Shown one piece after another: positions 1 through 64,000 of a DNA stretch of 64,000 nucleotides. The DNA lies in assembly GCA_016282915.1 (NCBI GenBank), contig JAEELW010000042.1, forward strand, positions 1-64,000. The letters are read 5' to 3'. The notes beneath the pieces were generated by a model. That model was not told the DNA's origin and did not search any database. It saw nothing but the letters and a program-made list of their open reading frames with translations. The position numbers and the translations under genes are program-made. The DNA comes from Lachnospiraceae bacterium. Lineage in GTDB: Bacteria; Bacillota; Clostridia; Lachnospirales; Lachnospiraceae. Each line of letters opens with the position of its first letter. The stretch's first letter is position 1.

Positions 1-22
1 AACTCCGTAAACAGCACATGAC

Positions 23-51
23 TTGCTTAAATCGCCCGTTTGGGATATAAT
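23..51 (+). promoter_or_regulatory. Sigma-70/SigA-type promoter TTGCTT-N17-TATAAT
   Basis: TTGCTT at 23-28, 17-nt spacer, TATAAT at 46-51, upstream of the GTG start at 89. Confidence 0.6.
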
Positions 52-88
52 AAATTGTTTACATAACGTGCGATGAGCGGAGGTTTTT

Positions 89-3000
89 GTGAAAGAAGAC
101 TGGAAAGACAATTTAGATATCATCGATCTGGATCCTACAGGAACTATGCCGACCATACCGGTCCTTCCTGCGGAAGACGAAATACTTTCAGGACGTAAGG
201 AGAAGGATGAAGAGAAACCGGAAGGGGAGGAGATCTCCGGAAGCACGTCTCCGGAAGAGGAGCTTTCCGGGACGGAGACCGGGGAAGAGGCTGTACCGGA
301 AGAGGAGCCAGCCGGAGAAGAGTATGCTCCGGAGGAAGTACAGAACGAAGAAGGGTATCTATCGGAAGAGGAGCAGCCTGAAGAAGAGTATGTTCCGGAA
401 GAACTGCAGTCCGGAGAGGAAGATATTTCCGAAGAGGCGCAGACGGAGGATGAGCAGGCTTCGGAGGAAGAGCTTCTCTCTGAAGAAGAGTATGACGCCG
501 GAGAAGACCATGAAGAGGAGCCGGTATACGGGATCCGCGATGACGGCGAGGCTGAGGATGATTTTCCGATCAATGAGCTGCCGGAGGGAGACGACTTCCC
601 GGAGGAAGAAGCCGTTCTTGCGGAGGAACTGATCCCGGCAGAGGAATTTGCCGCGGATAAAGCGGAAAAGAATGAAAGTCCCGAAGATAAGATGTTCCAC
701 GGCGTGGTATCCGTCGATACGATGCTGCTCACGGATGTGAGTGATGAGATCGCGCTGAATATGGGAGAAACCCGGCCGATCCCGTCCCTGGACCAGCTCA
801 ATGCCGGCGGCCTGAAGAACAGCGGCGAGGAAGAGGACGAAAGCGCGGAAGCGGAGCGGGCGGCGCTTTTGGAAGCGAGGACACAGGTCGTCGCTCCGCG
901 TTCCGGCGTTCCTTTTGATACCATAAAGATCGCCGATATCGACGATCTGCTTCCGGAGATCGATATCAGTGATGCGCTGAACGAGGAGGGATCCTTTGAG
1001 GATACTGCGGTTCCGGAAGAGGAAGCGCAGTATGCGGAAGATGCCGCAGAAGCTTATCCGGACACGGATGAAAGCTTTCCTGAAAATGAGGAAGGCTATG
1101 CGGAAACGGAGGAAGCTGTTCCAGCATCCGCAGCGGATTATCCGGAGGGGGATGCGGAATATCCCGGGACGAGTGATAACGCGCCGGAAACAGAGGACGA
1201 TTATCCGGAAGAGGAACGGATCTTTGAAACGGGCGAGCTGATCAGTCTCGGAGAAGATTTTGACGATACGGACCGGCGCAGGAAGGAGCGGCGCCGGGAA
1301 GAAAGCGATGATATCGGATCCGGAGAGGAAGAGGACGACGGAGAGGGTGACGGACCGGTCGCGGAACCGCGGAAGCACGAAAAGCCTCATCGCAGGAAGA
1401 CCCGCGGCCGCAGAGGATCCGGCAGGCGCTTTGCCCTGATCTTTCTGGCAGCAACCATCCTGCTCTGCCTGATCGCGGGCGGGATCATGCTCCTTCTGTC
1501 GAAAAAAGGAAAGGAAAGCGGAGAGCCTCCGCTGTATGATGTGGGGCAGCAGTTTGCAGCCATCGGCACTGCCGGGCAGAGCGGGCTGATCGCCATGGCG
1601 GAAGCACAGAAGAACGTGGTGCCGCCTCCCGAAGAAGACGAGCCCACGCCCACACCCGAACCGGGCGAGACCACAAAGGTGAAGCTCAGCTTCACTTCCG
1701 TGGAGCAGGATATCAAGATCAAATTCATTGATGCGGGAACGGACCGTCTGATCCGCGACGTGGTCTTTGAAGTGGTGCTCACGCCGGACGGCGGCGCGAC
1801 CCTTCAGCTGAAGGATGAGGACCGGGACGGCATCATCTACAAAAAAGAAGTAAAGAGCGGCCAGTACCGCTTTGCCGTGGCCGATGCAAAGGGCTACGAA
1901 TTCGTGGACGTTCCCAATTCGGTCAATGTCCGGGAAAAGATCGTCTATCAGAAGATCGATGTAAAGGACGAGATCAAAACGGAGGCTGAGGTGAACGCAG
2001 GTGCCGAGGATACCGGCAACAGCAAGCCGCCTGAGGAAGCGCCGGAACCTGCCAACAAGGATACGGTGGAATGGGTGGAATCGTCCAAAAAGCCGAAGGA
2101 AGGCTCCGACGGATACAAGAAGGTAAAGGCGGAGGATATACCCGAGCCGGCTTACAAAAAGAATGACGACAGCTCCGCCAAAGCAGAGTTTCCAGAGCCG
2201 GTGCCTGTACCTGCGGCATCCGCAGCGTCCGCGGCATCCGTGACGAAGAGCGGCAGCATCTTAATGGGTGAGGAACAGCCTACCAGCATCCCGCTGGAGA
2301 CGCCCACCTCCACACCGACCCCCACCGAGGGCGAGGATCCCACGCCCACAAAGGGCGACGGAGAGGAGGGCAGCGCGACCCCCACGCCCACAAAGGCAGA
2401 GGGCGGGAATGCCGATGAGACGCCTACGCCCACAAAGGCGGGGGATAAGGACCCCAGGGAAGACAAGACAACGAAGCTTACTGACAAAAACGGTAAGCAG
2501 CTGTATTATAAAGACGGTGACAAATACGTCGAAGCCGTTTATGCGGACTATTACACGAAGAAGGAATTCTTCATCGAGACGGAAATCGAGTATATCTATA
2601 CCGGCTGGCAGACGCTGAACGGCAATACTTATTATTTTGACAAGAACGGCAATTACGTGACCGGCGATCAGGTGATCAAGGGCGTGGATTACCACTTCAA
2701 TGAAGAAGGCATCCTGGTGCAGAATAACAAAAACGGCATTCTGGGGATCGATGTGTCGAAGTGGAACGGGTCCATCAACTGGACGGCGGTAAAAAATGCA
2801 GGCGTGAATTTCGTCATCATCCGCTGCGGATACCGCGGTTCCGCCACGGGTGTGCTGGTGGAGGATCCGACCTTCCGCAGCAATATCCAGGGAGCGCGTG
2901 CGGCAGGGCTGAAGGTGGGACTCTATTTCTTCACCCAGGCCGTGAACGAGGTGGAAGCCGTAGAGGAAGCCTCCATGTGCTTAAGTCTGGCTTCTTCCTA

Positions 3001-3337
3001 TGAAGTGAGCTATCCGATCTTTATCGACGTGGAGTTTACCGTGAACAAGAACGGCCGTGCGGACAAGCTGGACAAGGCCGGCAGGACGGCTGTGTGCAGG
3101 GCTTTCTGCGAAACGATACGTAACGGCGGCTATACGGCCGGCGTCTATTCCTCCAAGTCCTGGTTTGGAAACATGATCGATATCAATTCGCTCTCCGGTT
3201 ACCGTGTATGGCTTGCGCATTATACGAAGCAGACCGATTACGCGGGGCACTATGACATCTGGCAGTATTCCTCCAAGGGCTCGATCGACGGCATCAAGGG
3301 CAACGTGGACTTAAACTGGAGCTATCTGGGGTATTAA
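89..3337 (+). CDS. Membrane-anchored GH25 lysozyme with long acidic N-terminal cytoplasmic region, TM segment, Pro/Thr linker and cell-wall-binding-type repeats
   Basis: GTG start; Glu-rich N-terminus; basic stretch then hydrophobic RFALIFLAATILLCLIAGGIMLLL; PTPTK linker; GWQTLNGNTYYFDKNGNYVTG repeat; C-terminal GIDVSKWNGSINW...IFIDVEF GH25 motifs. Confidence 0.85.
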   Translation: MKEDWKDNLDIIDLDPTGTMPTIPVLPAEDEILSGRKEKDEEKPEGEEISGSTSPEEELSGTETGEEAVPEEEPAGEEYAPEEVQNEEGYLSEEEQPEEEYVPEELQSGEEDISEEAQTEDEQASEEELLSEEEYDAGEDHEEEPVYGIRDDGEAEDDFPINELPEGDDFPEEEAVLAEELIPAEEFAADKAEKNESPEDKMFHGVVSVDTMLLTDVSDEIALNMGETRPIPSLDQLNAGGLKNSGEEEDESAEAERAALLEARTQVVAPRSGVPFDTIKIADIDDLLPEIDISDALNEEGSFEDTAVPEEEAQYAEDAAEAYPDTDESFPENEEGYAETEEAVPASAADYPEGDAEYPGTSDNAPETEDDYPEEERIFETGELISLGEDFDDTDRRRKERRREESDDIGSGEEEDDGEGDGPVAEPRKHEKPHRRKTRGRRGSGRRFALIFLAATILLCLIAGGIMLLLSKKGKESGEPPLYDVGQQFAAIGTAGQSGLIAMAEAQKNVVPPPEEDEPTPTPEPGETTKVKLSFTSVEQDIKIKFIDAGTDRLIRDVVFEVVLTPDGGATLQLKDEDRDGIIYKKEVKSGQYRFAVADAKGYEFVDVPNSVNVREKIVYQKIDVKDEIKTEAEVNAGAEDTGNSKPPEEAPEPANKDTVEWVESSKKPKEGSDGYKKVKAEDIPEPAYKKNDDSSAKAEFPEPVPVPAASAASAASVTKSGSILMGEEQPTSIPLETPTSTPTPTEGEDPTPTKGDGEEGSATPTPTKAEGGNADETPTPTKAGDKDPREDKTTKLTDKNGKQLYYKDGDKYVEAVYADYYTKKEFFIETEIEYIYTGWQTLNGNTYYFDKNGNYVTGDQVIKGVDYHFNEEGILVQNNKNGILGIDVSKWNGSINWTAVKNAGVNFVIIRCGYRGSATGVLVEDPTFRSNIQGARAAGLKVGLYFFTQAVNEVEAVEEASMCLSLASSYEVSYPIFIDVEFTVNKNGRADKLDKAGRTAVCRAFCETIRNGGYTAGVYSSKSWFGNMIDINSLSGYRVWLAHYTKQTDYAGHYDIWQYSSKGSIDGIKGNVDLNWSYLGY

Positions 3338-3352
3338 AGAAAGGAAGAGGAT

Positions 3353-4435
3353 ATGAGAACTTATCTGGTTACGGGCGGTGCCGGTTTTATCGGTTCCAAT
3401 TACATCCATTACATGTTTGAAAAATACGGTGGCGATATCCGCATCATCAATCTGGACGCGCTGACCTATGCGGGGAATCCCGAGAATCTGAAGGAATTTG
3501 AAAATGCCGAAAATTATACCTTCGTCAAGGGTGACATCTGCGACCGGGAGCTGGTGACGAAGATCTTTGCGGAAAATGACATCGACCGCGTTGTGCATTT
3601 TGCGGCGGAAAGCCATGTGGACCGCAGTATCGTGGATCCGGGGGTCTTTGTACAGACCAATGTACTGGGAACCGCGAATATGCTGAACTGCGCGCGCGCG
3701 GCCTGGGAAAAGGCGGACGGAAGCTATCCCGAAGGGAAACGTTTCCTTCATGTTTCCACGGACGAGGTCTACGGTTCACTGCCTGAGGACGGCGGATATT
3801 TCTATGAGACCACGCCCTATGCGCCCCATTCGCCCTATTCCGCCAGCAAGGCGGGTTCGGACATGCTGGTGCGCGCCTATATGGACACCTATCATTTCCC
3901 CGCCAATATCACCAACTGTTCGAATAATTACGGACCCTATCAGTTCCCGGAGAAGCTGATCCCGCTGATGATCAACAACGCACTGCATGGGAAAAAGCTC
4001 CCGGTCTACGGCGACGGGAAGAACGTGCGTGACTGGCTCTATGTAAGGGATCACGCCAGGGCCATCGATCTGGTACAGGAGGAAGGAAAGCTTTTCGAGA
4101 CCTATAATGTGGGCGGCCATAACGAAAAGCAGAATATCGAGATCGTCGAGATCATCATCGACACGCTGCTGGAAGAGCTGCCGGTCGATGACCCCCGCAG
4201 GGCCAACGTGAGCCGCGATCTGATCTCTTATGTGGAAGACCGCAAGGGCCATGACCGCCGCTACGCCATCGCGGCAGACAAGATCCGCGAAGCGGTGGGC
4301 TGGGAGCCCGAAACCTGCTTCAAGGAAGGGATACGTCTCACGATACGCTGGTATCTGGCGCACGGCGAATGGATGGAGCACGTGACCAGCGGCGATTATC
4401 AGAAGTATTACGAAAGCATGTATGCCAACCGCTGA
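3353..4435 (+). CDS. rmlB: dTDP-glucose 4,6-dehydratase
   Basis: TGGAGFIGSNYIHY Rossmann motif, HFAAESHVDRSI, STDEVYGSL, YSASKAGSD active site. Confidence 0.95.
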   Translation: MRTYLVTGGAGFIGSNYIHYMFEKYGGDIRIINLDALTYAGNPENLKEFENAENYTFVKGDICDRELVTKIFAENDIDRVVHFAAESHVDRSIVDPGVFVQTNVLGTANMLNCARAAWEKADGSYPEGKRFLHVSTDEVYGSLPEDGGYFYETTPYAPHSPYSASKAGSDMLVRAYMDTYHFPANITNCSNNYGPYQFPEKLIPLMINNALHGKKLPVYGDGKNVRDWLYVRDHARAIDLVQEEGKLFETYNVGGHNEKQNIEIVEIIIDTLLEELPVDDPRRANVSRDLISYVEDRKGHDRRYAIAADKIREAVGWEPETCFKEGIRLTIRWYLAHGEWMEHVTSGDYQKYYESMYANR

Positions 4436-4462
4436 GCGCGGAAGCGCAGAGAGGAGCATTTG

Positions 4463-5332
4463 ATGAAAGGTATCATTCTGGCCGGAGGCTCCGGCACCAG
4501 GCTTTACCCGCTGACCAAGGCGATATCCAAACAGATCATGCCGGTCTATGACAAACCCATGATCTATTATCCGCTGTCGATCCTGATGCTGGCGGATATA
4601 CGCGAGGTCCTGATCATCTCCACGCCCAGGGACCTGCCGGTTTTTAAAGAACTGCTCGGGGACGGCAGCCAGCTGGGCATGCAGTTTTGCTATGCGGTAC
4701 AGGAGACGCCCCGCGGACTGGCGGACGCTTTCATCATCGGTGAGGAATTCATCGGATCGGACCGCGTGGCGCTGATCCTCGGCGACAATATCTTTTACGG
4801 ACAGAGTTTTTCAAAGCTTCTGCGTGAAGTGGCGGCAAGGGAATCGGGAGCCACGATCTTCGGCTATTACGTGCGGGATCCCCGTGAATACGGTGTGGTG
4901 GAATTTGACAGTGAGGGCAAAGCACTTTCCATCGAGGAAAAGCCGGCGCATCCCCGCAGTAATTATGCGGTACCCGGCCTGTATTTTTATGATAATGACG
5001 TGGTGCGTATCGCAAAGGAAGTGAAGCCCTCCGCCCGCGGCGAGATCGAGATCACGAGTGTGAACAATGCCTATCTGGAGGCGGGAACGCTCCATGTGGA
5101 GACCCTGGGCCGCGGTTTTGCCTGGCTGGATACGGGCAATCACGATGCTCTTCTGGATGCGGCGGATTTTGTATCGGCCTTTCAGAAACGCCAGGGTCTT
5201 TATATCTCCTGCATCGAAGAGATCGCCTTCAAGCGCGGCTTTATCGATAAGGAGCAGCTGCTGGCACTGGCAGAACCGCTGATGAAGACGGCATACGGAC
5301 AGTACCTTACCGAGGTGGCAAACGGACTGTAG
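4463..5332 (+). CDS. rmlA: Glucose-1-phosphate thymidylyltransferase
   Basis: [42 protein letters not shown] 4463 preferred over TTG 4460. Confidence 0.96.
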
Positions 5333-5335
5333 GAT

Positions 5336-6589
5336 ATGGATAAAAAAGTAAGAAACATGACAATACTGGCGGCGGTCTCGGTCGTGTTTCTTATGCTGCT
5401 GCTCGTTTGGTATGTGAATGAGAAGCAGAGCCGGAGCGCGGAGAAACCGACCGGAGCAGACGCGGAGACGGTCGGTGAAGGAAAAGATCCCTACAAAGCT
5501 TTCCTGAACGATGAGCTCTTTTTTGACAGCGATGTGGCGAAGCCGTCCGTGAGCGTTTCGGAAGATGCGGCGCCGCATACGGACCGGCTGTATCTGCTCG
5601 CCGGCAGCGTGGTGAAGGACATCCGCATCACGGTCACGGATGAAGAGGGAAAGCCGGTGAGCGGCTATCCTTTTTATGTAAAAGTGGATCCGCTGGGCGA
5701 GTTCAAGGATCTGGACCAGGACGGAAGGATCTATATCCCTGATGTATCCGCGGGGGAATATTTCGTGGAGCTGAAAGGGGTAAAGGGCTTTCAGGTGCCG
5801 CCCGATCCCATGCGTGTGAGCGTCAAGGAAGAGCTGGAATACAAGGTGATCGAGGATATCGGCCTCTATATCCTCAGCGAGGATGAGGTGGATACCGCCC
5901 GCGAGGACGGAAGGCAGCAGGAAGCGGCCAACGATGCGGACGAGACCGAGCATAACGGCAAATGGGAAGGTACCGACGCGGTCCTCGGCATCGACGTTTC
6001 CGTATACCAGAAAGAGATCGACTGGAAAAAGGTGGCGGCGGACGGCGTGGACTTTGCGATCATACGCTGCGGTTACCGCGGCTGTACGCAGGGCGGCCTG
6101 ATCGAGGATTCCCGTTTTAAGGAGAATATCGAAGGCGCCAAGGCGGCGGGCATCGGTGTGGGAGTATATTTTTTCACCCAGGCGATAAACGAGATGGAAG
6201 CCGTGGAAGAAGCGTCCATGGTGGTGGCCCTTGTGCGGGATTACAAGCTCGAGTATCCGGTATTTCTGGATGTGGAGGGCGCCGGCGGCAACGGCAGGGC
6301 CGACAGCCTGACGGCACGGCAGCGTACCGATATCATCAAAGCGTTCTGCGAGACCATCGAGAGTGAGGGACTGAATGCCGGGATCTATTCCGGGCGTTAC
6401 TGGTTCCGCGATAATATGATAGACGACGAACTGAAGGATTATGTGCACTGGCTGGCAGAATACCGCTCCAATCCCCTGTATACGGGGAAATTCAGTATCT
6501 GGCAGTATACCTCCGGCGGCACGGTGAACGGCATCAATACCAGGGTGGATCTCGATCTGATCTGGGACGGATTCAAAAAGGAGGATTAA
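5336..6589 (+). CDS. Membrane-anchored GH25 lysozyme (paralogue of 89-3337)
   Basis: N-terminal TM, beta-rich IRITVTDEEGKPVSGYPF domain, GIDVSVYQKEIDWKKV...VFLDVEG GH25 motifs. Confidence 0.85.
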   Translation: MDKKVRNMTILAAVSVVFLMLLLVWYVNEKQSRSAEKPTGADAETVGEGKDPYKAFLNDELFFDSDVAKPSVSVSEDAAPHTDRLYLLAGSVVKDIRITVTDEEGKPVSGYPFYVKVDPLGEFKDLDQDGRIYIPDVSAGEYFVELKGVKGFQVPPDPMRVSVKEELEYKVIEDIGLYILSEDEVDTAREDGRQQEAANDADETEHNGKWEGTDAVLGIDVSVYQKEIDWKKVAADGVDFAIIRCGYRGCTQGGLIEDSRFKENIEGAKAAGIGVGVYFFTQAINEMEAVEEASMVVALVRDYKLEYPVFLDVEGAGGNGRADSLTARQRTDIIKAFCETIESEGLNAGIYSGRYWFRDNMIDDELKDYVHWLAEYRSNPLYTGKFSIWQYTSGGTVNGINTRVDLDLIWDGFKKED

Positions 6590-6590
6590 A

Positions 6591-7145
6591 ATGGGACAGA
6601 TCACGGTGGAAAGCTGCGGTATCGAAGGACTGAAGGTGATCACGCCGAAGGTTTTCGGTGATGAACGCGGCTATTTCATGGAGACCTATAATTATAATGA
6701 CTTTAAGGGAGCGGGGATCGACCGCGTTTTCGTGCAGGACAATCAGTCTTCCTCCGGGAAGGGTGTGCTGAGAGGCCTTCATTTCCAGATCGAGCATCCC
6801 CAGGCCAAGCTGGTGCGCGTGGTGCGCGGCGAGGTCTTTGACGTGGCGGTGGATCTGCGCGAAGGCTCGGCGACCTTCGGACAGTGGCACGGTGTGGTGC
6901 TTTCCGCAGAGAACCGTAAGCAGTTTTATATCCCGGAAGGCTTTGCACACGGCTATCTCGTGCTCTCCGATTACGCGGAATTCTGTTACAAGTGCACGGA
7001 CTTTTATCACCCCGGCGATGAAGGCGGTCTGCGGTGGAACGATCCCGATCTGGGGATCGACTGGCCGCTCCCCGAAGGCGTGGAACTCAATATCAACGAA
7101 CGTGACCGCAACTGGAGCGGGATAAAGGAATATAAGAAAAACTAA
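6591..7145 (+). CDS. rmlC: dTDP-4-dehydrorhamnose 3,5-epimerase
   Basis: GYFMETYNYNDF, QDNQSSSGKGVLRGLHFQ, FYIPEGFAHGYLVLSDYAEFCYKC. Confidence 0.95.
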   Translation: MGQITVESCGIEGLKVITPKVFGDERGYFMETYNYNDFKGAGIDRVFVQDNQSSSGKGVLRGLHFQIEHPQAKLVRVVRGEVFDVAVDLREGSATFGQWHGVVLSAENRKQFYIPEGFAHGYLVLSDYAEFCYKCTDFYHPGDEGGLRWNDPDLGIDWPLPEGVELNINERDRNWSGIKEYKKN

Positions 7146-7157
7146 GGAACGTTTTTA

Positions 7158-7955
7158 ATGAACAAAAAGCAGCGGCAACTGATCGGAAAGCTGGCGGTCA
7201 ACGATTTCAAGGCACGCTATTCCGGTTCCTATCTGGGCTTTATCTGGGCGCTGGTGCAGCCGGTAATAACGGTTGCACTTTACTATTTTGTATTTGAAGT
7301 GGTCTTTAAAAACCGCTCCCAGCTTCTGGCCAGCGGCATCGAAGCTCCGTATGTACTCTGGCTCACGGCAGGCCTGGTACCCTGGTTCTTTTTCAGCGAG
7401 ATGCTGATGCAGGGGATGCAGGCTTTTTTGCAGTATCATTATCTGGTCAAAAAAGTCGTGTTCGAGATCCGTATCCTTCCGCTGGTCAAGCTCTGCGCGG
7501 CCTGCTTTGTCCACATCTTTTTCCTCTGTATCCTCTTCATCATGTATTGCGTCTACGGCCAGCCGCTGGATCCCTACCTTCTGCAGCTGCCGTATTACAG
7601 TCTCTGTATGTTTGCCCTGGCACTTGGTCTGAGCTATATCAATTCCGCCATCGTCGTCTTTTTCCGCGATATGACACAGCTCATAAATATCCTGCTGCAG
7701 ATCGGTATGTGGGCCACGCCCATTCTCTGGGATCTGGGTTTATTAAAAGGAAAATGGGAAGGATTACGTTTTATCTTCCGTCTCAACCCGGTTTATTATG
7801 TGGTACAGGGCTACAGGGAAGCACTTATTGATAAACGCTGGTTCTGGGAGGACGGCTGGATCAATCTCTATTTCTGGGGGGTGTGCATCCTGCTCTATCT
7901 GCTGGGACGGCTGATCTTTAAACGACTGAAACCCCACTTTGCGGATGTACTATAA
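7158..7955 (+). CDS. Polysaccharide ABC exporter permease (Wzm/TagG/RgpC type)
   Basis: Multi-TM ABC-2 protein, FKARYSGSYLGFIWALVQPVITVALYYFVF, followed by ATPase gene. Confidence 0.9.
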   Translation: MNKKQRQLIGKLAVNDFKARYSGSYLGFIWALVQPVITVALYYFVFEVVFKNRSQLLASGIEAPYVLWLTAGLVPWFFFSEMLMQGMQAFLQYHYLVKKVVFEIRILPLVKLCAACFVHIFFLCILFIMYCVYGQPLDPYLLQLPYYSLCMFALALGLSYINSAIVVFFRDMTQLINILLQIGMWATPILWDLGLLKGKWEGLRFIFRLNPVYYVVQGYREALIDKRWFWEDGWINLYFWGVCILLYLLGRLIFKRLKPHFADVL

Positions 7956-7977
7956 ATTGGACAGTTATACATCATAT

Positions 7978-9255
7978 ATGGAAAAGAAAGAAGATAACAA
8001 ACAGGATATCGTCATCGATGTGCGGGAGGTCAGCAAGGTCTATCATCTGTATGAGAAGCCTTCGGACCGCCTGCGCGAAGCGCTGCACCTCTGCCGCGGG
8101 CCGAAGCATAAGGACCACAGTGCGTTAAAGGAGCTGAGCTTTTCCATACGCCGCGGCGAGACCGTGGGGCTCATCGGTACCAACGGCAGCGGCAAATCCA
8201 CGATACTCAAGATCATCACCGGTGTGATCACCCCCACTTCCGGAGAAGTGAAGGTGGACGGCCGCATCTCGGCGCTGCTGGAACTGGGAGCCGGTTTCAA
8301 CAATGAGTATACCGGGATCGAAAACATTTATCTGAACGGTACCATGAGTGGTTTTTCCAAAAAGGAGATCGACGAGAAGCTGGACGATATCCTTGCTTTT
8401 GCGGATATCGGCGATTATGTGTACCAGCCGGTGAAGACCTATTCCTCGGGTATGTTCGTGCGCCTGGCCTTTGCGCTGGCCATCAACATCGATCCCGAGA
8501 TCCTCATCGTGGATGAGGCGCTTTCCGTGGGCGACGTGTTCTTCCAGGCGAAATGCTATCGCAAGTTTGAGGAATTCAAGAACCAGGGCAAGACCATCCT
8601 CTTTGTGACCCATGATATGTCCAGCGTCGCCAAATACTGCGACCGCGTGATCCTTCTGGAAAAAGGCGTGAAGCTCGGCGACGGCGGGACCAGGGAAATG
8701 CTGGACCTGTACAAGCAGGTGCTGGTGGGGCAGTATGCGGTAAAGGAGGATGCGGCGGAGACCGGCGCGGAAGCGTTTTCGTTTCCGGAGGTGGCCGGGG
8801 AAAGCGATCAGACGCTGGAATACGGCTCGGGAAAGGCCTGCATCACCGAAGTGTTCATCACGGATGATAAGGGACTGCATACCAATGCGCTGATCAAGGG
8901 CAGCAGTTTTTCCATCACGATGCGTGTGGAGGCGAAAGAGGATCTGCCCTCGCCGATCTTTGCCTTTACCTTCAAAGATGTGAAGGGAACCGAGATCACG
9001 GGGACCAATACGATGTTTGAGAAAGCCTTTCTGACGGGAATGAAGGCCGGAGAAAAGAAAGAGATCGTCTTTTCACAGAAGATGGATCTGCAGGGCGGCG
9101 AATACCTGCTTTCCTTCGGTCTGACCGGATATGAGGGAGAAACGTTCACCGTATACCACCGTCTTTATGATGCGCTGCATGTGAGCGTTATCAGCGACAA
9201 GAATACCGTTGGCTATTATGACATGAATTCGAGGATCGAGGTCAGGGATGTCTGA
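7978..9255 (+). CDS. Polysaccharide ABC exporter ATPase (Wzt/TagH type) with C-terminal Wzt-like domain
   Basis: Walker A GTNGSGKST, YSSGMFVRLAFALA signature, ILIVDEALSVGD; C-terminal beta-rich extension of about 150 aa; start ambiguous (7939/7945/7978). Confidence 0.9.
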   Translation: MEKKEDNKQDIVIDVREVSKVYHLYEKPSDRLREALHLCRGPKHKDHSALKELSFSIRRGETVGLIGTNGSGKSTILKIITGVITPTSGEVKVDGRISALLELGAGFNNEYTGIENIYLNGTMSGFSKKEIDEKLDDILAFADIGDYVYQPVKTYSSGMFVRLAFALAINIDPEILIVDEALSVGDVFFQAKCYRKFEEFKNQGKTILFVTHDMSSVAKYCDRVILLEKGVKLGDGGTREMLDLYKQVLVGQYAVKEDAAETGAEAFSFPEVAGESDQTLEYGSGKACITEVFITDDKGLHTNALIKGSSFSITMRVEAKEDLPSPIFAFTFKDVKGTEITGTNTMFEKAFLTGMKAGEKKEIVFSQKMDLQGGEYLLSFGLTGYEGETFTVYHRLYDALHVSVISDKNTVGYYDMNSRIEVRDV

Positions 9256-12200
9256 GCAGATGGAACGGATCGGAAAAGTGATACTGGATCTTTCACACTA
9301 CGGCGGCAGGGATCTGTACTGCGACGGTGCCGTAGAGGATGAGCTTTTAGCCATCGCGATGGAGAACGATTCGGCCGATTTTCCGCAGATCATCGCGGAG
9401 CGTCTCTCCTGGCCGGTGCTTTATCATCTTTCCGATCTGCGTGAAAATATTGTGAGCTGGCTGAAGCTTCCCGAAGGGGCAAAAGTCCTGGAAGTGGGCA
9501 GCGGCTGCGGCGCCATCAGCGGCGCTCTTTCGAAAGCGGCGGATCGTCTGGACTGTGTGGAGCTTTCCTTAAAACGCAGCCGGATCAATGCCTGGCGTCA
9601 TAAGGATGCGGAAAACATCTGTATCCATGTGGGAAATTTTGAAGATATCGAGCCGGAGCTGGATACGGATTATGATGCGCTCTTTCTGATCGGCGTATTT
9701 GAATACGCCGCAAGCTATATCCATGATGAGGACCCCTACGGGAGTTTCCTGCGCATCATCCGCAGGCACGTGAAGCAGGGCGGCCGTGTGATCATCGCCA
9801 TCGAGAACCGTCTGGGCATGAAATACTTCGGCGGTGCGCGCGAGGATCATCTGGGTGAGTATTTTACCGGGATCGAGGATTACCCCCGGGGAGGAGTGGT
9901 GCGCACCTTCTCAAGACCGGCGCTGGAGCAGCTCTTTGAGAGGGAGGGCGTTCCGGAATATCATTTCTACTATCCCTACCCCGATTACAAATTCATGATG
10001 AACCTTTATTCCGACCGGCGTCTCCCGCAGGAAGGCGAGCTGTGCACGAACCGTCTGCGGCTGGACCGCGACCGGATGGAGCTTTTTGACGAGGGACTCG
10101 CCTACGATTCCGTGATCCGTGACGGCCTTTTTCCGGTCTTTTCCAATTCCTACCTGGTCGTTCTGGGGCCCGCGCCCGAGACTGTTTACAGCAAATATTC
10201 CAACGACCGCGCAGCGGAGTATGCGATACGTACGGATATCCTGGAAAAGGAAGGCGTGCGCCGTGTGGAAAAATATCCTATGACTGCGTCGGCGAAGGAA
10301 CATATCCGCGGTATCCTGACAGCCGCGGAACTGTTGAAGCAGCGTTATGAAGGAAGCAGTCTTTCGGTCTGTGAGGCGGCGCTTACGGAGGACGGAGAAG
10401 GCGTGCGTTTTCCCTTCCTGGAGGGAGAGACCATGGAGAAAATGCTGGAAAGTGCGCTCCGCAGGAGAGACCGGGAAGCGGCTGCTGCGCTTTTGAAGGA
10501 CTACCGGGATTTTGTCTTTTATGGAGCGGAACATGGCGCCGACAATCCGGATATGCAGATGGCCAATCTGATCGGCCGTCCCGGCTGCTGGCAGCTGATC
10601 GATTATGAATGGACGCAGGAGCGGAGCGGTGATCCGATGGAGAACCTGATCCGCGGACTGTATCTTTTCCGGGAATATAACAGCTGCGGGATGCTTCTTA
10701 CGACGAAGCTCATCGCCAGGGTCATACCCGAAGCGCCGGCGCACTGGGATATGGCAGAGCTCTGGAAGAAGGAAAGGATCTTTCAGAAGCAGGTGACGGG
10801 GAGCCGTCTGGCACTGGGAGAACTGAACGAGCGCTTCGGGAATGCGGTGCAGAAACCCGCGGAATCCGTGAAGGAGGAGGCAGAGGAACTGCCGCCCGGG
10901 ATCCTGAATGAGCCGCGGAAGAACGGTCTGAAACAGACCGCCCAGCAGATCCTCGCAAAGCGGGCTCTGCGTGCCTATGAAAAGGACCTGGCTTTTCAGA
11001 GGGGGATGGGAAGCGCCCTTCCTGCCGGCGGGGTCGTGGTTGAAAAAAGACGGGATAAGCGGCGTTTCAGCATCGTGCCTTATTCCATGGCCTGCGCGGA
11101 GGAGCTGTGCGGGACAGGTGACTTTATCCTCTTTGCGGAGGACGGGGGATTTATTCCCGAGGAAGCCTTCCCGGCGATCGAAAAGTATTTTGATGAACAC
11201 AAAAACTGTCTCTGGCTCTACACCGATGAGGATGAGCAGGACGCATCGGGGATCTGTGCTTTTCCCTACCACAAACCCTGCTGGTCTCCGGAAACCCTTC
11301 TTTCGTATTTCTACATCGGCGGGATGTTTGCGCTGCGGCGTACAACGGCTGAGATGCTTGCGGCGGAACGCAGGGAAGATAAAGGCTTCCGTTTTATTTA
11401 TGCTCTGTGTCTGAGGCTCGGCGCTATGGGGGAGCCGGCCCTGCTGGACGAGATCTGTTTCCACCGCATGCCTGCAGAAGGATCGAAGCCGGTGAATAAG
11501 ATGCTGATCTCCGCACCGCAGGGAGGCGGAGCGGAATACACGGCGATAAAGGAAGCTTTTCTTGCGGAGCGTTCGGTGGAAGCGTTTTTTGAAGCAGACC
11601 CGGACGGTCTGGATTATCCTGTGTACAGGCCGGCGGAAGAAGGGCCTGTGAGCATCATCATCCCTTCGAAGGATCACCCGGAACTGCTGAAGAGCTGTGT
11701 GGCATCGGTCCGGAAATATTATGACGAGGAAAAGGCGGAGATCCTCGTGATCGATAACGGCAGCAGTCCTCTGTGCCGCAGCCGTTATGAGCGTCTGGCA
11801 GCAGAGTACGGTTTCCGCTATATATACCGGCCCATGGTGTTCAATTTCTCCGCCATGTGTGATCTGGGAGCAAAGGAAGCGGCAGGAACGCGCCTGCTCT
11901 TTCTGAATGATGATACGGAAATGATCAGCACGGACGCGCTGGAACGCATGGCGGGCCAGCTGGACCGTGAGGGTGTGGGTGCCGTGGGCGCCAAGCTTTA
12001 TTACCGTGCGGAGGATGTGCCGCCTCCGGACTGCGGTCCGAAAGAGAAAGAGGCAAAAGCCTCTGACCGGCGGATACAGCACTGTGGCGTGAGTATTGCC
12101 GGAGAAAGGCCCATGCACCGGCTGCAGGGCTGGGACGACGGCGTTTCCTATGACCGCGGACGGAACCGCGGCATACGTAATGTGCTGGCAGTGACCGGAG

Positions 12201-12943
12201 CCTGTCTGATGATAAGGCGCACTCTGTTTGAAGAACTGGGCGGCTTCTGTGAGAAACTGCCGGTGGCTTATAATGATGTGGATCTCTGCCTCAGGCTTGC
12301 TGCAAAGGGATACCGCAGCGTGATCCGGAACGATGTGCGTTTCTTCCACCGGGAATCCTTCTCGCGCGGGGATGACCGTGCCGATGAGGAAAAGCTGAAA
12401 CGGCTGAAGGAAGCGCTGAAACTTATGTGGGATCGCAATCCGGCATACCGCGGAGCGGACCCTTATGATTCGCGCTATCTCAGTGCCATGAGCGAGCGCT
12501 ACGAAGCGGCTTATCCGTATGAGGATGCACTGCTGCCGGTGAACGAGGCTCTGAAGATCGCAGATACGGATCCCAGGCAGCAGGCGGTGAATGAGACACT
12601 GGTGATCCGGACAGATCGTTTTGTCAGGGATCTTACGGGAGAAAACTATCTGCTGGATCTGCATGCGCATATATTATGGCAGGATAATGCGATCTATCGT
12701 TACCGGGCCTACCTCACTTCTGCGGAGGGAGTATGGGAACTGCCGGTGATACGGCGTTACCGTCCGGATTCCGAACGGATCCTGGAGGGTATCGTTCATG
12801 CGGAATTGAGCGGGCTGGCTCTGCGTTTCAGCGCGAAAGCCCTGCCTGCAGGGGAATATGAACTGTGGGTGGAGGCGAAAAGCCTGATCTCCCGCCAGCG
12901 CCTTTTCCGTAAAGCCGAGGAGCCGATCCTGATCGGGGAGTGA
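9248..12943 (+). CDS. Multidomain protein: SAM methyltransferase + APH/choline-kinase-like domain + GT2 glycosyltransferase
   Basis: KVLEVGSGCGAISGAL (SAM motif I); HGADNPDMQMANLI...WQLIDYEWT (D-x4-N and IDxE kinase-like motifs); VSIIIPSKDHPELLKSCVASV...LLFLNDDTEM (GT2). Confidence 0.8.
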   Translation: MSEQMERIGKVILDLSHYGGRDLYCDGAVEDELLAIAMENDSADFPQIIAERLSWPVLYHLSDLRENIVSWLKLPEGAKVLEVGSGCGAISGALSKAADRLDCVELSLKRSRINAWRHKDAENICIHVGNFEDIEPELDTDYDALFLIGVFEYAASYIHDEDPYGSFLRIIRRHVKQGGRVIIAIENRLGMKYFGGAREDHLGEYFTGIEDYPRGGVVRTFSRPALEQLFEREGVPEYHFYYPYPDYKFMMNLYSDRRLPQEGELCTNRLRLDRDRMELFDEGLAYDSVIRDGLFPVFSNSYLVVLGPAPETVYSKYSNDRAAEYAIRTDILEKEGVRRVEKYPMTASAKEHIRGILTAAELLKQRYEGSSLSVCEAALTEDGEGVRFPFLEGETMEKMLESALRRRDREAAAALLKDYRDFVFYGAEHGADNPDMQMANLIGRPGCWQLIDYEWTQERSGDPMENLIRGLYLFREYNSCGMLLTTKLIARVIPEAPAHWDMAELWKKERIFQKQVTGSRLALGELNERFGNAVQKPAESVKEEAEELPPGILNEPRKNGLKQTAQQILAKRALRAYEKDLAFQRGMGSALPAGGVVVEKRRDKRRFSIVPYSMACAEELCGTGDFILFAEDGGFIPEEAFPAIEKYFDEHKNCLWLYTDEDEQDASGICAFPYHKPCWSPETLLSYFYIGGMFALRRTTAEMLAAERREDKGFRFIYALCLRLGAMGEPALLDEICFHRMPAEGSKPVNKMLISAPQGGGAEYTAIKEAFLAERSVEAFFEADPDGLDYPVYRPAEEGPVSIIIPSKDHPELLKSCVASVRKYYDEEKAEILVIDNGSSPLCRSRYERLAAEYGFRYIYRPMVFNFSAMCDLGAKEAAGTRLLFLNDDTEMISTDALERMAGQLDREGVGAVGAKLYYRAEDVPPPDCGPKEKEAKASDRRIQHCGVSIAGERPMHRLQGWDDGVSYDRGRNRGIRNVLAVTGACLMIRRTLFEELGGFCEKLPVAYNDVDLCLRLAAKGYRSVIRNDVRFFHRESFSRGDDRADEEKLKRLKEALKLMWDRNPAYRGADPYDSRYLSAMSERYEAAYPYEDALLPVNEALKIADTDPRQQAVNETLVIRTDRFVRDLTGENYLLDLHAHILWQDNAIYRYRAYLTSAEGVWELPVIRRYRPDSERILEGIVHAELSGLALRFSAKALPAGEYELWVEAKSLISRQRLFRKAEEPILIGE

Positions 12944-12973
12944 GAGGAAAACGCGGTACAAAGGAAAGAAACC

Positions 12974-14956
12974 ATGGAAGAGAACGAGAGCATTGAACAA
13001 CTGAAAAAAGAGCTTGCCGTGGAACAGTACCGGAACCTCCAGCTCGCCACACGTCTCGCTGAGGCGCAGGCTCTGGCGGAGGACCGGAAGCAGCAGATCG
13101 ACCGCATCAAGAACAGCACACCCTGGAAGCTTTCCAAGCCCATGCGCGTCTGTTTCCACTGGGCATCCCGTCAGAAGACCCGTCTTCACAATCTGGGCGG
13201 GCCGCGGGGTATCGCGCGCAAGCTGAAGAGCAAGAGCATAGAGAAAAAGGCACGGACGCAGCACGGCACGGCGAGCTTTCCGGATGCGGAGGAAGCGGCA
13301 CGTCAGAGTGCGGTAAAGTTTTCAAAGGATATCCGCATCTCTATTCTTGTGCCCTTATACAATACCCCGAAGGATTTTCTGAAGGATACCATCGATGCCG
13401 TACTCAGGCAGACCTACCGGAACTGGGAACTCTGTCTTGCGGACGGCTCGGACGACGCTCACGCCTATGTGGGCGAATACTGCAGGGAGCAGGCCGCCGC
13501 AGAGCCGCGTATCCTGTATAAAAAGCTGGAGAAGAACGAAGGCATCTCGGGCAATACCAATGCCTGCCTTGCGATGGCTACGGGAGAATACATCGGTCTT
13601 TACGACCATGACGACATCCTGCACCCTTCCGCGCTCTTTTACTATATGGAAGCGATCTGCAGCGAGGATGCGGATTATATCTACTGTGACGAGACCACCT
13701 TCCACGGGAAGAGTGTGGACAATATGATCACCCTGCATTTCAAGCCGGATTTTTCTCCGGACAATCTGCGGGCAAACAATTACATCTGCCATTTTTCGGT
13801 ATTCAAACGCAGCCTTCTGGATGGTACGGAGCTTTTCCGCACGCAGTTTGACGGCAGCCAGGATCACGACATGATCCTGCGGCTCACAGCGCGTGCGCAG
13901 CATATCGTGCATATCCCGAAGATCCTTTATTACTGGCGATCCCACAAGGGGAGCGTGGCTGCGGATATCAGTGCCAAGGAATATGCGATCGAAGCTGCGA
14001 AGGGCGCGGTGGCAGATCATCTGCGTTCCCTGGGGTATGACAATTTCCGAATCGAATCCACCAGAGCTTTCGAGACGATCTTCCGTATCCATTATCCGCT
14101 GCTGGCCGGGGCAAAGGTGTCGATCCTGATCCCGAACTGCGAGCAGAAGGCGGTGCTGAAACGCTGCATCGATTCCATCCTCGAAAAGAGTACCTATACG
14201 GATTTTGAGATCCTCGTGATCGAGAACAACAGCCGCTCGCCCGAGATCTTTGCCTATTATGACGAGCTGAAGAATCATCCGAAGATCAGGGTGCTCACAT
14301 ACGAAGGCGAGTTCAATTATTCCGCCGTGAACAATTTCGCGGCAAAGCAGGCGGAAGGAGAATACCTTCTGCTCCTGAACAACGATACCGAGGTGATCAC
14401 ACTGAACTGGCTCGAGGAGCTGCTCATGTACGCGGAACGCGCGGATGTGGGCGCCGTGGGAGCGAAGCTTTATTATCCCGACCGTACCATACAGCACGCG
14501 GGCATCGTGCTTGGTCTGGGAGCGCACCGCACCGCAGGCCATGGTCATTACAAGGTCAATTACGAAAATCTGGGCTATATGGGGCGGCTCTGTTACGCCC
14601 AGGATGTATCGGCCGTGACGGGCGCCTGCCTGATGGTGAAAAAGAGTCTTTATGAAGAGCTGGGCGGACTGGACGAAAGCTTCCGCGTGGCTCTGAATGA
14701 CGTGGATTTCTGCCTGCGCCTGCGGGAGAAGGGGTATCTTAATATCTGGACGCCCTTCTGCGAGCTTTACCATTACGAATCCGCCTCACGGGGCAGCGAC
14801 CTGAAAGGCACGGGTGCTGCACGTTATGAAGAGGAATGCGGGCGTTTCCGTGAAAAATGGAAGGAGATCCTGGAAAAGGGAGATCCCTACTACAATGTGA
14901 ATTTCTCCCTGGACCGGAGTGATTACAGTTTAAAGATCGCGGAAGGCGGTAAATGA
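12974..14956 (+). CDS. Tandem GT2-family glycosyltransferase
   Basis: ISILVPLYNTPKDFLKDTIDAVLRQTY and VSILIPNCEQKAVLKRCIDSILEKSTY, LLNNDTEV, GALND VDFCLRL-type motif. Confidence 0.88.
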   Translation: MEENESIEQLKKELAVEQYRNLQLATRLAEAQALAEDRKQQIDRIKNSTPWKLSKPMRVCFHWASRQKTRLHNLGGPRGIARKLKSKSIEKKARTQHGTASFPDAEEAARQSAVKFSKDIRISILVPLYNTPKDFLKDTIDAVLRQTYRNWELCLADGSDDAHAYVGEYCREQAAAEPRILYKKLEKNEGISGNTNACLAMATGEYIGLYDHDDILHPSALFYYMEAICSEDADYIYCDETTFHGKSVDNMITLHFKPDFSPDNLRANNYICHFSVFKRSLLDGTELFRTQFDGSQDHDMILRLTARAQHIVHIPKILYYWRSHKGSVAADISAKEYAIEAAKGAVADHLRSLGYDNFRIESTRAFETIFRIHYPLLAGAKVSILIPNCEQKAVLKRCIDSILEKSTYTDFEILVIENNSRSPEIFAYYDELKNHPKIRVLTYEGEFNYSAVNNFAAKQAEGEYLLLLNNDTEVITLNWLEELLMYAERADVGAVGAKLYYPDRTIQHAGIVLGLGAHRTAGHGHYKVNYENLGYMGRLCYAQDVSAVTGACLMVKKSLYEELGGLDESFRVALNDVDFCLRLREKGYLNIWTPFCELYHYESASRGSDLKGTGAARYEEECGRFREKWKEILEKGDPYYNVNFSLDRSDYSLKIAEGGK

Positions 14957-15005
14957 ATATGGACGGTCTGCGGGAGTACGTGCGGGAGTACGGGAGCCGC
15001 TGCCG

Positions 15006-15034
15006 TTGACAGGAGTAAACGCGGAAACTAGAAT
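15006..15034 (+). promoter_or_regulatory. Consensus-like SigA promoter TTGACA-N17-TAGAAT
   Basis: TTGACA 15006-15011, 17 nt, TAGAAT 15029-15034, upstream of the formyltransferase gene. Confidence 0.65.
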
Positions 15035-15080
15035 GGTGACAGAGCTCTTATAAAGGGTGAAACTGTTGCGGGAGGAGAAC

Positions 15081-16025
15081 ATGCGGATCTGCTGGATCGG
15101 AAATCATGAGGAAGGGCTGGAAGCCTTTGCGCAGACAGCGGAAGGCGGGCATATCACGGGCTTTATCACTCTGGATGACGAGGCTTTTGCAAAGCGCAGC
15201 GCCGGCAGCAGGGATTACGGCGGCATCTGTGAAAAATACGGTATCCCCGTTTATGCTGTGGATACGATCAAGGGAGAAAAGGCATACGGCATCATAAAGG
15301 AACAGGCACCGGACCTGCTGGTGGTCATGGGCTGGAGCGAGATCCTGCCGGCGCGTCTTCTGGAGATCCCGACGGTGGGAACGGTGGGCACACACGCCGC
15401 TCTGCTCCCGCACAATCGTGGAAGCGCTCCCATCAACTGGTCACTGATCCGTGGCGAAAAGGAAACGGGTAACACATTGATGTGGCTGTCCGCAGAGGTG
15501 GACGCCGGCGAGATCGCCGATCAGAGGGCGTTTCCGATCACCCTTTTTGATACCTGTAAAACTCTGTATGATAAGGTGGCGGAGACCAACGCGGAGATGC
15601 TTGCGGATCTGGTCGCAGCGCTGGAGCGCGGCGAACGTCCGCTTCTGCCCATAAAGAATGAGAGCGATGAGGAGATCCTCCCGCGCCGCCGCCCGAAGGA
15701 CGGGCTCCTGAACTGGGAACAGAGCGCGGATGCGGTCTATGATTTTATACGGGCGCTGACCATTCCCTATCCCGGAGCGTTCAGCTTCCTCGGGGGGAAA
15801 AAGTATCTGCTCTGGGAAGCCATGGTGCTGCCGCTTGCGTGCAGCGAAGCGCCGGGAACGATACTCGGTACGGCCTATGGTTTCGGCGGGCACGGCTGCG
15901 CGCTCTGCGTGGCTGCGAAGGACAGGGTGATCGCCATAACTATGCTGGGGGATGAAGACGGAAAGCTGTATTTCGGAAAAGAATTATATGAGCTGGAGCT
16001 GAGCGGCATGTTTGAGAACAGCTGA
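15081..16025 (+). CDS. Formyltransferase (methionyl-tRNA/sugar N-formyltransferase fold)
   Basis: GTHAALLPHNRGSAPINWSLIRGEKETGNTLMWLSAEVDAGEI; SD GGGAGGAG before ATG 15081. Confidence 0.82.
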   Translation: MRICWIGNHEEGLEAFAQTAEGGHITGFITLDDEAFAKRSAGSRDYGGICEKYGIPVYAVDTIKGEKAYGIIKEQAPDLLVVMGWSEILPARLLEIPTVGTVGTHAALLPHNRGSAPINWSLIRGEKETGNTLMWLSAEVDAGEIADQRAFPITLFDTCKTLYDKVAETNAEMLADLVAALERGERPLLPIKNESDEEILPRRRPKDGLLNWEQSADAVYDFIRALTIPYPGAFSFLGGKKYLLWEAMVLPLACSEAPGTILGTAYGFGGHGCALCVAAKDRVIAITMLGDEDGKLYFGKELYELELSGMFENS

Positions 16026-16055
16026 CACGGTCTTGCTTAATGAAGGAGGAGAGAC

Positions 16056-16706
16056 ATGCATAAGGTACTGGTAGTAGCGGCACATCCCGATGATGAGCTT
16101 CTGGGGATCGGCGGGATCGTGATCCGCCATGTAAAAGCCGGAGATGAGGTGCGCAGCGTCATCATGTGTGAGGGCGAATCCCTCCGCTACGGCGGTGACG
16201 TGGGACAGCCGAAGGCCATCGCGGAAGCGGCGCAGATCATGGGTGTGAGTAAGGTGTATCACCTGAAATATCCCGATCAGAAGCTGGATACCTATACCCT
16301 CACCGAGCTGATCACGCCGCTGGAAGAGATCTCGGAGGAATTCAGGCCGGACATCATCTACTGTCAGTCGGGCTGCGATATCAACCGTGACCACCGCATC
16401 CTTTTTGAGGCGGCCGAGGTGGCGTTCCGTCCGACCAGCGAATGGATAAGGGAGTTTTACGGATTTTATACGGCCTCCAGTACGGAATGGGGCTTCCCCA
16501 GGAATTTCGTTCCCGACACCTGGATCGATATCTCCGAGGTACTGGAACAGAAGATCAAAGCCTTTGAAAGTTATCACAGTGAAGTACGGGAATACCCGCA
16601 TCCCAGATCCTCGGAGGCCCTGCGGCATCAGGCGCATTTCTGGGGAAATCAGTGCTGCATGGATGCGGCCGAGGTGCTGATGACCATACGGAGACTTGAA
16701 CGATGA
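16056..16706 (+). CDS. PIG-L family deacetylase
   Basis: VLVVAAHPDDELLGIGG motif, CDINRDHRIL. Confidence 0.92.
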   Translation: MHKVLVVAAHPDDELLGIGGIVIRHVKAGDEVRSVIMCEGESLRYGGDVGQPKAIAEAAQIMGVSKVYHLKYPDQKLDTYTLTELITPLEEISEEFRPDIIYCQSGCDINRDHRILFEAAEVAFRPTSEWIREFYGFYTASSTEWGFPRNFVPDTWIDISEVLEQKIKAFESYHSEVREYPHPRSSEALRHQAHFWGNQCCMDAAEVLMTIRRLER

Positions 16707-18595
16707 AGAAACTTCTTCCAATTTATCGAAAACCCCTGTCCGGCGCTGTAAAGGAGGCGGCCGACCGTGTGCTGGCCGTGCTTGCGCTGGTGATCTTAAG
16801 CCCGGTCTTTCTGATCGCGGCGATCGGGATACTGCTCAGCAGCCCGGGGCCCGTTTTATACCGGGCAAAACGCATGGGCATGGGTGCTAAGCCCATCACG
16901 ATCTATAAGTTCCGCACCATGCGTGTGGGAGCGGACAGGCATGGCGCCATAACGGCTGCAAAAGACAGCCGTGTCTTCCCCTGGGGCGCTTTTCTCCGCA
17001 AGAGCAAGATCGACGAGCTTCCGCAGCTCATCAATATCCTGCGCGGAGAGATGTCCATTGTGGGACCGCGTCCCGAGGATGTGGAGATCGTCCGGAAGTA
17101 TTATACGAAAGATGAAATGCAGACGCTGAAGGTGCTGCCGGGACTGGCCTGTCCGGGAAGCATCTTCAATTATACCCACGGCGACCTCTTCCTGGATGAC
17201 GGGGATGCGGCTAAGGCATATACCGACAGGCTTTTGCATATCAAGCTGGCGCTGGACCTGTACTATCTGGAGCACTGGTCGCTCCTTTACGATATCCGCA
17301 TCATCTTCCGTACGCTGGATGCGATCCTTTCCACGACTTTCGGGGGAAAGACGGGGGAGATGCCGGAGTATCCTTATGAATACAAGAAGATCTACGGCAA
17401 AAAAGACAGAAGCTACCGGAAGCTTCACCGAGCGCCTCTGAAAAACGCGCCGATGGTGGCGCTGCTCACAAACAATGACGACGATGTGTACTGCTTCCGT
17501 CTGGAACTGATCGAAGCCATCATGGATGAGGGATACCGTCTGCTCATCTCCTGTCCGGACGGGCCGAAATTTGAGGTGATGGAGGAACTCGGTATCCGCA
17601 AGGGCATGGAGTACATCTATGACGATCCCGAGATCGACCGCCGGGGCACCAATGTCGTGAAGGATGCAAAGCTTCTGCTGCACTATTTTAAGCTGTTCAG
17701 GAAACACCGCCCCGCCGTGGTGCTGGCCTATACGGCAAAGCCCAATGTTTATGCGGGCATGGCGGCCTATCTGATGGGTATTCCCGTGATCAACAACTTA
17801 ACGGGGCTTGGCTCGGTGGTCAATGAAAAAGGACTGAAGAAGAGCCTGATCATGGGACTGTTCAAATGGACCTACCGCCGTTCCTTCTGCATGATGTTCC
17901 AGAATGCCGTAAACATGCGGCTCGCGCAGCGCCTGGGCATGGTGAAGGGACAGTACCGTCTCATCCCCGGCAGCGGCGTGGCGTTAGAGCGCTTCCCCGT
18001 GCAGAAATATCCGGAAGGCGGGGACGGAAAGAACGGCGAAAAAGTGATCTTTAACTATATCGGGCGCGTGCTGCACGACAAGGGCGTGGACGATTATATC
18101 GAAGCCGCCCGCCGCATCCGGGCAGAATATCCGGAAACCGAATTTAATATGCTGGGCTTCATCGAGCCGACAGAGGCACATTACGAAAAGGATCTGGCCC
18201 TGCTGGAAAAAGAAGGGATCGTTTATTATCGCGGTTCCCAGAAAGATGTACGGCCCTGGGTGGAACGTTCCCACTGCATCATCCATCCCAGCACCTATGG
18301 CGAGGGCATGAGCAATGTGCTTCTGGAAAACGCGGCCAGCGGACGTCCGATCATCACAACGGACAACCCCGGCTGCCGCGAGACGGTGGAAGAGGGCGTG
18401 AGCGGTATCCTCTATCACGGCGGTGACGTGGAAGAGCTGTGCCGCTGCATCGAGCAGTTCCTGGCGATGCCGAATGAAAAACGCCGCAGCATGGGACTGG
18501 CCGGCCGCAGACGCATGGAGGCACAGTTTGACCGGCAGATCGTCATCGATGCATATCTGGAAACGATCAACGCGGCGCTGCATAAAGAAGACTGA
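16703..18595 (+). CDS. Fusion of undecaprenyl-phosphate sugar-phosphate transferase and GT4 glycosyltransferase
   Basis: N-terminal TM + YKFRTMR...LRKSKIDELPQLINILRGEMSIVGPRPE; C-terminal GT4 VIFNYIGRVLHDKGVDDYIEAA...HPSTYGEGMSNVLLENAASGRPII. Confidence 0.9.
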   Translation: MKKLLPIYRKPLSGAVKEAADRVLAVLALVILSPVFLIAAIGILLSSPGPVLYRAKRMGMGAKPITIYKFRTMRVGADRHGAITAAKDSRVFPWGAFLRKSKIDELPQLINILRGEMSIVGPRPEDVEIVRKYYTKDEMQTLKVLPGLACPGSIFNYTHGDLFLDDGDAAKAYTDRLLHIKLALDLYYLEHWSLLYDIRIIFRTLDAILSTTFGGKTGEMPEYPYEYKKIYGKKDRSYRKLHRAPLKNAPMVALLTNNDDDVYCFRLELIEAIMDEGYRLLISCPDGPKFEVMEELGIRKGMEYIYDDPEIDRRGTNVVKDAKLLLHYFKLFRKHRPAVVLAYTAKPNVYAGMAAYLMGIPVINNLTGLGSVVNEKGLKKSLIMGLFKWTYRRSFCMMFQNAVNMRLAQRLGMVKGQYRLIPGSGVALERFPVQKYPEGGDGKNGEKVIFNYIGRVLHDKGVDDYIEAARRIRAEYPETEFNMLGFIEPTEAHYEKDLALLEKEGIVYYRGSQKDVRPWVERSHCIIHPSTYGEGMSNVLLENAASGRPIITTDNPGCRETVEEGVSGILYHGGDVEELCRCIEQFLAMPNEKRRSMGLAGRRRMEAQFDRQIVIDAYLETINAALHKED

Positions 18596-18618
18596 TTATA
18601 CGGGAAGGAGAAACGCAT

Positions 18619-20697
18619 ATGGCAGAGGATAAACTTTTCCTGGCTCCGAAGCTTTCCGAACTGAAAAAGATCAGAGAAGAGCAGATCACGGAAGCAGATC
18701 CCGCCCTGTTCCTTGCAGTACACGAGGCGGATCTGGAACTGGCCGTGAAGCTGAAAAGGAGTATGAAGCTCCTTGCGGACAGCTTTATCCCGGAGAGGCA
18801 TAACCGGCAGGCACTGGAGGATCTGTGCATGCTGCGCCTCATCACGCTCTATCATCTGGCCAGGCGTTTTCATCCCTGTACCACATACGGCATGGAGCTC
18901 TTAAAGGCGAGCAGGGCATTGCGTGCGGTATTTGAAGAAAAAGCGGGACCGCTGGTCTCGAAGATCGATGCTTCCAATGCGGAACTTTTCCGCTGCGTAC
19001 TGCCGGTGGATCTGTGGGAAGCCGTGAAGCTGGGGCGTTTTCAGGCGATCGGCATTCTGCAGAGCATCAGCAAACGGATCTGCGGCGTGGGTGCTCTCGT
19101 CTATGAAGAGGAGCAGCTGCCGCCGGACAATGAGACGGTCTGCCGCATCCACTGGCTTTATGTGAATCCCGAATGGGGACGGAGAGGCTGTGCGGATGTG
19201 CTCCTGGCCGAGCTGATCACAGCGGAAGCGGAGAGCGGTGTGCGTGCCTTTACGGCGGACATCCCCATTGAAGATTCTTTTGAAGTTTTCGGGCAGCTGT
19301 TTTCGGACTGGCATTTCCGCTTCATGGCCGGCGTGAGCACGCGTTTTGCCGTGCGTCCCGCCGAACAAAAGGATGACAGCCGTCTGAAACAATATGCAAA
19401 GACTTCGGCAGCCCTTTCGGAGATCCCGGGGGATCTGGCGGAGCGGCTGATCCGTGATGCGCTGTCGGAAGGCAGGGACAGGGCTTATGTTACGAAGCTC
19501 GCGGATCCCGTGGAGTTTATCGATAAGGAGATGAGTTTTTACCTCGGAGAGGCAGAGGCGCCGCAGGCGCTCCTGCTGGTGCACCGGCGCCCCAGCGGGA
19601 AGCTGTCGGTGGAGTATGCGCACAGCAATGTAAGGATCGACGATATACGGATCCTGCTGGGCTGTCTGGCAGTGGCAGCCGTGAAAAAATACGGAAAAAA
19701 GGCGGAACTGGCGATGGAGCCGCAGACCGAAGAACTGGCGGAACTGCTGGAGGAACTTTTCCCGCAGCAGAGAGCCTACTATCAGGTCGAGGCGATCCTG
19801 GATGAGCCGGTGGCGGACGTAAGTGAGGAGGAAGTGGTACAGGCACTGGAGGAGGCAATGAGACAGGCTCTGAGCGCCAAAGCTGCAAAGGAGCCCGGCA
19901 GCAAAGCCATCAATATCCGCTTCCCCGTGCCGAAGGCCTTTGCACAGAAGGCAAAAGGTGAGAAGACGGATCCTTCCAAAATAAAGATCAGCGTGATAAG
20001 GATCGCGGATCTGTTTGCGGAAGACCTCTCTGCGGCAAAGCCCGGGATCGATACCGTCGCGCCCGGGGAAAAGATCCAGGTGCTTCCGGACAACCCGCCT
20101 GCGGAGCCGCATACCATCAGCTTTGACCGGAAGTTTGCCCGCCTGAAGGAAGCGGATGAGGAACGTCTGAAAGCGGCCTCCAAGGCAATGGAAGGCTATT
20201 TTGATGCGGCGGATAAAGAAAAGTATCCGGCGGTGGAGCGTCACGAACTGCGCCGTGCCGGGCTGGCCGACGAGCGTTTTGCGCTGGCTTTCCTGCGTGG
20301 AGAAAAGGGCGGACAGGAAACGGCAGACACGCCGGTCGGACTGCTTCAGCTTCTGATCGAAAACCCGATCCGTCTGAACGATGCACCGCTGACGGTGCCG
20401 TTCTGGGCCATCAATGAAGGCATACGTGAGATCGAGAAGATCTCCGGTCATAAACAGCGCCGTCATCTGCGCTTCCCGGGCCTGCATGTGCATTATGTGG
20501 CCCGCGTGCTGCGCTATTTCAACGGCATGAGCGACTACAGCAATACCCGCGGCCGTTTCTTTGACCGCTTCTTCTCCGACTACCGTCCGGATAAGCACAT
20601 CCTTGTGACCGAAAAGAAACGCACCGCCGGTCTGTATGCGGAAGGGGAAGAGGAAGAAGCTGCGGAGGCAAAAGAATCAAAGGAGAATAAGGAATAA
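18619..20697 (+). CDS. Large protein with GNAT-like N-acetyltransferase region, otherwise uncharacterised
   Basis: IHWLYVNPEWGRRGCADVLLAELI resembles a GNAT acetyl-CoA motif; remaining ~500 aa unassigned. Confidence 0.6.
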   Translation: MAEDKLFLAPKLSELKKIREEQITEADPALFLAVHEADLELAVKLKRSMKLLADSFIPERHNRQALEDLCMLRLITLYHLARRFHPCTTYGMELLKASRALRAVFEEKAGPLVSKIDASNAELFRCVLPVDLWEAVKLGRFQAIGILQSISKRICGVGALVYEEEQLPPDNETVCRIHWLYVNPEWGRRGCADVLLAELITAEAESGVRAFTADIPIEDSFEVFGQLFSDWHFRFMAGVSTRFAVRPAEQKDDSRLKQYAKTSAALSEIPGDLAERLIRDALSEGRDRAYVTKLADPVEFIDKEMSFYLGEAEAPQALLLVHRRPSGKLSVEYAHSNVRIDDIRILLGCLAVAAVKKYGKKAELAMEPQTEELAELLEELFPQQRAYYQVEAILDEPVADVSEEEVVQALEEAMRQALSAKAAKEPGSKAINIRFPVPKAFAQKAKGEKTDPSKIKISVIRIADLFAEDLSAAKPGIDTVAPGEKIQVLPDNPPAEPHTISFDRKFARLKEADEERLKAASKAMEGYFDAADKEKYPAVERHELRRAGLADERFALAFLRGEKGGQETADTPVGLLQLLIENPIRLNDAPLTVPFWAINEGIREIEKISGHKQRRHLRFPGLHVHYVARVLRYFNGMSDYSNTRGRFFDRFFSDYRPDKHILVTEKKRTAGLYAEGEEEEAAEAKESKENKE

Positions 20698-20741
20698 AAA
20701 GGTGAGCTACCGAGGAGAAATAGGGGGCAGATCTTTGGAGT

Positions 20742-21566
20742 TTACTTATCCTTTTCTGCCAGCAGGGCTTTGAGCCGGGCAATCTCTTCATCCTTCTGGG
20801 CAAGCTGCGCATGCAACTCTTCGCGTTCCCTTTGTGTTGCGAGCTCACGGCGGAGAAAATCCTCGCGGGCTTCACACTGCTGGCGGATGCGTTCGTCTTC
20901 TGAGAGTTTATATATGGTGTTTGCCGCGGCAAAGATCGCCGGATCCTTTGATGCTACCATTTTAATATCCTCCCACGTTCTGGATTTATACAGAATGGCC
21001 CATTTGTCTATATTATAGCGTTTGTCCTCATCTGTCGCAAGGGAAACATTATTGAGTTCCAGGACACGGATACTGAATTTATCGGTATAAAGTCTGCCGC
21101 TAGCATCATCTCGGAGCCGGTATGTGCTGTAGAAGGCGGGATGATCCGGAAAGGGTGAAAAGTCGAGGATCCCGATCTGGTGTGCCGGTTTTACATCGCG
21201 ATACAGTTCGCCGTGATGGAGTCTTGCAAAATTCCTGCAGGCGTAATAAGTGGATCGTTCCGGCCAGTCATGATAATTGACGACCTGGATCTCCAGATTC
21301 AGTCGCGTGTTGTTGTTCAAGCATACGTTCACATCCAGGACGATAGTTTTCTCCTCGTAATCTTCACCAAGGATGATGGGATTTGTAACCTCTACATTTT
21401 TGATGCTCTCCGGAGGAAGATGCAGAAGGGCTGCACTAAGCCCCGCGAGGGCAAACTCGTTGGATTGAAGAGTGGCTTTGAACAGATAATCATTGGTCAT
21501 TCGGATCCGGACCGGGCCGGTGGCATTTTGGAACTGAAGATCCGGTTTAGGCGTTTGATGTGACAT
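20742..21566 (-). CDS. Rpn family recombination-promoting nuclease / PD-(D/E)XK nuclease transposase-like protein
   Basis: MTNDYLFKATLQ, LDVNVCLNNNTRLNLEIQVVNYHDWPERSTYYACRNF; start at ATG 21566. Confidence 0.85.
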   Translation of the reverse strand: MSHQTPKPDLQFQNATGPVRIRMTNDYLFKATLQSNEFALAGLSAALLHLPPESIKNVEVTNPIILGEDYEEKTIVLDVNVCLNNNTRLNLEIQVVNYHDWPERSTYYACRNFARLHHGELYRDVKPAHQIGILDFSPFPDHPAFYSTYRLRDDASGRLYTDKFSIRVLELNNVSLATDEDKRYNIDKWAILYKSRTWEDIKMVASKDPAIFAAANTIYKLSEDERIRQQCEAREDFLRRELATQREREELHAQLAQKDEEIARLKALLAEKDK

Positions 21567-21735
21567 AGACGTTCTCCTTTCGCGTGGTGGCGGAATGAAA
21601 GGAGCGAACATAAGACTGCGCAAAGGCTTTCAGACCGCGGATTGCTGTTTTGTAAGTGAATCAGCGGCGAAATGCCGGCTCGGATGTACCGCGGACGGGA
21701 TCCCGGCGGTACAGGAAATTCACATTGTGCTACAA

Positions 21736-21764
21736 ATAATATATCGCATGGTAATGATTGTCAA
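21736..21764 (-). promoter_or_regulatory. SigA promoter TTGACA-N17-TATTAT (minus strand)
   Basis: Reverse complement of ATAATA (21736-21741), N17, TGTCAA (21759-21764). Confidence 0.65.
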
Positions 21765-21871
21765 GAGTTTTATACAGAGCTGCTCCCTTGATGAAACGCC
21801 CGGAAAGATATATGATGATAAGGGGATAATGATCGGAGTATGTGAATATATAGTGAGAGGAGGGAAAAGGG

Positions 21872-22393
21872 ATGGCGGATCTGTTTGATCAACATGAGGA
21901 AGCGGGGGCGTTCGATGAGCTTCCGGATCTGCGGGGATATCGTATTTATATATTTCTGAATAACAGCTCGATCGATGAGATGCAGAAACAGCTGGCCGGG
22001 TATTATGAGCTTTACAGCGATGAATCGGCGTTTTCCGCGGAAGTACGCAGCCTGGCCGGGACGCCGTGGACCTGCCTTGCTCTTACCCTGAGGGCGCATG
22101 TTTCGGAGCTGCCGCCGGTATGGGATTATCTGAATATCCTTCTGTGGATGAGCGATAAAGCCGTCCCTGCCTTTGCCTATGCGTATTCGGAACAGCCGGA
22201 AAAGCTGCCCCTTTTTGCGCAGCGGGATTGGGGAAATCCGGACGGGGATTCCTGCATAGGGATCGCTATGGGAAGGAATTTCCGTGCATCGGTTCCCGCT
22301 CAGGAGCTCGGCTGGCAGCAGGAGCTTCCGGAAGGCTTTGATTACCGGGCACAGATCATGACACATTTCGGCGTTGATGTCGGGAGGGTGTAA
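21872..22393 (+). CDS. Hypothetical protein, 173 aa
   Basis: Open frame followed closely by the 22411 gene; no recognised motif. Confidence 0.6.
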   Translation: MADLFDQHEEAGAFDELPDLRGYRIYIFLNNSSIDEMQKQLAGYYELYSDESAFSAEVRSLAGTPWTCLALTLRAHVSELPPVWDYLNILLWMSDKAVPAFAYAYSEQPEKLPLFAQRDWGNPDGDSCIGIAMGRNFRASVPAQELGWQQELPEGFDYRAQIMTHFGVDVGRV

Positions 22394-22410
22394 ACAAAAG
22401 CGGGAGTTTT

Positions 22411-23019
22411 ATGAAAAAGAAAAAGTTTCTTACCGTTTATAATGTACTGATCGTTGTTCTGGTGCTCTATGCCTGGCTGAGGATGTTTTTCGATCCGGAG
22501 GAAAGCCGGCTTTCTTCGAAGGGTTTTACCAATCTGAAATACTTTACGACACTGTCCAATATTTTTGCCGGCTCCGTTGCCGCAGCCTGGCTCATACAGC
22601 TTGCCCGGAAGAAGGATACGGAGGCGTTAAGCCGCTGGAAATATATTTCGGCCTGTTCCGTAGGGCTTACCTTTCTGGTGGTCCTTGGTTTTCTCGGTCC
22701 CTTGTACGGCTTCGGTACCATGTATGTGAAGTCGAATTTTTTCTTTCATCTGGTCGTCCCGCTGATGGCCCTGGTGGAATTCCTTTTCTTTGTTCCGGGA
22801 AAGATGACTTTCCGGGACAATCATCTGGTGATCATCCCACCGCTTCTGTATGGTACGGTATACATGCTGAATACGATCATCCGCGGAGTGAGAGGAAATG
22901 ATATCTACGGTTTCCTGAACTGGGGATATCCGGTCGGGATACTGATCTTTGCGGTACTCTGCCTGGTCACCTGGCTTCTGGGCCTGCTCCTGAGGCTCGT
23001 TGCACGACACCGTAAATAA
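22411..23019 (+). CDS. Multi-TM membrane protein (Pr6Pr-like)
   Basis: Six hydrophobic segments; FTNLKYFTTLSNIFAGSVAA resembles the Pr6Pr family. Confidence 0.65.
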   Translation: MKKKKFLTVYNVLIVVLVLYAWLRMFFDPEESRLSSKGFTNLKYFTTLSNIFAGSVAAAWLIQLARKKDTEALSRWKYISACSVGLTFLVVLGFLGPLYGFGTMYVKSNFFFHLVVPLMALVEFLFFVPGKMTFRDNHLVIIPPLLYGTVYMLNTIIRGVRGNDIYGFLNWGYPVGILIFAVLCLVTWLLGLLLRLVARHRK

Positions 23020-23057
23020 CGAAACGGATCCAAAAAAAGCTACGGAGGAATAAAGAA

Positions 23058-23777
23058 ATGTCACTGAAAATGATCATGTTCGACCTGGACGGTACACTGC
23101 TTCCGATGGATATGGAAGAGTTTACCAACGGATATTTCAAGCTGCTGGCAAAGAAGGCCGCGCCGCGAGGATACGAGGCGGAGAAGCTGGTGAAGTCGAT
23201 CTGGCACGGGACGGCCGCAATGGTGAAAAACGACGGCAGCTGTAATAATGAAGAAGCATTCTGGAAAGATTTTGCAGCGATATACGGGGAGGAGAAGCTG
23301 AAAGATAAAGGCCTCTTTGATGAGTTCTACGCCAACGAATTCAAAGATGCGAAACAGTTTACCGGCTTTAACCCGAAGGCGGCGGAGACGGTCCGCTGGA
23401 TACAGGGGCAGGGATACCGTGTCGCCCTGGCGACAAATCCTCTGTTCCCTTCCGTGGCGACGGAGCTGCGGATCCGCTGGGCCGGCCTGGAAGCGGATGA
23501 ATTTGAGTTTTTTACCACCTATGAAAATATCGGCTACTGCAAGCCCAATACGGATTATTACCGTGAAGTGCTCCGGCGTGCCGCCCTTGCGGCGGAGGAA
23601 TGCATGATGGTCGGTAACGACGTGGGAGAGGATATGATCGCTGCGGAACTGGGCATGAAGGTATTTCTCCTGACCGACTGCCTGATCAACAAAACCGGCG
23701 TGGACATAGAAGCATATCCGCATGGCAGCTTTGACGAACTGAAAAAATATATCGAGGCGGAAAACAGAAATGAGTAA
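23058..23777 (+). CDS. HAD-family hydrolase
   Basis: MIMFDLDGTLLPMD, ALATNPLFP, YCKPNTDYY, MVGNDVGEDMIAA. Confidence 0.9.
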   Translation: MSLKMIMFDLDGTLLPMDMEEFTNGYFKLLAKKAAPRGYEAEKLVKSIWHGTAAMVKNDGSCNNEEAFWKDFAAIYGEEKLKDKGLFDEFYANEFKDAKQFTGFNPKAAETVRWIQGQGYRVALATNPLFPSVATELRIRWAGLEADEFEFFTTYENIGYCKPNTDYYREVLRRAALAAEECMMVGNDVGEDMIAAELGMKVFLLTDCLINKTGVDIEAYPHGSFDELKKYIEAENRNE

Positions 23778-25365
23778 GTGTGTCAACTGCGGCGGGGAGC
23801 AGTACTTTGACATCGCATCCCAGCTGCTCGTCTGTCCTTCCTGCGGTTCCCGGGAGGATCCGAAGGATGCGGAAGGCTCCGAAAACTATGCGGAAGAGAT
23901 GGAGTTTACGCTTTTTGAGTGCCCGCAGTGCGGCGGAAGCGTTTATTCCACGGATCATTCCATCAACGGTTTCTGCAGCTACTGCGGGAGCAGCGTGATG
24001 CTGAAAAGCCGCATGGAGAAGAAGCGCAGGCCGCGTTTTCTGGCGCCGTTCCGGATCAGCAGGGAGGCGTGTAAGACTCGTTACCTGAATTATGTCAATA
24101 AAGCGTGGTTCGTTCCGGAAGAGATAAAAAAGGCGGAGTATCTCGATAATTTCCGCGGGATCTATATGCCTTACTGGGGATATGATGTGCGGCTGTCGGG
24201 TTTTTTATCCCTGGACGGGCTGAAGACGATCCGGGAAGGACGCGGGGTCCGCACGGAGAATTATAAATGCCGCGGATGGCTGGACGCAAGGTATCAGGGC
24301 ATATTCTATGATGCATCCGCAGCTTTTGACGATCACTTCAGCCGGCAGATCGCTCCTTTCGACGCCCATGCGCTGGTGGATTTCAATCCGGCATATCTCA
24401 GCGGCTTTTATGCGGATATGGGAGATGTTGATTACGGGATCTATGAGGACAACGCCAGGAAGATCGCGCAGGATAAGGTCTTCGATTCCATACAGCTGCA
24501 TAAGGCTTTTCCGGCTACGAGCTTTTCTCCGGACCAGCTGGAGCTCTTTCGCACGGCCATGGATTCCGAAGTCACGGGGGTGTATTCCGCTCTGTTTCCG
24601 GTATGGTTTCTGTCCCACAGGACGGAGGACCGCGTATCCTATGCGGTGGTGAACGGCCAGACGGGGCGCATCGCAGGGGATATGCCGGTGGATAAAAAGA
24701 AATTCCTGCTCACTTCATTTCTCGAAGCGATCCCCTTATTTGTACTGCTCTGCTTTTCGACCCTGATGAAGCCGGATTCGCTGGTTGTCGCCTCACAGTT
24801 CTTTGCGGTGATCTCCACCACGCTTTTGATGACGATGATAAAGAAGATCATCATACGGGATCACAGGCTGGATGACAAAGGCTATCTGAGTGCTCATGAC
24901 AGGGATAAATATCTGCATTACGTATGGCTGGAAGACTCCGCCGAATGGAGGATGAGCAAGCGAAATGCGATGATCGGGATCGGGATCGCGCTGATGCTCA
25001 CCGTGCTTTTATGGATCAACTCCCTGGCACCTTTATTCGGGGAACGGCAGTATACGATGACGAGGATGTTTTCCGGCATGCTTACTCTTATCGTGGAGCT
25101 TCTGGTGATCCGATGCACGATACTGATACGCTCCGGCGGGAGAGTGAAGACCGGCAGGATGCTGGCGGGTATATGGATCGTCTTTTTTGCGTCGCTGGGC
25201 GGCTTTCTGGTGTCCGTGTTCATGCCGCAGGCACAGCCTGCATATTATATCGCGATCCTTCTGACCATGACAGGAACGCTCATGTCCCAGATGGTGGCAC
25301 TGGAACAGTACAATATCATGACGAGCCGGCCGCTGCCTCAGCTTGACCGGGAAGGAGGAGTATAA
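23770..25365 (+). CDS. Zinc-ribbon membrane protein
   Basis: CVNCGG...CPSCGS and CPQCGG...CSYCGS pairs; C-terminal TM segments. Confidence 0.8.
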   Translation: MSKCVNCGGEQYFDIASQLLVCPSCGSREDPKDAEGSENYAEEMEFTLFECPQCGGSVYSTDHSINGFCSYCGSSVMLKSRMEKKRRPRFLAPFRISREACKTRYLNYVNKAWFVPEEIKKAEYLDNFRGIYMPYWGYDVRLSGFLSLDGLKTIREGRGVRTENYKCRGWLDARYQGIFYDASAAFDDHFSRQIAPFDAHALVDFNPAYLSGFYADMGDVDYGIYEDNARKIAQDKVFDSIQLHKAFPATSFSPDQLELFRTAMDSEVTGVYSALFPVWFLSHRTEDRVSYAVVNGQTGRIAGDMPVDKKKFLLTSFLEAIPLFVLLCFSTLMKPDSLVVASQFFAVISTTLLMTMIKKIIIRDHRLDDKGYLSAHDRDKYLHYVWLEDSAEWRMSKRNAMIGIGIALMLTVLLWINSLAPLFGERQYTMTRMFSGMLTLIVELLVIRCTILIRSGGRVKTGRMLAGIWIVFFASLGGFLVSVFMPQAQPAYYIAILLTMTGTLMSQMVALEQYNIMTSRPLPQLDREGGV

Positions 25366-25366
25366 A

Positions 25367-25558
25367 GTGGAAAATGTCTTTCTGTACCTGGCCTGTGCGC
25401 TGTTTGCGCTGATCTGCACCCTCACGGTCAATTTTACCCTGGTGATACTCACGCGGAAGGAAAAGCATGCCAGCGAAACGGAGATGATCAGCGGGACCAT
25501 TCCGGAATTCTATCTGAAGGATCCGCAGATGTTTCCTGAGAAAAAAGGCTTTCTTTAA
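25367..25558 (+). CDS. Small single-TM protein
   Basis: GTG start after GGAAGGAGGAG; one hydrophobic helix. Confidence 0.6.
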   Translation: MENVFLYLACALFALICTLTVNFTLVILTRKEKHASETEMISGTIPEFYLKDPQMFPEKKGFL

Positions 25559-25664
25559 GTGTCACCGGTCCGCGGATTGAAAGAATCCCTTCCGTGGATT
25601 ATAATCAATGACAGAAACGCAGACCTGCATATGCTGCATGAAGGGAAAGAAGGTATCGTGCAAA

Positions 25665-26504
25665 ATGGTGAAAAAAATACTGAATCATCTGTTTTCCTGC
25701 TTAATGATCATCGTTGGCGCGCTGATCGCAAGTTTTTCGGTCATCTGTATCCTGATCCCGAATGATGCCATTGATTACGGAACGGCCGGCATCGCCATCA
25801 TCATAAACAAGCTTACGGGAGTGAATCTTTCACTCCTCGTCATGCTGATCTTTCTGCCCTTCCTGATCGCGGGTACCTGGCTGCTCGGAAAACGTTTCGG
25901 AGCCAAGGCGCTGCTGGGGACAGCGGTCTATACGGTGGGACTCAGTATCTTTGAAAAGATCCCCTTTGAGCTGAATACGGAACATTTCCTGGCTGTGGCT
26001 TTCGGCGGGGCGATCCTCGGCATAGGGCTGGCGCTGATCCTCCGTTTCGGCGGCTGTATCGACGGTTCCGAGATCTTTGCCAATATCCTGATCAAGATCG
26101 CGGAGCGTAAAACGGGAAAGAACTTCAGCATGACGATCATACTGCTCCTCTTTAACGCCGCCGTGTATTTCGCGGTATTTATCCTCATTAACCGTACCTC
26201 CGCACTTTTAAGCCTGCTGGTCTATGTTGTGGCGACGACCGTGATCAACCGCTTTACGGACCGCTTCGAAGCGATCAAGCAGGTCACCATCATCACCAAG
26301 GATGCGGATGAACTGATCCGGCGGATCAAAAAGGATCTGAACAAGACCTGTACGATCCTGAATTCCTTTGGAGCCATTGCCGGCGAGAACAAAACGCTGA
26401 TCTGTTACGTGACCTATTTTGAACTGGCTAAAATGAAGGAGATCCTCGCAGAGAACAAGGGCACCTTCAGCACGGTTACCACCATAGAAGAGATCATCAG
26501 ATAA
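25665..26504 (+). CDS. YitT-family membrane protein with C-terminal DUF2179-type domain
   Basis: TM-rich ...YGTAGIAIIINKLTGVNLSLLVMLI, GGCIDGSEI, C-terminal ITTIEEIIR; start could be 25608. Confidence 0.85.
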   Translation: MVKKILNHLFSCLMIIVGALIASFSVICILIPNDAIDYGTAGIAIIINKLTGVNLSLLVMLIFLPFLIAGTWLLGKRFGAKALLGTAVYTVGLSIFEKIPFELNTEHFLAVAFGGAILGIGLALILRFGGCIDGSEIFANILIKIAERKTGKNFSMTIILLLFNAAVYFAVFILINRTSALLSLLVYVVATTVINRFTDRFEAIKQVTIITKDADELIRRIKKDLNKTCTILNSFGAIAGENKTLICYVTYFELAKMKEILAENKGTFSTVTTIEEIIR

Positions 26505-26626
26505 ACTGGTTAAGCTTATTGTTTGCCGAAGGCAAACGATTAGGTTTAACTGCATATACCGCGGAAACGGATTGCAATCGGCAGATAATTCTGATCGCGA
26601 GTATAAAAAACAGGGAGGAAAACGCT

Positions 26627-27331
26627 ATGTCAAAAAAAATAGTCTCCAGGCTCTTTGTCGTTGGTTTTTTTATGATCTTTGCCATAATGGCCGGTATCAT
26701 GATCAAAGGCCTGATCGAACAGAATAAGGATGAGGAGCAGCAGACTGCCCGCTACGAACAGATGAAGACGGATGGCGGAAAGACTCTCCTCACACAGGAT
26801 ATCCTGGAGGAAGATCATGCGAAATATGTGAAAGATGCCGAGGAGGGAGAAAAGACCTTTATCACTCTGCTGGTCCTTTTCGCCGGCGTGTTTGTATGGT
26901 TCATCGTCACCTCGATCTTCCGCCTTGTATTAAAAGGAATGGAGGAAGGAGCCACAGCCTCGTTCAGGATCATACTCTGCAGTTTCGTCGTGGCTATGAT
27001 CGTTTTCGTTGCGGCGATCTTCGGCGTTGTGAATTTCCTGGTCCCGAGGCTTGGGCAGGATCCCGGAAAGGATGGCTATTTCTTTACGGAACTGAAGCTG
27101 GTGGATTCCGAAAAGGAAGAGAAGCTCGTTGAGAGCGGTACCGGTACCAACAGGACCAGCCACACCGAGGTAAACTATTATCTGATCGATGACAGCGGGA
27201 AAAAGCATAGCGTGAAAAAGCTTTTTTATGACCGATACGCATCACCGGGCATCTATTACGCCGGGCAGACGACAAGAGGGAATATCTTCTCGCTGTATCC
27301 CGATACTTTTTTTGAACTGCCGGTACAATAA
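26627..27331 (+). CDS. Membrane protein, 235 aa, uncharacterised
   Basis: ATG after CAGGGAGGAA; three hydrophobic segments. Confidence 0.65.
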   Translation: MSKKIVSRLFVVGFFMIFAIMAGIMIKGLIEQNKDEEQQTARYEQMKTDGGKTLLTQDILEEDHAKYVKDAEEGEKTFITLLVLFAGVFVWFIVTSIFRLVLKGMEEGATASFRIILCSFVVAMIVFVAAIFGVVNFLVPRLGQDPGKDGYFFTELKLVDSEKEEKLVESGTGTNRTSHTEVNYYLIDDSGKKHSVKKLFYDRYASPGIYYAGQTTRGNIFSLYPDTFFELPVQ

Positions 27332-27336
27332 ACGGA

Positions 27337-27376
27337 AAAACCCGCAGAGGACAGCTGTGTGAACTCTGCGGGTTTT
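27337..27376. terminator. Bidirectional intrinsic terminator
   Basis: AAAACCCGCAGAG...CTCTGCGGGTTTT, 13-bp perfect stem between convergent genes. Confidence 0.88.
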
Positions 27377-27414
27377 CCCTGTGGCGGTTTATCCGGCCGT
27401 TTCCGGCCGCTTCT

Positions 27415-28299
27415 TTATTCGGGCAGTGTCTTTAAGGACACGTCCCCGGAGGAGGTGTCGATCTTCATCCGGTTTTTTCCGTTTCCGCAGGTATAACTGT
27501 CTTCGTTTTTCGTAAACTCAATGTCGCTGTACAGATCACCGCTGGAGGTTTCGATCTGCGCTGTCAGATCTGCGTCCTGCGGTATATAGACCGTGATGTC
27601 GCCCGAAGTTACCTCGATCTCGCTCAGTTCCGGGAGATTCAGGAAGCGGAAGCTTCCATTGCCGCTGGTGGCGTCCGAGCGCAGACTTGTGATGCTGTCT
27701 GCCGTGACCGTGATATTTCCGGAGGTGGCCTTAAGATCCGTTTTGTCCGCAGCTTCCGCGCTGAGTTCGATATCGCCGGAGGTGGCGTGGATACGGATAT
27801 CATCGCTGTATCCGCGCTGATCGATACTGACGTTTCCGGAAGTGACGGAGACGTTGATGTCCTTCGCGATGCAGCCTGCGTCGATATCGCCGGAGGTCAG
27901 CTCCGCTTTCAGAAGTGTCAGTTCCGTGTCACGGGGCAGGGTGACAGTGAGCTTCTTATCCAGATCATTGAGGTCGAGACGTTTGGCGGAGGCGCAGTAG
28001 CGGATATGTAAGGTGGAACCGTCGACCCAGCTGTGTACCTTCCGGCTGTCATCGAGCTGTATGCGCGAAGTCTCCCGCAGTGTGATCTGCGTCGTATCGG
28101 ATTCCACCAGTGTGATATCTCCGGAGAGATAATCGATATCGATGCTTTCGATCTTTTCGGAAATGTCCCGGTCGCCCGGCGTATAATTTTGTGCATCGTC
28201 GTAGACGTAGTTGGTCACCGACGGGAAGGCGCATCCGCCGAAGAAGAGCGAGATGGCCGCCGCCGAAACAAGGATCAGGATCTTTGTCAGTGTATTCAT
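27415..28299 (-). CDS. DUF4097-family lipoprotein-like beta-repeat protein
   Basis: Repeated SGDI/TSGD motifs; N-terminal signal with FFGGC lipobox-like motif. Confidence 0.85.
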   Translation of the reverse strand: MNTLTKILILVSAAAISLFFGGCAFPSVTNYVYDDAQNYTPGDRDISEKIESIDIDYLSGDITLVESDTTQITLRETSRIQLDDSRKVHSWVDGSTLHIRYCASAKRLDLNDLDKKLTVTLPRDTELTLLKAELTSGDIDAGCIAKDINVSVTSGNVSIDQRGYSDDIRIHATSGDIELSAEAADKTDLKATSGNITVTADSITSLRSDATSGNGSFRFLNLPELSEIEVTSGDITVYIPQDADLTAQIETSSGDLYSDIEFTKNEDSYTCGNGKNRMKIDTSSGDVSLKTLPE

Positions 28300-29255
28300 T
28301 TTTCATTTCCTCCTTTTTTTCTTCCGATGAGCAGGCCGATCACAGCGAAGAGTGCGCCGACGGCCAGGCATATGGTCATAAAGAGCAGGGACGGTTCTGT
28401 CCATACCATAACGGATGTGGATCCGATGGATCTGTGTACCAGATAGATGATCGCTTCTGTTCCGAAGTAGGAGAACAGGGTCAGGGCGATGATGCAGAGG
28501 CCCGCCTTGACCAGCCCGTTATGCGGGAAGTAGCGGATGATCAGGAAAACAAGCCAGGTCATCGCGATGATGGGGCCGCTGATGGATATGGCCATCGGGA
28601 TGACCGTAGAGGCATCCGTGTACAGGCCGATGCAGAGGATCATCAGGTAAAAGCTCAGGGTGCAGCTGCCCATCACGACAAGGCCTTTCGTATTCTTAAG
28701 CTTTGTGCTGACCGGTCTCCGGCAGACGATAAAGGGCATAAAGCATACCGTGAGTCCGAAGAGTACCGAGGACGCTGCGATGAAGAACCAGTCCCCTCCG
28801 GTATAGATGTTTATTACTGCCAGGAGAAGGATCAGGCTTGCCGTAAACGACCCCATGGATAAGAGCATCCGGTTCTTCGGCGCCACAAGGGGCACTACGA
28901 AGAGGGAAGTGGGGATGAACATCGCACACAGTACGATAAAGAACCAGCTCAGGCCCTGTCCGCTCGCAAGGTTAACGATGAGGCAGACCAGTATCGGTAT
29001 CGCAAAGACCGCGGCGATGATGATCCCGGCCAGGGCGCTTTTCCTCCGGAAAAATCTGGACTGTGATCCGATCACATCGTCCCTTTCGCGAAGGATCAGT
29101 TCGTCGATCACGTTATCCTTCAGGGACCTCAGCAGGTCCGAACATTTCGGGCACTCTGCCAGATGCTCCTCCACAACCTTTTTGCTGGCGTCGCTGCATA
29201 CGTCGTCTTTATATAAAGGCAGGAGGTCTTCAACTACTTTACATTCATATTTCAT
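28296..29255 (-). CDS. Anti-sigma factor with zinc-finger (zf-HC2-like) N-terminus and multiple TM segments
   Basis: MKYECKVVEDLLPLYKDDVCSDASKKVVEEHLAECPKCSDLL. Confidence 0.88.
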   Translation of the reverse strand: MKYECKVVEDLLPLYKDDVCSDASKKVVEEHLAECPKCSDLLRSLKDNVIDELILRERDDVIGSQSRFFRRKSALAGIIIAAVFAIPILVCLIVNLASGQGLSWFFIVLCAMFIPTSLFVVPLVAPKNRMLLSMGSFTASLILLLAVINIYTGGDWFFIAASSVLFGLTVCFMPFIVCRRPVSTKLKNTKGLVVMGSCTLSFYLMILCIGLYTDASTVIPMAISISGPIIAMTWLVFLIIRYFPHNGLVKAGLCIIALTLFSYFGTEAIIYLVHRSIGSTSVMVWTEPSLLFMTICLAVGALFAVIGLLIGRKKGGNEK

Positions 29256-29740
29256 TGTTCTTCCATCCTTTCTTTGATCTGCATCCTTGCACGATGATAA
29301 GTAACCCGGGCCCAGGTTTCCGTTTTTCCGAAGATCGAGGCGATCTCGCGGAAGGATAATTCACCGAAAATGCGGAGCTGGAACACTTCCTTATACGGCT
29401 CTTCCATCGCATGCAGGATACGGTGGATCCTGATGGAGGAATCGGCGTCGACCAGACTTTTTTCCGGACCTTTTGCGGTATCCGGCCGCTCCTCCTGAGG
29501 CAGTTCCTCCATTTTGGACTGCCGCCGCTTTTCATCAATAAAGAAGTTTTTCGCTATGGCGCAGAGCCAGGTGAAGCTCTCGCTTTCGCCCCGGAACTCT
29601 TTCTCCGTGGTGATCGCCCGGAAGAAAGTTTCCTGTGTGACTTCCATGGCTTCGTCCCGGTCTCCCGTCAGAGTCATCACGTAGGAGAAGACCTTCATAT
29701 AAAAGGCTTCATATAGTTTTTCCGCAGTGACTTTATCCAT
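29252..29740 (-). CDS. ECF-type RNA polymerase sigma factor
   Basis: YVMTLTGDRDEAMEVTQETFFRAI; FQLRIFGELSFREIASIFGKTETWARVTYHRAR. Confidence 0.93.
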   Translation of the reverse strand: MDKVTAEKLYEAFYMKVFSYVMTLTGDRDEAMEVTQETFFRAITTEKEFRGESESFTWLCAIAKNFFIDEKRRQSKMEELPQEERPDTAKGPEKSLVDADSSIRIHRILHAMEEPYKEVFQLRIFGELSFREIASIFGKTETWARVTYHRARMQIKERMEEQ

Positions 29741-29777
29741 GCTTCCTCGTGCATCCTTTTTGTTTGATCTCAGTGAT

Positions 29778-29805
29778 TAGACGGAGACGATCGGATTTCG
29801 TTACA
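29778..29805 (-). promoter_or_regulatory. ECF-type promoter TGTAAC-N16-CGTCTA
   Basis: Minus-strand TGTAAC (29800-29805), 16-nt spacer, CGTCTA (29778-29783), about 40 bp upstream of the sigma ATG. Confidence 0.7.
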
Positions 29806-29931
29806 AAAAAATCAAAAAAAATTTTTAAAAGTCTCCGGAGCATTTTATCACGGATGAGGCGCTTTGTAAAAAACGTGAGAAAAGGGTGCGGCTTCGGACT
29901 TTTTTTTGGCATTTTATACAAAGGAATAAAC

Positions 29932-29961
29932 TTGTCACCGCCGTAAGCTTCATGCTATAAT
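29932..29961 (+). promoter_or_regulatory. SigA promoter TTGTCA-N18-TATAAT
   Basis: TTGTCA 29932-29937, TATAAT 29956-29961, upstream of gene 30020. Confidence 0.65.
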
Positions 29962-30019
29962 TATATTTGCTTTTCGGAAGGGGGGACATATGTCCCGGAA
30001 TCATTTTGGAGGTTAAATC

Positions 30020-31105
30020 ATGAAAAAAAGACTGTTAGCAGGATTGTTATCCTTCACCATGCTGACTGCAGAGGTTCTGCCCGTGATCGCAGCAGATGAT
30101 GCGGTTGTGAGCGAGAACGTTGTCGTCGAGGAGGACGCGGCGGAAGAGGAAGCAGAGTTTAAAGAGGCTGATCTGACTGAAGAGGAGCAGGCGATCTTTG
30201 ACAGCCTTGAGCCGGGAGAGAGTTATGAGGTATTTGATGGTGAAAATACCATCACATACAGCATCGAGCCGGTTGAGCTTGTAAAAGCCGATGTGCAGGA
30301 TCAGACAGTTCCGGAAGTGGGTGAGGAAGAAGAGTTTCAGTATGCTGCTACCACTTTCAGCTATATTTATGCAAGAAATGAAAAAACCGCTACGCTTAAC
30401 GCCGGTACATATGAGGTTAACGGAAGCGTATATAATGTAAATGCGGCTATTGCTTATTACAGCAACATCAGCTATCGTGCAAAAAAGATCAAACCCGAGA
30501 AACTGAATATCCACGTTACAAAGAGCGGGTTATATGATATCGCGAGTGCGCTGGCCATCCCCGGGACTTACAGCAGTGATGTGATCAAGTGGAAATTTAC
30601 CATGAAGAATAATAAAACCGTGAATTATAAAGCAAATCCCAAGAAGGATGGTTATTTCACGGTAAAAGCTTCTGTGAATACAAAGATCGCCAAGCAGATG
30701 GGCATCAAGGGGAAGACGCTCAAAACTTTAAAGAAGGCCGTATCCCAGTTTAATAAGGTGGCAAAAACGGTGGAATGCCGTATACCCTATACGATCGATC
30801 CGGTAAATGTAGATGTGGTTTTTTCTGATCCTGATCAATTCCTGTTCGGTGATCTGATTATTACATACCAAAATTCCTGGGGGCTTACCTGGACGGAGAA
30901 TAAAGGAAGACAGTTCAGGATCCGCATGGATGAAGATCAGCCGTATTCCATAACCGGAAAGACATACAAAAAATGGACAAAGCCTGCTTCTTCTGATATT
31001 AAGATCAAAAAGGGTAATGTAGTAGCATCAAACGGTAAAACATATAAATATACGGTCACTCCGCAGTTTAAGAATTTTGTCGGAAGTCTCTGGTATTTTA
31101 ACTGA
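30020..31105 (+). CDS. Secreted hypothetical protein
   Basis: SD TTTTGGAGG; Sec signal MKKRLLAGLLSFTMLTAEVLPVIAADD; acidic segment then basic beta-rich body. Confidence 0.75.
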   Translation: MKKRLLAGLLSFTMLTAEVLPVIAADDAVVSENVVVEEDAAEEEAEFKEADLTEEEQAIFDSLEPGESYEVFDGENTITYSIEPVELVKADVQDQTVPEVGEEEEFQYAATTFSYIYARNEKTATLNAGTYEVNGSVYNVNAAIAYYSNISYRAKKIKPEKLNIHVTKSGLYDIASALAIPGTYSSDVIKWKFTMKNNKTVNYKANPKKDGYFTVKASVNTKIAKQMGIKGKTLKTLKKAVSQFNKVAKTVECRIPYTIDPVNVDVVFSDPDQFLFGDLIITYQNSWGLTWTENKGRQFRIRMDEDQPYSITGKTYKKWTKPASSDIKIKKGNVVASNGKTYKYTVTPQFKNFVGSLWYFN

Positions 31106-31129
31106 TCGGCGGGTCATTCAATCAGCAGG

Positions 31130-31164
31130 GAGGCGTCACAGAAATGTGGCGCCTCTTTTGTTTT
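31130..31164 (+). terminator. Intrinsic terminator
   Basis: GAGGCGTCAC-agaaat-GTGGCGCCTC followed by TTTTGTTTT. Confidence 0.85.
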
Positions 31165-31181
31165 AAGAAACAATTAAGAAA
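31163..31181 (+). promoter_or_regulatory. 11-bp-phased direct repeat TTAAGAAA-N3-TTAAGAAA (candidate OmpR-family response-regulator site)
   Basis: TTAAGAAA at 31163-31170 and 31174-31181. Confidence 0.5.
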
Positions 31182-31201
31182 TACAGAAGGATCAGCTTAA
31201 G

Positions 31202-31260
31202 ACTTCCGGCGGAAGCTGTTGTATATTACGATCAACAGGAGTTCGTCGGAAGTTTTTTTA
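31202..31260 (+). terminator. Terminator/attenuator-like hairpin in ABC operon leader
   Basis: ACTTCCGGCGGAAGCTGTTG...CAACAGGAGTTCGTCGGAAGT followed by TTTTTT. Confidence 0.5.
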
Positions 31261-31286
31261 TACAGGGAGAAAACAGAAGGAGAAAA

Positions 31287-32126
31287 ATGAAAATGAAAAA
31301 AGATGTGATATTGAAGGCAAAAGATCTTTCCAAGACTTTTTCAAATGAGACGGTACAGCAGCATGTGCTGAAGAATCTGAACCTGGAGGTATACAAGGGA
31401 GATTTCACCGTGGTGATGGGAAACTCCGGATCGGGAAAGAGCACGCTGCTCTACGCGCTGTCCGGCATGGACAGACCCTCGCTGGGAACGGTCAGCTATT
31501 ATGTGGAGGACGACAGCAGAGGGATGACGAAGAAAGACGGCGCCATCGAGATCTCGGGATTCTCAAATGACAAACTGGCGCTTTTCAGGAGAAATCATGC
31601 GGGCTTCGTGTTCCAGCAGAATTATCTGAACGATTCCATGAGCGCTCTGGACAATGTAATGGTGAGCGGGCTGCTGAAGAATAAAGACCGCAGGGCGCTG
31701 GCGGAAAGGGCAAAGGAGCTGCTGGCAAGGGTGGAGATCAACGAGAGGGATTCCCGCAAGTTTCCGGCGCAGCTTTCCGGAGGACAGCAGCAGAGAGTGG
31801 CAGTCGTAAGAGGCGTGATCAACAGTCCGGAAGTGCTTTTTGCCGATGAGCCTACCGGCGCTCTCAACTCACAGAATACCACCAATGTGCTGGATATCCT
31901 GTCGGAGCTGAACAATGAAGGGCAGAGCATCGTGATGGTAACGCACACCATCAGCGCGGCGGAGCGGGGAAATCGCATCATCTATCTTGCGGACGGCGTG
32001 ATCTCGGACGAATGCGAGCTGGGGGAATACGCCGGCGACTACAAGGATGAAAGCAATCCCGATAAGGAAAAAGCGGCGGCGCGACACAAGAAGCTGAAGG
32101 ATTTCCTGCAGGAGATGGGATGGTAA
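31287..32126 (+). CDS. ABC transporter ATPase (MacB/BceA-like)
   Basis: GNSGSGKSTLL, LSGGQQQRVAVVRG, VLFADEPTGAL. Confidence 0.94.
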   Translation: MKMKKDVILKAKDLSKTFSNETVQQHVLKNLNLEVYKGDFTVVMGNSGSGKSTLLYALSGMDRPSLGTVSYYVEDDSRGMTKKDGAIEISGFSNDKLALFRRNHAGFVFQQNYLNDSMSALDNVMVSGLLKNKDRRALAERAKELLARVEINERDSRKFPAQLSGGQQQRVAVVRGVINSPEVLFADEPTGALNSQNTTNVLDILSELNNEGQSIVMVTHTISAAERGNRIIYLADGVISDECELGEYAGDYKDESNPDKEKAAARHKKLKDFLQEMGW

Positions 32127-32138
32127 AGGGGGATAAAA

Positions 32139-34538
32139 ATGAATAAATTATTCTTTATCGCAAAAAACAATATGAAGAAACAGAAAGGTGACATGATAAC
32201 CTTTTTTATCCTCACCTTCATCGCAGCCTTCCTGATCTTTGACTGCGCAACGATCCTTACGGGACTCGGCAATGTGATGGATGACCGTTTTGAGGCGGTC
32301 AACGGCGCCCATGTGATGCTGATGAACTTTGATACGGAAGCGGAGACGGATGCAGCGGAACGCGCTTTTAGGGAGAACACGCATCTGGCGGAATACGAGC
32401 GGACGCCCATGTTACGTTTCAATGCCGATTTTAAAAACAAAAAGCAGAGCGAGTATATGCAGTACACGTTCTTTGCGGAAGAGATCAACAATGAAAAGAA
32501 GCTGATGACCATACAGGGGGGGCAGCGCAGTTATGAGAAGAATGATGTGCTCCTGCCGCTCAATATGATGGCCGGCTTTGCCATCGGGGATACCCTGCAG
32601 CTGAAGTTTGGCGACGATGTGTACGAGTTCAATGTGGCGGGCTATCTGGAGGATCCGTACTTCTGCTCGACCATCAATATCACGATATACAGCATATGCA
32701 TTTCCCCGGAGATGATCGATGAGCTGACGGATAAGGGATATGCCGTGAAAAGAGCAATCTACAAGGGGCGCATGACGGAAAGTGCGATAAGTGAAGATTT
32801 CGGAACCCAGGAGCTGGAAGATGAGATCGGTGCAAAATACAAAGAATATATCATGGAACATGCACAGAAGGAAGAGGGCGTGAACCAGTCGGATTATATG
32901 CTGGTCAACTGGGAAATGATGCGGGGCGGTTCCCAGTTCATACCGATGATCGTGATGGCTGTCATGCTGGCGTTTGCGGCGCTGATCATGCTGATCGCCC
33001 TGGTGATCATCTCCTTCAGCATCAAAAACTTCATTCAGAAAAATTTGAAGAATACGGGGATACTGGAGGCAAGCGGCTACACCGTGAAGGAGCTCCGCCT
33101 GTCCCTGGTCCTGCAGATCACGCTGGTAGCCTTTGCGGGAACACTGGCGGGAATGCTTACGGCGGGGATCAGCTTCGGAGCCTTCGGGGATCTGGTCTCT
33201 TCCATACTGGGACTTACCTGGAACCAGCCGGTGAACCCTGCTGTGGCAGTCGCTTCGCTGCTGGGCCTGATCCTGGTCGTAGCCCTTGTGGCGGCATCGG
33301 ACAGCCGGGCGTATGGGAAGATCACGGTGCTCGATGCACTGCGCGGCGGCATCCATACGCACAATTTCAAAAAGAATTTCTTCACCTTTGACAGGACCCC
33401 GCTGCCGGTACCGGTAGTGATGGCGCTGAAAGAGTTTGCAGGCGGTATCGGAAGAAATCTTCTGATGGTGTTCATCGTCGCGCTGCTGGTGATCTCCACC
33501 CTGATCGGCTTCGGGATGGTGGACAATTTCGGGAAGGATCCGGAAGGCCTTCTGAAGATCATGGCTTTTGAGATGGCGGATGCCTCCGTTACGGTGGGAT
33601 CGGATGAGGATCTTTCCGAAGAGTTCCGGGAACTGCCCGGCGTCGAAAGCCTGCTGGTACAGTTCAGCTTTGAACCGACGGTCATTGCGGGGGACGAAAA
33701 GAGAGCTGTCTTTACCTATGCGGTAGACGATATGAAAAATACGAAGAGTACCAATATGCTGGAGGGCAGGATGCCGGAGAGGGCAAATGAGATCCTGGTA
33801 ACCGCGGGCGTCGCGGACGACCTGGGCCTCAAATGCGGGGATGTGGTGACCATCGAATATGCAGGCAGCAAAGCGGACTTTATGATCAGCGGTATCAACC
33901 AGAGAGTGGAGAGAATGGGGAGAACGGTCTATATGAGGATCGACGGGGTCGAAAGGATCCTGAGCGGAAATCTGAGCCGTATGTACAGCTATATGCTCAC
34001 GGCAAAAGAAGGCGTGGGTTTCGAAGAGCTGAGCGCGCAGGTCGAAGCCTTCGCAGCGGAAAGGGATCTGGATACGAATATCCTGAACGAAAGGCTCTTC
34101 ATGGAGAACACGATGAATACCGTTTCCTCCAGCATGTCGCTGATCTGTATGGCGATCGCGGGGATCACCATCCTGATCGTGATCTTTGTGGAATCGCTGG
34201 TGATCCGAGCCAAGATCAGCCGTGAGTGGCGGGGCATGGGGATCAGCAAGGCCATCGGCCAGACCACGGGCGGGCTGCTCTGCCAGATCATGCTCTCCAA
34301 TCTGCCGGCGGTAAGCCTCGGAGCGCTGATCGGCGTGCTGCTTTCCGGCCTTGCCGGAGGTACCGTGGTCAAGGCTGCATTCTCCCTCTTCGTAGTAAAG
34401 AATGTGTGCTTCAGCATATCGGGAGTCTGGATGCTGGTGAGTTTTGCGGGGATCATTTTGACGGCCGCTGCCGCCGCCGCACTTGCCGGCCTTAAGGTAA
34501 GGTCGCTGAAACCGGTCGAGATGATCACGGAGGACTAG
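32139..34538 (+). CDS. FtsX-like ABC permease
   Basis: 799-aa TM protein with extracellular MacB-like domains next to the ATPase. Confidence 0.9.
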   Translation: MNKLFFIAKNNMKKQKGDMITFFILTFIAAFLIFDCATILTGLGNVMDDRFEAVNGAHVMLMNFDTEAETDAAERAFRENTHLAEYERTPMLRFNADFKNKKQSEYMQYTFFAEEINNEKKLMTIQGGQRSYEKNDVLLPLNMMAGFAIGDTLQLKFGDDVYEFNVAGYLEDPYFCSTINITIYSICISPEMIDELTDKGYAVKRAIYKGRMTESAISEDFGTQELEDEIGAKYKEYIMEHAQKEEGVNQSDYMLVNWEMMRGGSQFIPMIVMAVMLAFAALIMLIALVIISFSIKNFIQKNLKNTGILEASGYTVKELRLSLVLQITLVAFAGTLAGMLTAGISFGAFGDLVSSILGLTWNQPVNPAVAVASLLGLILVVALVAASDSRAYGKITVLDALRGGIHTHNFKKNFFTFDRTPLPVPVVMALKEFAGGIGRNLLMVFIVALLVISTLIGFGMVDNFGKDPEGLLKIMAFEMADASVTVGSDEDLSEEFRELPGVESLLVQFSFEPTVIAGDEKRAVFTYAVDDMKNTKSTNMLEGRMPERANEILVTAGVADDLGLKCGDVVTIEYAGSKADFMISGINQRVERMGRTVYMRIDGVERILSGNLSRMYSYMLTAKEGVGFEELSAQVEAFAAERDLDTNILNERLFMENTMNTVSSSMSLICMAIAGITILIVIFVESLVIRAKISREWRGMGISKAIGQTTGGLLCQIMLSNLPAVSLGALIGVLLSGLAGGTVVKAAFSLFVVKNVCFSISGVWMLVSFAGIILTAAAAAALAGLKVRSLKPVEMITED

Positions 34539-34670
34539 TATAACGGCCGCAAAATATCTGGACTAATGCGATGAATGCTTGCCCGAGAGTGCGGTTATAC
34601 TGGGTCCGGAACGCGAAGCTGCCGGCGATGCGGCGGGCCGGACAGAAGGAGTCCTGAAAGTATCGTCTGC

Positions 34671-34699
34671 TTGCGGGAATGCTGATGGTTTGGTAAAAT
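34671..34699 (+). promoter_or_regulatory. Possible SigA promoter TTGCGG-N17-TAAAAT
   Basis: Hexamers with 17-nt spacing upstream of response regulator 34740. Confidence 0.4.
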
Positions 34700-34739
34700 A
34701 GAGCCGTTACAGAGCTTTGGGCGGAGGTGCCGGGGGAAC

Positions 34740-35438
34740 ATGCATTACGACTGTCTGATCGTCGACGACGAAAGCGAACTTGCAAAAATGACAGCAGAGT
34801 ATTTTGAGATGTTTGACATCAGGACGCAGTACGTGGACAGTGCTGCGTCCTGCTTTGCGTTCTTTAAGGAGAACGAAGCGGATATGATCCTTCTGGACAT
34901 CAACCTGGGGGACGGTTCCGGTTTTGAGGTCTGCAAGCGCATCCGTGAGGAGTACCAGCTACCGATCCTTTTTATCAGTGCCAGACAGAGCGACGATGAT
35001 GTGCTGATCGCATTGAGCATCGGCGGGGATGATTATATCAAAAAGCCCTACAGTCTTTCGGTGCTGCTCGCAAAGGTGAAGGTAAACCTCAAGCGTGTGG
35101 AACAGCTGAAGCAGCTGAATGCGGGCAGCGCGCAGCCGGCGGGCGGCGATGGAGAACTGGTTCTGGATGAGCCGACCATGACCGTTCTTTTAAAAGGAGA
35201 GCGGATCGCGCTGAAGGCAAAGGAATTCGCCTTGCTGAAATGTCTCTTTGAGCATCGGAACACCATCGTTACAAAGGACCGGCTGTTTGAAGAGGTGTGG
35301 GGAGATACTTTTTATTCCGACGGGACGCTCAATGTTCATATCCGGAAGCTCCGCGAAAAACTCGAGGAGGATCCCAACGAACCGACCCTGATCCGTACGG
35401 TCTGGGGGACCGGCTATATACTGGAGCTGAAACAGTGA
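34740..35438 (+). CDS. OmpR-family response regulator
   Basis: CLIVDDESELAK, LLDINLGDGSG, C-terminal winged helix TLNVHIRKLREKLEEDP. Confidence 0.94.
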   Translation: MHYDCLIVDDESELAKMTAEYFEMFDIRTQYVDSAASCFAFFKENEADMILLDINLGDGSGFEVCKRIREEYQLPILFISARQSDDDVLIALSIGGDDYIKKPYSLSVLLAKVKVNLKRVEQLKQLNAGSAQPAGGDGELVLDEPTMTVLLKGERIALKAKEFALLKCLFEHRNTIVTKDRLFEEVWGDTFYSDGTLNVHIRKLREKLEEDPNEPTLIRTVWGTGYILELKQ

Positions 35439-36580
35439 AGAGCTACGGAAAGCTTGTGATCGGATATATCGTGCTCATGGCGCTGCTTCTGGCGGTGATG
35501 ATCTCTCTGTTCGCCTTTATCCGGCCGGAAAGCCTGACGCCGGCAAATTACAGTGATGAAGAGCTGCAGATCTATAAAGATGTATGGAACGGTATCAACG
35601 CCTCTTTCAGAGCAGAGGAACTGCAGAGGATCACGCGTCTCGTGGTCGTCTGGCTGATCCTTTTTGCCACGGGACTGGTCTTTCTCCTTATGATCTGGCT
35701 GAGGGAACTGCGGCCGCTCCGGGAACTGAGGGACCTTGCCCAGGAGATCGCCAAAGGAAATCTGGACGTGGCGTTGCCCATGCGCAGAGGAGTATATTAC
35801 GGGGATTTTACCGAGAGCTTTGACCTGATGCGGGAAGAGCTCAGACGGTCAAAGCAGCGGGAAATGGAGGCGGAGCATGCAAAACGGGAACTGGTGGCGG
35901 AGCTGAGCCACGACCTGAAAACGCCTGTCGCCACCATTCAGGCGACCTGCGAGGTGCTGGAGCTGAGCTGCCGGAAGAAGCTGGAGGGAGAGCTTAATGA
36001 ACAGCAGCGTAAAGAGCTTTTGAATACGCTGGAAAAATCGGAGATCATCCGCAGCAAGGCCGAGACGATCGGCAATCTGGTACAGAATGTGTTCAACGCC
36101 ACCCTGGAAGATATGGATGAGATAAAGATCGGGGTGACGGAATGCGATTCCCGCCGTATCGAAGCCTGGTTCACCAATCTGAAGGATTACGGAAACATCA
36201 TCCTGGATTCGCATATCCCCGAATGCCTGGTAAGCATCGATCCGCTGCGGATGGAGCAGGTGGTGGACAATATCGTCGGAAATTCCTATAAATATGCGGG
36301 AACGGATATCCGGGTGTCTTTTGAAGATCTTTCGGATCGGCCGGGAAAGGATAATGAGCGCTATATACGCATCACGGTACGGGATTCCGGACCGGGGATC
36401 CCGGAAGAGGAACTGCCGCTGGTAAGCGAAAAGTACTACCGCGGCGCGAATGCGAAGGAAAAGAAAGGCTATGGCCTGGGGCTGTATCTGGTAAAAAGAT
36501 ACATGGAAAAACAGGGCGGCGGAATGGAATACTACAATGACCACGGCTTTGTTGTGGAATTGCTGGTACGGAAGGTATAA
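35435..36580 (+). CDS. Sensor histidine kinase (HAMP + HisKA)
   Basis: ELSHDLKTPVATIQ, DNIVGNSYKYA, RDSGPGIP; GTG start overlaps RR stop. Confidence 0.93.
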   Translation: MKSYGKLVIGYIVLMALLLAVMISLFAFIRPESLTPANYSDEELQIYKDVWNGINASFRAEELQRITRLVVVWLILFATGLVFLLMIWLRELRPLRELRDLAQEIAKGNLDVALPMRRGVYYGDFTESFDLMREELRRSKQREMEAEHAKRELVAELSHDLKTPVATIQATCEVLELSCRKKLEGELNEQQRKELLNTLEKSEIIRSKAETIGNLVQNVFNATLEDMDEIKIGVTECDSRRIEAWFTNLKDYGNIILDSHIPECLVSIDPLRMEQVVDNIVGNSYKYAGTDIRVSFEDLSDRPGKDNERYIRITVRDSGPGIPEEELPLVSEKYYRGANAKEKKGYGLGLYLVKRYMEKQGGGMEYYNDHGFVVELLVRKV

Positions 36581-36588
36581 AGGAACAT

Positions 36589-36641
36589 GTGACCGCGGTC
36601 ATGGTGCGGAGATCAAAAACATGACCGCGGTCACTTTTTTT
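36589..36641 (+). terminator. Intrinsic terminator made of two copies of TGACCGCGGTCA
   Basis: GTGACCGCGGTCATG...CATGACCGCGGTCAC, 15-bp perfect arms, then TTTTTTT. Confidence 0.8.
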
Positions 36642-36686
36642 ATTGGAAAGACTCCGATATGATGAGGTCATAAAGGAAGGGAGAGT

Positions 36687-37868
36687 ATGATGAATTCAAA
36701 ACTGTCGGCATGGAAATATGTAAAGAACAACAAAAAAACGGTGGCGGTGCTGGTCAGCTCTCTGGCTCTGGCCTGTGTGGCAATGTACGCGGTATTTGTC
36801 CTTCTGATCACCACATCGGAGAGTTTTAAGACCATAATGTTTGAGATGCCGAAACGGATCTCCTACATAAATCTTGGCCCTGAGGCCTACGGTCTGAAAC
36901 GCAGCGACTATGAGGACGAAGAGGGGATCCCGGACAGGGAAGCTTATCAGGAGGCTTTCGATAAAAAGCAGGAAGAACTGATCGAAGCGCTCAGGGCTCA
37001 TTCCGGTATCGAGGATGCGTTTTACAACCAGGTCATTGCCAATCATTACCAGGCGGTGATGGGGGAATTCAGCTATGAGCTCCCGCTGATGGAAGCGGAG
37101 CGGATACAGGGCTTTCTCGATCATATGGATGCGAAGCTGACGGCAGGCAGTATGCCGAAAGAAGCCGGAGAGATCCTGGTGGACGAGACCATCATGAAGA
37201 ACAACGGACTGAAGATCGGCGACTGGTATCTGAAGGACTGGTTTGGTGAGACCTTTAAGGTCAGCGGCACCATCACTTCCGATTACATGGTATCCGCAGG
37301 CATTCCCAACGGCGGCTCGAATAAAGGCTGGTACATCGTGGTCTATAATGATGAGAACACCACGGATCTTTGCGGGATCCTGAAGGATATGGGGATCACA
37401 CCGCAGGACGGGGACGAGGTGCTGGACGCGGCGGAGTATGCAAGGACCTATCATGAAGATGTGGGAGATACCATCGATATGGTGATCACGACCATCTTTG
37501 CAATCGTGATGAGCTTTATGGCGGTCCTGGTCCTGGTAGCCTATATCTCTTTCATGCGAAACCGCGTGAACGAATACTGTCTTTATGCCTCCATCGGTTA
37601 CGGACGGAGCGAGATCTACCGGATGATCCTTAAGGAGATGCTGATCCTCTTCGGACTGGGCAGCGCTGTGGGACTTTTGCTCTCCCTGGGGTGCGGCGCT
37701 GTATTGAATGCCTTTATCATTGAACCGAAAGGACTTGCAGGACATGTGGTCTATCCGGAACAGATCAGCCGGATACTTGCGACTTACCTGTTCATCATGG
37801 GAGTGCTGCAGATACCGGTACTTGTAAGCCTTAAGACCATCAGGACGATCGATGCTATAGAAGAGTAG
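36687..37868 (+). CDS. FtsX-like ABC permease
   Basis: N-terminal TM, extracellular domain, C-terminal three-TM FtsX core. Confidence 0.88.
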   Translation: MMNSKLSAWKYVKNNKKTVAVLVSSLALACVAMYAVFVLLITTSESFKTIMFEMPKRISYINLGPEAYGLKRSDYEDEEGIPDREAYQEAFDKKQEELIEALRAHSGIEDAFYNQVIANHYQAVMGEFSYELPLMEAERIQGFLDHMDAKLTAGSMPKEAGEILVDETIMKNNGLKIGDWYLKDWFGETFKVSGTITSDYMVSAGIPNGGSNKGWYIVVYNDENTTDLCGILKDMGITPQDGDEVLDAAEYARTYHEDVGDTIDMVITTIFAIVMSFMAVLVLVAYISFMRNRVNEYCLYASIGYGRSEIYRMILKEMLILFGLGSAVGLLLSLGCGAVLNAFIIEPKGLAGHVVYPEQISRILATYLFIMGVLQIPVLVSLKTIRTIDAIEE

Positions 37869-37881
37869 GAGGGAAGGGAAA

Positions 37882-38538
37882 ATGTTTGAAGTAAAGAATA
37901 TCTCCATGATCTACGACATGGACACGGATGCAAGGACTTATGCGCTGAAGGGTTTTGATCTGTCATTGCCCGATAAAGGGATGGTGGGGATCATTGGGCC
38001 TTCGGGCAGCGGAAAGAGCACGCTCATGTACTGCCTGTCCACGCTGAAGACGCCTACGGAAGGGAGCGTGGATTATAACGGTACCGAACTCACTTCCATC
38101 AGCGGCTCCGAGAGGGAAAGGCTGCGCAGGAAGGAATTCGGCTTCATTTTCCAGAAGCACTATCTGGTGCCTTATATGAGCGCGATGGACAACTGCCTGG
38201 TAGCGGCCGTGGAAAGGGGACCGGCGGTGCAGAAAAAGGCGGAGGATTTCCTTCAGGAGCTGGGTCTCGGGAAGAAAGAATGGAGCAAAAAGCCGTCAAA
38301 GCTTTCCGGTGGCCAGTGCCAGAGAGCAGCCATCGCAAGAGCCATGATCAACGATCCCGGCGTGATCTTTGCGGATGAACCTACGGCTTCGCTGGATCAC
38401 GAGAACGCCTATAACGTGATGAAGATCCTCAAGAAGTATTCCGACGAAAGACTGGTTCTTGTAGTCACCCATGACAGGAGCATCCTTCAGGATGCAGACC
38501 GCATCATCGAGATGTGGGACGGGGAGATAAGCCGATGA
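37882..38538 (+). CDS. ABC transporter ATPase
   Basis: GPSGSGKSTLM, LSGGQCQRAAIARAM, VIFADEPTASLD. Confidence 0.94.
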   Translation: MFEVKNISMIYDMDTDARTYALKGFDLSLPDKGMVGIIGPSGSGKSTLMYCLSTLKTPTEGSVDYNGTELTSISGSERERLRRKEFGFIFQKHYLVPYMSAMDNCLVAAVERGPAVQKKAEDFLQELGLGKKEWSKKPSKLSGGQCQRAAIARAMINDPGVIFADEPTASLDHENAYNVMKILKKYSDERLVLVVTHDRSILQDADRIIEMWDGEISR

Positions 38539-39626
38539 GACCTTTATCAGCGTTATACTATGTAAAAGAAAACAAGGGAAAGGCTCTGGTGGTCATTTTC
38601 CTGCTGCTCTTTACCCCCCTGCTCGCACTTGCGGGAAACTACATCAACAGTATATACTATTACTGGGACAGGGCCTCGGATTATTTCGACAGGCTTGCCG
38701 TCGTGAGCGGGGTTTCGGCGGATGAGGACGGAAAGGATTATGAGGAGCTGCGAAAGCGCCTGATGGCGGATGAGGACCTGATCGTTCTGGACCGCTCCGC
38801 ATACGGTTATCCGGGCCTGCCCTGGATCTGTACCATGGGCTTTGAGATGGGCAGCAGCTCGGTGGTCTTCAATTCGCCGGAGGATATGAAGACTGCATTT
38901 GCGGAGCTGGGGATCGAAGGGGATCTTTCGGATATAAAGGACGGCAGCGTGTGCGTATCCTCCGCCCTGGCCAGACAGTACGGGCTGAAGAAGGGCGATA
39001 CCGTGGATGCCTCCGTCCATAAGAATATCAGCGGGACATGGCGGCTCGACGCCATCCTGGAGGATGACAGCTATATCCTCTTCTATGTGGATCATACGGA
39101 TGTGACCTACCGCATGAATATCATTAGCCGGACGCACTCCGGGGATGAGCTGCGCAGCTATATCGAAGGGATCAGGGGAGAACTGAAGGGACATGTGGAT
39201 ACGAACCTCAGGACCGAGATCAAAAAGCAGTTTGCACCTTTTGAACTGATCTTCGGCGTCGGTATCGTTCTGTTATCCTCGATCCTTGCGGTGATCATCA
39301 ATTCGGTCATCACAGGTCTGTATATTGCGAGAAACTATGAGTTCGGCGTATACCGTGCCATCGGTCTGACAAAGAAGGAAGTCTTCGGGAAATGCGCGTC
39401 CGAGATCCTTCTGATGGACCTTCTGGCGATCGCTGCCGGGGCAGTGCTGATCCTTCTGTTCATCTTCCTCGGAAATGAACTGTATTACCGGCCGGCGGGA
39501 AAGTATCTGCCTTATATTTCAAAGATCGGTATCTATGGCTTCCTGGCATCGAACCTGCTGGTGATCCTGCCCACCATACTGCTGAAGGGACGCAGCATGT
39601 GCAGGGCGGATGTGACGGAGTTTTAG
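38535..39626 (+). CDS. FtsX-like ABC permease
   Basis: ATG overlaps ATPase stop; four TM topology, YEFGVYRAIGLTKKEVFGK. Confidence 0.87.
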   Translation: MRPLSALYYVKENKGKALVVIFLLLFTPLLALAGNYINSIYYYWDRASDYFDRLAVVSGVSADEDGKDYEELRKRLMADEDLIVLDRSAYGYPGLPWICTMGFEMGSSSVVFNSPEDMKTAFAELGIEGDLSDIKDGSVCVSSALARQYGLKKGDTVDASVHKNISGTWRLDAILEDDSYILFYVDHTDVTYRMNIISRTHSGDELRSYIEGIRGELKGHVDTNLRTEIKKQFAPFELIFGVGIVLLSSILAVIINSVITGLYIARNYEFGVYRAIGLTKKEVFGKCASEILLMDLLAIAAGAVLILLFIFLGNELYYRPAGKYLPYISKIGIYGFLASNLLVILPTILLKGRSMCRADVTEF

Positions 39627-39646
39627 TTAAGGAGAGGAGAAAGAGA

Positions 39647-40048
39647 ATGAAGAAAAAAACAGCCGTATTTGTTTTTGCTATATTGACAAGCATGCTCCTT
39701 GCGGGCTGCAGCCCCTATGTTTCCAGCTACAAGGCGCTGATGCTGATCACGACGGACTATTCGGATTCCGCGTCCATGAGTTTTTCTTCCTTTGAAGGGA
39801 CGAATGTTTTCAGCATGAAAGCAAAAGAAGACGGAGCAGTCCTTGCGTATACAGGGGAAGTAGAAGGCAGCGGCAGTGCAACGGTCTATTATGACGATGA
39901 CGGAACAAAGAAGGAACTGTTCAAGATCGCGGCAGGCGAAAAGACGGTCGACAGCATTCCGCTGGCAGGAGCCGGAAAAGTGTATGTGATCGTTGAGACG
40001 GACGGAAAGTGCGAGGACGGGGCATTCTTCTTTGATATCAAAGAATGA
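39647..40048 (+). CDS. Small lipoprotein
   Basis: MKKKTAVFVFAILTSMLLAGC lipobox. Confidence 0.82.
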   Translation: MKKKTAVFVFAILTSMLLAGCSPYVSSYKALMLITTDYSDSASMSFSSFEGTNVFSMKAKEDGAVLAYTGEVEGSGSATVYYDDDGTKKELFKIAAGEKTVDSIPLAGAGKVYVIVETDGKCEDGAFFFDIKE

Positions 40049-40086
40049 TCCGCTTTTGACAGGACGGAGGTAATCGAAAAGAAACA

Positions 40087-41292
40087 GTGACAGGGATCAT
40101 AACGTCGATCATATCATTGATCCTGCTGAGTCTGTTCTCGGCGGCATTTTCGGGCCATGCGGCAGCAGTGCTGGCGCTCGGGGGCGCGCTGATGATCGCC
40201 GTTACTGCGGGATACGTAAGGGACAGTGAGGGGAAGCGGCTGAAAGCACTGCAGCTTCTCCTTGCGGTCTTATTTTCGTTATGTACCGGAAAGTGGTGGG
40301 GCTGTTTCGTATTTGCCTGCCTCCTCTGGCCGGGATTGCCTGCAAGTGTTCTGATGGCAGACGGAACCCTTGTGTTCATTTTTCTGCTGCGACTTTTTGT
40401 GCCGGGCTATGATGCGGATGCACAATTGCAGGGAAGAGACGCCGGTTTCGTGGCAGCGTCCCTGATCGTGTGGCTTTTTGCGACTGCCGCAGTCTGCGCG
40501 CTCGCACAGCTCTTCCGTCATCTCCTTAAGAAAAAAGAGCGGAAGGAAGAGGAAGAGCGGAAGAGGATACAGAGCTACAGCCTGGGTGAGATGCACGAGA
40601 GCCGGCGCAGCAGGGAGCTGGCAAGACAGAGCTTTTATATCGACAGGAACGCCAGGCTCATCGAGCGCGAGAATATCAGCCGCAATATCCACAACAGTGT
40701 CGGCCATTCGATCACGGCCGCCATCATGACGCTGGATGCCGCGGACATGCTCTTTGAAAAGAAGCCGGAGGAAGCGCGCAAAAAGATGAATGACGCCACG
40801 GAGCGCATCCGCGGGAGCCTCGGCGCGATCCGCAGTGCGGTACGTGCCCTGGATAACGAAGCGGAAGATGTGAGTGTAAAGGATCTGATCTGCTGGTTTG
40901 ATAATATCGTGGATGAGTTCCAGATGGATACGGAGCGCAGCTGTGACCGGCTCTATGAGGTGTATGACAGGGAACAGCTCCTGCCCCGTGAACATGCGGA
41001 ATTTCTGACCGGTGCTCTGGAAGAGTGCCTTACCAACGGAGTGAAGCACGGAAAAGCGGAGCATTTCACCATCCGGCTTAGCGGTGACAGCGCGCATGTG
41101 CGTCTGGAGGTGGTGGATGACGGAAAGAGTGCGTTTAGTGATGCGAATGCAGAGGAACGGATCAAAAACGGCTTCGGCTTGAAGAAGCTCCTGGCCTATA
41201 CGGAAAGATGCGGGGGCGAAGCGGGCTTTCAGAACAAAGATGGTTTCCGGACCTTTATCGAACTGCCGCTGATCGTGTCTTCCGGGTATTGA
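40087..41292 (+). CDS. NarL-type sensor histidine kinase (HisKA_3)
   Basis: ENISRNIHNSVGHSITAAI, GALEECLTNGVKHG, GFGLKKLLAY. Confidence 0.9.
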   Translation: MTGIITSIISLILLSLFSAAFSGHAAAVLALGGALMIAVTAGYVRDSEGKRLKALQLLLAVLFSLCTGKWWGCFVFACLLWPGLPASVLMADGTLVFIFLLRLFVPGYDADAQLQGRDAGFVAASLIVWLFATAAVCALAQLFRHLLKKKERKEEEERKRIQSYSLGEMHESRRSRELARQSFYIDRNARLIERENISRNIHNSVGHSITAAIMTLDAADMLFEKKPEEARKKMNDATERIRGSLGAIRSAVRALDNEAEDVSVKDLICWFDNIVDEFQMDTERSCDRLYEVYDREQLLPREHAEFLTGALEECLTNGVKHGKAEHFTIRLSGDSAHVRLEVVDDGKSAFSDANAEERIKNGFGLKKLLAYTERCGGEAGFQNKDGFRTFIELPLIVSSGY

Positions 41293-41308
41293 AAGAAAGG
41301 AAAAAAGG

Positions 41309-41932
41309 ATGTATAAAGTTTTACTGGTTGATGATGAGCTGATGCTTCTGGAGAGTCTCGAGATCATCCTGTCCATGAACGATATGGAGATCGTCGGTAA
41401 AGCGCAGGACGGACGGGAAGCACTTGATATCTTAAGAACCGGCGCGGCCTGCGATGTGGCGCTGGTGGATCTGAATATGAAAGGGATGGGCGGCATCGAG
41501 CTGATCGGGCATATCAAACGCGCTTATCCCGATATCCGCATTCTGGTACTGACGACTTTTTACGATGATAAAAACATCACCGACGCGATCAGTAACGGGG
41601 CGGACGGCTATCTTTTAAAGGACAGCGGAAAGGACGCGATCCTGGGAGCCATCGGCCAGCTGATGAACGGCGTGAGCGTGCTGGATCCCAAGGTGATGAC
41701 GCGGCTCACGGCGCTGATGCAGAAGGCGCCTTCCGTGGATCTGTACGGCGAGATGACGGGGCGCGAACGCGAGGTGGCGTCGCTTCTGGCAAAAGGCCTG
41801 ACCAACCGGCAGATCGCCGATCAGTTATATGTTTCCGAAGGGACGGTCAAAAATTATATTTCTTCGATCTATGACAAAACGGGCATTCACGACCGCGTCA
41901 AGCTGGTGGTGGCACTGTCGGGGAAAGGGTGA
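41309..41932 (+). CDS. NarL/LuxR-family response regulator
   Basis: VLLVDDELMLLES, MTGREREVASLLAKGLTNRQIADQLYVSEGTVKNYI. Confidence 0.95.
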   Translation: MYKVLLVDDELMLLESLEIILSMNDMEIVGKAQDGREALDILRTGAACDVALVDLNMKGMGGIELIGHIKRAYPDIRILVLTTFYDDKNITDAISNGADGYLLKDSGKDAILGAIGQLMNGVSVLDPKVMTRLTALMQKAPSVDLYGEMTGREREVASLLAKGLTNRQIADQLYVSEGTVKNYISSIYDKTGIHDRVKLVVALSGKG

Positions 41933-42289
41933 GGAAGATAGTAACCTGGCTTGGTATGACAAGGCGTTTGCGCGAATTCCGAGCAGGTCTGTATTAGACT
42001 GATTTTGGACCGGTACCTTTCTATGCGTGGATAGAATAAAACCGGGCAACATAGAGGATAACATAAATCACCGAAGGTATCTCCGGTTCAGATCTCTGAA
42101 TCTATCGTAGACAAACCGTCTGATCACGAGGAATATGAGGAAGATGAACAGGAAGAGGAATATGAAATCGAGGATTCAGGGTCGTCCTTTGATGATTGGG
42201 TTATACCGGGAGTTCAGGAATACGAGGCCAGTTCCCTGATCGCTGTCAGACCGGGTGGAAAGTTCGTTGAAGATGAATCTATATGGGTA

Positions 42290-43003
42290 ATGTCATCTAT
42301 AGAGATGATCTATGATTTTGGAGCAGGCTATGGAAATACTGTGGTAAAACAATCGAACGGAAATCCGTATAATCCGCTTGATGAGAGAGAAGTCCGTTAT
42401 TCGTTTGACGGATCGGTTTTTTCCGAAATTGATGAATCAGATGGTAATCCATATCTGTCATATTCTACTATGAGCTATGGTGTGGGTTTTACCTATTTTG
42501 AAAATCTTAAATACCCAAAGCAATCTGGATTTTTTTATGGAGGATCTGAATTTTTCGAGCCAAAAGGTATATGGTATTCATCTTCCTATCCGAATGACGT
42601 TGACGGTGCAATGAAATGCTTTAAACTTAATCCGTCCACAAAACAAGCAGCGATATTTAAAGTGAAGGTAAACGATCTTGGAAAACTGGATGTACCGCAG
42701 GGAAATCTGTGTATATATGATTATTCTTATGATGAAAAGGATCATATTCTGGAGTTTTATAAGGGAAAGAAAGATCACGCCGGCTATGATCTGTATCCAA
42801 ATCATGATGTAGGTGAGAAATTTTATGAAGGAACCATGCGGCCAACGAATGTAGGATGTACACGTCTGGACGGGATTTATTGCGGAAAAGGAGATCCTGT
42901 AAACAGCTACTACCTGTTATTCAAGCTGGATGATTTTACAAACGATAGCACAGAACGACATCTGGAGGAGGCTATGAAACAATATGATATTCATTTTGAT
43001 TGA
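42290..43003 (+). CDS. Hypothetical protein, probably 5'-truncated (frame open from 42062 without a usable start)
   Basis: Frame extends upstream as HKSPKVSPVQISESIVDKPSDHEEYEEDEQEEEYEIEDSG from a TAA at 42059; no obvious SD at 42290. Confidence 0.45.
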   Translation: MSSIEMIYDFGAGYGNTVVKQSNGNPYNPLDEREVRYSFDGSVFSEIDESDGNPYLSYSTMSYGVGFTYFENLKYPKQSGFFYGGSEFFEPKGIWYSSSYPNDVDGAMKCFKLNPSTKQAAIFKVKVNDLGKLDVPQGNLCIYDYSYDEKDHILEFYKGKKDHAGYDLYPNHDVGEKFYEGTMRPTNVGCTRLDGIYCGKGDPVNSYYLLFKLDDFTNDSTERHLEEAMKQYDIHFD

Positions 43004-43141
43004 CCAAGCGACACTATTGTTTTCTTGGTAAAATTGATCCGATGTATTTAGTTCGAAAACATTGGCGCATTCTGCATATGAACACGATTAATAGTTTGAA
43101 AGAATATTAACAGACACGTCGGGAAAGGATCTGTAAGACAT

Positions 43142-43675
43142 ATGAATGATACGAAAAAAGTGAAGATCATCGTTGCTGCGGTTCTTGTTGTTGCAGCATT
43201 GGCCGTTGCGCTTATCAATGTGTTAAATCTTACTAAAGAAGCGGAAAAGGTTCCGGAACCTGAGAATGAACAGACAGAATATCAGATGTCGGAAAAATCC
43301 CGCTTTTATCATAATGTTTACAATGCCTGCTACAATTACGCCCTGGGTGAAGACCGTATGGAAACAGATCTGGCATATGATGAAGCCTGGCTGACGGATA
43401 CGGATCCTTCTGTTGTAAACGCCGCAAAAGACGGACTGTCAGATGGAGAGTCTACAAAAGCAAAAAGAGAAGAAATCAGCAATAATGCCGCAAAAAGGCA
43501 GGAGTACTATAATGCTGCTTACAATCATGCTCTGGGTCAGGACAAACTTAAGACCTCTCTTGTCTATGATGAGGCCTGGCTCAACGATCCGGACGAAGTG
43601 ATCTCGAAAGCGGCAAAGGAAGGCCTGGTAGACGGAGAGGCCGATAAAAAGATATATGATTCAATTGTAAAATAG
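43142..43675 (+). CDS. Membrane-anchored hypothetical protein with internal duplication
   Basis: N-terminal TM; YNACYNYALGEDRMETDLAYDEAWL and YNAAYNHALGQDKLKTSLVYDEAWL repeats. Confidence 0.65.
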   Translation: MNDTKKVKIIVAAVLVVAALAVALINVLNLTKEAEKVPEPENEQTEYQMSEKSRFYHNVYNACYNYALGEDRMETDLAYDEAWLTDTDPSVVNAAKDGLSDGESTKAKREEISNNAAKRQEYYNAAYNHALGQDKLKTSLVYDEAWLNDPDEVISKAAKEGLVDGEADKKIYDSIVK

Positions 43676-43695
43676 AAAAGATGCATTTACCGGCA

Positions 43696-44481
43696 TCAGT
43701 TTTGTGGATTCCTCTTCCGCTTTTCATACAGATAAATGGCGGTTCTGATCGTCCATATGATAAACAGGAATATCAGGCCTGCCTGAACGTGACTGTTTCC
43801 AAACACAAATCCCAGGATCAGAAGAAGGAATAGAACTGCGTCTATGATGAGGAAGATCCTTGAGAGATCCTTTTTGGATTTTTCTTTAAGATTTACCTGA
43901 AGGGATGCTTTCGCATCCATTATCCGGCCTGCAGGCAGAGCAACTATATTCGAAGATGTTTCCTGAATGCTTAACCAGGGATAAAGCAGTGTGATCAGCA
44001 TTTCCCATTGGATCATTCCGGATTTTCCATCGAGTGGTATGAGCAGCTTCAGGGTCCAGGAAGAGTTATTCGCATTTAGTGCCCCATCCAGTTTTTCCAG
44101 GGAATTAATGAGCTTAAAAATCGTGCAGGCCTTGTTGAGATTGATATATTCGCTGAATCCTACAGTGATCTCGGAAGTGGAGTGGCTGATATCGAAATGC
44201 GATATCCCTTTTCCGGCCAGCATCACAATTGATGTCTCCTTATCTATTTCGGGCAGGTTGTTGAATGCTTCAGGGGGTAAGACGCTGCCTACCTGAGCAG
44301 CAAGCAGACCACCGAAATTACAGGCAGCCTGTGCTTCGCTTAAAGCCGTAATCTCGAGATTTATAAGCTGTTCTTTTATACTCGGATCATTGTTCGCTTT
44401 TTCATATACAAGCCCGATCTCATCCAATAATCCGCTTTCCCAACACAGCTGTAATCCACCGTTTATATTTGTATTTTCCAT
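43696..44481 (-). CDS. Hypothetical protein with two C-terminal TM segments
   Basis: Start MENTNINGG at 44481 after GGAG; hydrophobic hairpin near the C-terminus. Confidence 0.65.
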   Translation of the reverse strand: MENTNINGGLQLCWESGLLDEIGLVYEKANNDPSIKEQLINLEITALSEAQAACNFGGLLAAQVGSVLPPEAFNNLPEIDKETSIVMLAGKGISHFDISHSTSEITVGFSEYINLNKACTIFKLINSLEKLDGALNANNSSWTLKLLIPLDGKSGMIQWEMLITLLYPWLSIQETSSNIVALPAGRIMDAKASLQVNLKEKSKKDLSRIFLIIDAVLFLLLILGFVFGNSHVQAGLIFLFIIWTIRTAIYLYEKRKRNPQN

Positions 44482-44786
44482 ATTTTTATCTCCAGTTTGT
44501 TGTACTTTTGTTTTGTTGACTCTCTGTAGGACCATGGTAATTATGTAAAATACATAGTCATTATCGCACAATACAGAATTGTTGTAAATCCATGTGATTT
44601 TGGTATACGCTATGGTGGTCATTGTCTGAAAAGCATTCTTTGTCCCGGACAGTCTGACTGATCGCTAAGCTCAGTATATCATGGGCAGCCGGTCAGAGAG
44701 CCGCCTGTTGAGCGACCCTGAAACATAAGGCCGGGAGTATATTCAGATCAGCGCATATATCGGGGGCTTGAGTCATTTGAATATTA

Positions 44787-44815
44787 TTGAGAGCGTCCGT
44801 TAAAAGTGCTATTAT
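44787..44815 (+). promoter_or_regulatory. SigA promoter TTGAGA-N17-TATTAT
   Basis: TTGAGA 44787-44792, TATTAT 44810-44815 upstream of hydrolase. Confidence 0.55.
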
Positions 44816-44965
44816 TATCGGAAAGTTGAGGACGGTCGTATAAAGCGGTGATCAGGATCGATCCGGCAAGACCGGAGAGCGAAGCTGATACAGAAGGAAA
44901 AAGCCGATAAAGAAAATGAAAAACGGATGGCATATCATGCGAGGATCGAAGAGAGGAGAAAGGGA

Positions 44966-45757
44966 ATGGAGCAATACAGAGAGAAATGGCTTGAGAAACA
45001 TCGTTTGACAGAAGAAAGTAAACGTAAGCGGCTGGAGGTACCAAAGGGGTTTTCTTCGTATTCCAATATCCGTGAGGATCATGAGCAGATCCTTTTATGT
45101 CTTCATGGCTTCGGAGGTGATAAAGAGAGTTCCGTTATTGCGGCATTACGGGATGAACTTGATAAAAAGGGGATCGGTGTGGCAGCTTTTGACTGGCCGG
45201 CTCATGGAAAGAGTATGGCAAAGGATGAGGAATTCCGTGTAGAAGAGTGTCTGTCATATCTGGATCATGCCGTTGCAGCGCTTGAGGAAAAATGGAAGGG
45301 GAAAGCACTGAACGCTTTTGCAACAAGCTTTGGCGGGTATATTACGATGCTGTATCTGGACAGAAATCCCTCGGCGTTCTCCCGGGTGATCCTCCGTTCG
45401 CCGGCGATCAGGATGGATAAAGTGTTTCGAAATCTTCTGTCGGATGAAGAATTCAATAAGTTGAAGTCCGGAGAAAAACTGACTCTGGGTTATGAACGGC
45501 CCATGCAGATCGCATATGATTTCTATGAGGATCTGGAAAAAAACAGACTCTTTGAAAAAGCGTGCCATACCGGGGATATCCTGATCATGCAGGGCGATAA
45601 GGATGATGTGGTGGATCCGGAAGACACAAAAGAATACGCAGACAGGATACATGCAGGATGGAAGGTCTTTGAGGGAACAGATCACAGGTACAAAAGACCG
45701 GGGGAATTGGAACAGATCGTTAAAACAACGGAGCGATTTCTTCTGGAAGAACACTAA
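44966..45757 (+). CDS. Alpha/beta hydrolase
   Basis: LLCLHGFGGDKESS, FDWPAHGKS, NAFATSFGGYITMLY, GDKDDVVDPEDTK. Confidence 0.85.
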   Translation: MEQYREKWLEKHRLTEESKRKRLEVPKGFSSYSNIREDHEQILLCLHGFGGDKESSVIAALRDELDKKGIGVAAFDWPAHGKSMAKDEEFRVEECLSYLDHAVAALEEKWKGKALNAFATSFGGYITMLYLDRNPSAFSRVILRSPAIRMDKVFRNLLSDEEFNKLKSGEKLTLGYERPMQIAYDFYEDLEKNRLFEKACHTGDILIMQGDKDDVVDPEDTKEYADRIHAGWKVFEGTDHRYKRPGELEQIVKTTERFLLEEH

Positions 45758-45833
45758 AAACAGGCCGGCAAATTCTGAGCGGCGCTCCAAAGGGCCGCAT
45801 CCGGCGTTATTGTTCCCCGCGATGCTGCCGCAC

Positions 45834-45862
45834 TTGTTTTTTGAAAGGCTTTCATGTATAAT
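45834..45862 (+). promoter_or_regulatory. SigA promoter TTGTTT-N17-TATAAT
   Basis: TTGTTT 45834-45839, TATAAT 45857-45862. Confidence 0.6.
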
Positions 45863-45885
45863 CTCTGCGGTAAAGGAGATTAGCA

Positions 45886-47370
45886 ATGCTTTTTAATTCG
45901 ATCCCGTTTTTGATTTTTTTCCCCATAGTCATCCTGATCTATTATATCCTTCCGGGAAAGATCAAGCGACTCTGGCTCCTGGCAGCCAGTTATTTTTTCT
46001 ATATGTCCTGGAACGCGAAATATGTGCTCCTGATCCTCTTTTCCACGGTAGCGACCTATGCGGCCGGACGGCTGATGGAGCGGGCAAAGGAGAAGAAGGG
46101 CAAAAAAACCATCCTGATCCTGGTGATCGCCATGAATCTGGGACTTCTGTTCTTTTTCAAGTATTTTGATTTCGTATTGTCGAACCTGAACGCCGTGCTG
46201 CGCATCCTGCATGTGCAGGCGGTGCAGAGTCCTTTCAGTCTGCTTTTGCCTGTGGGAATCTCCTTCTATACCTTCCAGAGCCTGGGCTATACCATCGATG
46301 TGTACCGGGAAAAGATACCGGCGGAAAAGAACTTCCTTGACTATGCGCTGTTTGTGAGCTTCTTTCCGCAGCTGGTGGCCGGTCCCATCGAACGCAGCGG
46401 CAGCCTGCTGACACAGGTGAAGGAATGCTCGAAGAAACGCCTCTGGACCTGGGACGGGATCAGTTCCGGTTTCGGATTGATGCTTTGGGGCTTCTTTATG
46501 AAGATGTGCATAGCCGACAGGATCTCGATCTTTGTGGATGCCGTCTTTAACAATGTCTATGCCTGCGGTACCGTGGAAACGGTACTCGGGGCCGGGGCGT
46601 TCGCGATCCAGATCTATGCGGATTTCGCCGGGTATTCGGCTATCGCCATCGGAGCGGCCCGTATGATGGGCTTTACGCTGATGGAAAACTTCAACGCACC
46701 GTATTTTGCCGAGAGCATCGGGGAATTCTGGCGGCGCTGGCACATCTCTTTAAGCACCTGGTTCCGCGATTATGTCTATATCCCCCTGGGCGGGAACCGC
46801 AAGGGAACGTTCCGGAAATATGTGAATCTGATGATCACTTTTCTGCTGAGCGGCCTCTGGCACGGGGCGCTCTGGAGCTATGTTTTCTGGGGGGCGATCC
46901 ACGGTTTCTATCAGATCGCCGGGAGCGTGCTGAAGCCTGTCCGTGAGAAAGCGGTGAAGCTTTTGAAATTCCGGGAGGATTCCTTCAGCTTTCACTTCGG
47001 GCGGAAACTCATCACTTTTGTTCTGGTTTCCTTTGCATGGATCTTTTTCCGTATGCATTCGCTGCGTCTGTCCCTGGAATATATCCGCAGGATGTTTGTG
47101 AAATTCAATCCCTGGGTACTGGTAGACGGCAGCATGTATAACTGGGCGCTGGACCGTCGGGAAGCGGGGATACTCTTCCTCGGACTCTTCCTTATGCTGC
47201 TTGTCGCGCTCCTGCGGGAATACAGAAAAACGGATATCGGAGAATTCCTCTTAAAACAGGATCTCTGGTTCCGCTGGCTGGTGTTCATCCTCCTCATCCT
47301 TGCGGTGGTCGTATGGGGAGAATACGGTATAAACTTTGACTCGTCGAAGTTTATCTATTTTGATTTCTAG
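45886..47370 (+). CDS. MBOAT-family O-acyltransferase (AlgI/DltB-like)
   Basis: Polytopic; SLGYTIDVYREKIPAEKNFLDYALFVSFFPQLVAGPIER; FWRRWHISLSTWFRDYVYIPLGGNRKG; LLSGLWHGALW. Confidence 0.95.
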   Translation: MLFNSIPFLIFFPIVILIYYILPGKIKRLWLLAASYFFYMSWNAKYVLLILFSTVATYAAGRLMERAKEKKGKKTILILVIAMNLGLLFFFKYFDFVLSNLNAVLRILHVQAVQSPFSLLLPVGISFYTFQSLGYTIDVYREKIPAEKNFLDYALFVSFFPQLVAGPIERSGSLLTQVKECSKKRLWTWDGISSGFGLMLWGFFMKMCIADRISIFVDAVFNNVYACGTVETVLGAGAFAIQIYADFAGYSAIAIGAARMMGFTLMENFNAPYFAESIGEFWRRWHISLSTWFRDYVYIPLGGNRKGTFRKYVNLMITFLLSGLWHGALWSYVFWGAIHGFYQIAGSVLKPVREKAVKLLKFREDSFSFHFGRKLITFVLVSFAWIFFRMHSLRLSLEYIRRMFVKFNPWVLVDGSMYNWALDRREAGILFLGLFLMLLVALLREYRKTDIGEFLLKQDLWFRWLVFILLILAVVVWGEYGINFDSSKFIYFDF

Positions 47371-47379
47371 GAGGCGGAA

Positions 47380-48795
47380 ATGAAGCGTTTTGTACAGATC
47401 CTGGTATTTCTCCTGCTGGCTTTTTTCTGTCTGCTGAAGACCTATGATATCATATGCTGGAAGGACACCAATGTGAGCTTCCAGTCCTGTGTCCTGCAGC
47501 TTGAGGAAACGCCGGAGGATACGGTCGACGTTGCCTTTGTCGGAAGCTCCCATGTCTATACGGGGATCTATCCCGCCTACCTCTGGAGCGATTACGGCAT
47601 TTCGGCTTTTGATATGGCTATCTGCGCGATGGATCGGGATTCGGCCTACTACAGCATCAAACATCTCTTTAAAAGCCAGTCTCCCCGTGTGGTCCTGGTG
47701 GACCTCTATGCGCTGACCTATGAAAAGCACCAGTATCCCGACAATATCCTGCGGAATTATCTTTCTTTCCCGCTTTCCGAGGATACCTATCCGGCGCTGA
47801 AGGCTTATGCGGCAAAGGATCCGGCCGTCTCCGATAACATGCTGGATTATCTGACGCGCTGGCCTATCTTTCATACCAGATACCGCGAGCTGGAACGGCG
47901 CGACTTTGTAAATGACGAGACTGCCCTCGCGGCCAGGGGCGAATATCTCAACTGGGCGGCCAATGCGGTCACGCCTCTGGAGCCGGATCCCTTCGAGCCG
48001 GAGCTCGGCAACGAGGACCAGCTGGAATGGATGAAGAAGCTGAAAACGATCTGTGAGGAGAACGGGGCGCAGCTGGTATTGATGGCGCTTCCTTTTCAGA
48101 CGGACTACGATGACCAGCATCTGGTAGATTACGCCTCCGTTTTTGCGGAGGAGAACGGCATTCCGTTCTTTGATTTCAACCGCAGGATCGACGAGGTGGG
48201 GCTGGATTATTCCACGGATTTTTATGATGATTCTCATATGAACGCCTATGGGGCGAAGAAGGTCTGTACGTTTTTCGGAGAATACTTAAAGGAGAATTAT
48301 CAGCTCGCGGATCACCGAGGGGATCCGAAATATGCCATCTGGGATGAGGATCTGCGCTATTACAGTCACCGCAGGGATGGTGACGAGCTGGATACGATAC
48401 AGGAACTGGAGCCTTTCCTGGATAAGCTGATGCAGATGAGGGAAGTGGTCACCGTGATCAGCCTCGAAGGCGTTTATGACAGCCACGCGCTCTATGAGTC
48501 CTTAAAGGTATTGCCGGGGATGCAGGAGGCGGATTGCGAGGCCGGTGCGAAATGGCTCTGGGAGGACGGGCAGCTTACGCTGCTCATGCAGAATGATCTC
48601 GGAGCCCCGGCCTATATACGGGAGCTGGATGACTATACAACGCTGCAGGTGCGCTTTAACGGAGACCGGATCGGCGGCGGCAATATCATCCTCGGAAGGA
48701 ACGATTATTCCAATTATGAAGGTCAGCTGCGTATCGTCGTGTACGACCCGGTCATGCACCGAACGATCGCGGCGAGAGAATATACTTACTGGTAA
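47380..48795 (+). CDS. SGNH-type membrane-anchored acyltransferase partner (DltD/AlgX-like)
   Basis: Signal anchor; VAFVGSSHVYTGI and DDSHMNAYGAKKV (Ser and DxxH motifs). Confidence 0.75.
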   Translation: MKRFVQILVFLLLAFFCLLKTYDIICWKDTNVSFQSCVLQLEETPEDTVDVAFVGSSHVYTGIYPAYLWSDYGISAFDMAICAMDRDSAYYSIKHLFKSQSPRVVLVDLYALTYEKHQYPDNILRNYLSFPLSEDTYPALKAYAAKDPAVSDNMLDYLTRWPIFHTRYRELERRDFVNDETALAARGEYLNWAANAVTPLEPDPFEPELGNEDQLEWMKKLKTICEENGAQLVLMALPFQTDYDDQHLVDYASVFAEENGIPFFDFNRRIDEVGLDYSTDFYDDSHMNAYGAKKVCTFFGEYLKENYQLADHRGDPKYAIWDEDLRYYSHRRDGDELDTIQELEPFLDKLMQMREVVTVISLEGVYDSHALYESLKVLPGMQEADCEAGAKWLWEDGQLTLLMQNDLGAPAYIRELDDYTTLQVRFNGDRIGGGNIILGRNDYSNYEGQLRIVVYDPVMHRTIAAREYTYW

Positions 48796-48803
48796 ACAGG
48801 AAA

Positions 48804-48873
48804 GGTGAAGACAGGGGGACGGTCCTTTTGTCCTCATTTTTGAGGACAAAAGGACCGTCCCCCTGTCTTCACC
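48804..48873. repeat. 70-nt perfect palindromic repeat (GGACGGTCC family), copy 1
   Basis: 33-bp perfect arms GGTGAAGACAGGGGGACGGTCCTTTTGTCCTCA / TGAGGACAAAAGGACCGTCCCCCTGTCTTCACC around a TTTT loop. Confidence 0.95.
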
Positions 48874-48879
48874 CTGTCT

Positions 48880-49806
48880 TCATAGCAGTTCCAGTACCTG
48901 GCTGCGTCCTTTCAGCGCGGTGGTGGCGCCTACGGCCGTGGTGCAGACGGCTCCGCAGGCGTTTCCGAATTTCAGGGCTTCCTCATCGGAAGAGCCTCTT
49001 AAGCGTTCCGAAGCAAAGCCGGCCACAAAGCTGTCCCCGGCCCCGGTAGCATCGACCGCCTCGATCGAGCAGGCGGGAAGCCGGATGGCAGTATCCGCAT
49101 TTCTGAAATAGCAGCCTTTGCTTCCGAGCTTTATGATCACATTCTTTACCCCGTAGGAAAGAAACACCTCGGCCATTTCTTCAGGCTTTTCCTTTTGCGT
49201 ATAATAGGCGGCTTCGTCCTCATTGGGAGTGATGTAGTCGATGAGCGGCAGGCTGTCTCTGATATCGCCTAAAGACAGCGGGTGAAAATTGGGAAGTTTG
49301 GTATCCGCAAAGATCAGAACGTCTTCTTCCCTGGCTTTTTCGAGGACGCTGCGGATGATCTGAGGATCATCAAAGGGGGCGCGGAACAGCGAGCCCAGGA
49401 TGATCGCGGATGTTTCCCTGAAGCAGTCCGTATACCGTTCGGGATGGAAGTTGTAACGGTGCGCCTGATTTGTGATGGACTTGCGTGTGCCGTCGTCGTT
49501 CACAAACATGGTCGTGACCGGAGTGGGATGTTCCTTTTCGCGGATGACGCAGGAAGTATCGATACCGAGATCCCGCAGGGTATTCAGGATCATAGCCCCG
49601 GCGGGGTCTTCCCCGAGGAAGCACATGATCCCGGTCTTCATGCCCAGTTTTACGGCGGTCGCCGCCTCGTTGACTGCTTCGCCTCCCACATTCAGGGAGC
49701 CGGATTTTGCCCGGAAGCCGGATGCGGAAACCGGTTTTTCGTCAAAGCCTTTAATGATGGAATCCACCAATGCCGTTCCGATACAAAGTATGTCTGTTTT
49801 TTTCAT
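48880..49806 (-). CDS. PfkB-family carbohydrate kinase
   Basis: DILCIGTALVDSI, SGSLNVGGEAVNEAATAVKLG, VDATGAGDSFVAGFA. Confidence 0.93.
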   Translation of the reverse strand: MKKTDILCIGTALVDSIIKGFDEKPVSASGFRAKSGSLNVGGEAVNEAATAVKLGMKTGIMCFLGEDPAGAMILNTLRDLGIDTSCVIREKEHPTPVTTMFVNDDGTRKSITNQAHRYNFHPERYTDCFRETSAIILGSLFRAPFDDPQIIRSVLEKAREEDVLIFADTKLPNFHPLSLGDIRDSLPLIDYITPNEDEAAYYTQKEKPEEMAEVFLSYGVKNVIIKLGSKGCYFRNADTAIRLPACSIEAVDATGAGDSFVAGFASERLRGSSDEEALKFGNACGAVCTTAVGATTALKGRSQVLELL

Positions 49807-49947
49807 GAGAAATCCCTGTATGATTCTTTCTTCTGTTTTTATGCCGCCGGAGTTTTCCTGAAACGTTGCCGGAACTCTCCGTGCCTTAAAGCTCCGCTGT
49901 CCGATCTCACGGAGCAGATGCTGCACATACGCCCGTATATACAGGCT

Positions 49948-50574
49948 TTACGCCAGCGTGTTGTAGAGTGTTTCGAAATCGCTTTCGGGCCGGATGCCAA
50001 GTTCCCGTACCAGTTTCATACCCATGTTGAACATCATCCTGCAGGCTTCTTTTTTAGGAAGCTTATAACTGTCAAACATCATCATGAGAGCCAGTCCGTG
50101 GGTATAGATCACGGTATCCCTTACCAGCTCCGCGAGCTTTTCGGAGGGAAGTCCGTATTGCGCAGAAAGCATCTTTACCGCCTCCTCATCAAACTGGATG
50201 GAGAAGATACTGCGCTCGCCGTAAACCGGGATCCCGATGGTCTCCAGCGGATCATCCACATTCAGGAAGCGGAACACGTGGGGGTGTTCGCAGGCGATGG
50301 AGAGGTAGTGGATGCCCGACAGAAAGAAGGCCTCGAAAGCATCCCGTCCCTGCATGTTTTCTTCGAGGCCTGAAAAGATCTTTTCTCCGGCATATTGATA
50401 CAATTCTTTTTTCAGTTCGGCCATGCTGCCGAACTGCCAGGAAACCGGCTGTGTCGAACAGTCAAGCTTCGCGGCGATCTGTTTGATCGCTACCGCAGCG
50501 ATCCCCGATTCCTCCAAAAGTTCATATGCGGCTTCCAGGATCATTTCCCGGCTGATCTTCGTTTTTCTCCCCAT
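49948..50574 (-). CDS. TetR-family transcriptional regulator
   Basis: ISREMILEAAYELLEESGIAAVAIKQIAAKLDCSTQPVSWQFGS. Confidence 0.9.
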   Translation of the reverse strand: MGRKTKISREMILEAAYELLEESGIAAVAIKQIAAKLDCSTQPVSWQFGSMAELKKELYQYAGEKIFSGLEENMQGRDAFEAFFLSGIHYLSIACEHPHVFRFLNVDDPLETIGIPVYGERSIFSIQFDEEAVKMLSAQYGLPSEKLAELVRDTVIYTHGLALMMMFDSYKLPKKEACRMMFNMGMKLVRELGIRPESDFETLYNTLA

Positions 50575-50586
50575 GGTCACCTTCTG

Positions 50587-51237
50587 TTATTCATATGGTC
50601 TGTAGTCCAGCGCTTCAGTGCAGCCCCAGGCGGCCGCCACCTTTTTAAAGCTCTTTTTGGCAAAGGTCTTAAACATCAGACCGACCATCAGACGGACAGG
50701 CGCAGGAAAGATCTCCGGCCCGGTGAATCTCCGGCATTCCTCCGAATCAAAGCCGCCTTCTGCGGCATATACCCGTCCCATCTGCGTATACGGATCCGTG
50801 ATCTTTTCTCTCTGCGCACCTTCTATAAATCTTATACCAAAGTTATCTCCTTTTACAAGAGTTCCTTTATAAATACAGCCGAGTTTTTTGGCAAGTATCT
50901 TCAGGTATTCCTCTCCGCAGCGGAGCTGTATCCCTTCGGCAAAGCCGCTCTGCAGGATAAAGGAGATCCGCGAGCCATCCGTTTTCGGACTTACGGTTTC
51001 CAGAAACTCCATCAGCAGCCCCGGTATGCATTCCACATAAAGAGGAAGTGCGATCAGGATATCACTGTTTTCCGTAAAGGCTTTCCGCATCGCATCCCAC
51101 TGCTTCCGGTCGGATACTTCATACTGCTCGAAGCTTGTGCCGTTTTCCTTCATACCTGCGGTAAATTTTCCAAGGATCTTATCCGTATTGCTGTATTTTT
51201 TTACGCGCGGACTGCCGTTGATGATCAACACATGCAT
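50587..51237 (-). CDS. NAD(P)H-dependent oxidoreductase / flavodoxin-fold protein
   Basis: MHVLIINGSPRVKKYSNTDKIL. Confidence 0.85.
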   Translation of the reverse strand: MHVLIINGSPRVKKYSNTDKILGKFTAGMKENGTSFEQYEVSDRKQWDAMRKAFTENSDILIALPLYVECIPGLLMEFLETVSPKTDGSRISFILQSGFAEGIQLRCGEEYLKILAKKLGCIYKGTLVKGDNFGIRFIEGAQREKITDPYTQMGRVYAAEGGFDSEECRRFTGPEIFPAPVRLMVGLMFKTFAKKSFKKVAAAWGCTEALDYRPYE

Positions 51238-51731
51238 GATACTGCCTCCTTTATCTCATTGCTGCTGAAAACGCCGAGTGACTTGCTACCGAAATTGAGC
51301 GCCGCTCTTTCGTTCCACCTTTCCAGGTATTCCCTTTCGGGCTCGCCGGTGTAGATGATGCCCAGATCCGTTTTGTTGTCATAGCGGAGCACGTGACGCA
51401 TCTGATTCCCGACAAATTTCAGATACATCGTGGCGATCGGGAGTATACGGTCGTAGATGTTCTTTCCTTTATGATCCAGAAAGCCCAGGGCCGTATCCGA
51501 GATCACCCAGAGCTGCCCGGCGTGGATCAGTTTTTTTAATATGAGCTCGTAATCATCTTTGACCGAGCACACGCCGGGAGTTTTGAGCCAGCAGTGATTG
51601 CAGCCGATGCAGTGGCTGATGTGCAGCGCGTCCGTTTCAATGATCTCGGCATCTGTTCCTTTTTCTTTCATCTGTTTTTTCAGCTCATCCGTTATGGAAT
51701 GGTCCGAAGTGGTATTTACGATCAGGATCAT
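51225..51731 (-). CDS. Flavodoxin-fold NAD(P)H oxidoreductase-like protein
   Basis: SHCIGCNHCWLKTPGVCSVKDDYELI motif of NADPH-dependent FMN reductases. Confidence 0.85.
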   Translation of the reverse strand: MILIVNTTSDHSITDELKKQMKEKGTDAEIIETDALHISHCIGCNHCWLKTPGVCSVKDDYELILKKLIHAGQLWVISDTALGFLDHKGKNIYDRILPIATMYLKFVGNQMRHVLRYDNKTDLGIIYTGEPEREYLERWNERAALNFGSKSLGVFSSNEIKEAVSCMC

Positions 51732-51759
51732 GTGACTACCTCCGTCTGAAATAATAATG

Positions 51760-51804
51760 TAAACACGTTTATATAAACATATTTATATTATAAACGGGTT
51801 TATA
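51760..51804. promoter_or_regulatory. Paired TetR-type operators TAAAC-NN-GTTTA
   Basis: TAAACACGTTTA (51760-51771) and TATAAACGGGTTTATA (51789-51804), centres 31 bp apart. Confidence 0.7.
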
Positions 51805-51888
51805 TAATTGTCAAGAGTTTTTTTAAAATGTAGAAGGAGCAGGCGGGATCCTGCTGCGGGCAGTTGCCGTACGGCGGTCGGATGGCGC

Positions 51889-51957
51889 GGTACTTTACGG
51901 TATTACGGAACTGTACTTTATGGTATTACAGAGCGGTACTTTATTGTACTACGGAGC
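51889..51957 (+). repeat. Three 23-bp imperfect tandem repeats
   Basis: GGTACTTTACGGTATTACGGAAC / TGTACTTTATGGTATTACAGAGC / GGTACTTTATTGTACTACGGAGC. Confidence 0.92.
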
Positions 51958-51961
51958 TTTA

Positions 51962-51990
51962 TTGACAGCATGAAGGTGTGGGAGTATCAT
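51962..51990 (+). promoter_or_regulatory. SigA promoter TTGACA-N17-TATCAT
   Basis: TTGACA 51962-51967, TATCAT 51985-51990, directly after the tandem repeats. Confidence 0.65.
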
Positions 51991-52123
51991 AAATTATTGC
52001 TGTTCAGCGGCCTGCCGGCCATCGGACGTAAGGTGCCTGCGCCATGCAAAACCGGCTACGCCGGTGCAGGCCCAAATGATCACATTTTATCGAAAATACT
52101 ATACATTACAGAGAGACGACAGG

Positions 52124-52789
52124 ATGAAACAGATACTTGTAGTGGAAGATAATAAGGACTATCAGGAGCTGCTGGAGAATTACCTTTCCAACGCGGGTTT
52201 TACTGTTACCGCAGCCGGTAACGGCCTGGATGCGGTCGATATCCTGGAGGATAAGGAGTTTGACCTGATCATCCTGGATGTGATGCTGCCGAAGATCGAC
52301 GGTTTTACGCTTTGCGAGCTGATACGGAAGAAAAGTGATGTGCCCGTTGTGATGCTCACCGCGCGCTCTGCGGAAGAGGATCAGATGCGTGGATATGAGC
52401 TTAAGGTGGATGAGTATATCTCGAAGACCGTATCCATGCCGCTCATCGTCAGCAAGATCGGCGCGATCCTTCGCAGGAGCAGCGGCACGACAGAGGAAGA
52501 GCGCATCTCGTTTAACGGAGTAGTGCTCGATCCGGGCAGCCATACGGTGCAGATCGACGGCGCTGCGGTGGAATTTACCTTAAAAGAGTTTGAGATCCTG
52601 AGTCTGATCATGAGCGCAAAGGGAGCTGTGGTCACGAGAAAATCGCTTCTGTCAAAGCTCTGGGATTATGAGTATTATGATGACAGCAGGATCGTTGATA
52701 CCCATATCAAAAATATCCGAAAGAAGCTGGGGGAGCGGGATTTTATCGTGACCGTCCGCGGGATCGGCTATAAGGCTGCACTTTCATGA
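52124..52789 (+). CDS. OmpR-family response regulator
   Basis: ILVVEDNKDYQELL, LIILDVMLPKIDG, VDTHIKNIRKKLGE; ATG 52124. Confidence 0.94.
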   Translation: MKQILVVEDNKDYQELLENYLSNAGFTVTAAGNGLDAVDILEDKEFDLIILDVMLPKIDGFTLCELIRKKSDVPVVMLTARSAEEDQMRGYELKVDEYISKTVSMPLIVSKIGAILRRSSGTTEEERISFNGVVLDPGSHTVQIDGAAVEFTLKEFEILSLIMSAKGAVVTRKSLLSKLWDYEYYDDSRIVDTHIKNIRKKLGERDFIVTVRGIGYKAALS

Positions 52790-54117
52790 AGAAGCTTTCG
52801 ATCAAAATGTTTCTTTCCTTTCTGCTGATGTCGCTTCTGATCATAGGAGCGGTGTATCTGTGTATCTGTTTTCTTGTGCCCTATGCGGGAGAGAAGAAAA
52901 ACGAAGAATATCTGAATGAGATTTCCGCGCAGCTGGCGGAGCGCTGCATGAACGTCTCCTATGCGGAGGCGGAGGAAATGATCGATGATATGGCCCTGCG
53001 GGAGGGCGTGGGTGCAAAACTGATCGACGCCGATACCTACCTTAAGAACGGAGCGGTGGTGGAGCTGTTTTTTCCGCTGCGCCTGTCGGACCGGGATGGG
53101 GAATATGTTCTGTGTGTCACCGGCGGCGCATACAGAACGAAAGCATTTCAGAGGAGCATGCTGCTCGGTCTGCCCTTCGTCGCTGCGCTCGCAGTCGTTT
53201 TATCCCTGGTGGGGGCAAAGATCTTTTCCTATTATATGAGAAAGCCCATCGTCCGGATGAGTAAGATCGCCGAACGCATGGCGGAGCAGGATTTCGGCTG
53301 GTACTGTCCGGACGAGCGGGATGATGAGATCGGAGTGCTGGCAAAGAGTCTGAACAGGCTTTCCGATGAATTGAGTTCCGCACTTTCAAAACTGAACGAT
53401 AAAAATCTCTATCTGAAAAACGAGATCGAACTGGAGAAGGAGCGGGAGAGAAGAAGGATGCTCTTTTTCTCGGGCGTATCCCATGAGCTGAAAACGCCCA
53501 TATCCGTGGCGATCGGGCAGATCGACGGCATGCGGGAGGGGATCGGGGTCTATAAGGACCGGGATAAGTATCTGGAGAAATGCAGCGAGACACTTAAGGG
53601 CCTGCTTGATTTTATCAATGAGATACTGCTCGTGTCACATATCGATATGGGAGATGTAAAGAAGGAAGAGATCCTGAAGATCGATGCGATCCTTGACGAG
53701 GAGACCGCTTTTTATGACGACCTGATCAGTGAGAGGAATATCGGACTGGTCTATGAGGTGTCCGATAATGTGGACTTTAAAGGAGATGAAAGGCTTCTCA
53801 AAAAAGCACTGGGAAATGTGCTTGGGAATGCTTTTAAGTATACGCCCGAGGGCGGTAAGGTGAGTATCCGGCTGAAGAAAGAGGAGGATAGGGAGACGGG
53901 ATCCGTGAAAACGGAGCTTACGGTGACAAATGCTCCCGCGCATATCGATGAAGCGCATCTTCCGCATCTGTTTGAGGCTTTTTACAGAGCTGACGGAAGC
54001 GGGACGGAAGGAAGCGGACTCGGTCTTTATATCAGTGCGATGGTCTTTGAACTCTGCGGCGCGGAATATGGGATCGCGAATACGGAGGACGGCGTGGAAT
54101 TCCGTCTGCGGCAGTGA
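52786..54117 (+). CDS. Sensor histidine kinase
   Basis: HAMP; FSGVSHELKTPISVAIGQI; GNVLGNAFKYTPEGG; GSGLGLYI. Confidence 0.93.
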   Translation: MKKLSIKMFLSFLLMSLLIIGAVYLCICFLVPYAGEKKNEEYLNEISAQLAERCMNVSYAEAEEMIDDMALREGVGAKLIDADTYLKNGAVVELFFPLRLSDRDGEYVLCVTGGAYRTKAFQRSMLLGLPFVAALAVVLSLVGAKIFSYYMRKPIVRMSKIAERMAEQDFGWYCPDERDDEIGVLAKSLNRLSDELSSALSKLNDKNLYLKNEIELEKERERRRMLFFSGVSHELKTPISVAIGQIDGMREGIGVYKDRDKYLEKCSETLKGLLDFINEILLVSHIDMGDVKKEEILKIDAILDEETAFYDDLISERNIGLVYEVSDNVDFKGDERLLKKALGNVLGNAFKYTPEGGKVSIRLKKEEDRETGSVKTELTVTNAPAHIDEAHLPHLFEAFYRADGSGTEGSGLGLYISAMVFELCGAEYGIANTEDGVEFRLRQ

Positions 54118-54121
54118 CAAA

Positions 54122-54172
54122 CTTCACATAAACTCCACATACGCTACATTCACACTACAGGAAGACTATGAT
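54122..54172 (+). promoter_or_regulatory. Candidate response-regulator-activated promoter: CTTCACAT/CTCCACAT and CGCTACAT/CACTACAG repeats (11-bp phased) + TATGAT
   Basis: Repeats at 54122, 54133, 54142, 54153; TATGAT at 54167-54172. Confidence 0.5.
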
Positions 54173-54206
54173 AAAGTAAGCGCAATAAGTCATTGCGCTT
54201 ACTTTA
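54172..54206 (+). other. Leader hairpin H1 (15-bp perfect stem)
   Basis: TAAAGTAAGCGCAAT-aagtc-ATTGCGCTTACTTTA. Confidence 0.85.
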
Positions 54207-54273
54207 ACGCTCCGCGGGGATGCGCACGGATTTGTATGGAAATATGCCGCTTTCAGCGGCCGAAATCCGGCGC

Positions 54274-54310
54274 AGTAAACGACAAAACGAAAAGAGTTTT
54301 GTCGTTTACT
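54274..54310 (+). other. Leader hairpin H2 (15-bp perfect stem), overlapping H3
   Basis: AGTAAACGACAAAAC-gaaaaga-GTTTTGTCGTTTACT. Confidence 0.85.
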
Positions 54311-54361
54311 ATAAGTAAAAAAGCAGAGCCGCGGGACTCTGCTTTTTTACTTATAGTAAAC
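54304..54361. terminator. Leader hairpin H3, 25-bp stem containing terminator core
   Basis: GTTTACTATAAGTAAAAAAGCAGAG-ccgcggga-CTCTGCTTTTTTACTTATAGTAAAC. Confidence 0.85.
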
Positions 54362-54397
54362 TGCGGACCGATCAAAATCAGGAGGAAGAACAGAAAT

Positions 54398-55276
54398 ATG
54401 AAGATTGATGTAAAAGATGTGACCATGATCTATTCATCCGGTAAGAAGGCTTTATCGGATGTGAGCTTCAGCTTAAAGAGTCCGGAGTTCGTGGGCATAC
54501 TGGGACCGAACGGCGCGGGGAAATCCACGCTTATGAAGCTTATGACCGCAGGGCTTAAGGAGACGAAGGGAGAGATCCTTCTGGACGATAAGAAGCTGCT
54601 GGATCAGGAGCAGAAGCTTAAAAGCAGACTGGGTTATCTCCCCCAGAGCTTCGGGCTCTTCGACGAGCTTACGGTATGGCAGTTTCTGGATTATATGGCT
54701 GCGTTAAAGGGGATCAAGGATAAGTCCGAGATCGAATGGGCCATGGAACAGACCGGACTCAGCGAGCGCAGAAAGATCCGGGTGGGAAATCTCTCCGGAG
54801 GACAGAAGCAGCGTGTGGGTATCGCGCAGGCCATCATGGGTCACCCGGAGCTGATGATACTCGATGAGCCTACGGTGGGGCTGGATCCGGAGGAAAGAGT
54901 GAGATTCCGGAATATCTTTTCGGAAATGTCCTCCGAGCGTATCGTGTTTCTTTCGACACATATCGTGGATGATGTGCAGGCTGTCTGCAACAGGGTGCTG
55001 GTGATCTATGGCGGAAGGATACTTTTTGACGGAAGCCCTGCCGGGCTGATCGAACAGACCGTGGATCATGTGGGTTCCTTTATCCGTAAGGTGGATGATA
55101 TCCTTCCCAAAGACTGCGAGATCGTATCCAGGATCAATACCCGGAACGGCGTGCTGACACGTATCGTGGCAGGGACGCTGCCGGATTATGTGGACAGATG
55201 CGAACCCAGTCTGGAAGATGCCTATCTTTACTGCATACACAGCAGTGCAAAGAAGGAGGATGAGCATGAGGGCTAA
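54398..55276 (+). CDS. ABC transporter ATPase
   Basis: GPNGAGKSTLM, LSGGQKQRVGIAQAI, MILDEPTVGLDP; ATG 54398 after AGGAGGAAG. Confidence 0.94.
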   Translation: MKIDVKDVTMIYSSGKKALSDVSFSLKSPEFVGILGPNGAGKSTLMKLMTAGLKETKGEILLDDKKLLDQEQKLKSRLGYLPQSFGLFDELTVWQFLDYMAALKGIKDKSEIEWAMEQTGLSERRKIRVGNLSGGQKQRVGIAQAIMGHPELMILDEPTVGLDPEERVRFRNIFSEMSSERIVFLSTHIVDDVQAVCNRVLVIYGGRILFDGSPAGLIEQTVDHVGSFIRKVDDILPKDCEIVSRINTRNGVLTRIVAGTLPDYVDRCEPSLEDAYLYCIHSSAKKEDEHEG

Positions 55277-57473
55277 ACTTATGGGAGTCGAGTTGAAGAG
55301 ACTCCTTATGAATAAAAAAACATATCTTGTGATCGTCCTGAACATCCTGATGACAGCCCTGGGCTTTCTTCCGTTTGTGAAGGGCGTTTTCCTGGATCCT
55401 TATTATGCATATACATCTTCCCTGACGAATAATGTCCTGATACCTTTTGCTTTCGGGGGTTTTGCGGCAGCGCTGATCTGGGGACTGTATGTGATAACGG
55501 ATGCGGACAGGGCAATAAAAAAAGGCGCAGAAGAGATGACGGGGGCGTATACGGATGAAAAGGCAGTGTCCCATGCCCGTGTCAGCGCTTTTATGATCGT
55601 TTCTGCGGCCACTGCTCTGGTCTGCATGATCCTTTTCCTGCCCCTTTGTATGAACAGGATGGATTATCTTTTTACATTTAAATGGTATCTCCTTTATTCC
55701 TTCGCGTATATCCTGCCGGGGGTATGGATGACGATAGCGCTGTGCAGCGGGCTTTACAACATATCCCGCAATGTGAGCGTATCCCTGATCGTAGTCCTGC
55801 TCCTTACGATATCACAGTTTTCACCGCTTAGCGAAACAGACCTGTTTCTGCGCTGGAATATCCCCTGTATTTTTGAAGTGTCCGACTGTTACGGATCGGT
55901 ATCGGTGATACGCTTCCTGTATTATTCCAGAGTGGCGCTCTTGTTCCTGTTCTTTGCATTTTATCTTCTGTCCGTGAAGTTTATAAGGAAATACCGCTAT
56001 GGAGCACTCAGGTCGTTTGCATTAAATCTTAAGAAGCCGGTATCCTGTATCCCTGCGGTGATGAGTCTGGCGGCCGCGCTACTTCTGATCAGCTTCGAGC
56101 CCTTTGTGGATCACTCTCCGGTAGTGGAATACAGCGATGAGTGGTACGATGCTCCGTATCAGGGAAAATGCAGAAGTTATGAGGCTGAGGTAAACTTTAA
56201 TACGTTGCTGGGAACACTTAATGGCGAACTGAACATAGATCTCACGGAAGCAGCCGGACAGGAACTCCTGTTTGAGATAAGAAGCGGGATCAAAGTCAGG
56301 AGTGTAACACTGGACGGCGAAAAGCTGGATCATTCGATCGGCTATTTTACCGAGGATAATAATAAGATCAATCTTGGCGTTAAGAAACTGGTCGTCAAAA
56401 ATCCGAATAAAAAGACCGGCAGACTTAAGATCGTATACGGAGGATATCCTGCGATATCCAACTCCATGTACAGAAGAGACGGGTATTCATTCTGCGATTC
56501 CGTAGACCGCGATTATATCAAGCTCGACGATGTCAGTGTTGCGCCTCAGGCATGGGGGCTGGGATCGGATAAACTGCCTGTGGTACGGATCAATATTCCG
56601 GCGGATCATAATCCCACCTCCTGGGGTAAGGGTCTTAAAAAGATAAAGGAAAATGCTGACGGCAGCGTATGCTGGGAATGCAGGGAAGATGTACCCATTA
56701 TAGAATCCGGCGTTAATAACACAGAGCAGGTGAACAGCGATACTGCATTTCTGTATGCAAAAAAATATGAAAAGACGATCCTGGAAAACAGGCTGGTTGA
56801 GTCCATAAAAGATGTGATGAGCTACTGTGATGAGCACTACGGTAAACTTAAGTTTGCGGATGAATCGGCTGGGATCCGGATCCAGCAGATCAGTAACGAC
56901 TTCGGCGGAGGCGGAGCAGGATACGGCTATGTTTATATGGATGAGAACTTTCTCTCGCCCGAGACTTTGTCGGATGATAATAAAGGCGGCAACAAAAACG
57001 AGACCTTTATGCACGAGATCATACACCTGTACTGGGGAGATCTGGGCTGTTTTCTTGAGGATGACGGATTATGGTCGGTTGAGGGGCTGGATGTATACAC
57101 TACATACAGGATCGTTAAGGAGAAATACGGCGAGCTTTATGCGAAAAAGTATTATGTGGATAAGTGGACGGAGGCGGTTAAGCATCAGAACAGGAATTTC
57201 TATTTCAGACACCCGGAGTATATCGACATCCTGCCCGAAAGCTATCAGGCCTCGATAAAAGATTCGGTGGGGGGCATAAACAGATACAACCGAATGCCCT
57301 TGATGCTCCTGAAGGCTGAAGAGAAGCTCGGAGGAGAAGAGGCCATGGATGAGGTCTTAAGGCAGCTGTACGAAAACGGCAGCGGTAACGAATGGGACGG
57401 CAGTGAAGGACAGACCATGCAGGATTTTCTGGACCTCGCAGGGCTAACGGAGGAGGATATCAAAATTGATTAA
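55266..57473 (+). CDS. ABC permease-like membrane protein with C-terminal M1-like metallopeptidase domain
   Basis: N-terminal six or more TM segments; C-terminal ETFMHEIIHLYWGDLG (HExxH). Confidence 0.82.
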   Translation: MRAKLMGVELKRLLMNKKTYLVIVLNILMTALGFLPFVKGVFLDPYYAYTSSLTNNVLIPFAFGGFAAALIWGLYVITDADRAIKKGAEEMTGAYTDEKAVSHARVSAFMIVSAATALVCMILFLPLCMNRMDYLFTFKWYLLYSFAYILPGVWMTIALCSGLYNISRNVSVSLIVVLLLTISQFSPLSETDLFLRWNIPCIFEVSDCYGSVSVIRFLYYSRVALLFLFFAFYLLSVKFIRKYRYGALRSFALNLKKPVSCIPAVMSLAAALLLISFEPFVDHSPVVEYSDEWYDAPYQGKCRSYEAEVNFNTLLGTLNGELNIDLTEAAGQELLFEIRSGIKVRSVTLDGEKLDHSIGYFTEDNNKINLGVKKLVVKNPNKKTGRLKIVYGGYPAISNSMYRRDGYSFCDSVDRDYIKLDDVSVAPQAWGLGSDKLPVVRINIPADHNPTSWGKGLKKIKENADGSVCWECREDVPIIESGVNNTEQVNSDTAFLYAKKYEKTILENRLVESIKDVMSYCDEHYGKLKFADESAGIRIQQISNDFGGGGAGYGYVYMDENFLSPETLSDDNKGGNKNETFMHEIIHLYWGDLGCFLEDDGLWSVEGLDVYTTYRIVKEKYGELYAKKYYVDKWTEAVKHQNRNFYFRHPEYIDILPESYQASIKDSVGGINRYNRMPLMLLKAEEKLGGEEAMDEVLRQLYENGSGNEWDGSEGQTMQDFLDLAGLTEEDIKID

Positions 57474-58206
57474 GATATTTATATATGAATTCAGGATCAT
57501 TTTATGCAAGATCTATGTACCGGTTATGATGGTGGCGGGACTGGCATATTCCTGGTATCTGCTGTCAACGGAAACGATACTCGGAGTGTCCGATACCGCG
57601 CCGTTTTCCGGCTGGAGTTTTGGGAAATACCTGGGAGATACCACATTGATCAGCATGCTGATCACGCTCCTGATCATTGCGATGAGCTTTTCCGAAAGGC
57701 AGAGAAGGGCGGGGATACTTACGGACGTCACCGCGTTTCCACCGAAGAAGCGGATACTGGTAAGAGGGATACTGACCGGAGGTTTCTTTCTGCTCTGTAC
57801 TTTGTTAAATCTGCTTATGGGTTGTATCTTTCTCGGAAACTTATTCGGAGAGATCTATTTGGGAAGCTATCTGCTGGACTGGGTTCTGATCTGTCTGCCG
57901 TGCGCGCTCCTGCTTACGGGTATGGGGATGCTGCTGGGGCGTATAAGCCCGGTGCTGGTCTATGTTTTCATGGCTCTGTGTCTGCTGACGGCCTTTCTTT
58001 TTACCGGCCCCGGCATCGATATCAACGGCGCATCCTATTTCGTATCCATGCCGGACAAGCTTGCAGGCCTTGAATGCATAGAGACGCCCTTTGTGATCAG
58101 CGCCGGCTACATACTGACGAGATGCGTATATCTTCTCCTGGGGCTGGGGGCTTATATCGTGATCGACCGCCGCAGCGGGCGCATCAGAAGAAAAGATCCG
58201 GGGTGA
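57466..58206 (+). CDS. ABC-2-like membrane permease
   Basis: Six hydrophobic segments; start overlaps previous stop. Confidence 0.75.
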   Translation: MIKIFIYEFRIILCKIYVPVMMVAGLAYSWYLLSTETILGVSDTAPFSGWSFGKYLGDTTLISMLITLLIIAMSFSERQRRAGILTDVTAFPPKKRILVRGILTGGFFLLCTLLNLLMGCIFLGNLFGEIYLGSYLLDWVLICLPCALLLTGMGMLLGRISPVLVYVFMALCLLTAFLFTGPGIDINGASYFVSMPDKLAGLECIETPFVISAGYILTRCVYLLLGLGAYIVIDRRSGRIRRKDPG

Positions 58207-58231
58207 AGGAAAACCATGGGGACATGAGGAC

Positions 58232-58266
58232 AATGAGGACAAGGGGACAGTCCCTTTGTCCTCATT
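58232..58266. repeat. Palindromic GGAC(A/G)GTCC-family repeat, copy 2
   Basis: AATGAGGACAAGGGGAC-A-GTCCCTTTGTCCTCATT, 17-nt arms with one G/T mismatch. Confidence 0.85.
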
Positions 58267-59644
58267 TTCTGTGAAGAAGGATGCGCAGCTCTACTTCCGC
58301 CTTCCTCTGAATAAAGTCGATCTCTCCGTGATAGGCCAGTGCGATGCGCCGGATCAGTTTCAGCCCAAGACCGTGACCGTCACCGGTCTTGGTGCTGACT
58401 GGAAGGCCGTCAGCGGCCGTAGGAAGCTCCGGACCGTCATAGCTGTTACGGATCACTATCGTAAAAAACTGCTCATGCGCGGCTGATGATATGCTGATTC
58501 GCCCGTGTCCAACGGAAGCGGCTCTGATCGCGTTATCCAGTGCGTTGTTTAAAAGCACACTCAGGTCAAAAACATCGATCTTGAGCTCCTTCGGGAAAAC
58601 GAAGTCACAGGAAAAATCAATTCCTTTCGAAAGGGCGGCATCCCGCTTTCCGTTTAATACGACATCGATCACCGGATCTCCGCAATGCAGGCTTTCGATA
58701 GAATCCGAATGAGCTTTCTTCAGCCGCGAAAGATATTCCTTTGCTTCCGTGCTGTTTCCACTGTCCGATAACGCTTCCATGACCATCAGATGGTTTGAGA
58801 TATCATGCCGTAGGGAACGCATCTGATCATACAACATTCCCGTCTGTTCTATCGTCTGCCGCATCCCCGAAAGCTCTTTTTCCAAAGCTTCGTTCATGGC
58901 ATTGTCTTCCCGCTCCTTCCGCACCTGTTCATTCAGAAAAACAAACAGAAGGATGGCTGCGTAACTGCAGATATAGAAAAGAAAACGTCCGATGCTTGGC
59001 GGAATGTTTTCTTTTATAAAACCGTGATCCAGCCCCTGGGAATAGATCCGGATGTATTCACGGAAGATCGCAGCCTCCAGCAGCGGAGCCAGTACAGGGA
59101 GCAGAAGGAGCAGCAGTTCCCAGATACTCAGTTCCTCCCGGCGTTTATAGATCTTTGTGAACAAACGCACCATCACATAAAGGGAAGAGATATGCAGAAG
59201 CAGAAAAAGGATCTGGTTCAGGATATAATCCAGCAGTATCCGGTCAACATCCACAGCGGGTGCGGTATTCACATTCAGATCGAGCCATAGAGAAAAGAAT
59301 CCCCATTCCGCAAGAAGGGCATTGCTCAGGTAGCGTATCGACAGAAACAGGATGCAGAGAAAGATCTTTTGAAGCGCTTTCTCTCTTTCGAGAAGGAACA
59401 TGATCAGAAATGCACCGAGCATTACCAGGGAATAAGTGTATACACCGCCGCTTTCCGTTATCCATAGCAGTATGCATCCCGCGATAGCGGTAAAGCTGCC
59501 GCTCAGTATAAGTGTCCGCTGCCTGCGGAGGAAGGGTCTTATCAGCACAGCAAAACAGAAACCCATCAGAAGCATGGCGAGATACATCTCTCCGTTGGAG
59601 ACGGCTTTCATGACCATCTGATACCATTCCGGACTTCTGCTCAC
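58262..59644 (-). CDS. AgrC-like sensor histidine kinase (GHKL)
   Basis: MRSLRHDISNHLMVMEAL; VLLNNALDNAIRAA; GDGHGLGLKLI. Confidence 0.9.
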   Translation of the reverse strand: MSRSPEWYQMVMKAVSNGEMYLAMLLMGFCFAVLIRPFLRRQRTLILSGSFTAIAGCILLWITESGGVYTYSLVMLGAFLIMFLLEREKALQKIFLCILFLSIRYLSNALLAEWGFFSLWLDLNVNTAPAVDVDRILLDYILNQILFLLLHISSLYVMVRLFTKIYKRREELSIWELLLLLLPVLAPLLEAAIFREYIRIYSQGLDHGFIKENIPPSIGRFLFYICSYAAILLFVFLNEQVRKEREDNAMNEALEKELSGMRQTIEQTGMLYDQMRSLRHDISNHLMVMEALSDSGNSTEAKEYLSRLKKAHSDSIESLHCGDPVIDVVLNGKRDAALSKGIDFSCDFVFPKELKIDVFDLSVLLNNALDNAIRAASVGHGRISISSAAHEQFFTIVIRNSYDGPELPTAADGLPVSTKTGDGHGLGLKLIRRIALAYHGEIDFIQRKAEVELRILLHRK

Positions 59645-60357
59645 TGCCTTCTCCTCTTTTCCGTCTTCTCTGCCGTAAAGGCAAGAAAGCTCTTTACGAA
59701 ATGCGGATAATTTGCTTTGGAGATATTCACATATCCTTTTTTCATCGTGATCCCATCCGCTTCATAGCGCACCACATAGTTCAGATTGATCAGAAACGCC
59801 CGGTGGACCCGGAAGAAATCCCCACCCAGAAGTTTTTCCAGATCTGATATTTTTCCGTAGTATTCCAAACTGTCGTTCATACGGTGCAGGATCACTTTCC
59901 GGCCCATGGCCTCTGCATAAACGATGTCCGAAAGAAATACCTTTTCGTGTATTCCTTTATAGTGGATCATCATGCTGGGGCGTTCTTCGGAAGAAGAGTC
60001 CTTTGCGTATTTAATGAACGCCCGCTCCATTGTGTCCTTCAGCTCTTTTACGGAAAACGGTTTTCGCAGATATTGAAAAGCTTCCACTTCAAAGGATTGC
60101 CAGACATATTTATCCTCGCCGGAGATAAAAATGATCACGGTATCATGACCGGCCTTCCGGATCTTTGCGGCAAGTTCGATCCCGTTTATCCCCGGCATCT
60201 CGATATCCAGCAGCAGGATATCTGCCGGAATGCTGTTGTCCAGATAAGCAAGACCGGTGGGATAAAGATTGATCTCTGCATCCGCACGGATCTTTCGAAG
60301 TTCTTTTTTCAATATATCCCGTATTGCTTTGTCATCATCACAGATCGCTATTCTCAT
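59641..60357 (-). CDS. LytTR-family response regulator
   Basis: RIAICDDDKAIRDIL, LLLDIEMPGINGIELA, LLGGDFFRVHRAFLINLNYV. Confidence 0.94.
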   Translation of the reverse strand: MRIAICDDDKAIRDILKKELRKIRADAEINLYPTGLAYLDNSIPADILLLDIEMPGINGIELAAKIRKAGHDTVIIFISGEDKYVWQSFEVEAFQYLRKPFSVKELKDTMERAFIKYAKDSSSEERPSMMIHYKGIHEKVFLSDIVYAEAMGRKVILHRMNDSLEYYGKISDLEKLLGGDFFRVHRAFLINLNYVVRYEADGITMKKGYVNISKANYPHFVKSFLAFTAEKTEKRRRQ

Positions 60358-60738
60358 ATGCTACCCCGCATCTGTTTTCCGGTTTTAATCTGCACTGCCT
60401 GCCGGTTCTCCTCAATATCTGATATACGGATCATCACGCTGCTATGTATTTTGATGAGCGTTTTCGGCGGAACACAGGCTTTCCGAAAACTTTTATCCGG
60501 ATCTTCCGCAAGCCGGAATTCATCATTAATATATCGACAGATCTGTCGCAGATGCAAATATCGATGTAATGAAACGACGGTAAAATGTATTGAAATGAAT
60601 GACGCAAAAAGGACAATGACGAAACTCAATACAAAAGAGGGGCGTTCCGATACAAAGTGCTGATAATTCCGTTATCTTCAACCGAGAACAAAGATATACA
60701 GTCTGAAATACATATAAAGCAGACAAGGAGGAGCCGGT

Positions 60739-61584
60739 ATGGAAAACTCGATACAGCTTGAATACAGCGTTCAGATCAATGCAGTAGGTAAAAGAGCGGC
60801 AATACCCAAAGCGGTTCCCCGTCCCGTATGGGATCCGAAAAAGGTGTACCAGTATCTGGAGGATATGTCGGAAGGCTTTCAGGCCTATAAGCGTCAGTCG
60901 GTTCTGTATTTCCGTTCGGAGTTTGCTTCGACCGGACAGGACCGGGCGATCAGTGTAGAAGAACTGAAAAAAAGCATTTCATCATATTTCCCGGAATATA
61001 CTTTTGCAGACCGTGAACCGGAGGATGTGGTGAAGGGTAAGTATTACCTCTATATTGATAACAAACAGCTGGGGAAAATGGCATCGGATCCGGCCTACCG
61101 TGCAAAAGTGTTCGGTTTAATGGACAGTGAACTGCAGGGTAAAAAAGGATATACCTTAAGATATACCAGCGGAAAAAACGTGACCAATCATATTACGGGC
61201 AGTGTATTTTCTCTTGCGGAGAAAAACCGTTCCATCCCGGGCGTGGGACAGATGCCGGGTTCGGAGACGATCCCATATCATGGAAGCGCCTGCGGTGATC
61301 CATCATGTTCGGTAAACGGAGTTGCACAGCTGCGGGATCCTTCCTTTGTTGACCGCATACTGCATCCCGGTAGAAATATCGCCGAAAGGAGAAGTGCCGA
61401 GGAGACAAAGCATACGATGGCAGACGAACATAAGGCAGCACAGAGACGTGAAGTACATAAAGAGGAATTACGTATGCAATATCAGGAGTTTCTTAAGGAT
61501 AAGTCGCAGGCGGAGCGTCTGCAGGAACGCTTTCTGACAGATCTGGATGCGCGGGAAAAAAGCATTACATTCTATACGGCATGA
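60739..61584 (+). CDS. Hypothetical protein (first gene of right-end cluster)
   Basis: SD AAGGAGGAG; 281-aa open frame, no recognised catalytic motif. Confidence 0.65.
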   Translation: MENSIQLEYSVQINAVGKRAAIPKAVPRPVWDPKKVYQYLEDMSEGFQAYKRQSVLYFRSEFASTGQDRAISVEELKKSISSYFPEYTFADREPEDVVKGKYYLYIDNKQLGKMASDPAYRAKVFGLMDSELQGKKGYTLRYTSGKNVTNHITGSVFSLAEKNRSIPGVGQMPGSETIPYHGSACGDPSCSVNGVAQLRDPSFVDRILHPGRNIAERRSAEETKHTMADEHKAAQRREVHKEELRMQYQEFLKDKSQAERLQERFLTDLDAREKSITFYTA

Positions 61585-61766
61585 TATGATCACTGTTTTT
61601 CCTGCAGTATGTACGGCATTACCGCGGTCAGACGTTCCGATACATTTCAACGTCCGTTCATTACATATGGCTTGATATTATGAAGCCGACGTCTGTAATA
61701 TAAGGTACACGGGAAAAGGATATCCCTGTCGCATTCGCTTTTGCACGGTTTCAAGGAGGAACGCTT

Positions 61767-62690
61767 ATGGCAAACATCAACGGGATCAATTCAGGTATAG
61801 ACTATTCGGTCTTCTTCGGCAGTTCATCCGCATCTTCCTCAGATGGCATGGATCTTTCATCCTATATGTCGATCAAAAACGGAAGCTACCGGAAATTGCT
61901 GAAGAACTATTACAGCAGTCAGAAACAGGAAGCAAGATCGGGCACCGGCGATCCGGGAAGCAGGCTGACGAAGATCCGCTCAACGGCGGATCAGCTTCAA
62001 AAGAAAGCAGACGCTCTTTCCGCGGATAAACTCTGGGCCACGCAGGATGTGGCAGAGGAGGAAAGCGGCAGGACAAAGAGCATACTCCGCGATCCGGACG
62101 CAGCAGTAAAAGCGGTAAAGGATTTTGCGGAAGCATACAATGCAGCGCTGGATGCGGCTTCTTCATCCGAAACAAAATCGGTACTCCGCTCCGGCGGATG
62201 GCTGGACAATATGAGCCGGAAACACAGCCGTCTTCTGAATGAAGCCGGTATATCGGTCGGTTCTGACGGCAGACTGTCCGTGGATGAGGAAGCATTGAAA
62301 ACGGCCAATGTAACGACTTTAAAAGAACTCTTTCAGGGCGTGGATTCCTATGCCGCCCGGGTATCCGCAAAGGCAGAAGCGATCAGCAAGGCTGCGGCCG
62401 GAACGGCGGCGACTTATGATTCCTCGGGCGCATGGTCAAAGGATCTGAACACACTCGCTTCTTCACGGATCAATTCCGTGATCGGAAATACTGAGGAAAA
62501 AGAAGCTTCCGGAAGCAAAGCCCGCAGTGAAGCGGAAAAGCGCCTGGCTTCGCTTAAGGAAAGACGGGATCAGTTGAAGAAGGAACTGAAGAATGCAGTG
62601 GGATATGATGCGCAGAGAAGCTGCGAATCGCAGATCGCAAAGCTGGATAAAGAGATCAGGGACAGTGAAAACAGACTGAAATATCTATAA
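61767..62690 (+). CDS. FliD C-terminal-like/flagellar capping-related hypothetical protein
   Basis: AGISVGSDGRLSVDEEALKTANVTTLKELFQGVDSYAARVSAKAEAI resembles the FliD C-terminal region; coiled-coil end. Confidence 0.5.
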   Translation: MANINGINSGIDYSVFFGSSSASSSDGMDLSSYMSIKNGSYRKLLKNYYSSQKQEARSGTGDPGSRLTKIRSTADQLQKKADALSADKLWATQDVAEEESGRTKSILRDPDAAVKAVKDFAEAYNAALDAASSSETKSVLRSGGWLDNMSRKHSRLLNEAGISVGSDGRLSVDEEALKTANVTTLKELFQGVDSYAARVSAKAEAISKAAAGTAATYDSSGAWSKDLNTLASSRINSVIGNTEEKEASGSKARSEAEKRLASLKERRDQLKKELKNAVGYDAQRSCESQIAKLDKEIRDSENRLKYL

Positions 62691-62707
62691 GGAGGAAGGT
62701 GGATATC

Positions 62708-63343
62708 ATGGGGATCAATGGGATCAATGAAAACACAAGGGCATATAACGGCAGCATATATTCCGCAAAAACGCAGGAATCCGCTAGCGTGAAAGAAAGC
62801 GTGAAAAAGGAAGGCGGAGAGATCGCGGCGGTTTATGAAAAAAACAAAACGCCCGAAACAGAAACGAAGGCTGTTTATAAAGTGGATCAGAAGCAGATCG
62901 ACCGGCTGAAAGCGGATGCGGAATCCCGCAAAAAACAGCTGCAGGATATCGTCGATAAGCTGATCGGCAAACAGGGCAGGACTTTTGATATTGCCAACGG
63001 TAAAAATCTGAAAAACCTTTATGCAGGACTTAAAGTTGATGCAAAGACCCGTGCGCAGGCACAGGCCGATATCGCCGAAGACGGATACTGGGGAGTGAAG
63101 CAGACCTCACAGCGGATCTTTGACTTTGCCATGGCACTCAGCGGCGGAGATCCCGAGCAGATGGAGAAGATGCGCAGCGCTTTTGAAAAAGGATTTAAGA
63201 AAGCCGGCGGGGCCTGGGGGGATAAGCTGCCCGGTATCTGCCATCAGACCTACGATGCCGTAGAATCGCTGTTTGACAACTATAAGGAAGAACAGAAGAG
63301 AGCGGCAGAAGAAGCGGCCTCCATGGCGGATGCTACAGCATAG
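62708..63343 (+). CDS. Hypothetical protein of the same cluster
   Basis: MGINGINENTRAYNGS...AEDGYWGVKQTSQRIFDFAMALSGGDPEQM. Confidence 0.65.
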   Translation: MGINGINENTRAYNGSIYSAKTQESASVKESVKKEGGEIAAVYEKNKTPETETKAVYKVDQKQIDRLKADAESRKKQLQDIVDKLIGKQGRTFDIANGKNLKNLYAGLKVDAKTRAQAQADIAEDGYWGVKQTSQRIFDFAMALSGGDPEQMEKMRSAFEKGFKKAGGAWGDKLPGICHQTYDAVESLFDNYKEEQKRAAEEAASMADATA

Positions 63344-63347
63344 ACAC

Positions 63348-63376
63348 TTGTGAAAGCGTTAAAATTCATGTATAAT
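63348..63376 (+). promoter_or_regulatory. SigA promoter TTGTGA-N17-TATAAT
   Basis: TTGTGA 63348-63353, TATAAT 63371-63376. Confidence 0.6.
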
Positions 63377-63431
63377 CTGATTATCCGTAAACGCCGGAAG
63401 GAACCGGCTGTATATGGCAGGGAGGCTTGAT

Positions 63432-64000
63432 ATGAACATTTCGGTAAATTTTCAGGAACAGCAGAAGAATGGGATGATGCCTGCGGTCAACGCTGCGGCA
63501 CCGGGGGTCGGAAAGGACGGGGAACAGAAAAAATCCCTGTTTGCGGGAGATATGAAGCTCGGGACGGATCCGGTCCGGGAACGGCTTGACAGCGCCCGGA
63601 AAAAGGCTTATAAGATCGTTTCCGATGCCTTCGACGCGGATAAAAACTTTGAACGTCAGATGAACAGAGTGCGGGAATTTGCACGGGACCAGAAGGATGA
63701 AAAAGCCCATGCACAGTCCGACAGGGCGACTGCCGAAAAGACCATCGCATCCCTGAAAGAGGCTTATGGCGTTGATCCGGAATCACAGGAACAGAAGGAT
63801 CTGGACTGGCTGATCGACTACCGCCGGCAGAGCCCGGAGGAACGTCTCGGCGATATCGAGCAGCTGAGGAAAGACCGTGCGAGAGCAGCCGGGATCGAAG
63901 CCGGCCTTACGGAATACCAGTCCCGTATGCTGGAGGCGAATGAGCAGCTGGATCATGCGCAGGCACGCATCGATGAAGCGGATGCCGCCCTGATCGCGAC
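63432..64000 (+). CDS. Hypothetical coiled-coil-rich protein, truncated by window edge
   Basis: SD GGGAGG then ATG 63432: MNISVNFQEQQKNGMMPAVNAAAPGVGKDGEQKKSLFAGDMKLG..., open to the end; absent from ORF track because it runs off. Confidence 0.7.
   Translation, partial: MNISVNFQEQQKNGMMPAVNAAAPGVGKDGEQKKSLFAGDMKLGTDPVRERLDSARKKAYKIVSDAFDADKNFERQMNRVREFARDQKDEKAHAQSDRATAEKTIASLKEAYGVDPESQEQKDLDWLIDYRRQSPEERLGDIEQLRKDRARAAGIEAGLTEYQSRMLEANEQLDHAQARIDEADAALIA

Follow-up and report, generated by a model that had tools for sequence, protein, structure and literature searches.

The leader studied here separates a two-component regulatory system from an ABC transporter operon in the window (the 64,000-nucleotide stretch of Lachnospiraceae DNA that was analysed). 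Its coordinates and those of the flanking genes are collected in Table 1. The C-terminal part of the ABC permease subunit at 55263-57473 contains the gluzincin-like motif HEIIHLYWGD, which suggests a fusion with an M1-like peptidase; no Pfam or NCBIfam match was found.

A sequence-only reading of the same DNA had described H1, a small hairpin, H2 and H3 in this leader. All are present and perfect where it placed them, and it was also right that the right arm of H2 and the left arm of H3 have seven nucleotides in common. The leader folds at -114 kcal/mol, compared with -62.7 +/- 4.8 kcal/mol in shuffled sequences (z-score -10.8; none of 200 shuffles as stable), and its longest perfect stem is 25 bp, compared with a maximum of 11 bp among 300 dinucleotide shuffles. 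Given this stability and stem length, the hairpins are not a product of chance. That reading overlooked a long bulged middle stem (54222-54273) and a promoter with direct repeats (54121-54172), and it did not recognize 54172-54313 as a dispersed repeat.

Table 1. Features of the leader and its flanking genes, in window coordinates
Feature	Position	Strand	Details
OmpR/PhoB-type response regulator	52121-52789	+	Pfam Response_reg, Trans_reg_C
Sensor histidine kinase	52786-54117	+	Pfam HAMP, HisKA, HATPase_c
Histidine kinase stop codon	54115-54117		
Leader, kinase stop to ABC ATPase start	54118-54397		280 nt
Four head-to-tail 11-bp units	54121-54164	+	ACTTCACATAA, ACTCCACATAC, GCTACATTCAC, ACTACAGGAAG; kept in six orthologous leaders
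-35-like CTACAT	54144-54149	+	overlaps third 11-bp unit
-10 box TATGAT	54167-54172	+	kept in 6 of 6 orthologues
MITE-like repeat (type C)	54172-54313	+	H1, core, middle stem and H2; TA at both ends; copies elsewhere; empty sites
H1, left terminal hairpin of repeat	54172-54206	+	arms 54172-54186/54192-54206; perfect 15-bp stem; TATAG-type end, here TAAAG
Core and bulged middle stem with inner hairpin	54207-54273	+	core ACGCTCCGCGGGGATGCGC; model R1 match; cross-genus covariation
Small (inner) hairpin	54246-54260	+	
H2, right terminal hairpin of repeat	54274-54313	+	arms 54274-54288/54296-54310; perfect 15-bp stem; ends CTATA
H2/H3 overlap	54304-54310		GTTTACT, 7 nt
H3, native intrinsic terminator (54323-54348) extended by repeat end	54304-54361	+	arms 54304-54328/54337-54361; perfect 25-bp palindrome, GCAGAG...CTCTGC-TTTTTT; terminator seen in orthologues
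ABC ATPase ATG	54398		
ABC transporter ATPase, first gene 3' of leader	54398-55276	+	Pfam ABC_tran

The 11-bp units are kept in the orthologous leaders amid divergent surrounding sequence, and a 20-mer from this block occurs once in the window (0.01 expected). They are probably the binding box of the upstream response regulator, and transcription is predicted to start at about 54179.

A dispersed repeat with empty sites in orthologous loci

Six other loci share the regulator-kinase-ABC gene order, with kinase identities of 73-78% or 58% and ABC ATPase identities of 95-96% (four relatives) or 79% (a fifth). Those from a known organism belong to Lachnospiraceae, including strain NK4A179. Five of their leaders were measured, at 118-153 nt; the sixth locus is L064. 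Segment 54172-54313 is absent from all six, where an intrinsic terminator begins 8-9 nt past the direct repeats and TATGAT. Removal of 54174-54313 from the window, with one TA kept, leaves TATGATAAGTAAAAAAGCAGAG, whose 22 nt equal the length of TATGATAAAAATACAGGCAGAG in four of the empty orthologues. A second empty site corresponds to a copy in genome G031 that is flanked by a TetR-type regulator gene and an ABC gene; the orthologous site in the window's genome has no repeat and is nearly equal in length. The TA duplication is read from these two comparisons, both between species and the second only approximate in length.

The same segment recurs at unrelated places in the 98 relatives searched, often at the extreme ends of contigs, as expected because repeats break assemblies. 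The window's own genome has a second copy (C174:364-506) with 87% identity to 54172-54313, and the match stops at these same two positions. The repeat is 142-143 bp long, and nearly all full-length copies start with TATAG and end with CTATA, past which the flanks are unrelated. A diagnostic 22-mer is found in about 171 copies in one genome of the same genus (G010) and in 1-9 copies in most other positive genomes, and its reversed pattern has no match in any genome. Solo H1 units of about 35 bp also exist, as do copies that lack the middle. No copy was detected in the plasmids, phages and viral contigs searched.

Judged by the description of miniature elements in PMC2229807, the repeat is a dispersed, multi-copy, non-coding sequence of less than 200 bp with terminal inverted repeats, TATAGTAAGCG and TATAGTAAACG, that are identical at 10 of 11 positions in the family consensus. 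It also has TA termini and a target-site duplication, with one empty-site length exact and the second approximate. The consensus contains stop codons in four of six frames, and a frame that stays open across so short a repeat is no evidence of coding. With regard to the A+T-rich composition of MITEs, the GC content of the repeat is 45.8%, compared with 51.9% for the window.

The search for a mobilizing partner covered DDE_3 and Y1 genes, and among these no transposase with ends matching the repeat was found. IS630-type DDE_3 transposases occur in only 2 of 35 genomes of the genus and are absent from the window's genome, and IS630 was set aside as a partner given this near absence. Y1/RAYT genes exist, but none of those found adjoins the element. 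A possible 3-kb autonomous element (G001:C40) resolved into individual short copies, either H1 or partial, that lie between metabolic genes.

Taken as a whole, the leader is very probably a conserved promoter-plus-terminator module into which a MITE-like, non-autonomous repeat has been inserted. In this scenario, the ancestral leader would have consisted of the 11-bp repeats and TATGAT with a terminator 8-9 nt on, and the ABC start codon would have lain about 62 nt beyond the predicted start of transcription; the promoter was presumably used by the adjacent response regulator. The 142-bp element would have entered at a TA that overlaps the last base of the -10 box, regenerating the box. The predicted leader, about 62 nt before, would thereby have grown to about 219 nt, and the terminator, at first only a few bases into the transcript, would have been displaced to about +145. 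H1 and H2, along with the middle stem, are hairpins of the element itself, and H3 is the old terminator.

The native terminator and the H2/H3 overlap

Each of the six orthologues has an intrinsic terminator at the corresponding position, and these terminators fold at -15 to -23 kcal/mol. Four of them carry GGCAGAGC..GCTCTGC-T5-6, and the other two have an unrelated hairpin, AACAGGTAGGAACCGATATGCGGTCCTGCCTGTT-TTTATTTT, at the same position. That the position is kept while the hairpin sequence changes suggests selection for termination between the promoter and the ABC gene. From these comparisons, the terminator core of H3 is judged to predate the repeat insertion. The perfect 25-bp arms are found only in the window, where the left arm enters the right end of the repeat (GTTTACTATA) and the right arm is TATAGTAAAC. 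We suspect that the arms became longer and perfectly matched only once the repeat was in place; template switching on an imperfect palindrome would be the simplest route, and perfect arms on both sides are what it would yield. For about 18 nt immediately 3' of H3 (54362-54379, TGCGGACCGATCAAAATC), the orthologous leaders have nothing equivalent; this stretch possibly stems from the same rearrangement that lengthened H3.

The sequence-only reading had proposed an attenuator or riboregulator. In a true switch of this kind, a signal would choose between H2 and H3, and H2 would act as the anti-terminator. A strong terminator does stand before the ABC operon, and the two hairpins do overlap. However, the H3 partners of the overlap 54304-54310 are bases 54355-54361, which RNA polymerase reaches only after the U-tract (54343-54348), and thus the overlap cannot decide termination there. 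In folding computations for a transcript ending at 54346-54349, formation reaches 97% for H2 and about 100% for the H3 core. The core has a pairing probability of about 1 with H2 intact and stays formed after full transcription, so no anti-terminator that excludes it was seen. Full H2 with a trimmed H3 (-43.7 kcal/mol) differs from a trimmed H2 with full H3 (-44.9 kcal/mol) by only 1.2 kcal/mol; H2 and the outer pairs of H3 would exchange by branch migration that leaves the terminator core untouched. With a start near 54179, the ABC transcript would contain only part even of H1, whose mean pair probability is then about 0.5. The leader matches no Rfam riboswitch or leader family at the gathering score. 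H2, like H1 and the small hairpin, is part of a transposable repeat and is absent from every orthologous leader, which speaks against these hairpins as evolved alternative RNA folds. We consider a switch of this kind very improbable.

What survives of the attenuator proposal is that a terminator, conserved in six orthologues, separates the ABC operon from a regulated promoter, so that premature termination there is plausible. This native terminator could by itself suffice as a simple attenuator behind that promoter, or set the basal read-through, with or without the element. Its presence with a U-tract between the promoter and the ABC start in all orthologues, including the two with an unrelated hairpin, argues for such a role. 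Yet the terminator may merely end the regulator-kinase transcript, the hairpin begins at about +4, so close to the predicted start that efficient termination is doubtful, and no alternative structure responsive to a ligand or protein was seen. We regard this role as a serious candidate, although we lean slightly against it. In the inserted state that we favour, the leader should act as a constitutive, partly read-through terminator and not as an H2/H3 switch.

Covariation and the wider repeat family

Across 15 diverse full-length copies (52 pairs), 96.9% of cells are paired and 14 pairs have changed on both sides; the covariation score was reached by none of 500 shuffles, and in slid controls about 35-43% of cells were paired. 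H1 has compensatory changes in 7 of its 15 pairs, with 98.6% of cells paired, and H2 has four pairs changed on both sides, with 95.1% paired; DNA-level correction can also keep such palindromes matched, so this is no proof of RNA function.

A 19-nt core, ACGCTCCGCGAGGATGCGC, which contains the hairpin UCC-GCGA-GGA, was found in 52 of 299 family genomes sampled (51 genera) when one mismatch was allowed, with a maximum of 73 copies per genome. Some single matches (e.g., L126 and L145) may be chance or coding; the reversed control had none in any genome. Most matches share one layout: a 5' hairpin whose sequence is genus-specific, then the core, then a bulged stem that encloses a GCGC-closed inner hairpin, and finally a 3' hairpin. 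Among 24 diverse cores, covariation is 0.478, compared with 0.139 when shuffled and less than 0.15 in every slid version, and 63 cells have changed on both sides, mostly in the middle stem. A covariance model (R1) scores the window copy at 75.9 bits (E 6e-14 in a search of its own genome), this sequence being among the 24 on which the model was trained. R1 finds five copies in the window's genome, of which three, including the window's, were training sequences, and it matches 5 of 196 genomes of the class, two of which belong to other families, one of these (G461) being doubtful by eye.

Another branch of the repeat family is also represented in the window's genome, by at least three copies (L184, L185 and L186, at C4:4236, C135:12133 and C173:29320), so that two branches coexist. 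A branch whose 5' hairpin is of the form AGGAA...TTCCT lies directly 3' of intrinsic terminators at L127-L134, L137, L144, L150, L185 and similar loci, where the T-run of the terminator is also the start of the repeat's 5' hairpin. In a strict test, 9 of 14 copies lay behind terminators, compared with 27 of 900 random positions, which suggests that this branch prefers terminator T-tracts.

No Rfam family fits the repeat core; only an FMN riboswitch and a T-box exceeded the gathering score, both types at other loci. The core sequence was not found in print in the literature searched. One survey of bacterial palindromic and stem-loop repeats mentions none of the Lachnospiraceae terms looked for, and the relevant passages of another name only Clostridium species among Clostridia. 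The family is large, occurs in gut and rumen Lachnospiraceae, and appears to be undescribed. Tentatively, and with less confidence than in the terminator's own role, we propose a superfamily, mainly of Lachnospiraceae, in which the shared core, the UCC-GCGA-GGA hairpin followed by the bulged covarying stem and its inner hairpin, would be a functional RNA or single-stranded DNA recognized by the mobilizing machinery or a host factor, with end hairpins that vary freely between genera.

The repeat may have acquired a regulatory role since its insertion. Its structured RNA core could alter how stable the ABC mRNA is, or how it is translated or regulated: compensatory change across genera preserves the core and middle stem, and an effect on mRNA stability is reported for ERIC-type repeats (PMC2229807). 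However, only one orthologous locus has the repeat, and locus-specific selection was not seen. We consider such co-option unlikely here.

Comparison with known leaders and repeats

In classical leader attenuators, an intrinsic terminator lies in the leader behind a regulated promoter. The present leader shares this arrangement, but differs in that no anti-terminator competes with the terminator core.

From the perspective of known bacterial MITEs, Correia/NEMIS, RUP and ERIC elements are shorter than 200 bp, with TA termini, short terminal inverted repeats and transcripts predicted to form stable stem-loops (PMC2229807). The repeat described here is likewise short, non-coding and multi-copy, with TA at both ends, stable stem-loops and empty sites in relatives. 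In contrast to these elements, each of its ends is a perfect hairpin, and its core and middle stem covary across many genera. No sequence relation to them is apparent when they are compared by description, and no partner insertion sequence was found for the repeat.

REP/REPIN sequences, which are moved by Y1 transposases (RAYT; PMC2817692, PMC3116915), are palindromic extragenic repeats too, and solo units, here of H1, likewise exist. In those systems the repeat flanks the RAYT gene, whereas the RAYT-like gene of the window's genome is flanked by another palindrome, GGGGACGGTCC, and no Y1 gene was found beside the element. Another palindromic repeat, GGGGACGGTCCTTTTGTCC, occurs in the window at 48815-48862 and 58243-58261 (three matches, 0.02 expected); repeats of this type also flank the only RAYT-like Y1 transposase gene in the genome (L163:1462-2202).

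Cultured rumen Lachnospiraceae would offer a way to study this family of structured repeats, which is widespread and absent from Rfam. Should the core prove to be recognized as RNA or folded single-stranded DNA, the question would arise of how small repeats spread across genera. Further parallels are the SPRITE and BOX repeats of Streptococcus pneumoniae, which are likewise small, structured and intergenic or regulatory, some of them resembling terminators or riboswitches (PMC10969869). SPRITE is itself terminator-like, whereas the repeat described here lies upstream of a native terminator. A mobile repeat that lands on the junction of a promoter and a terminator can thus yield a striking multi-hairpin leader, and is a trap for the de novo prediction of riboregulators.
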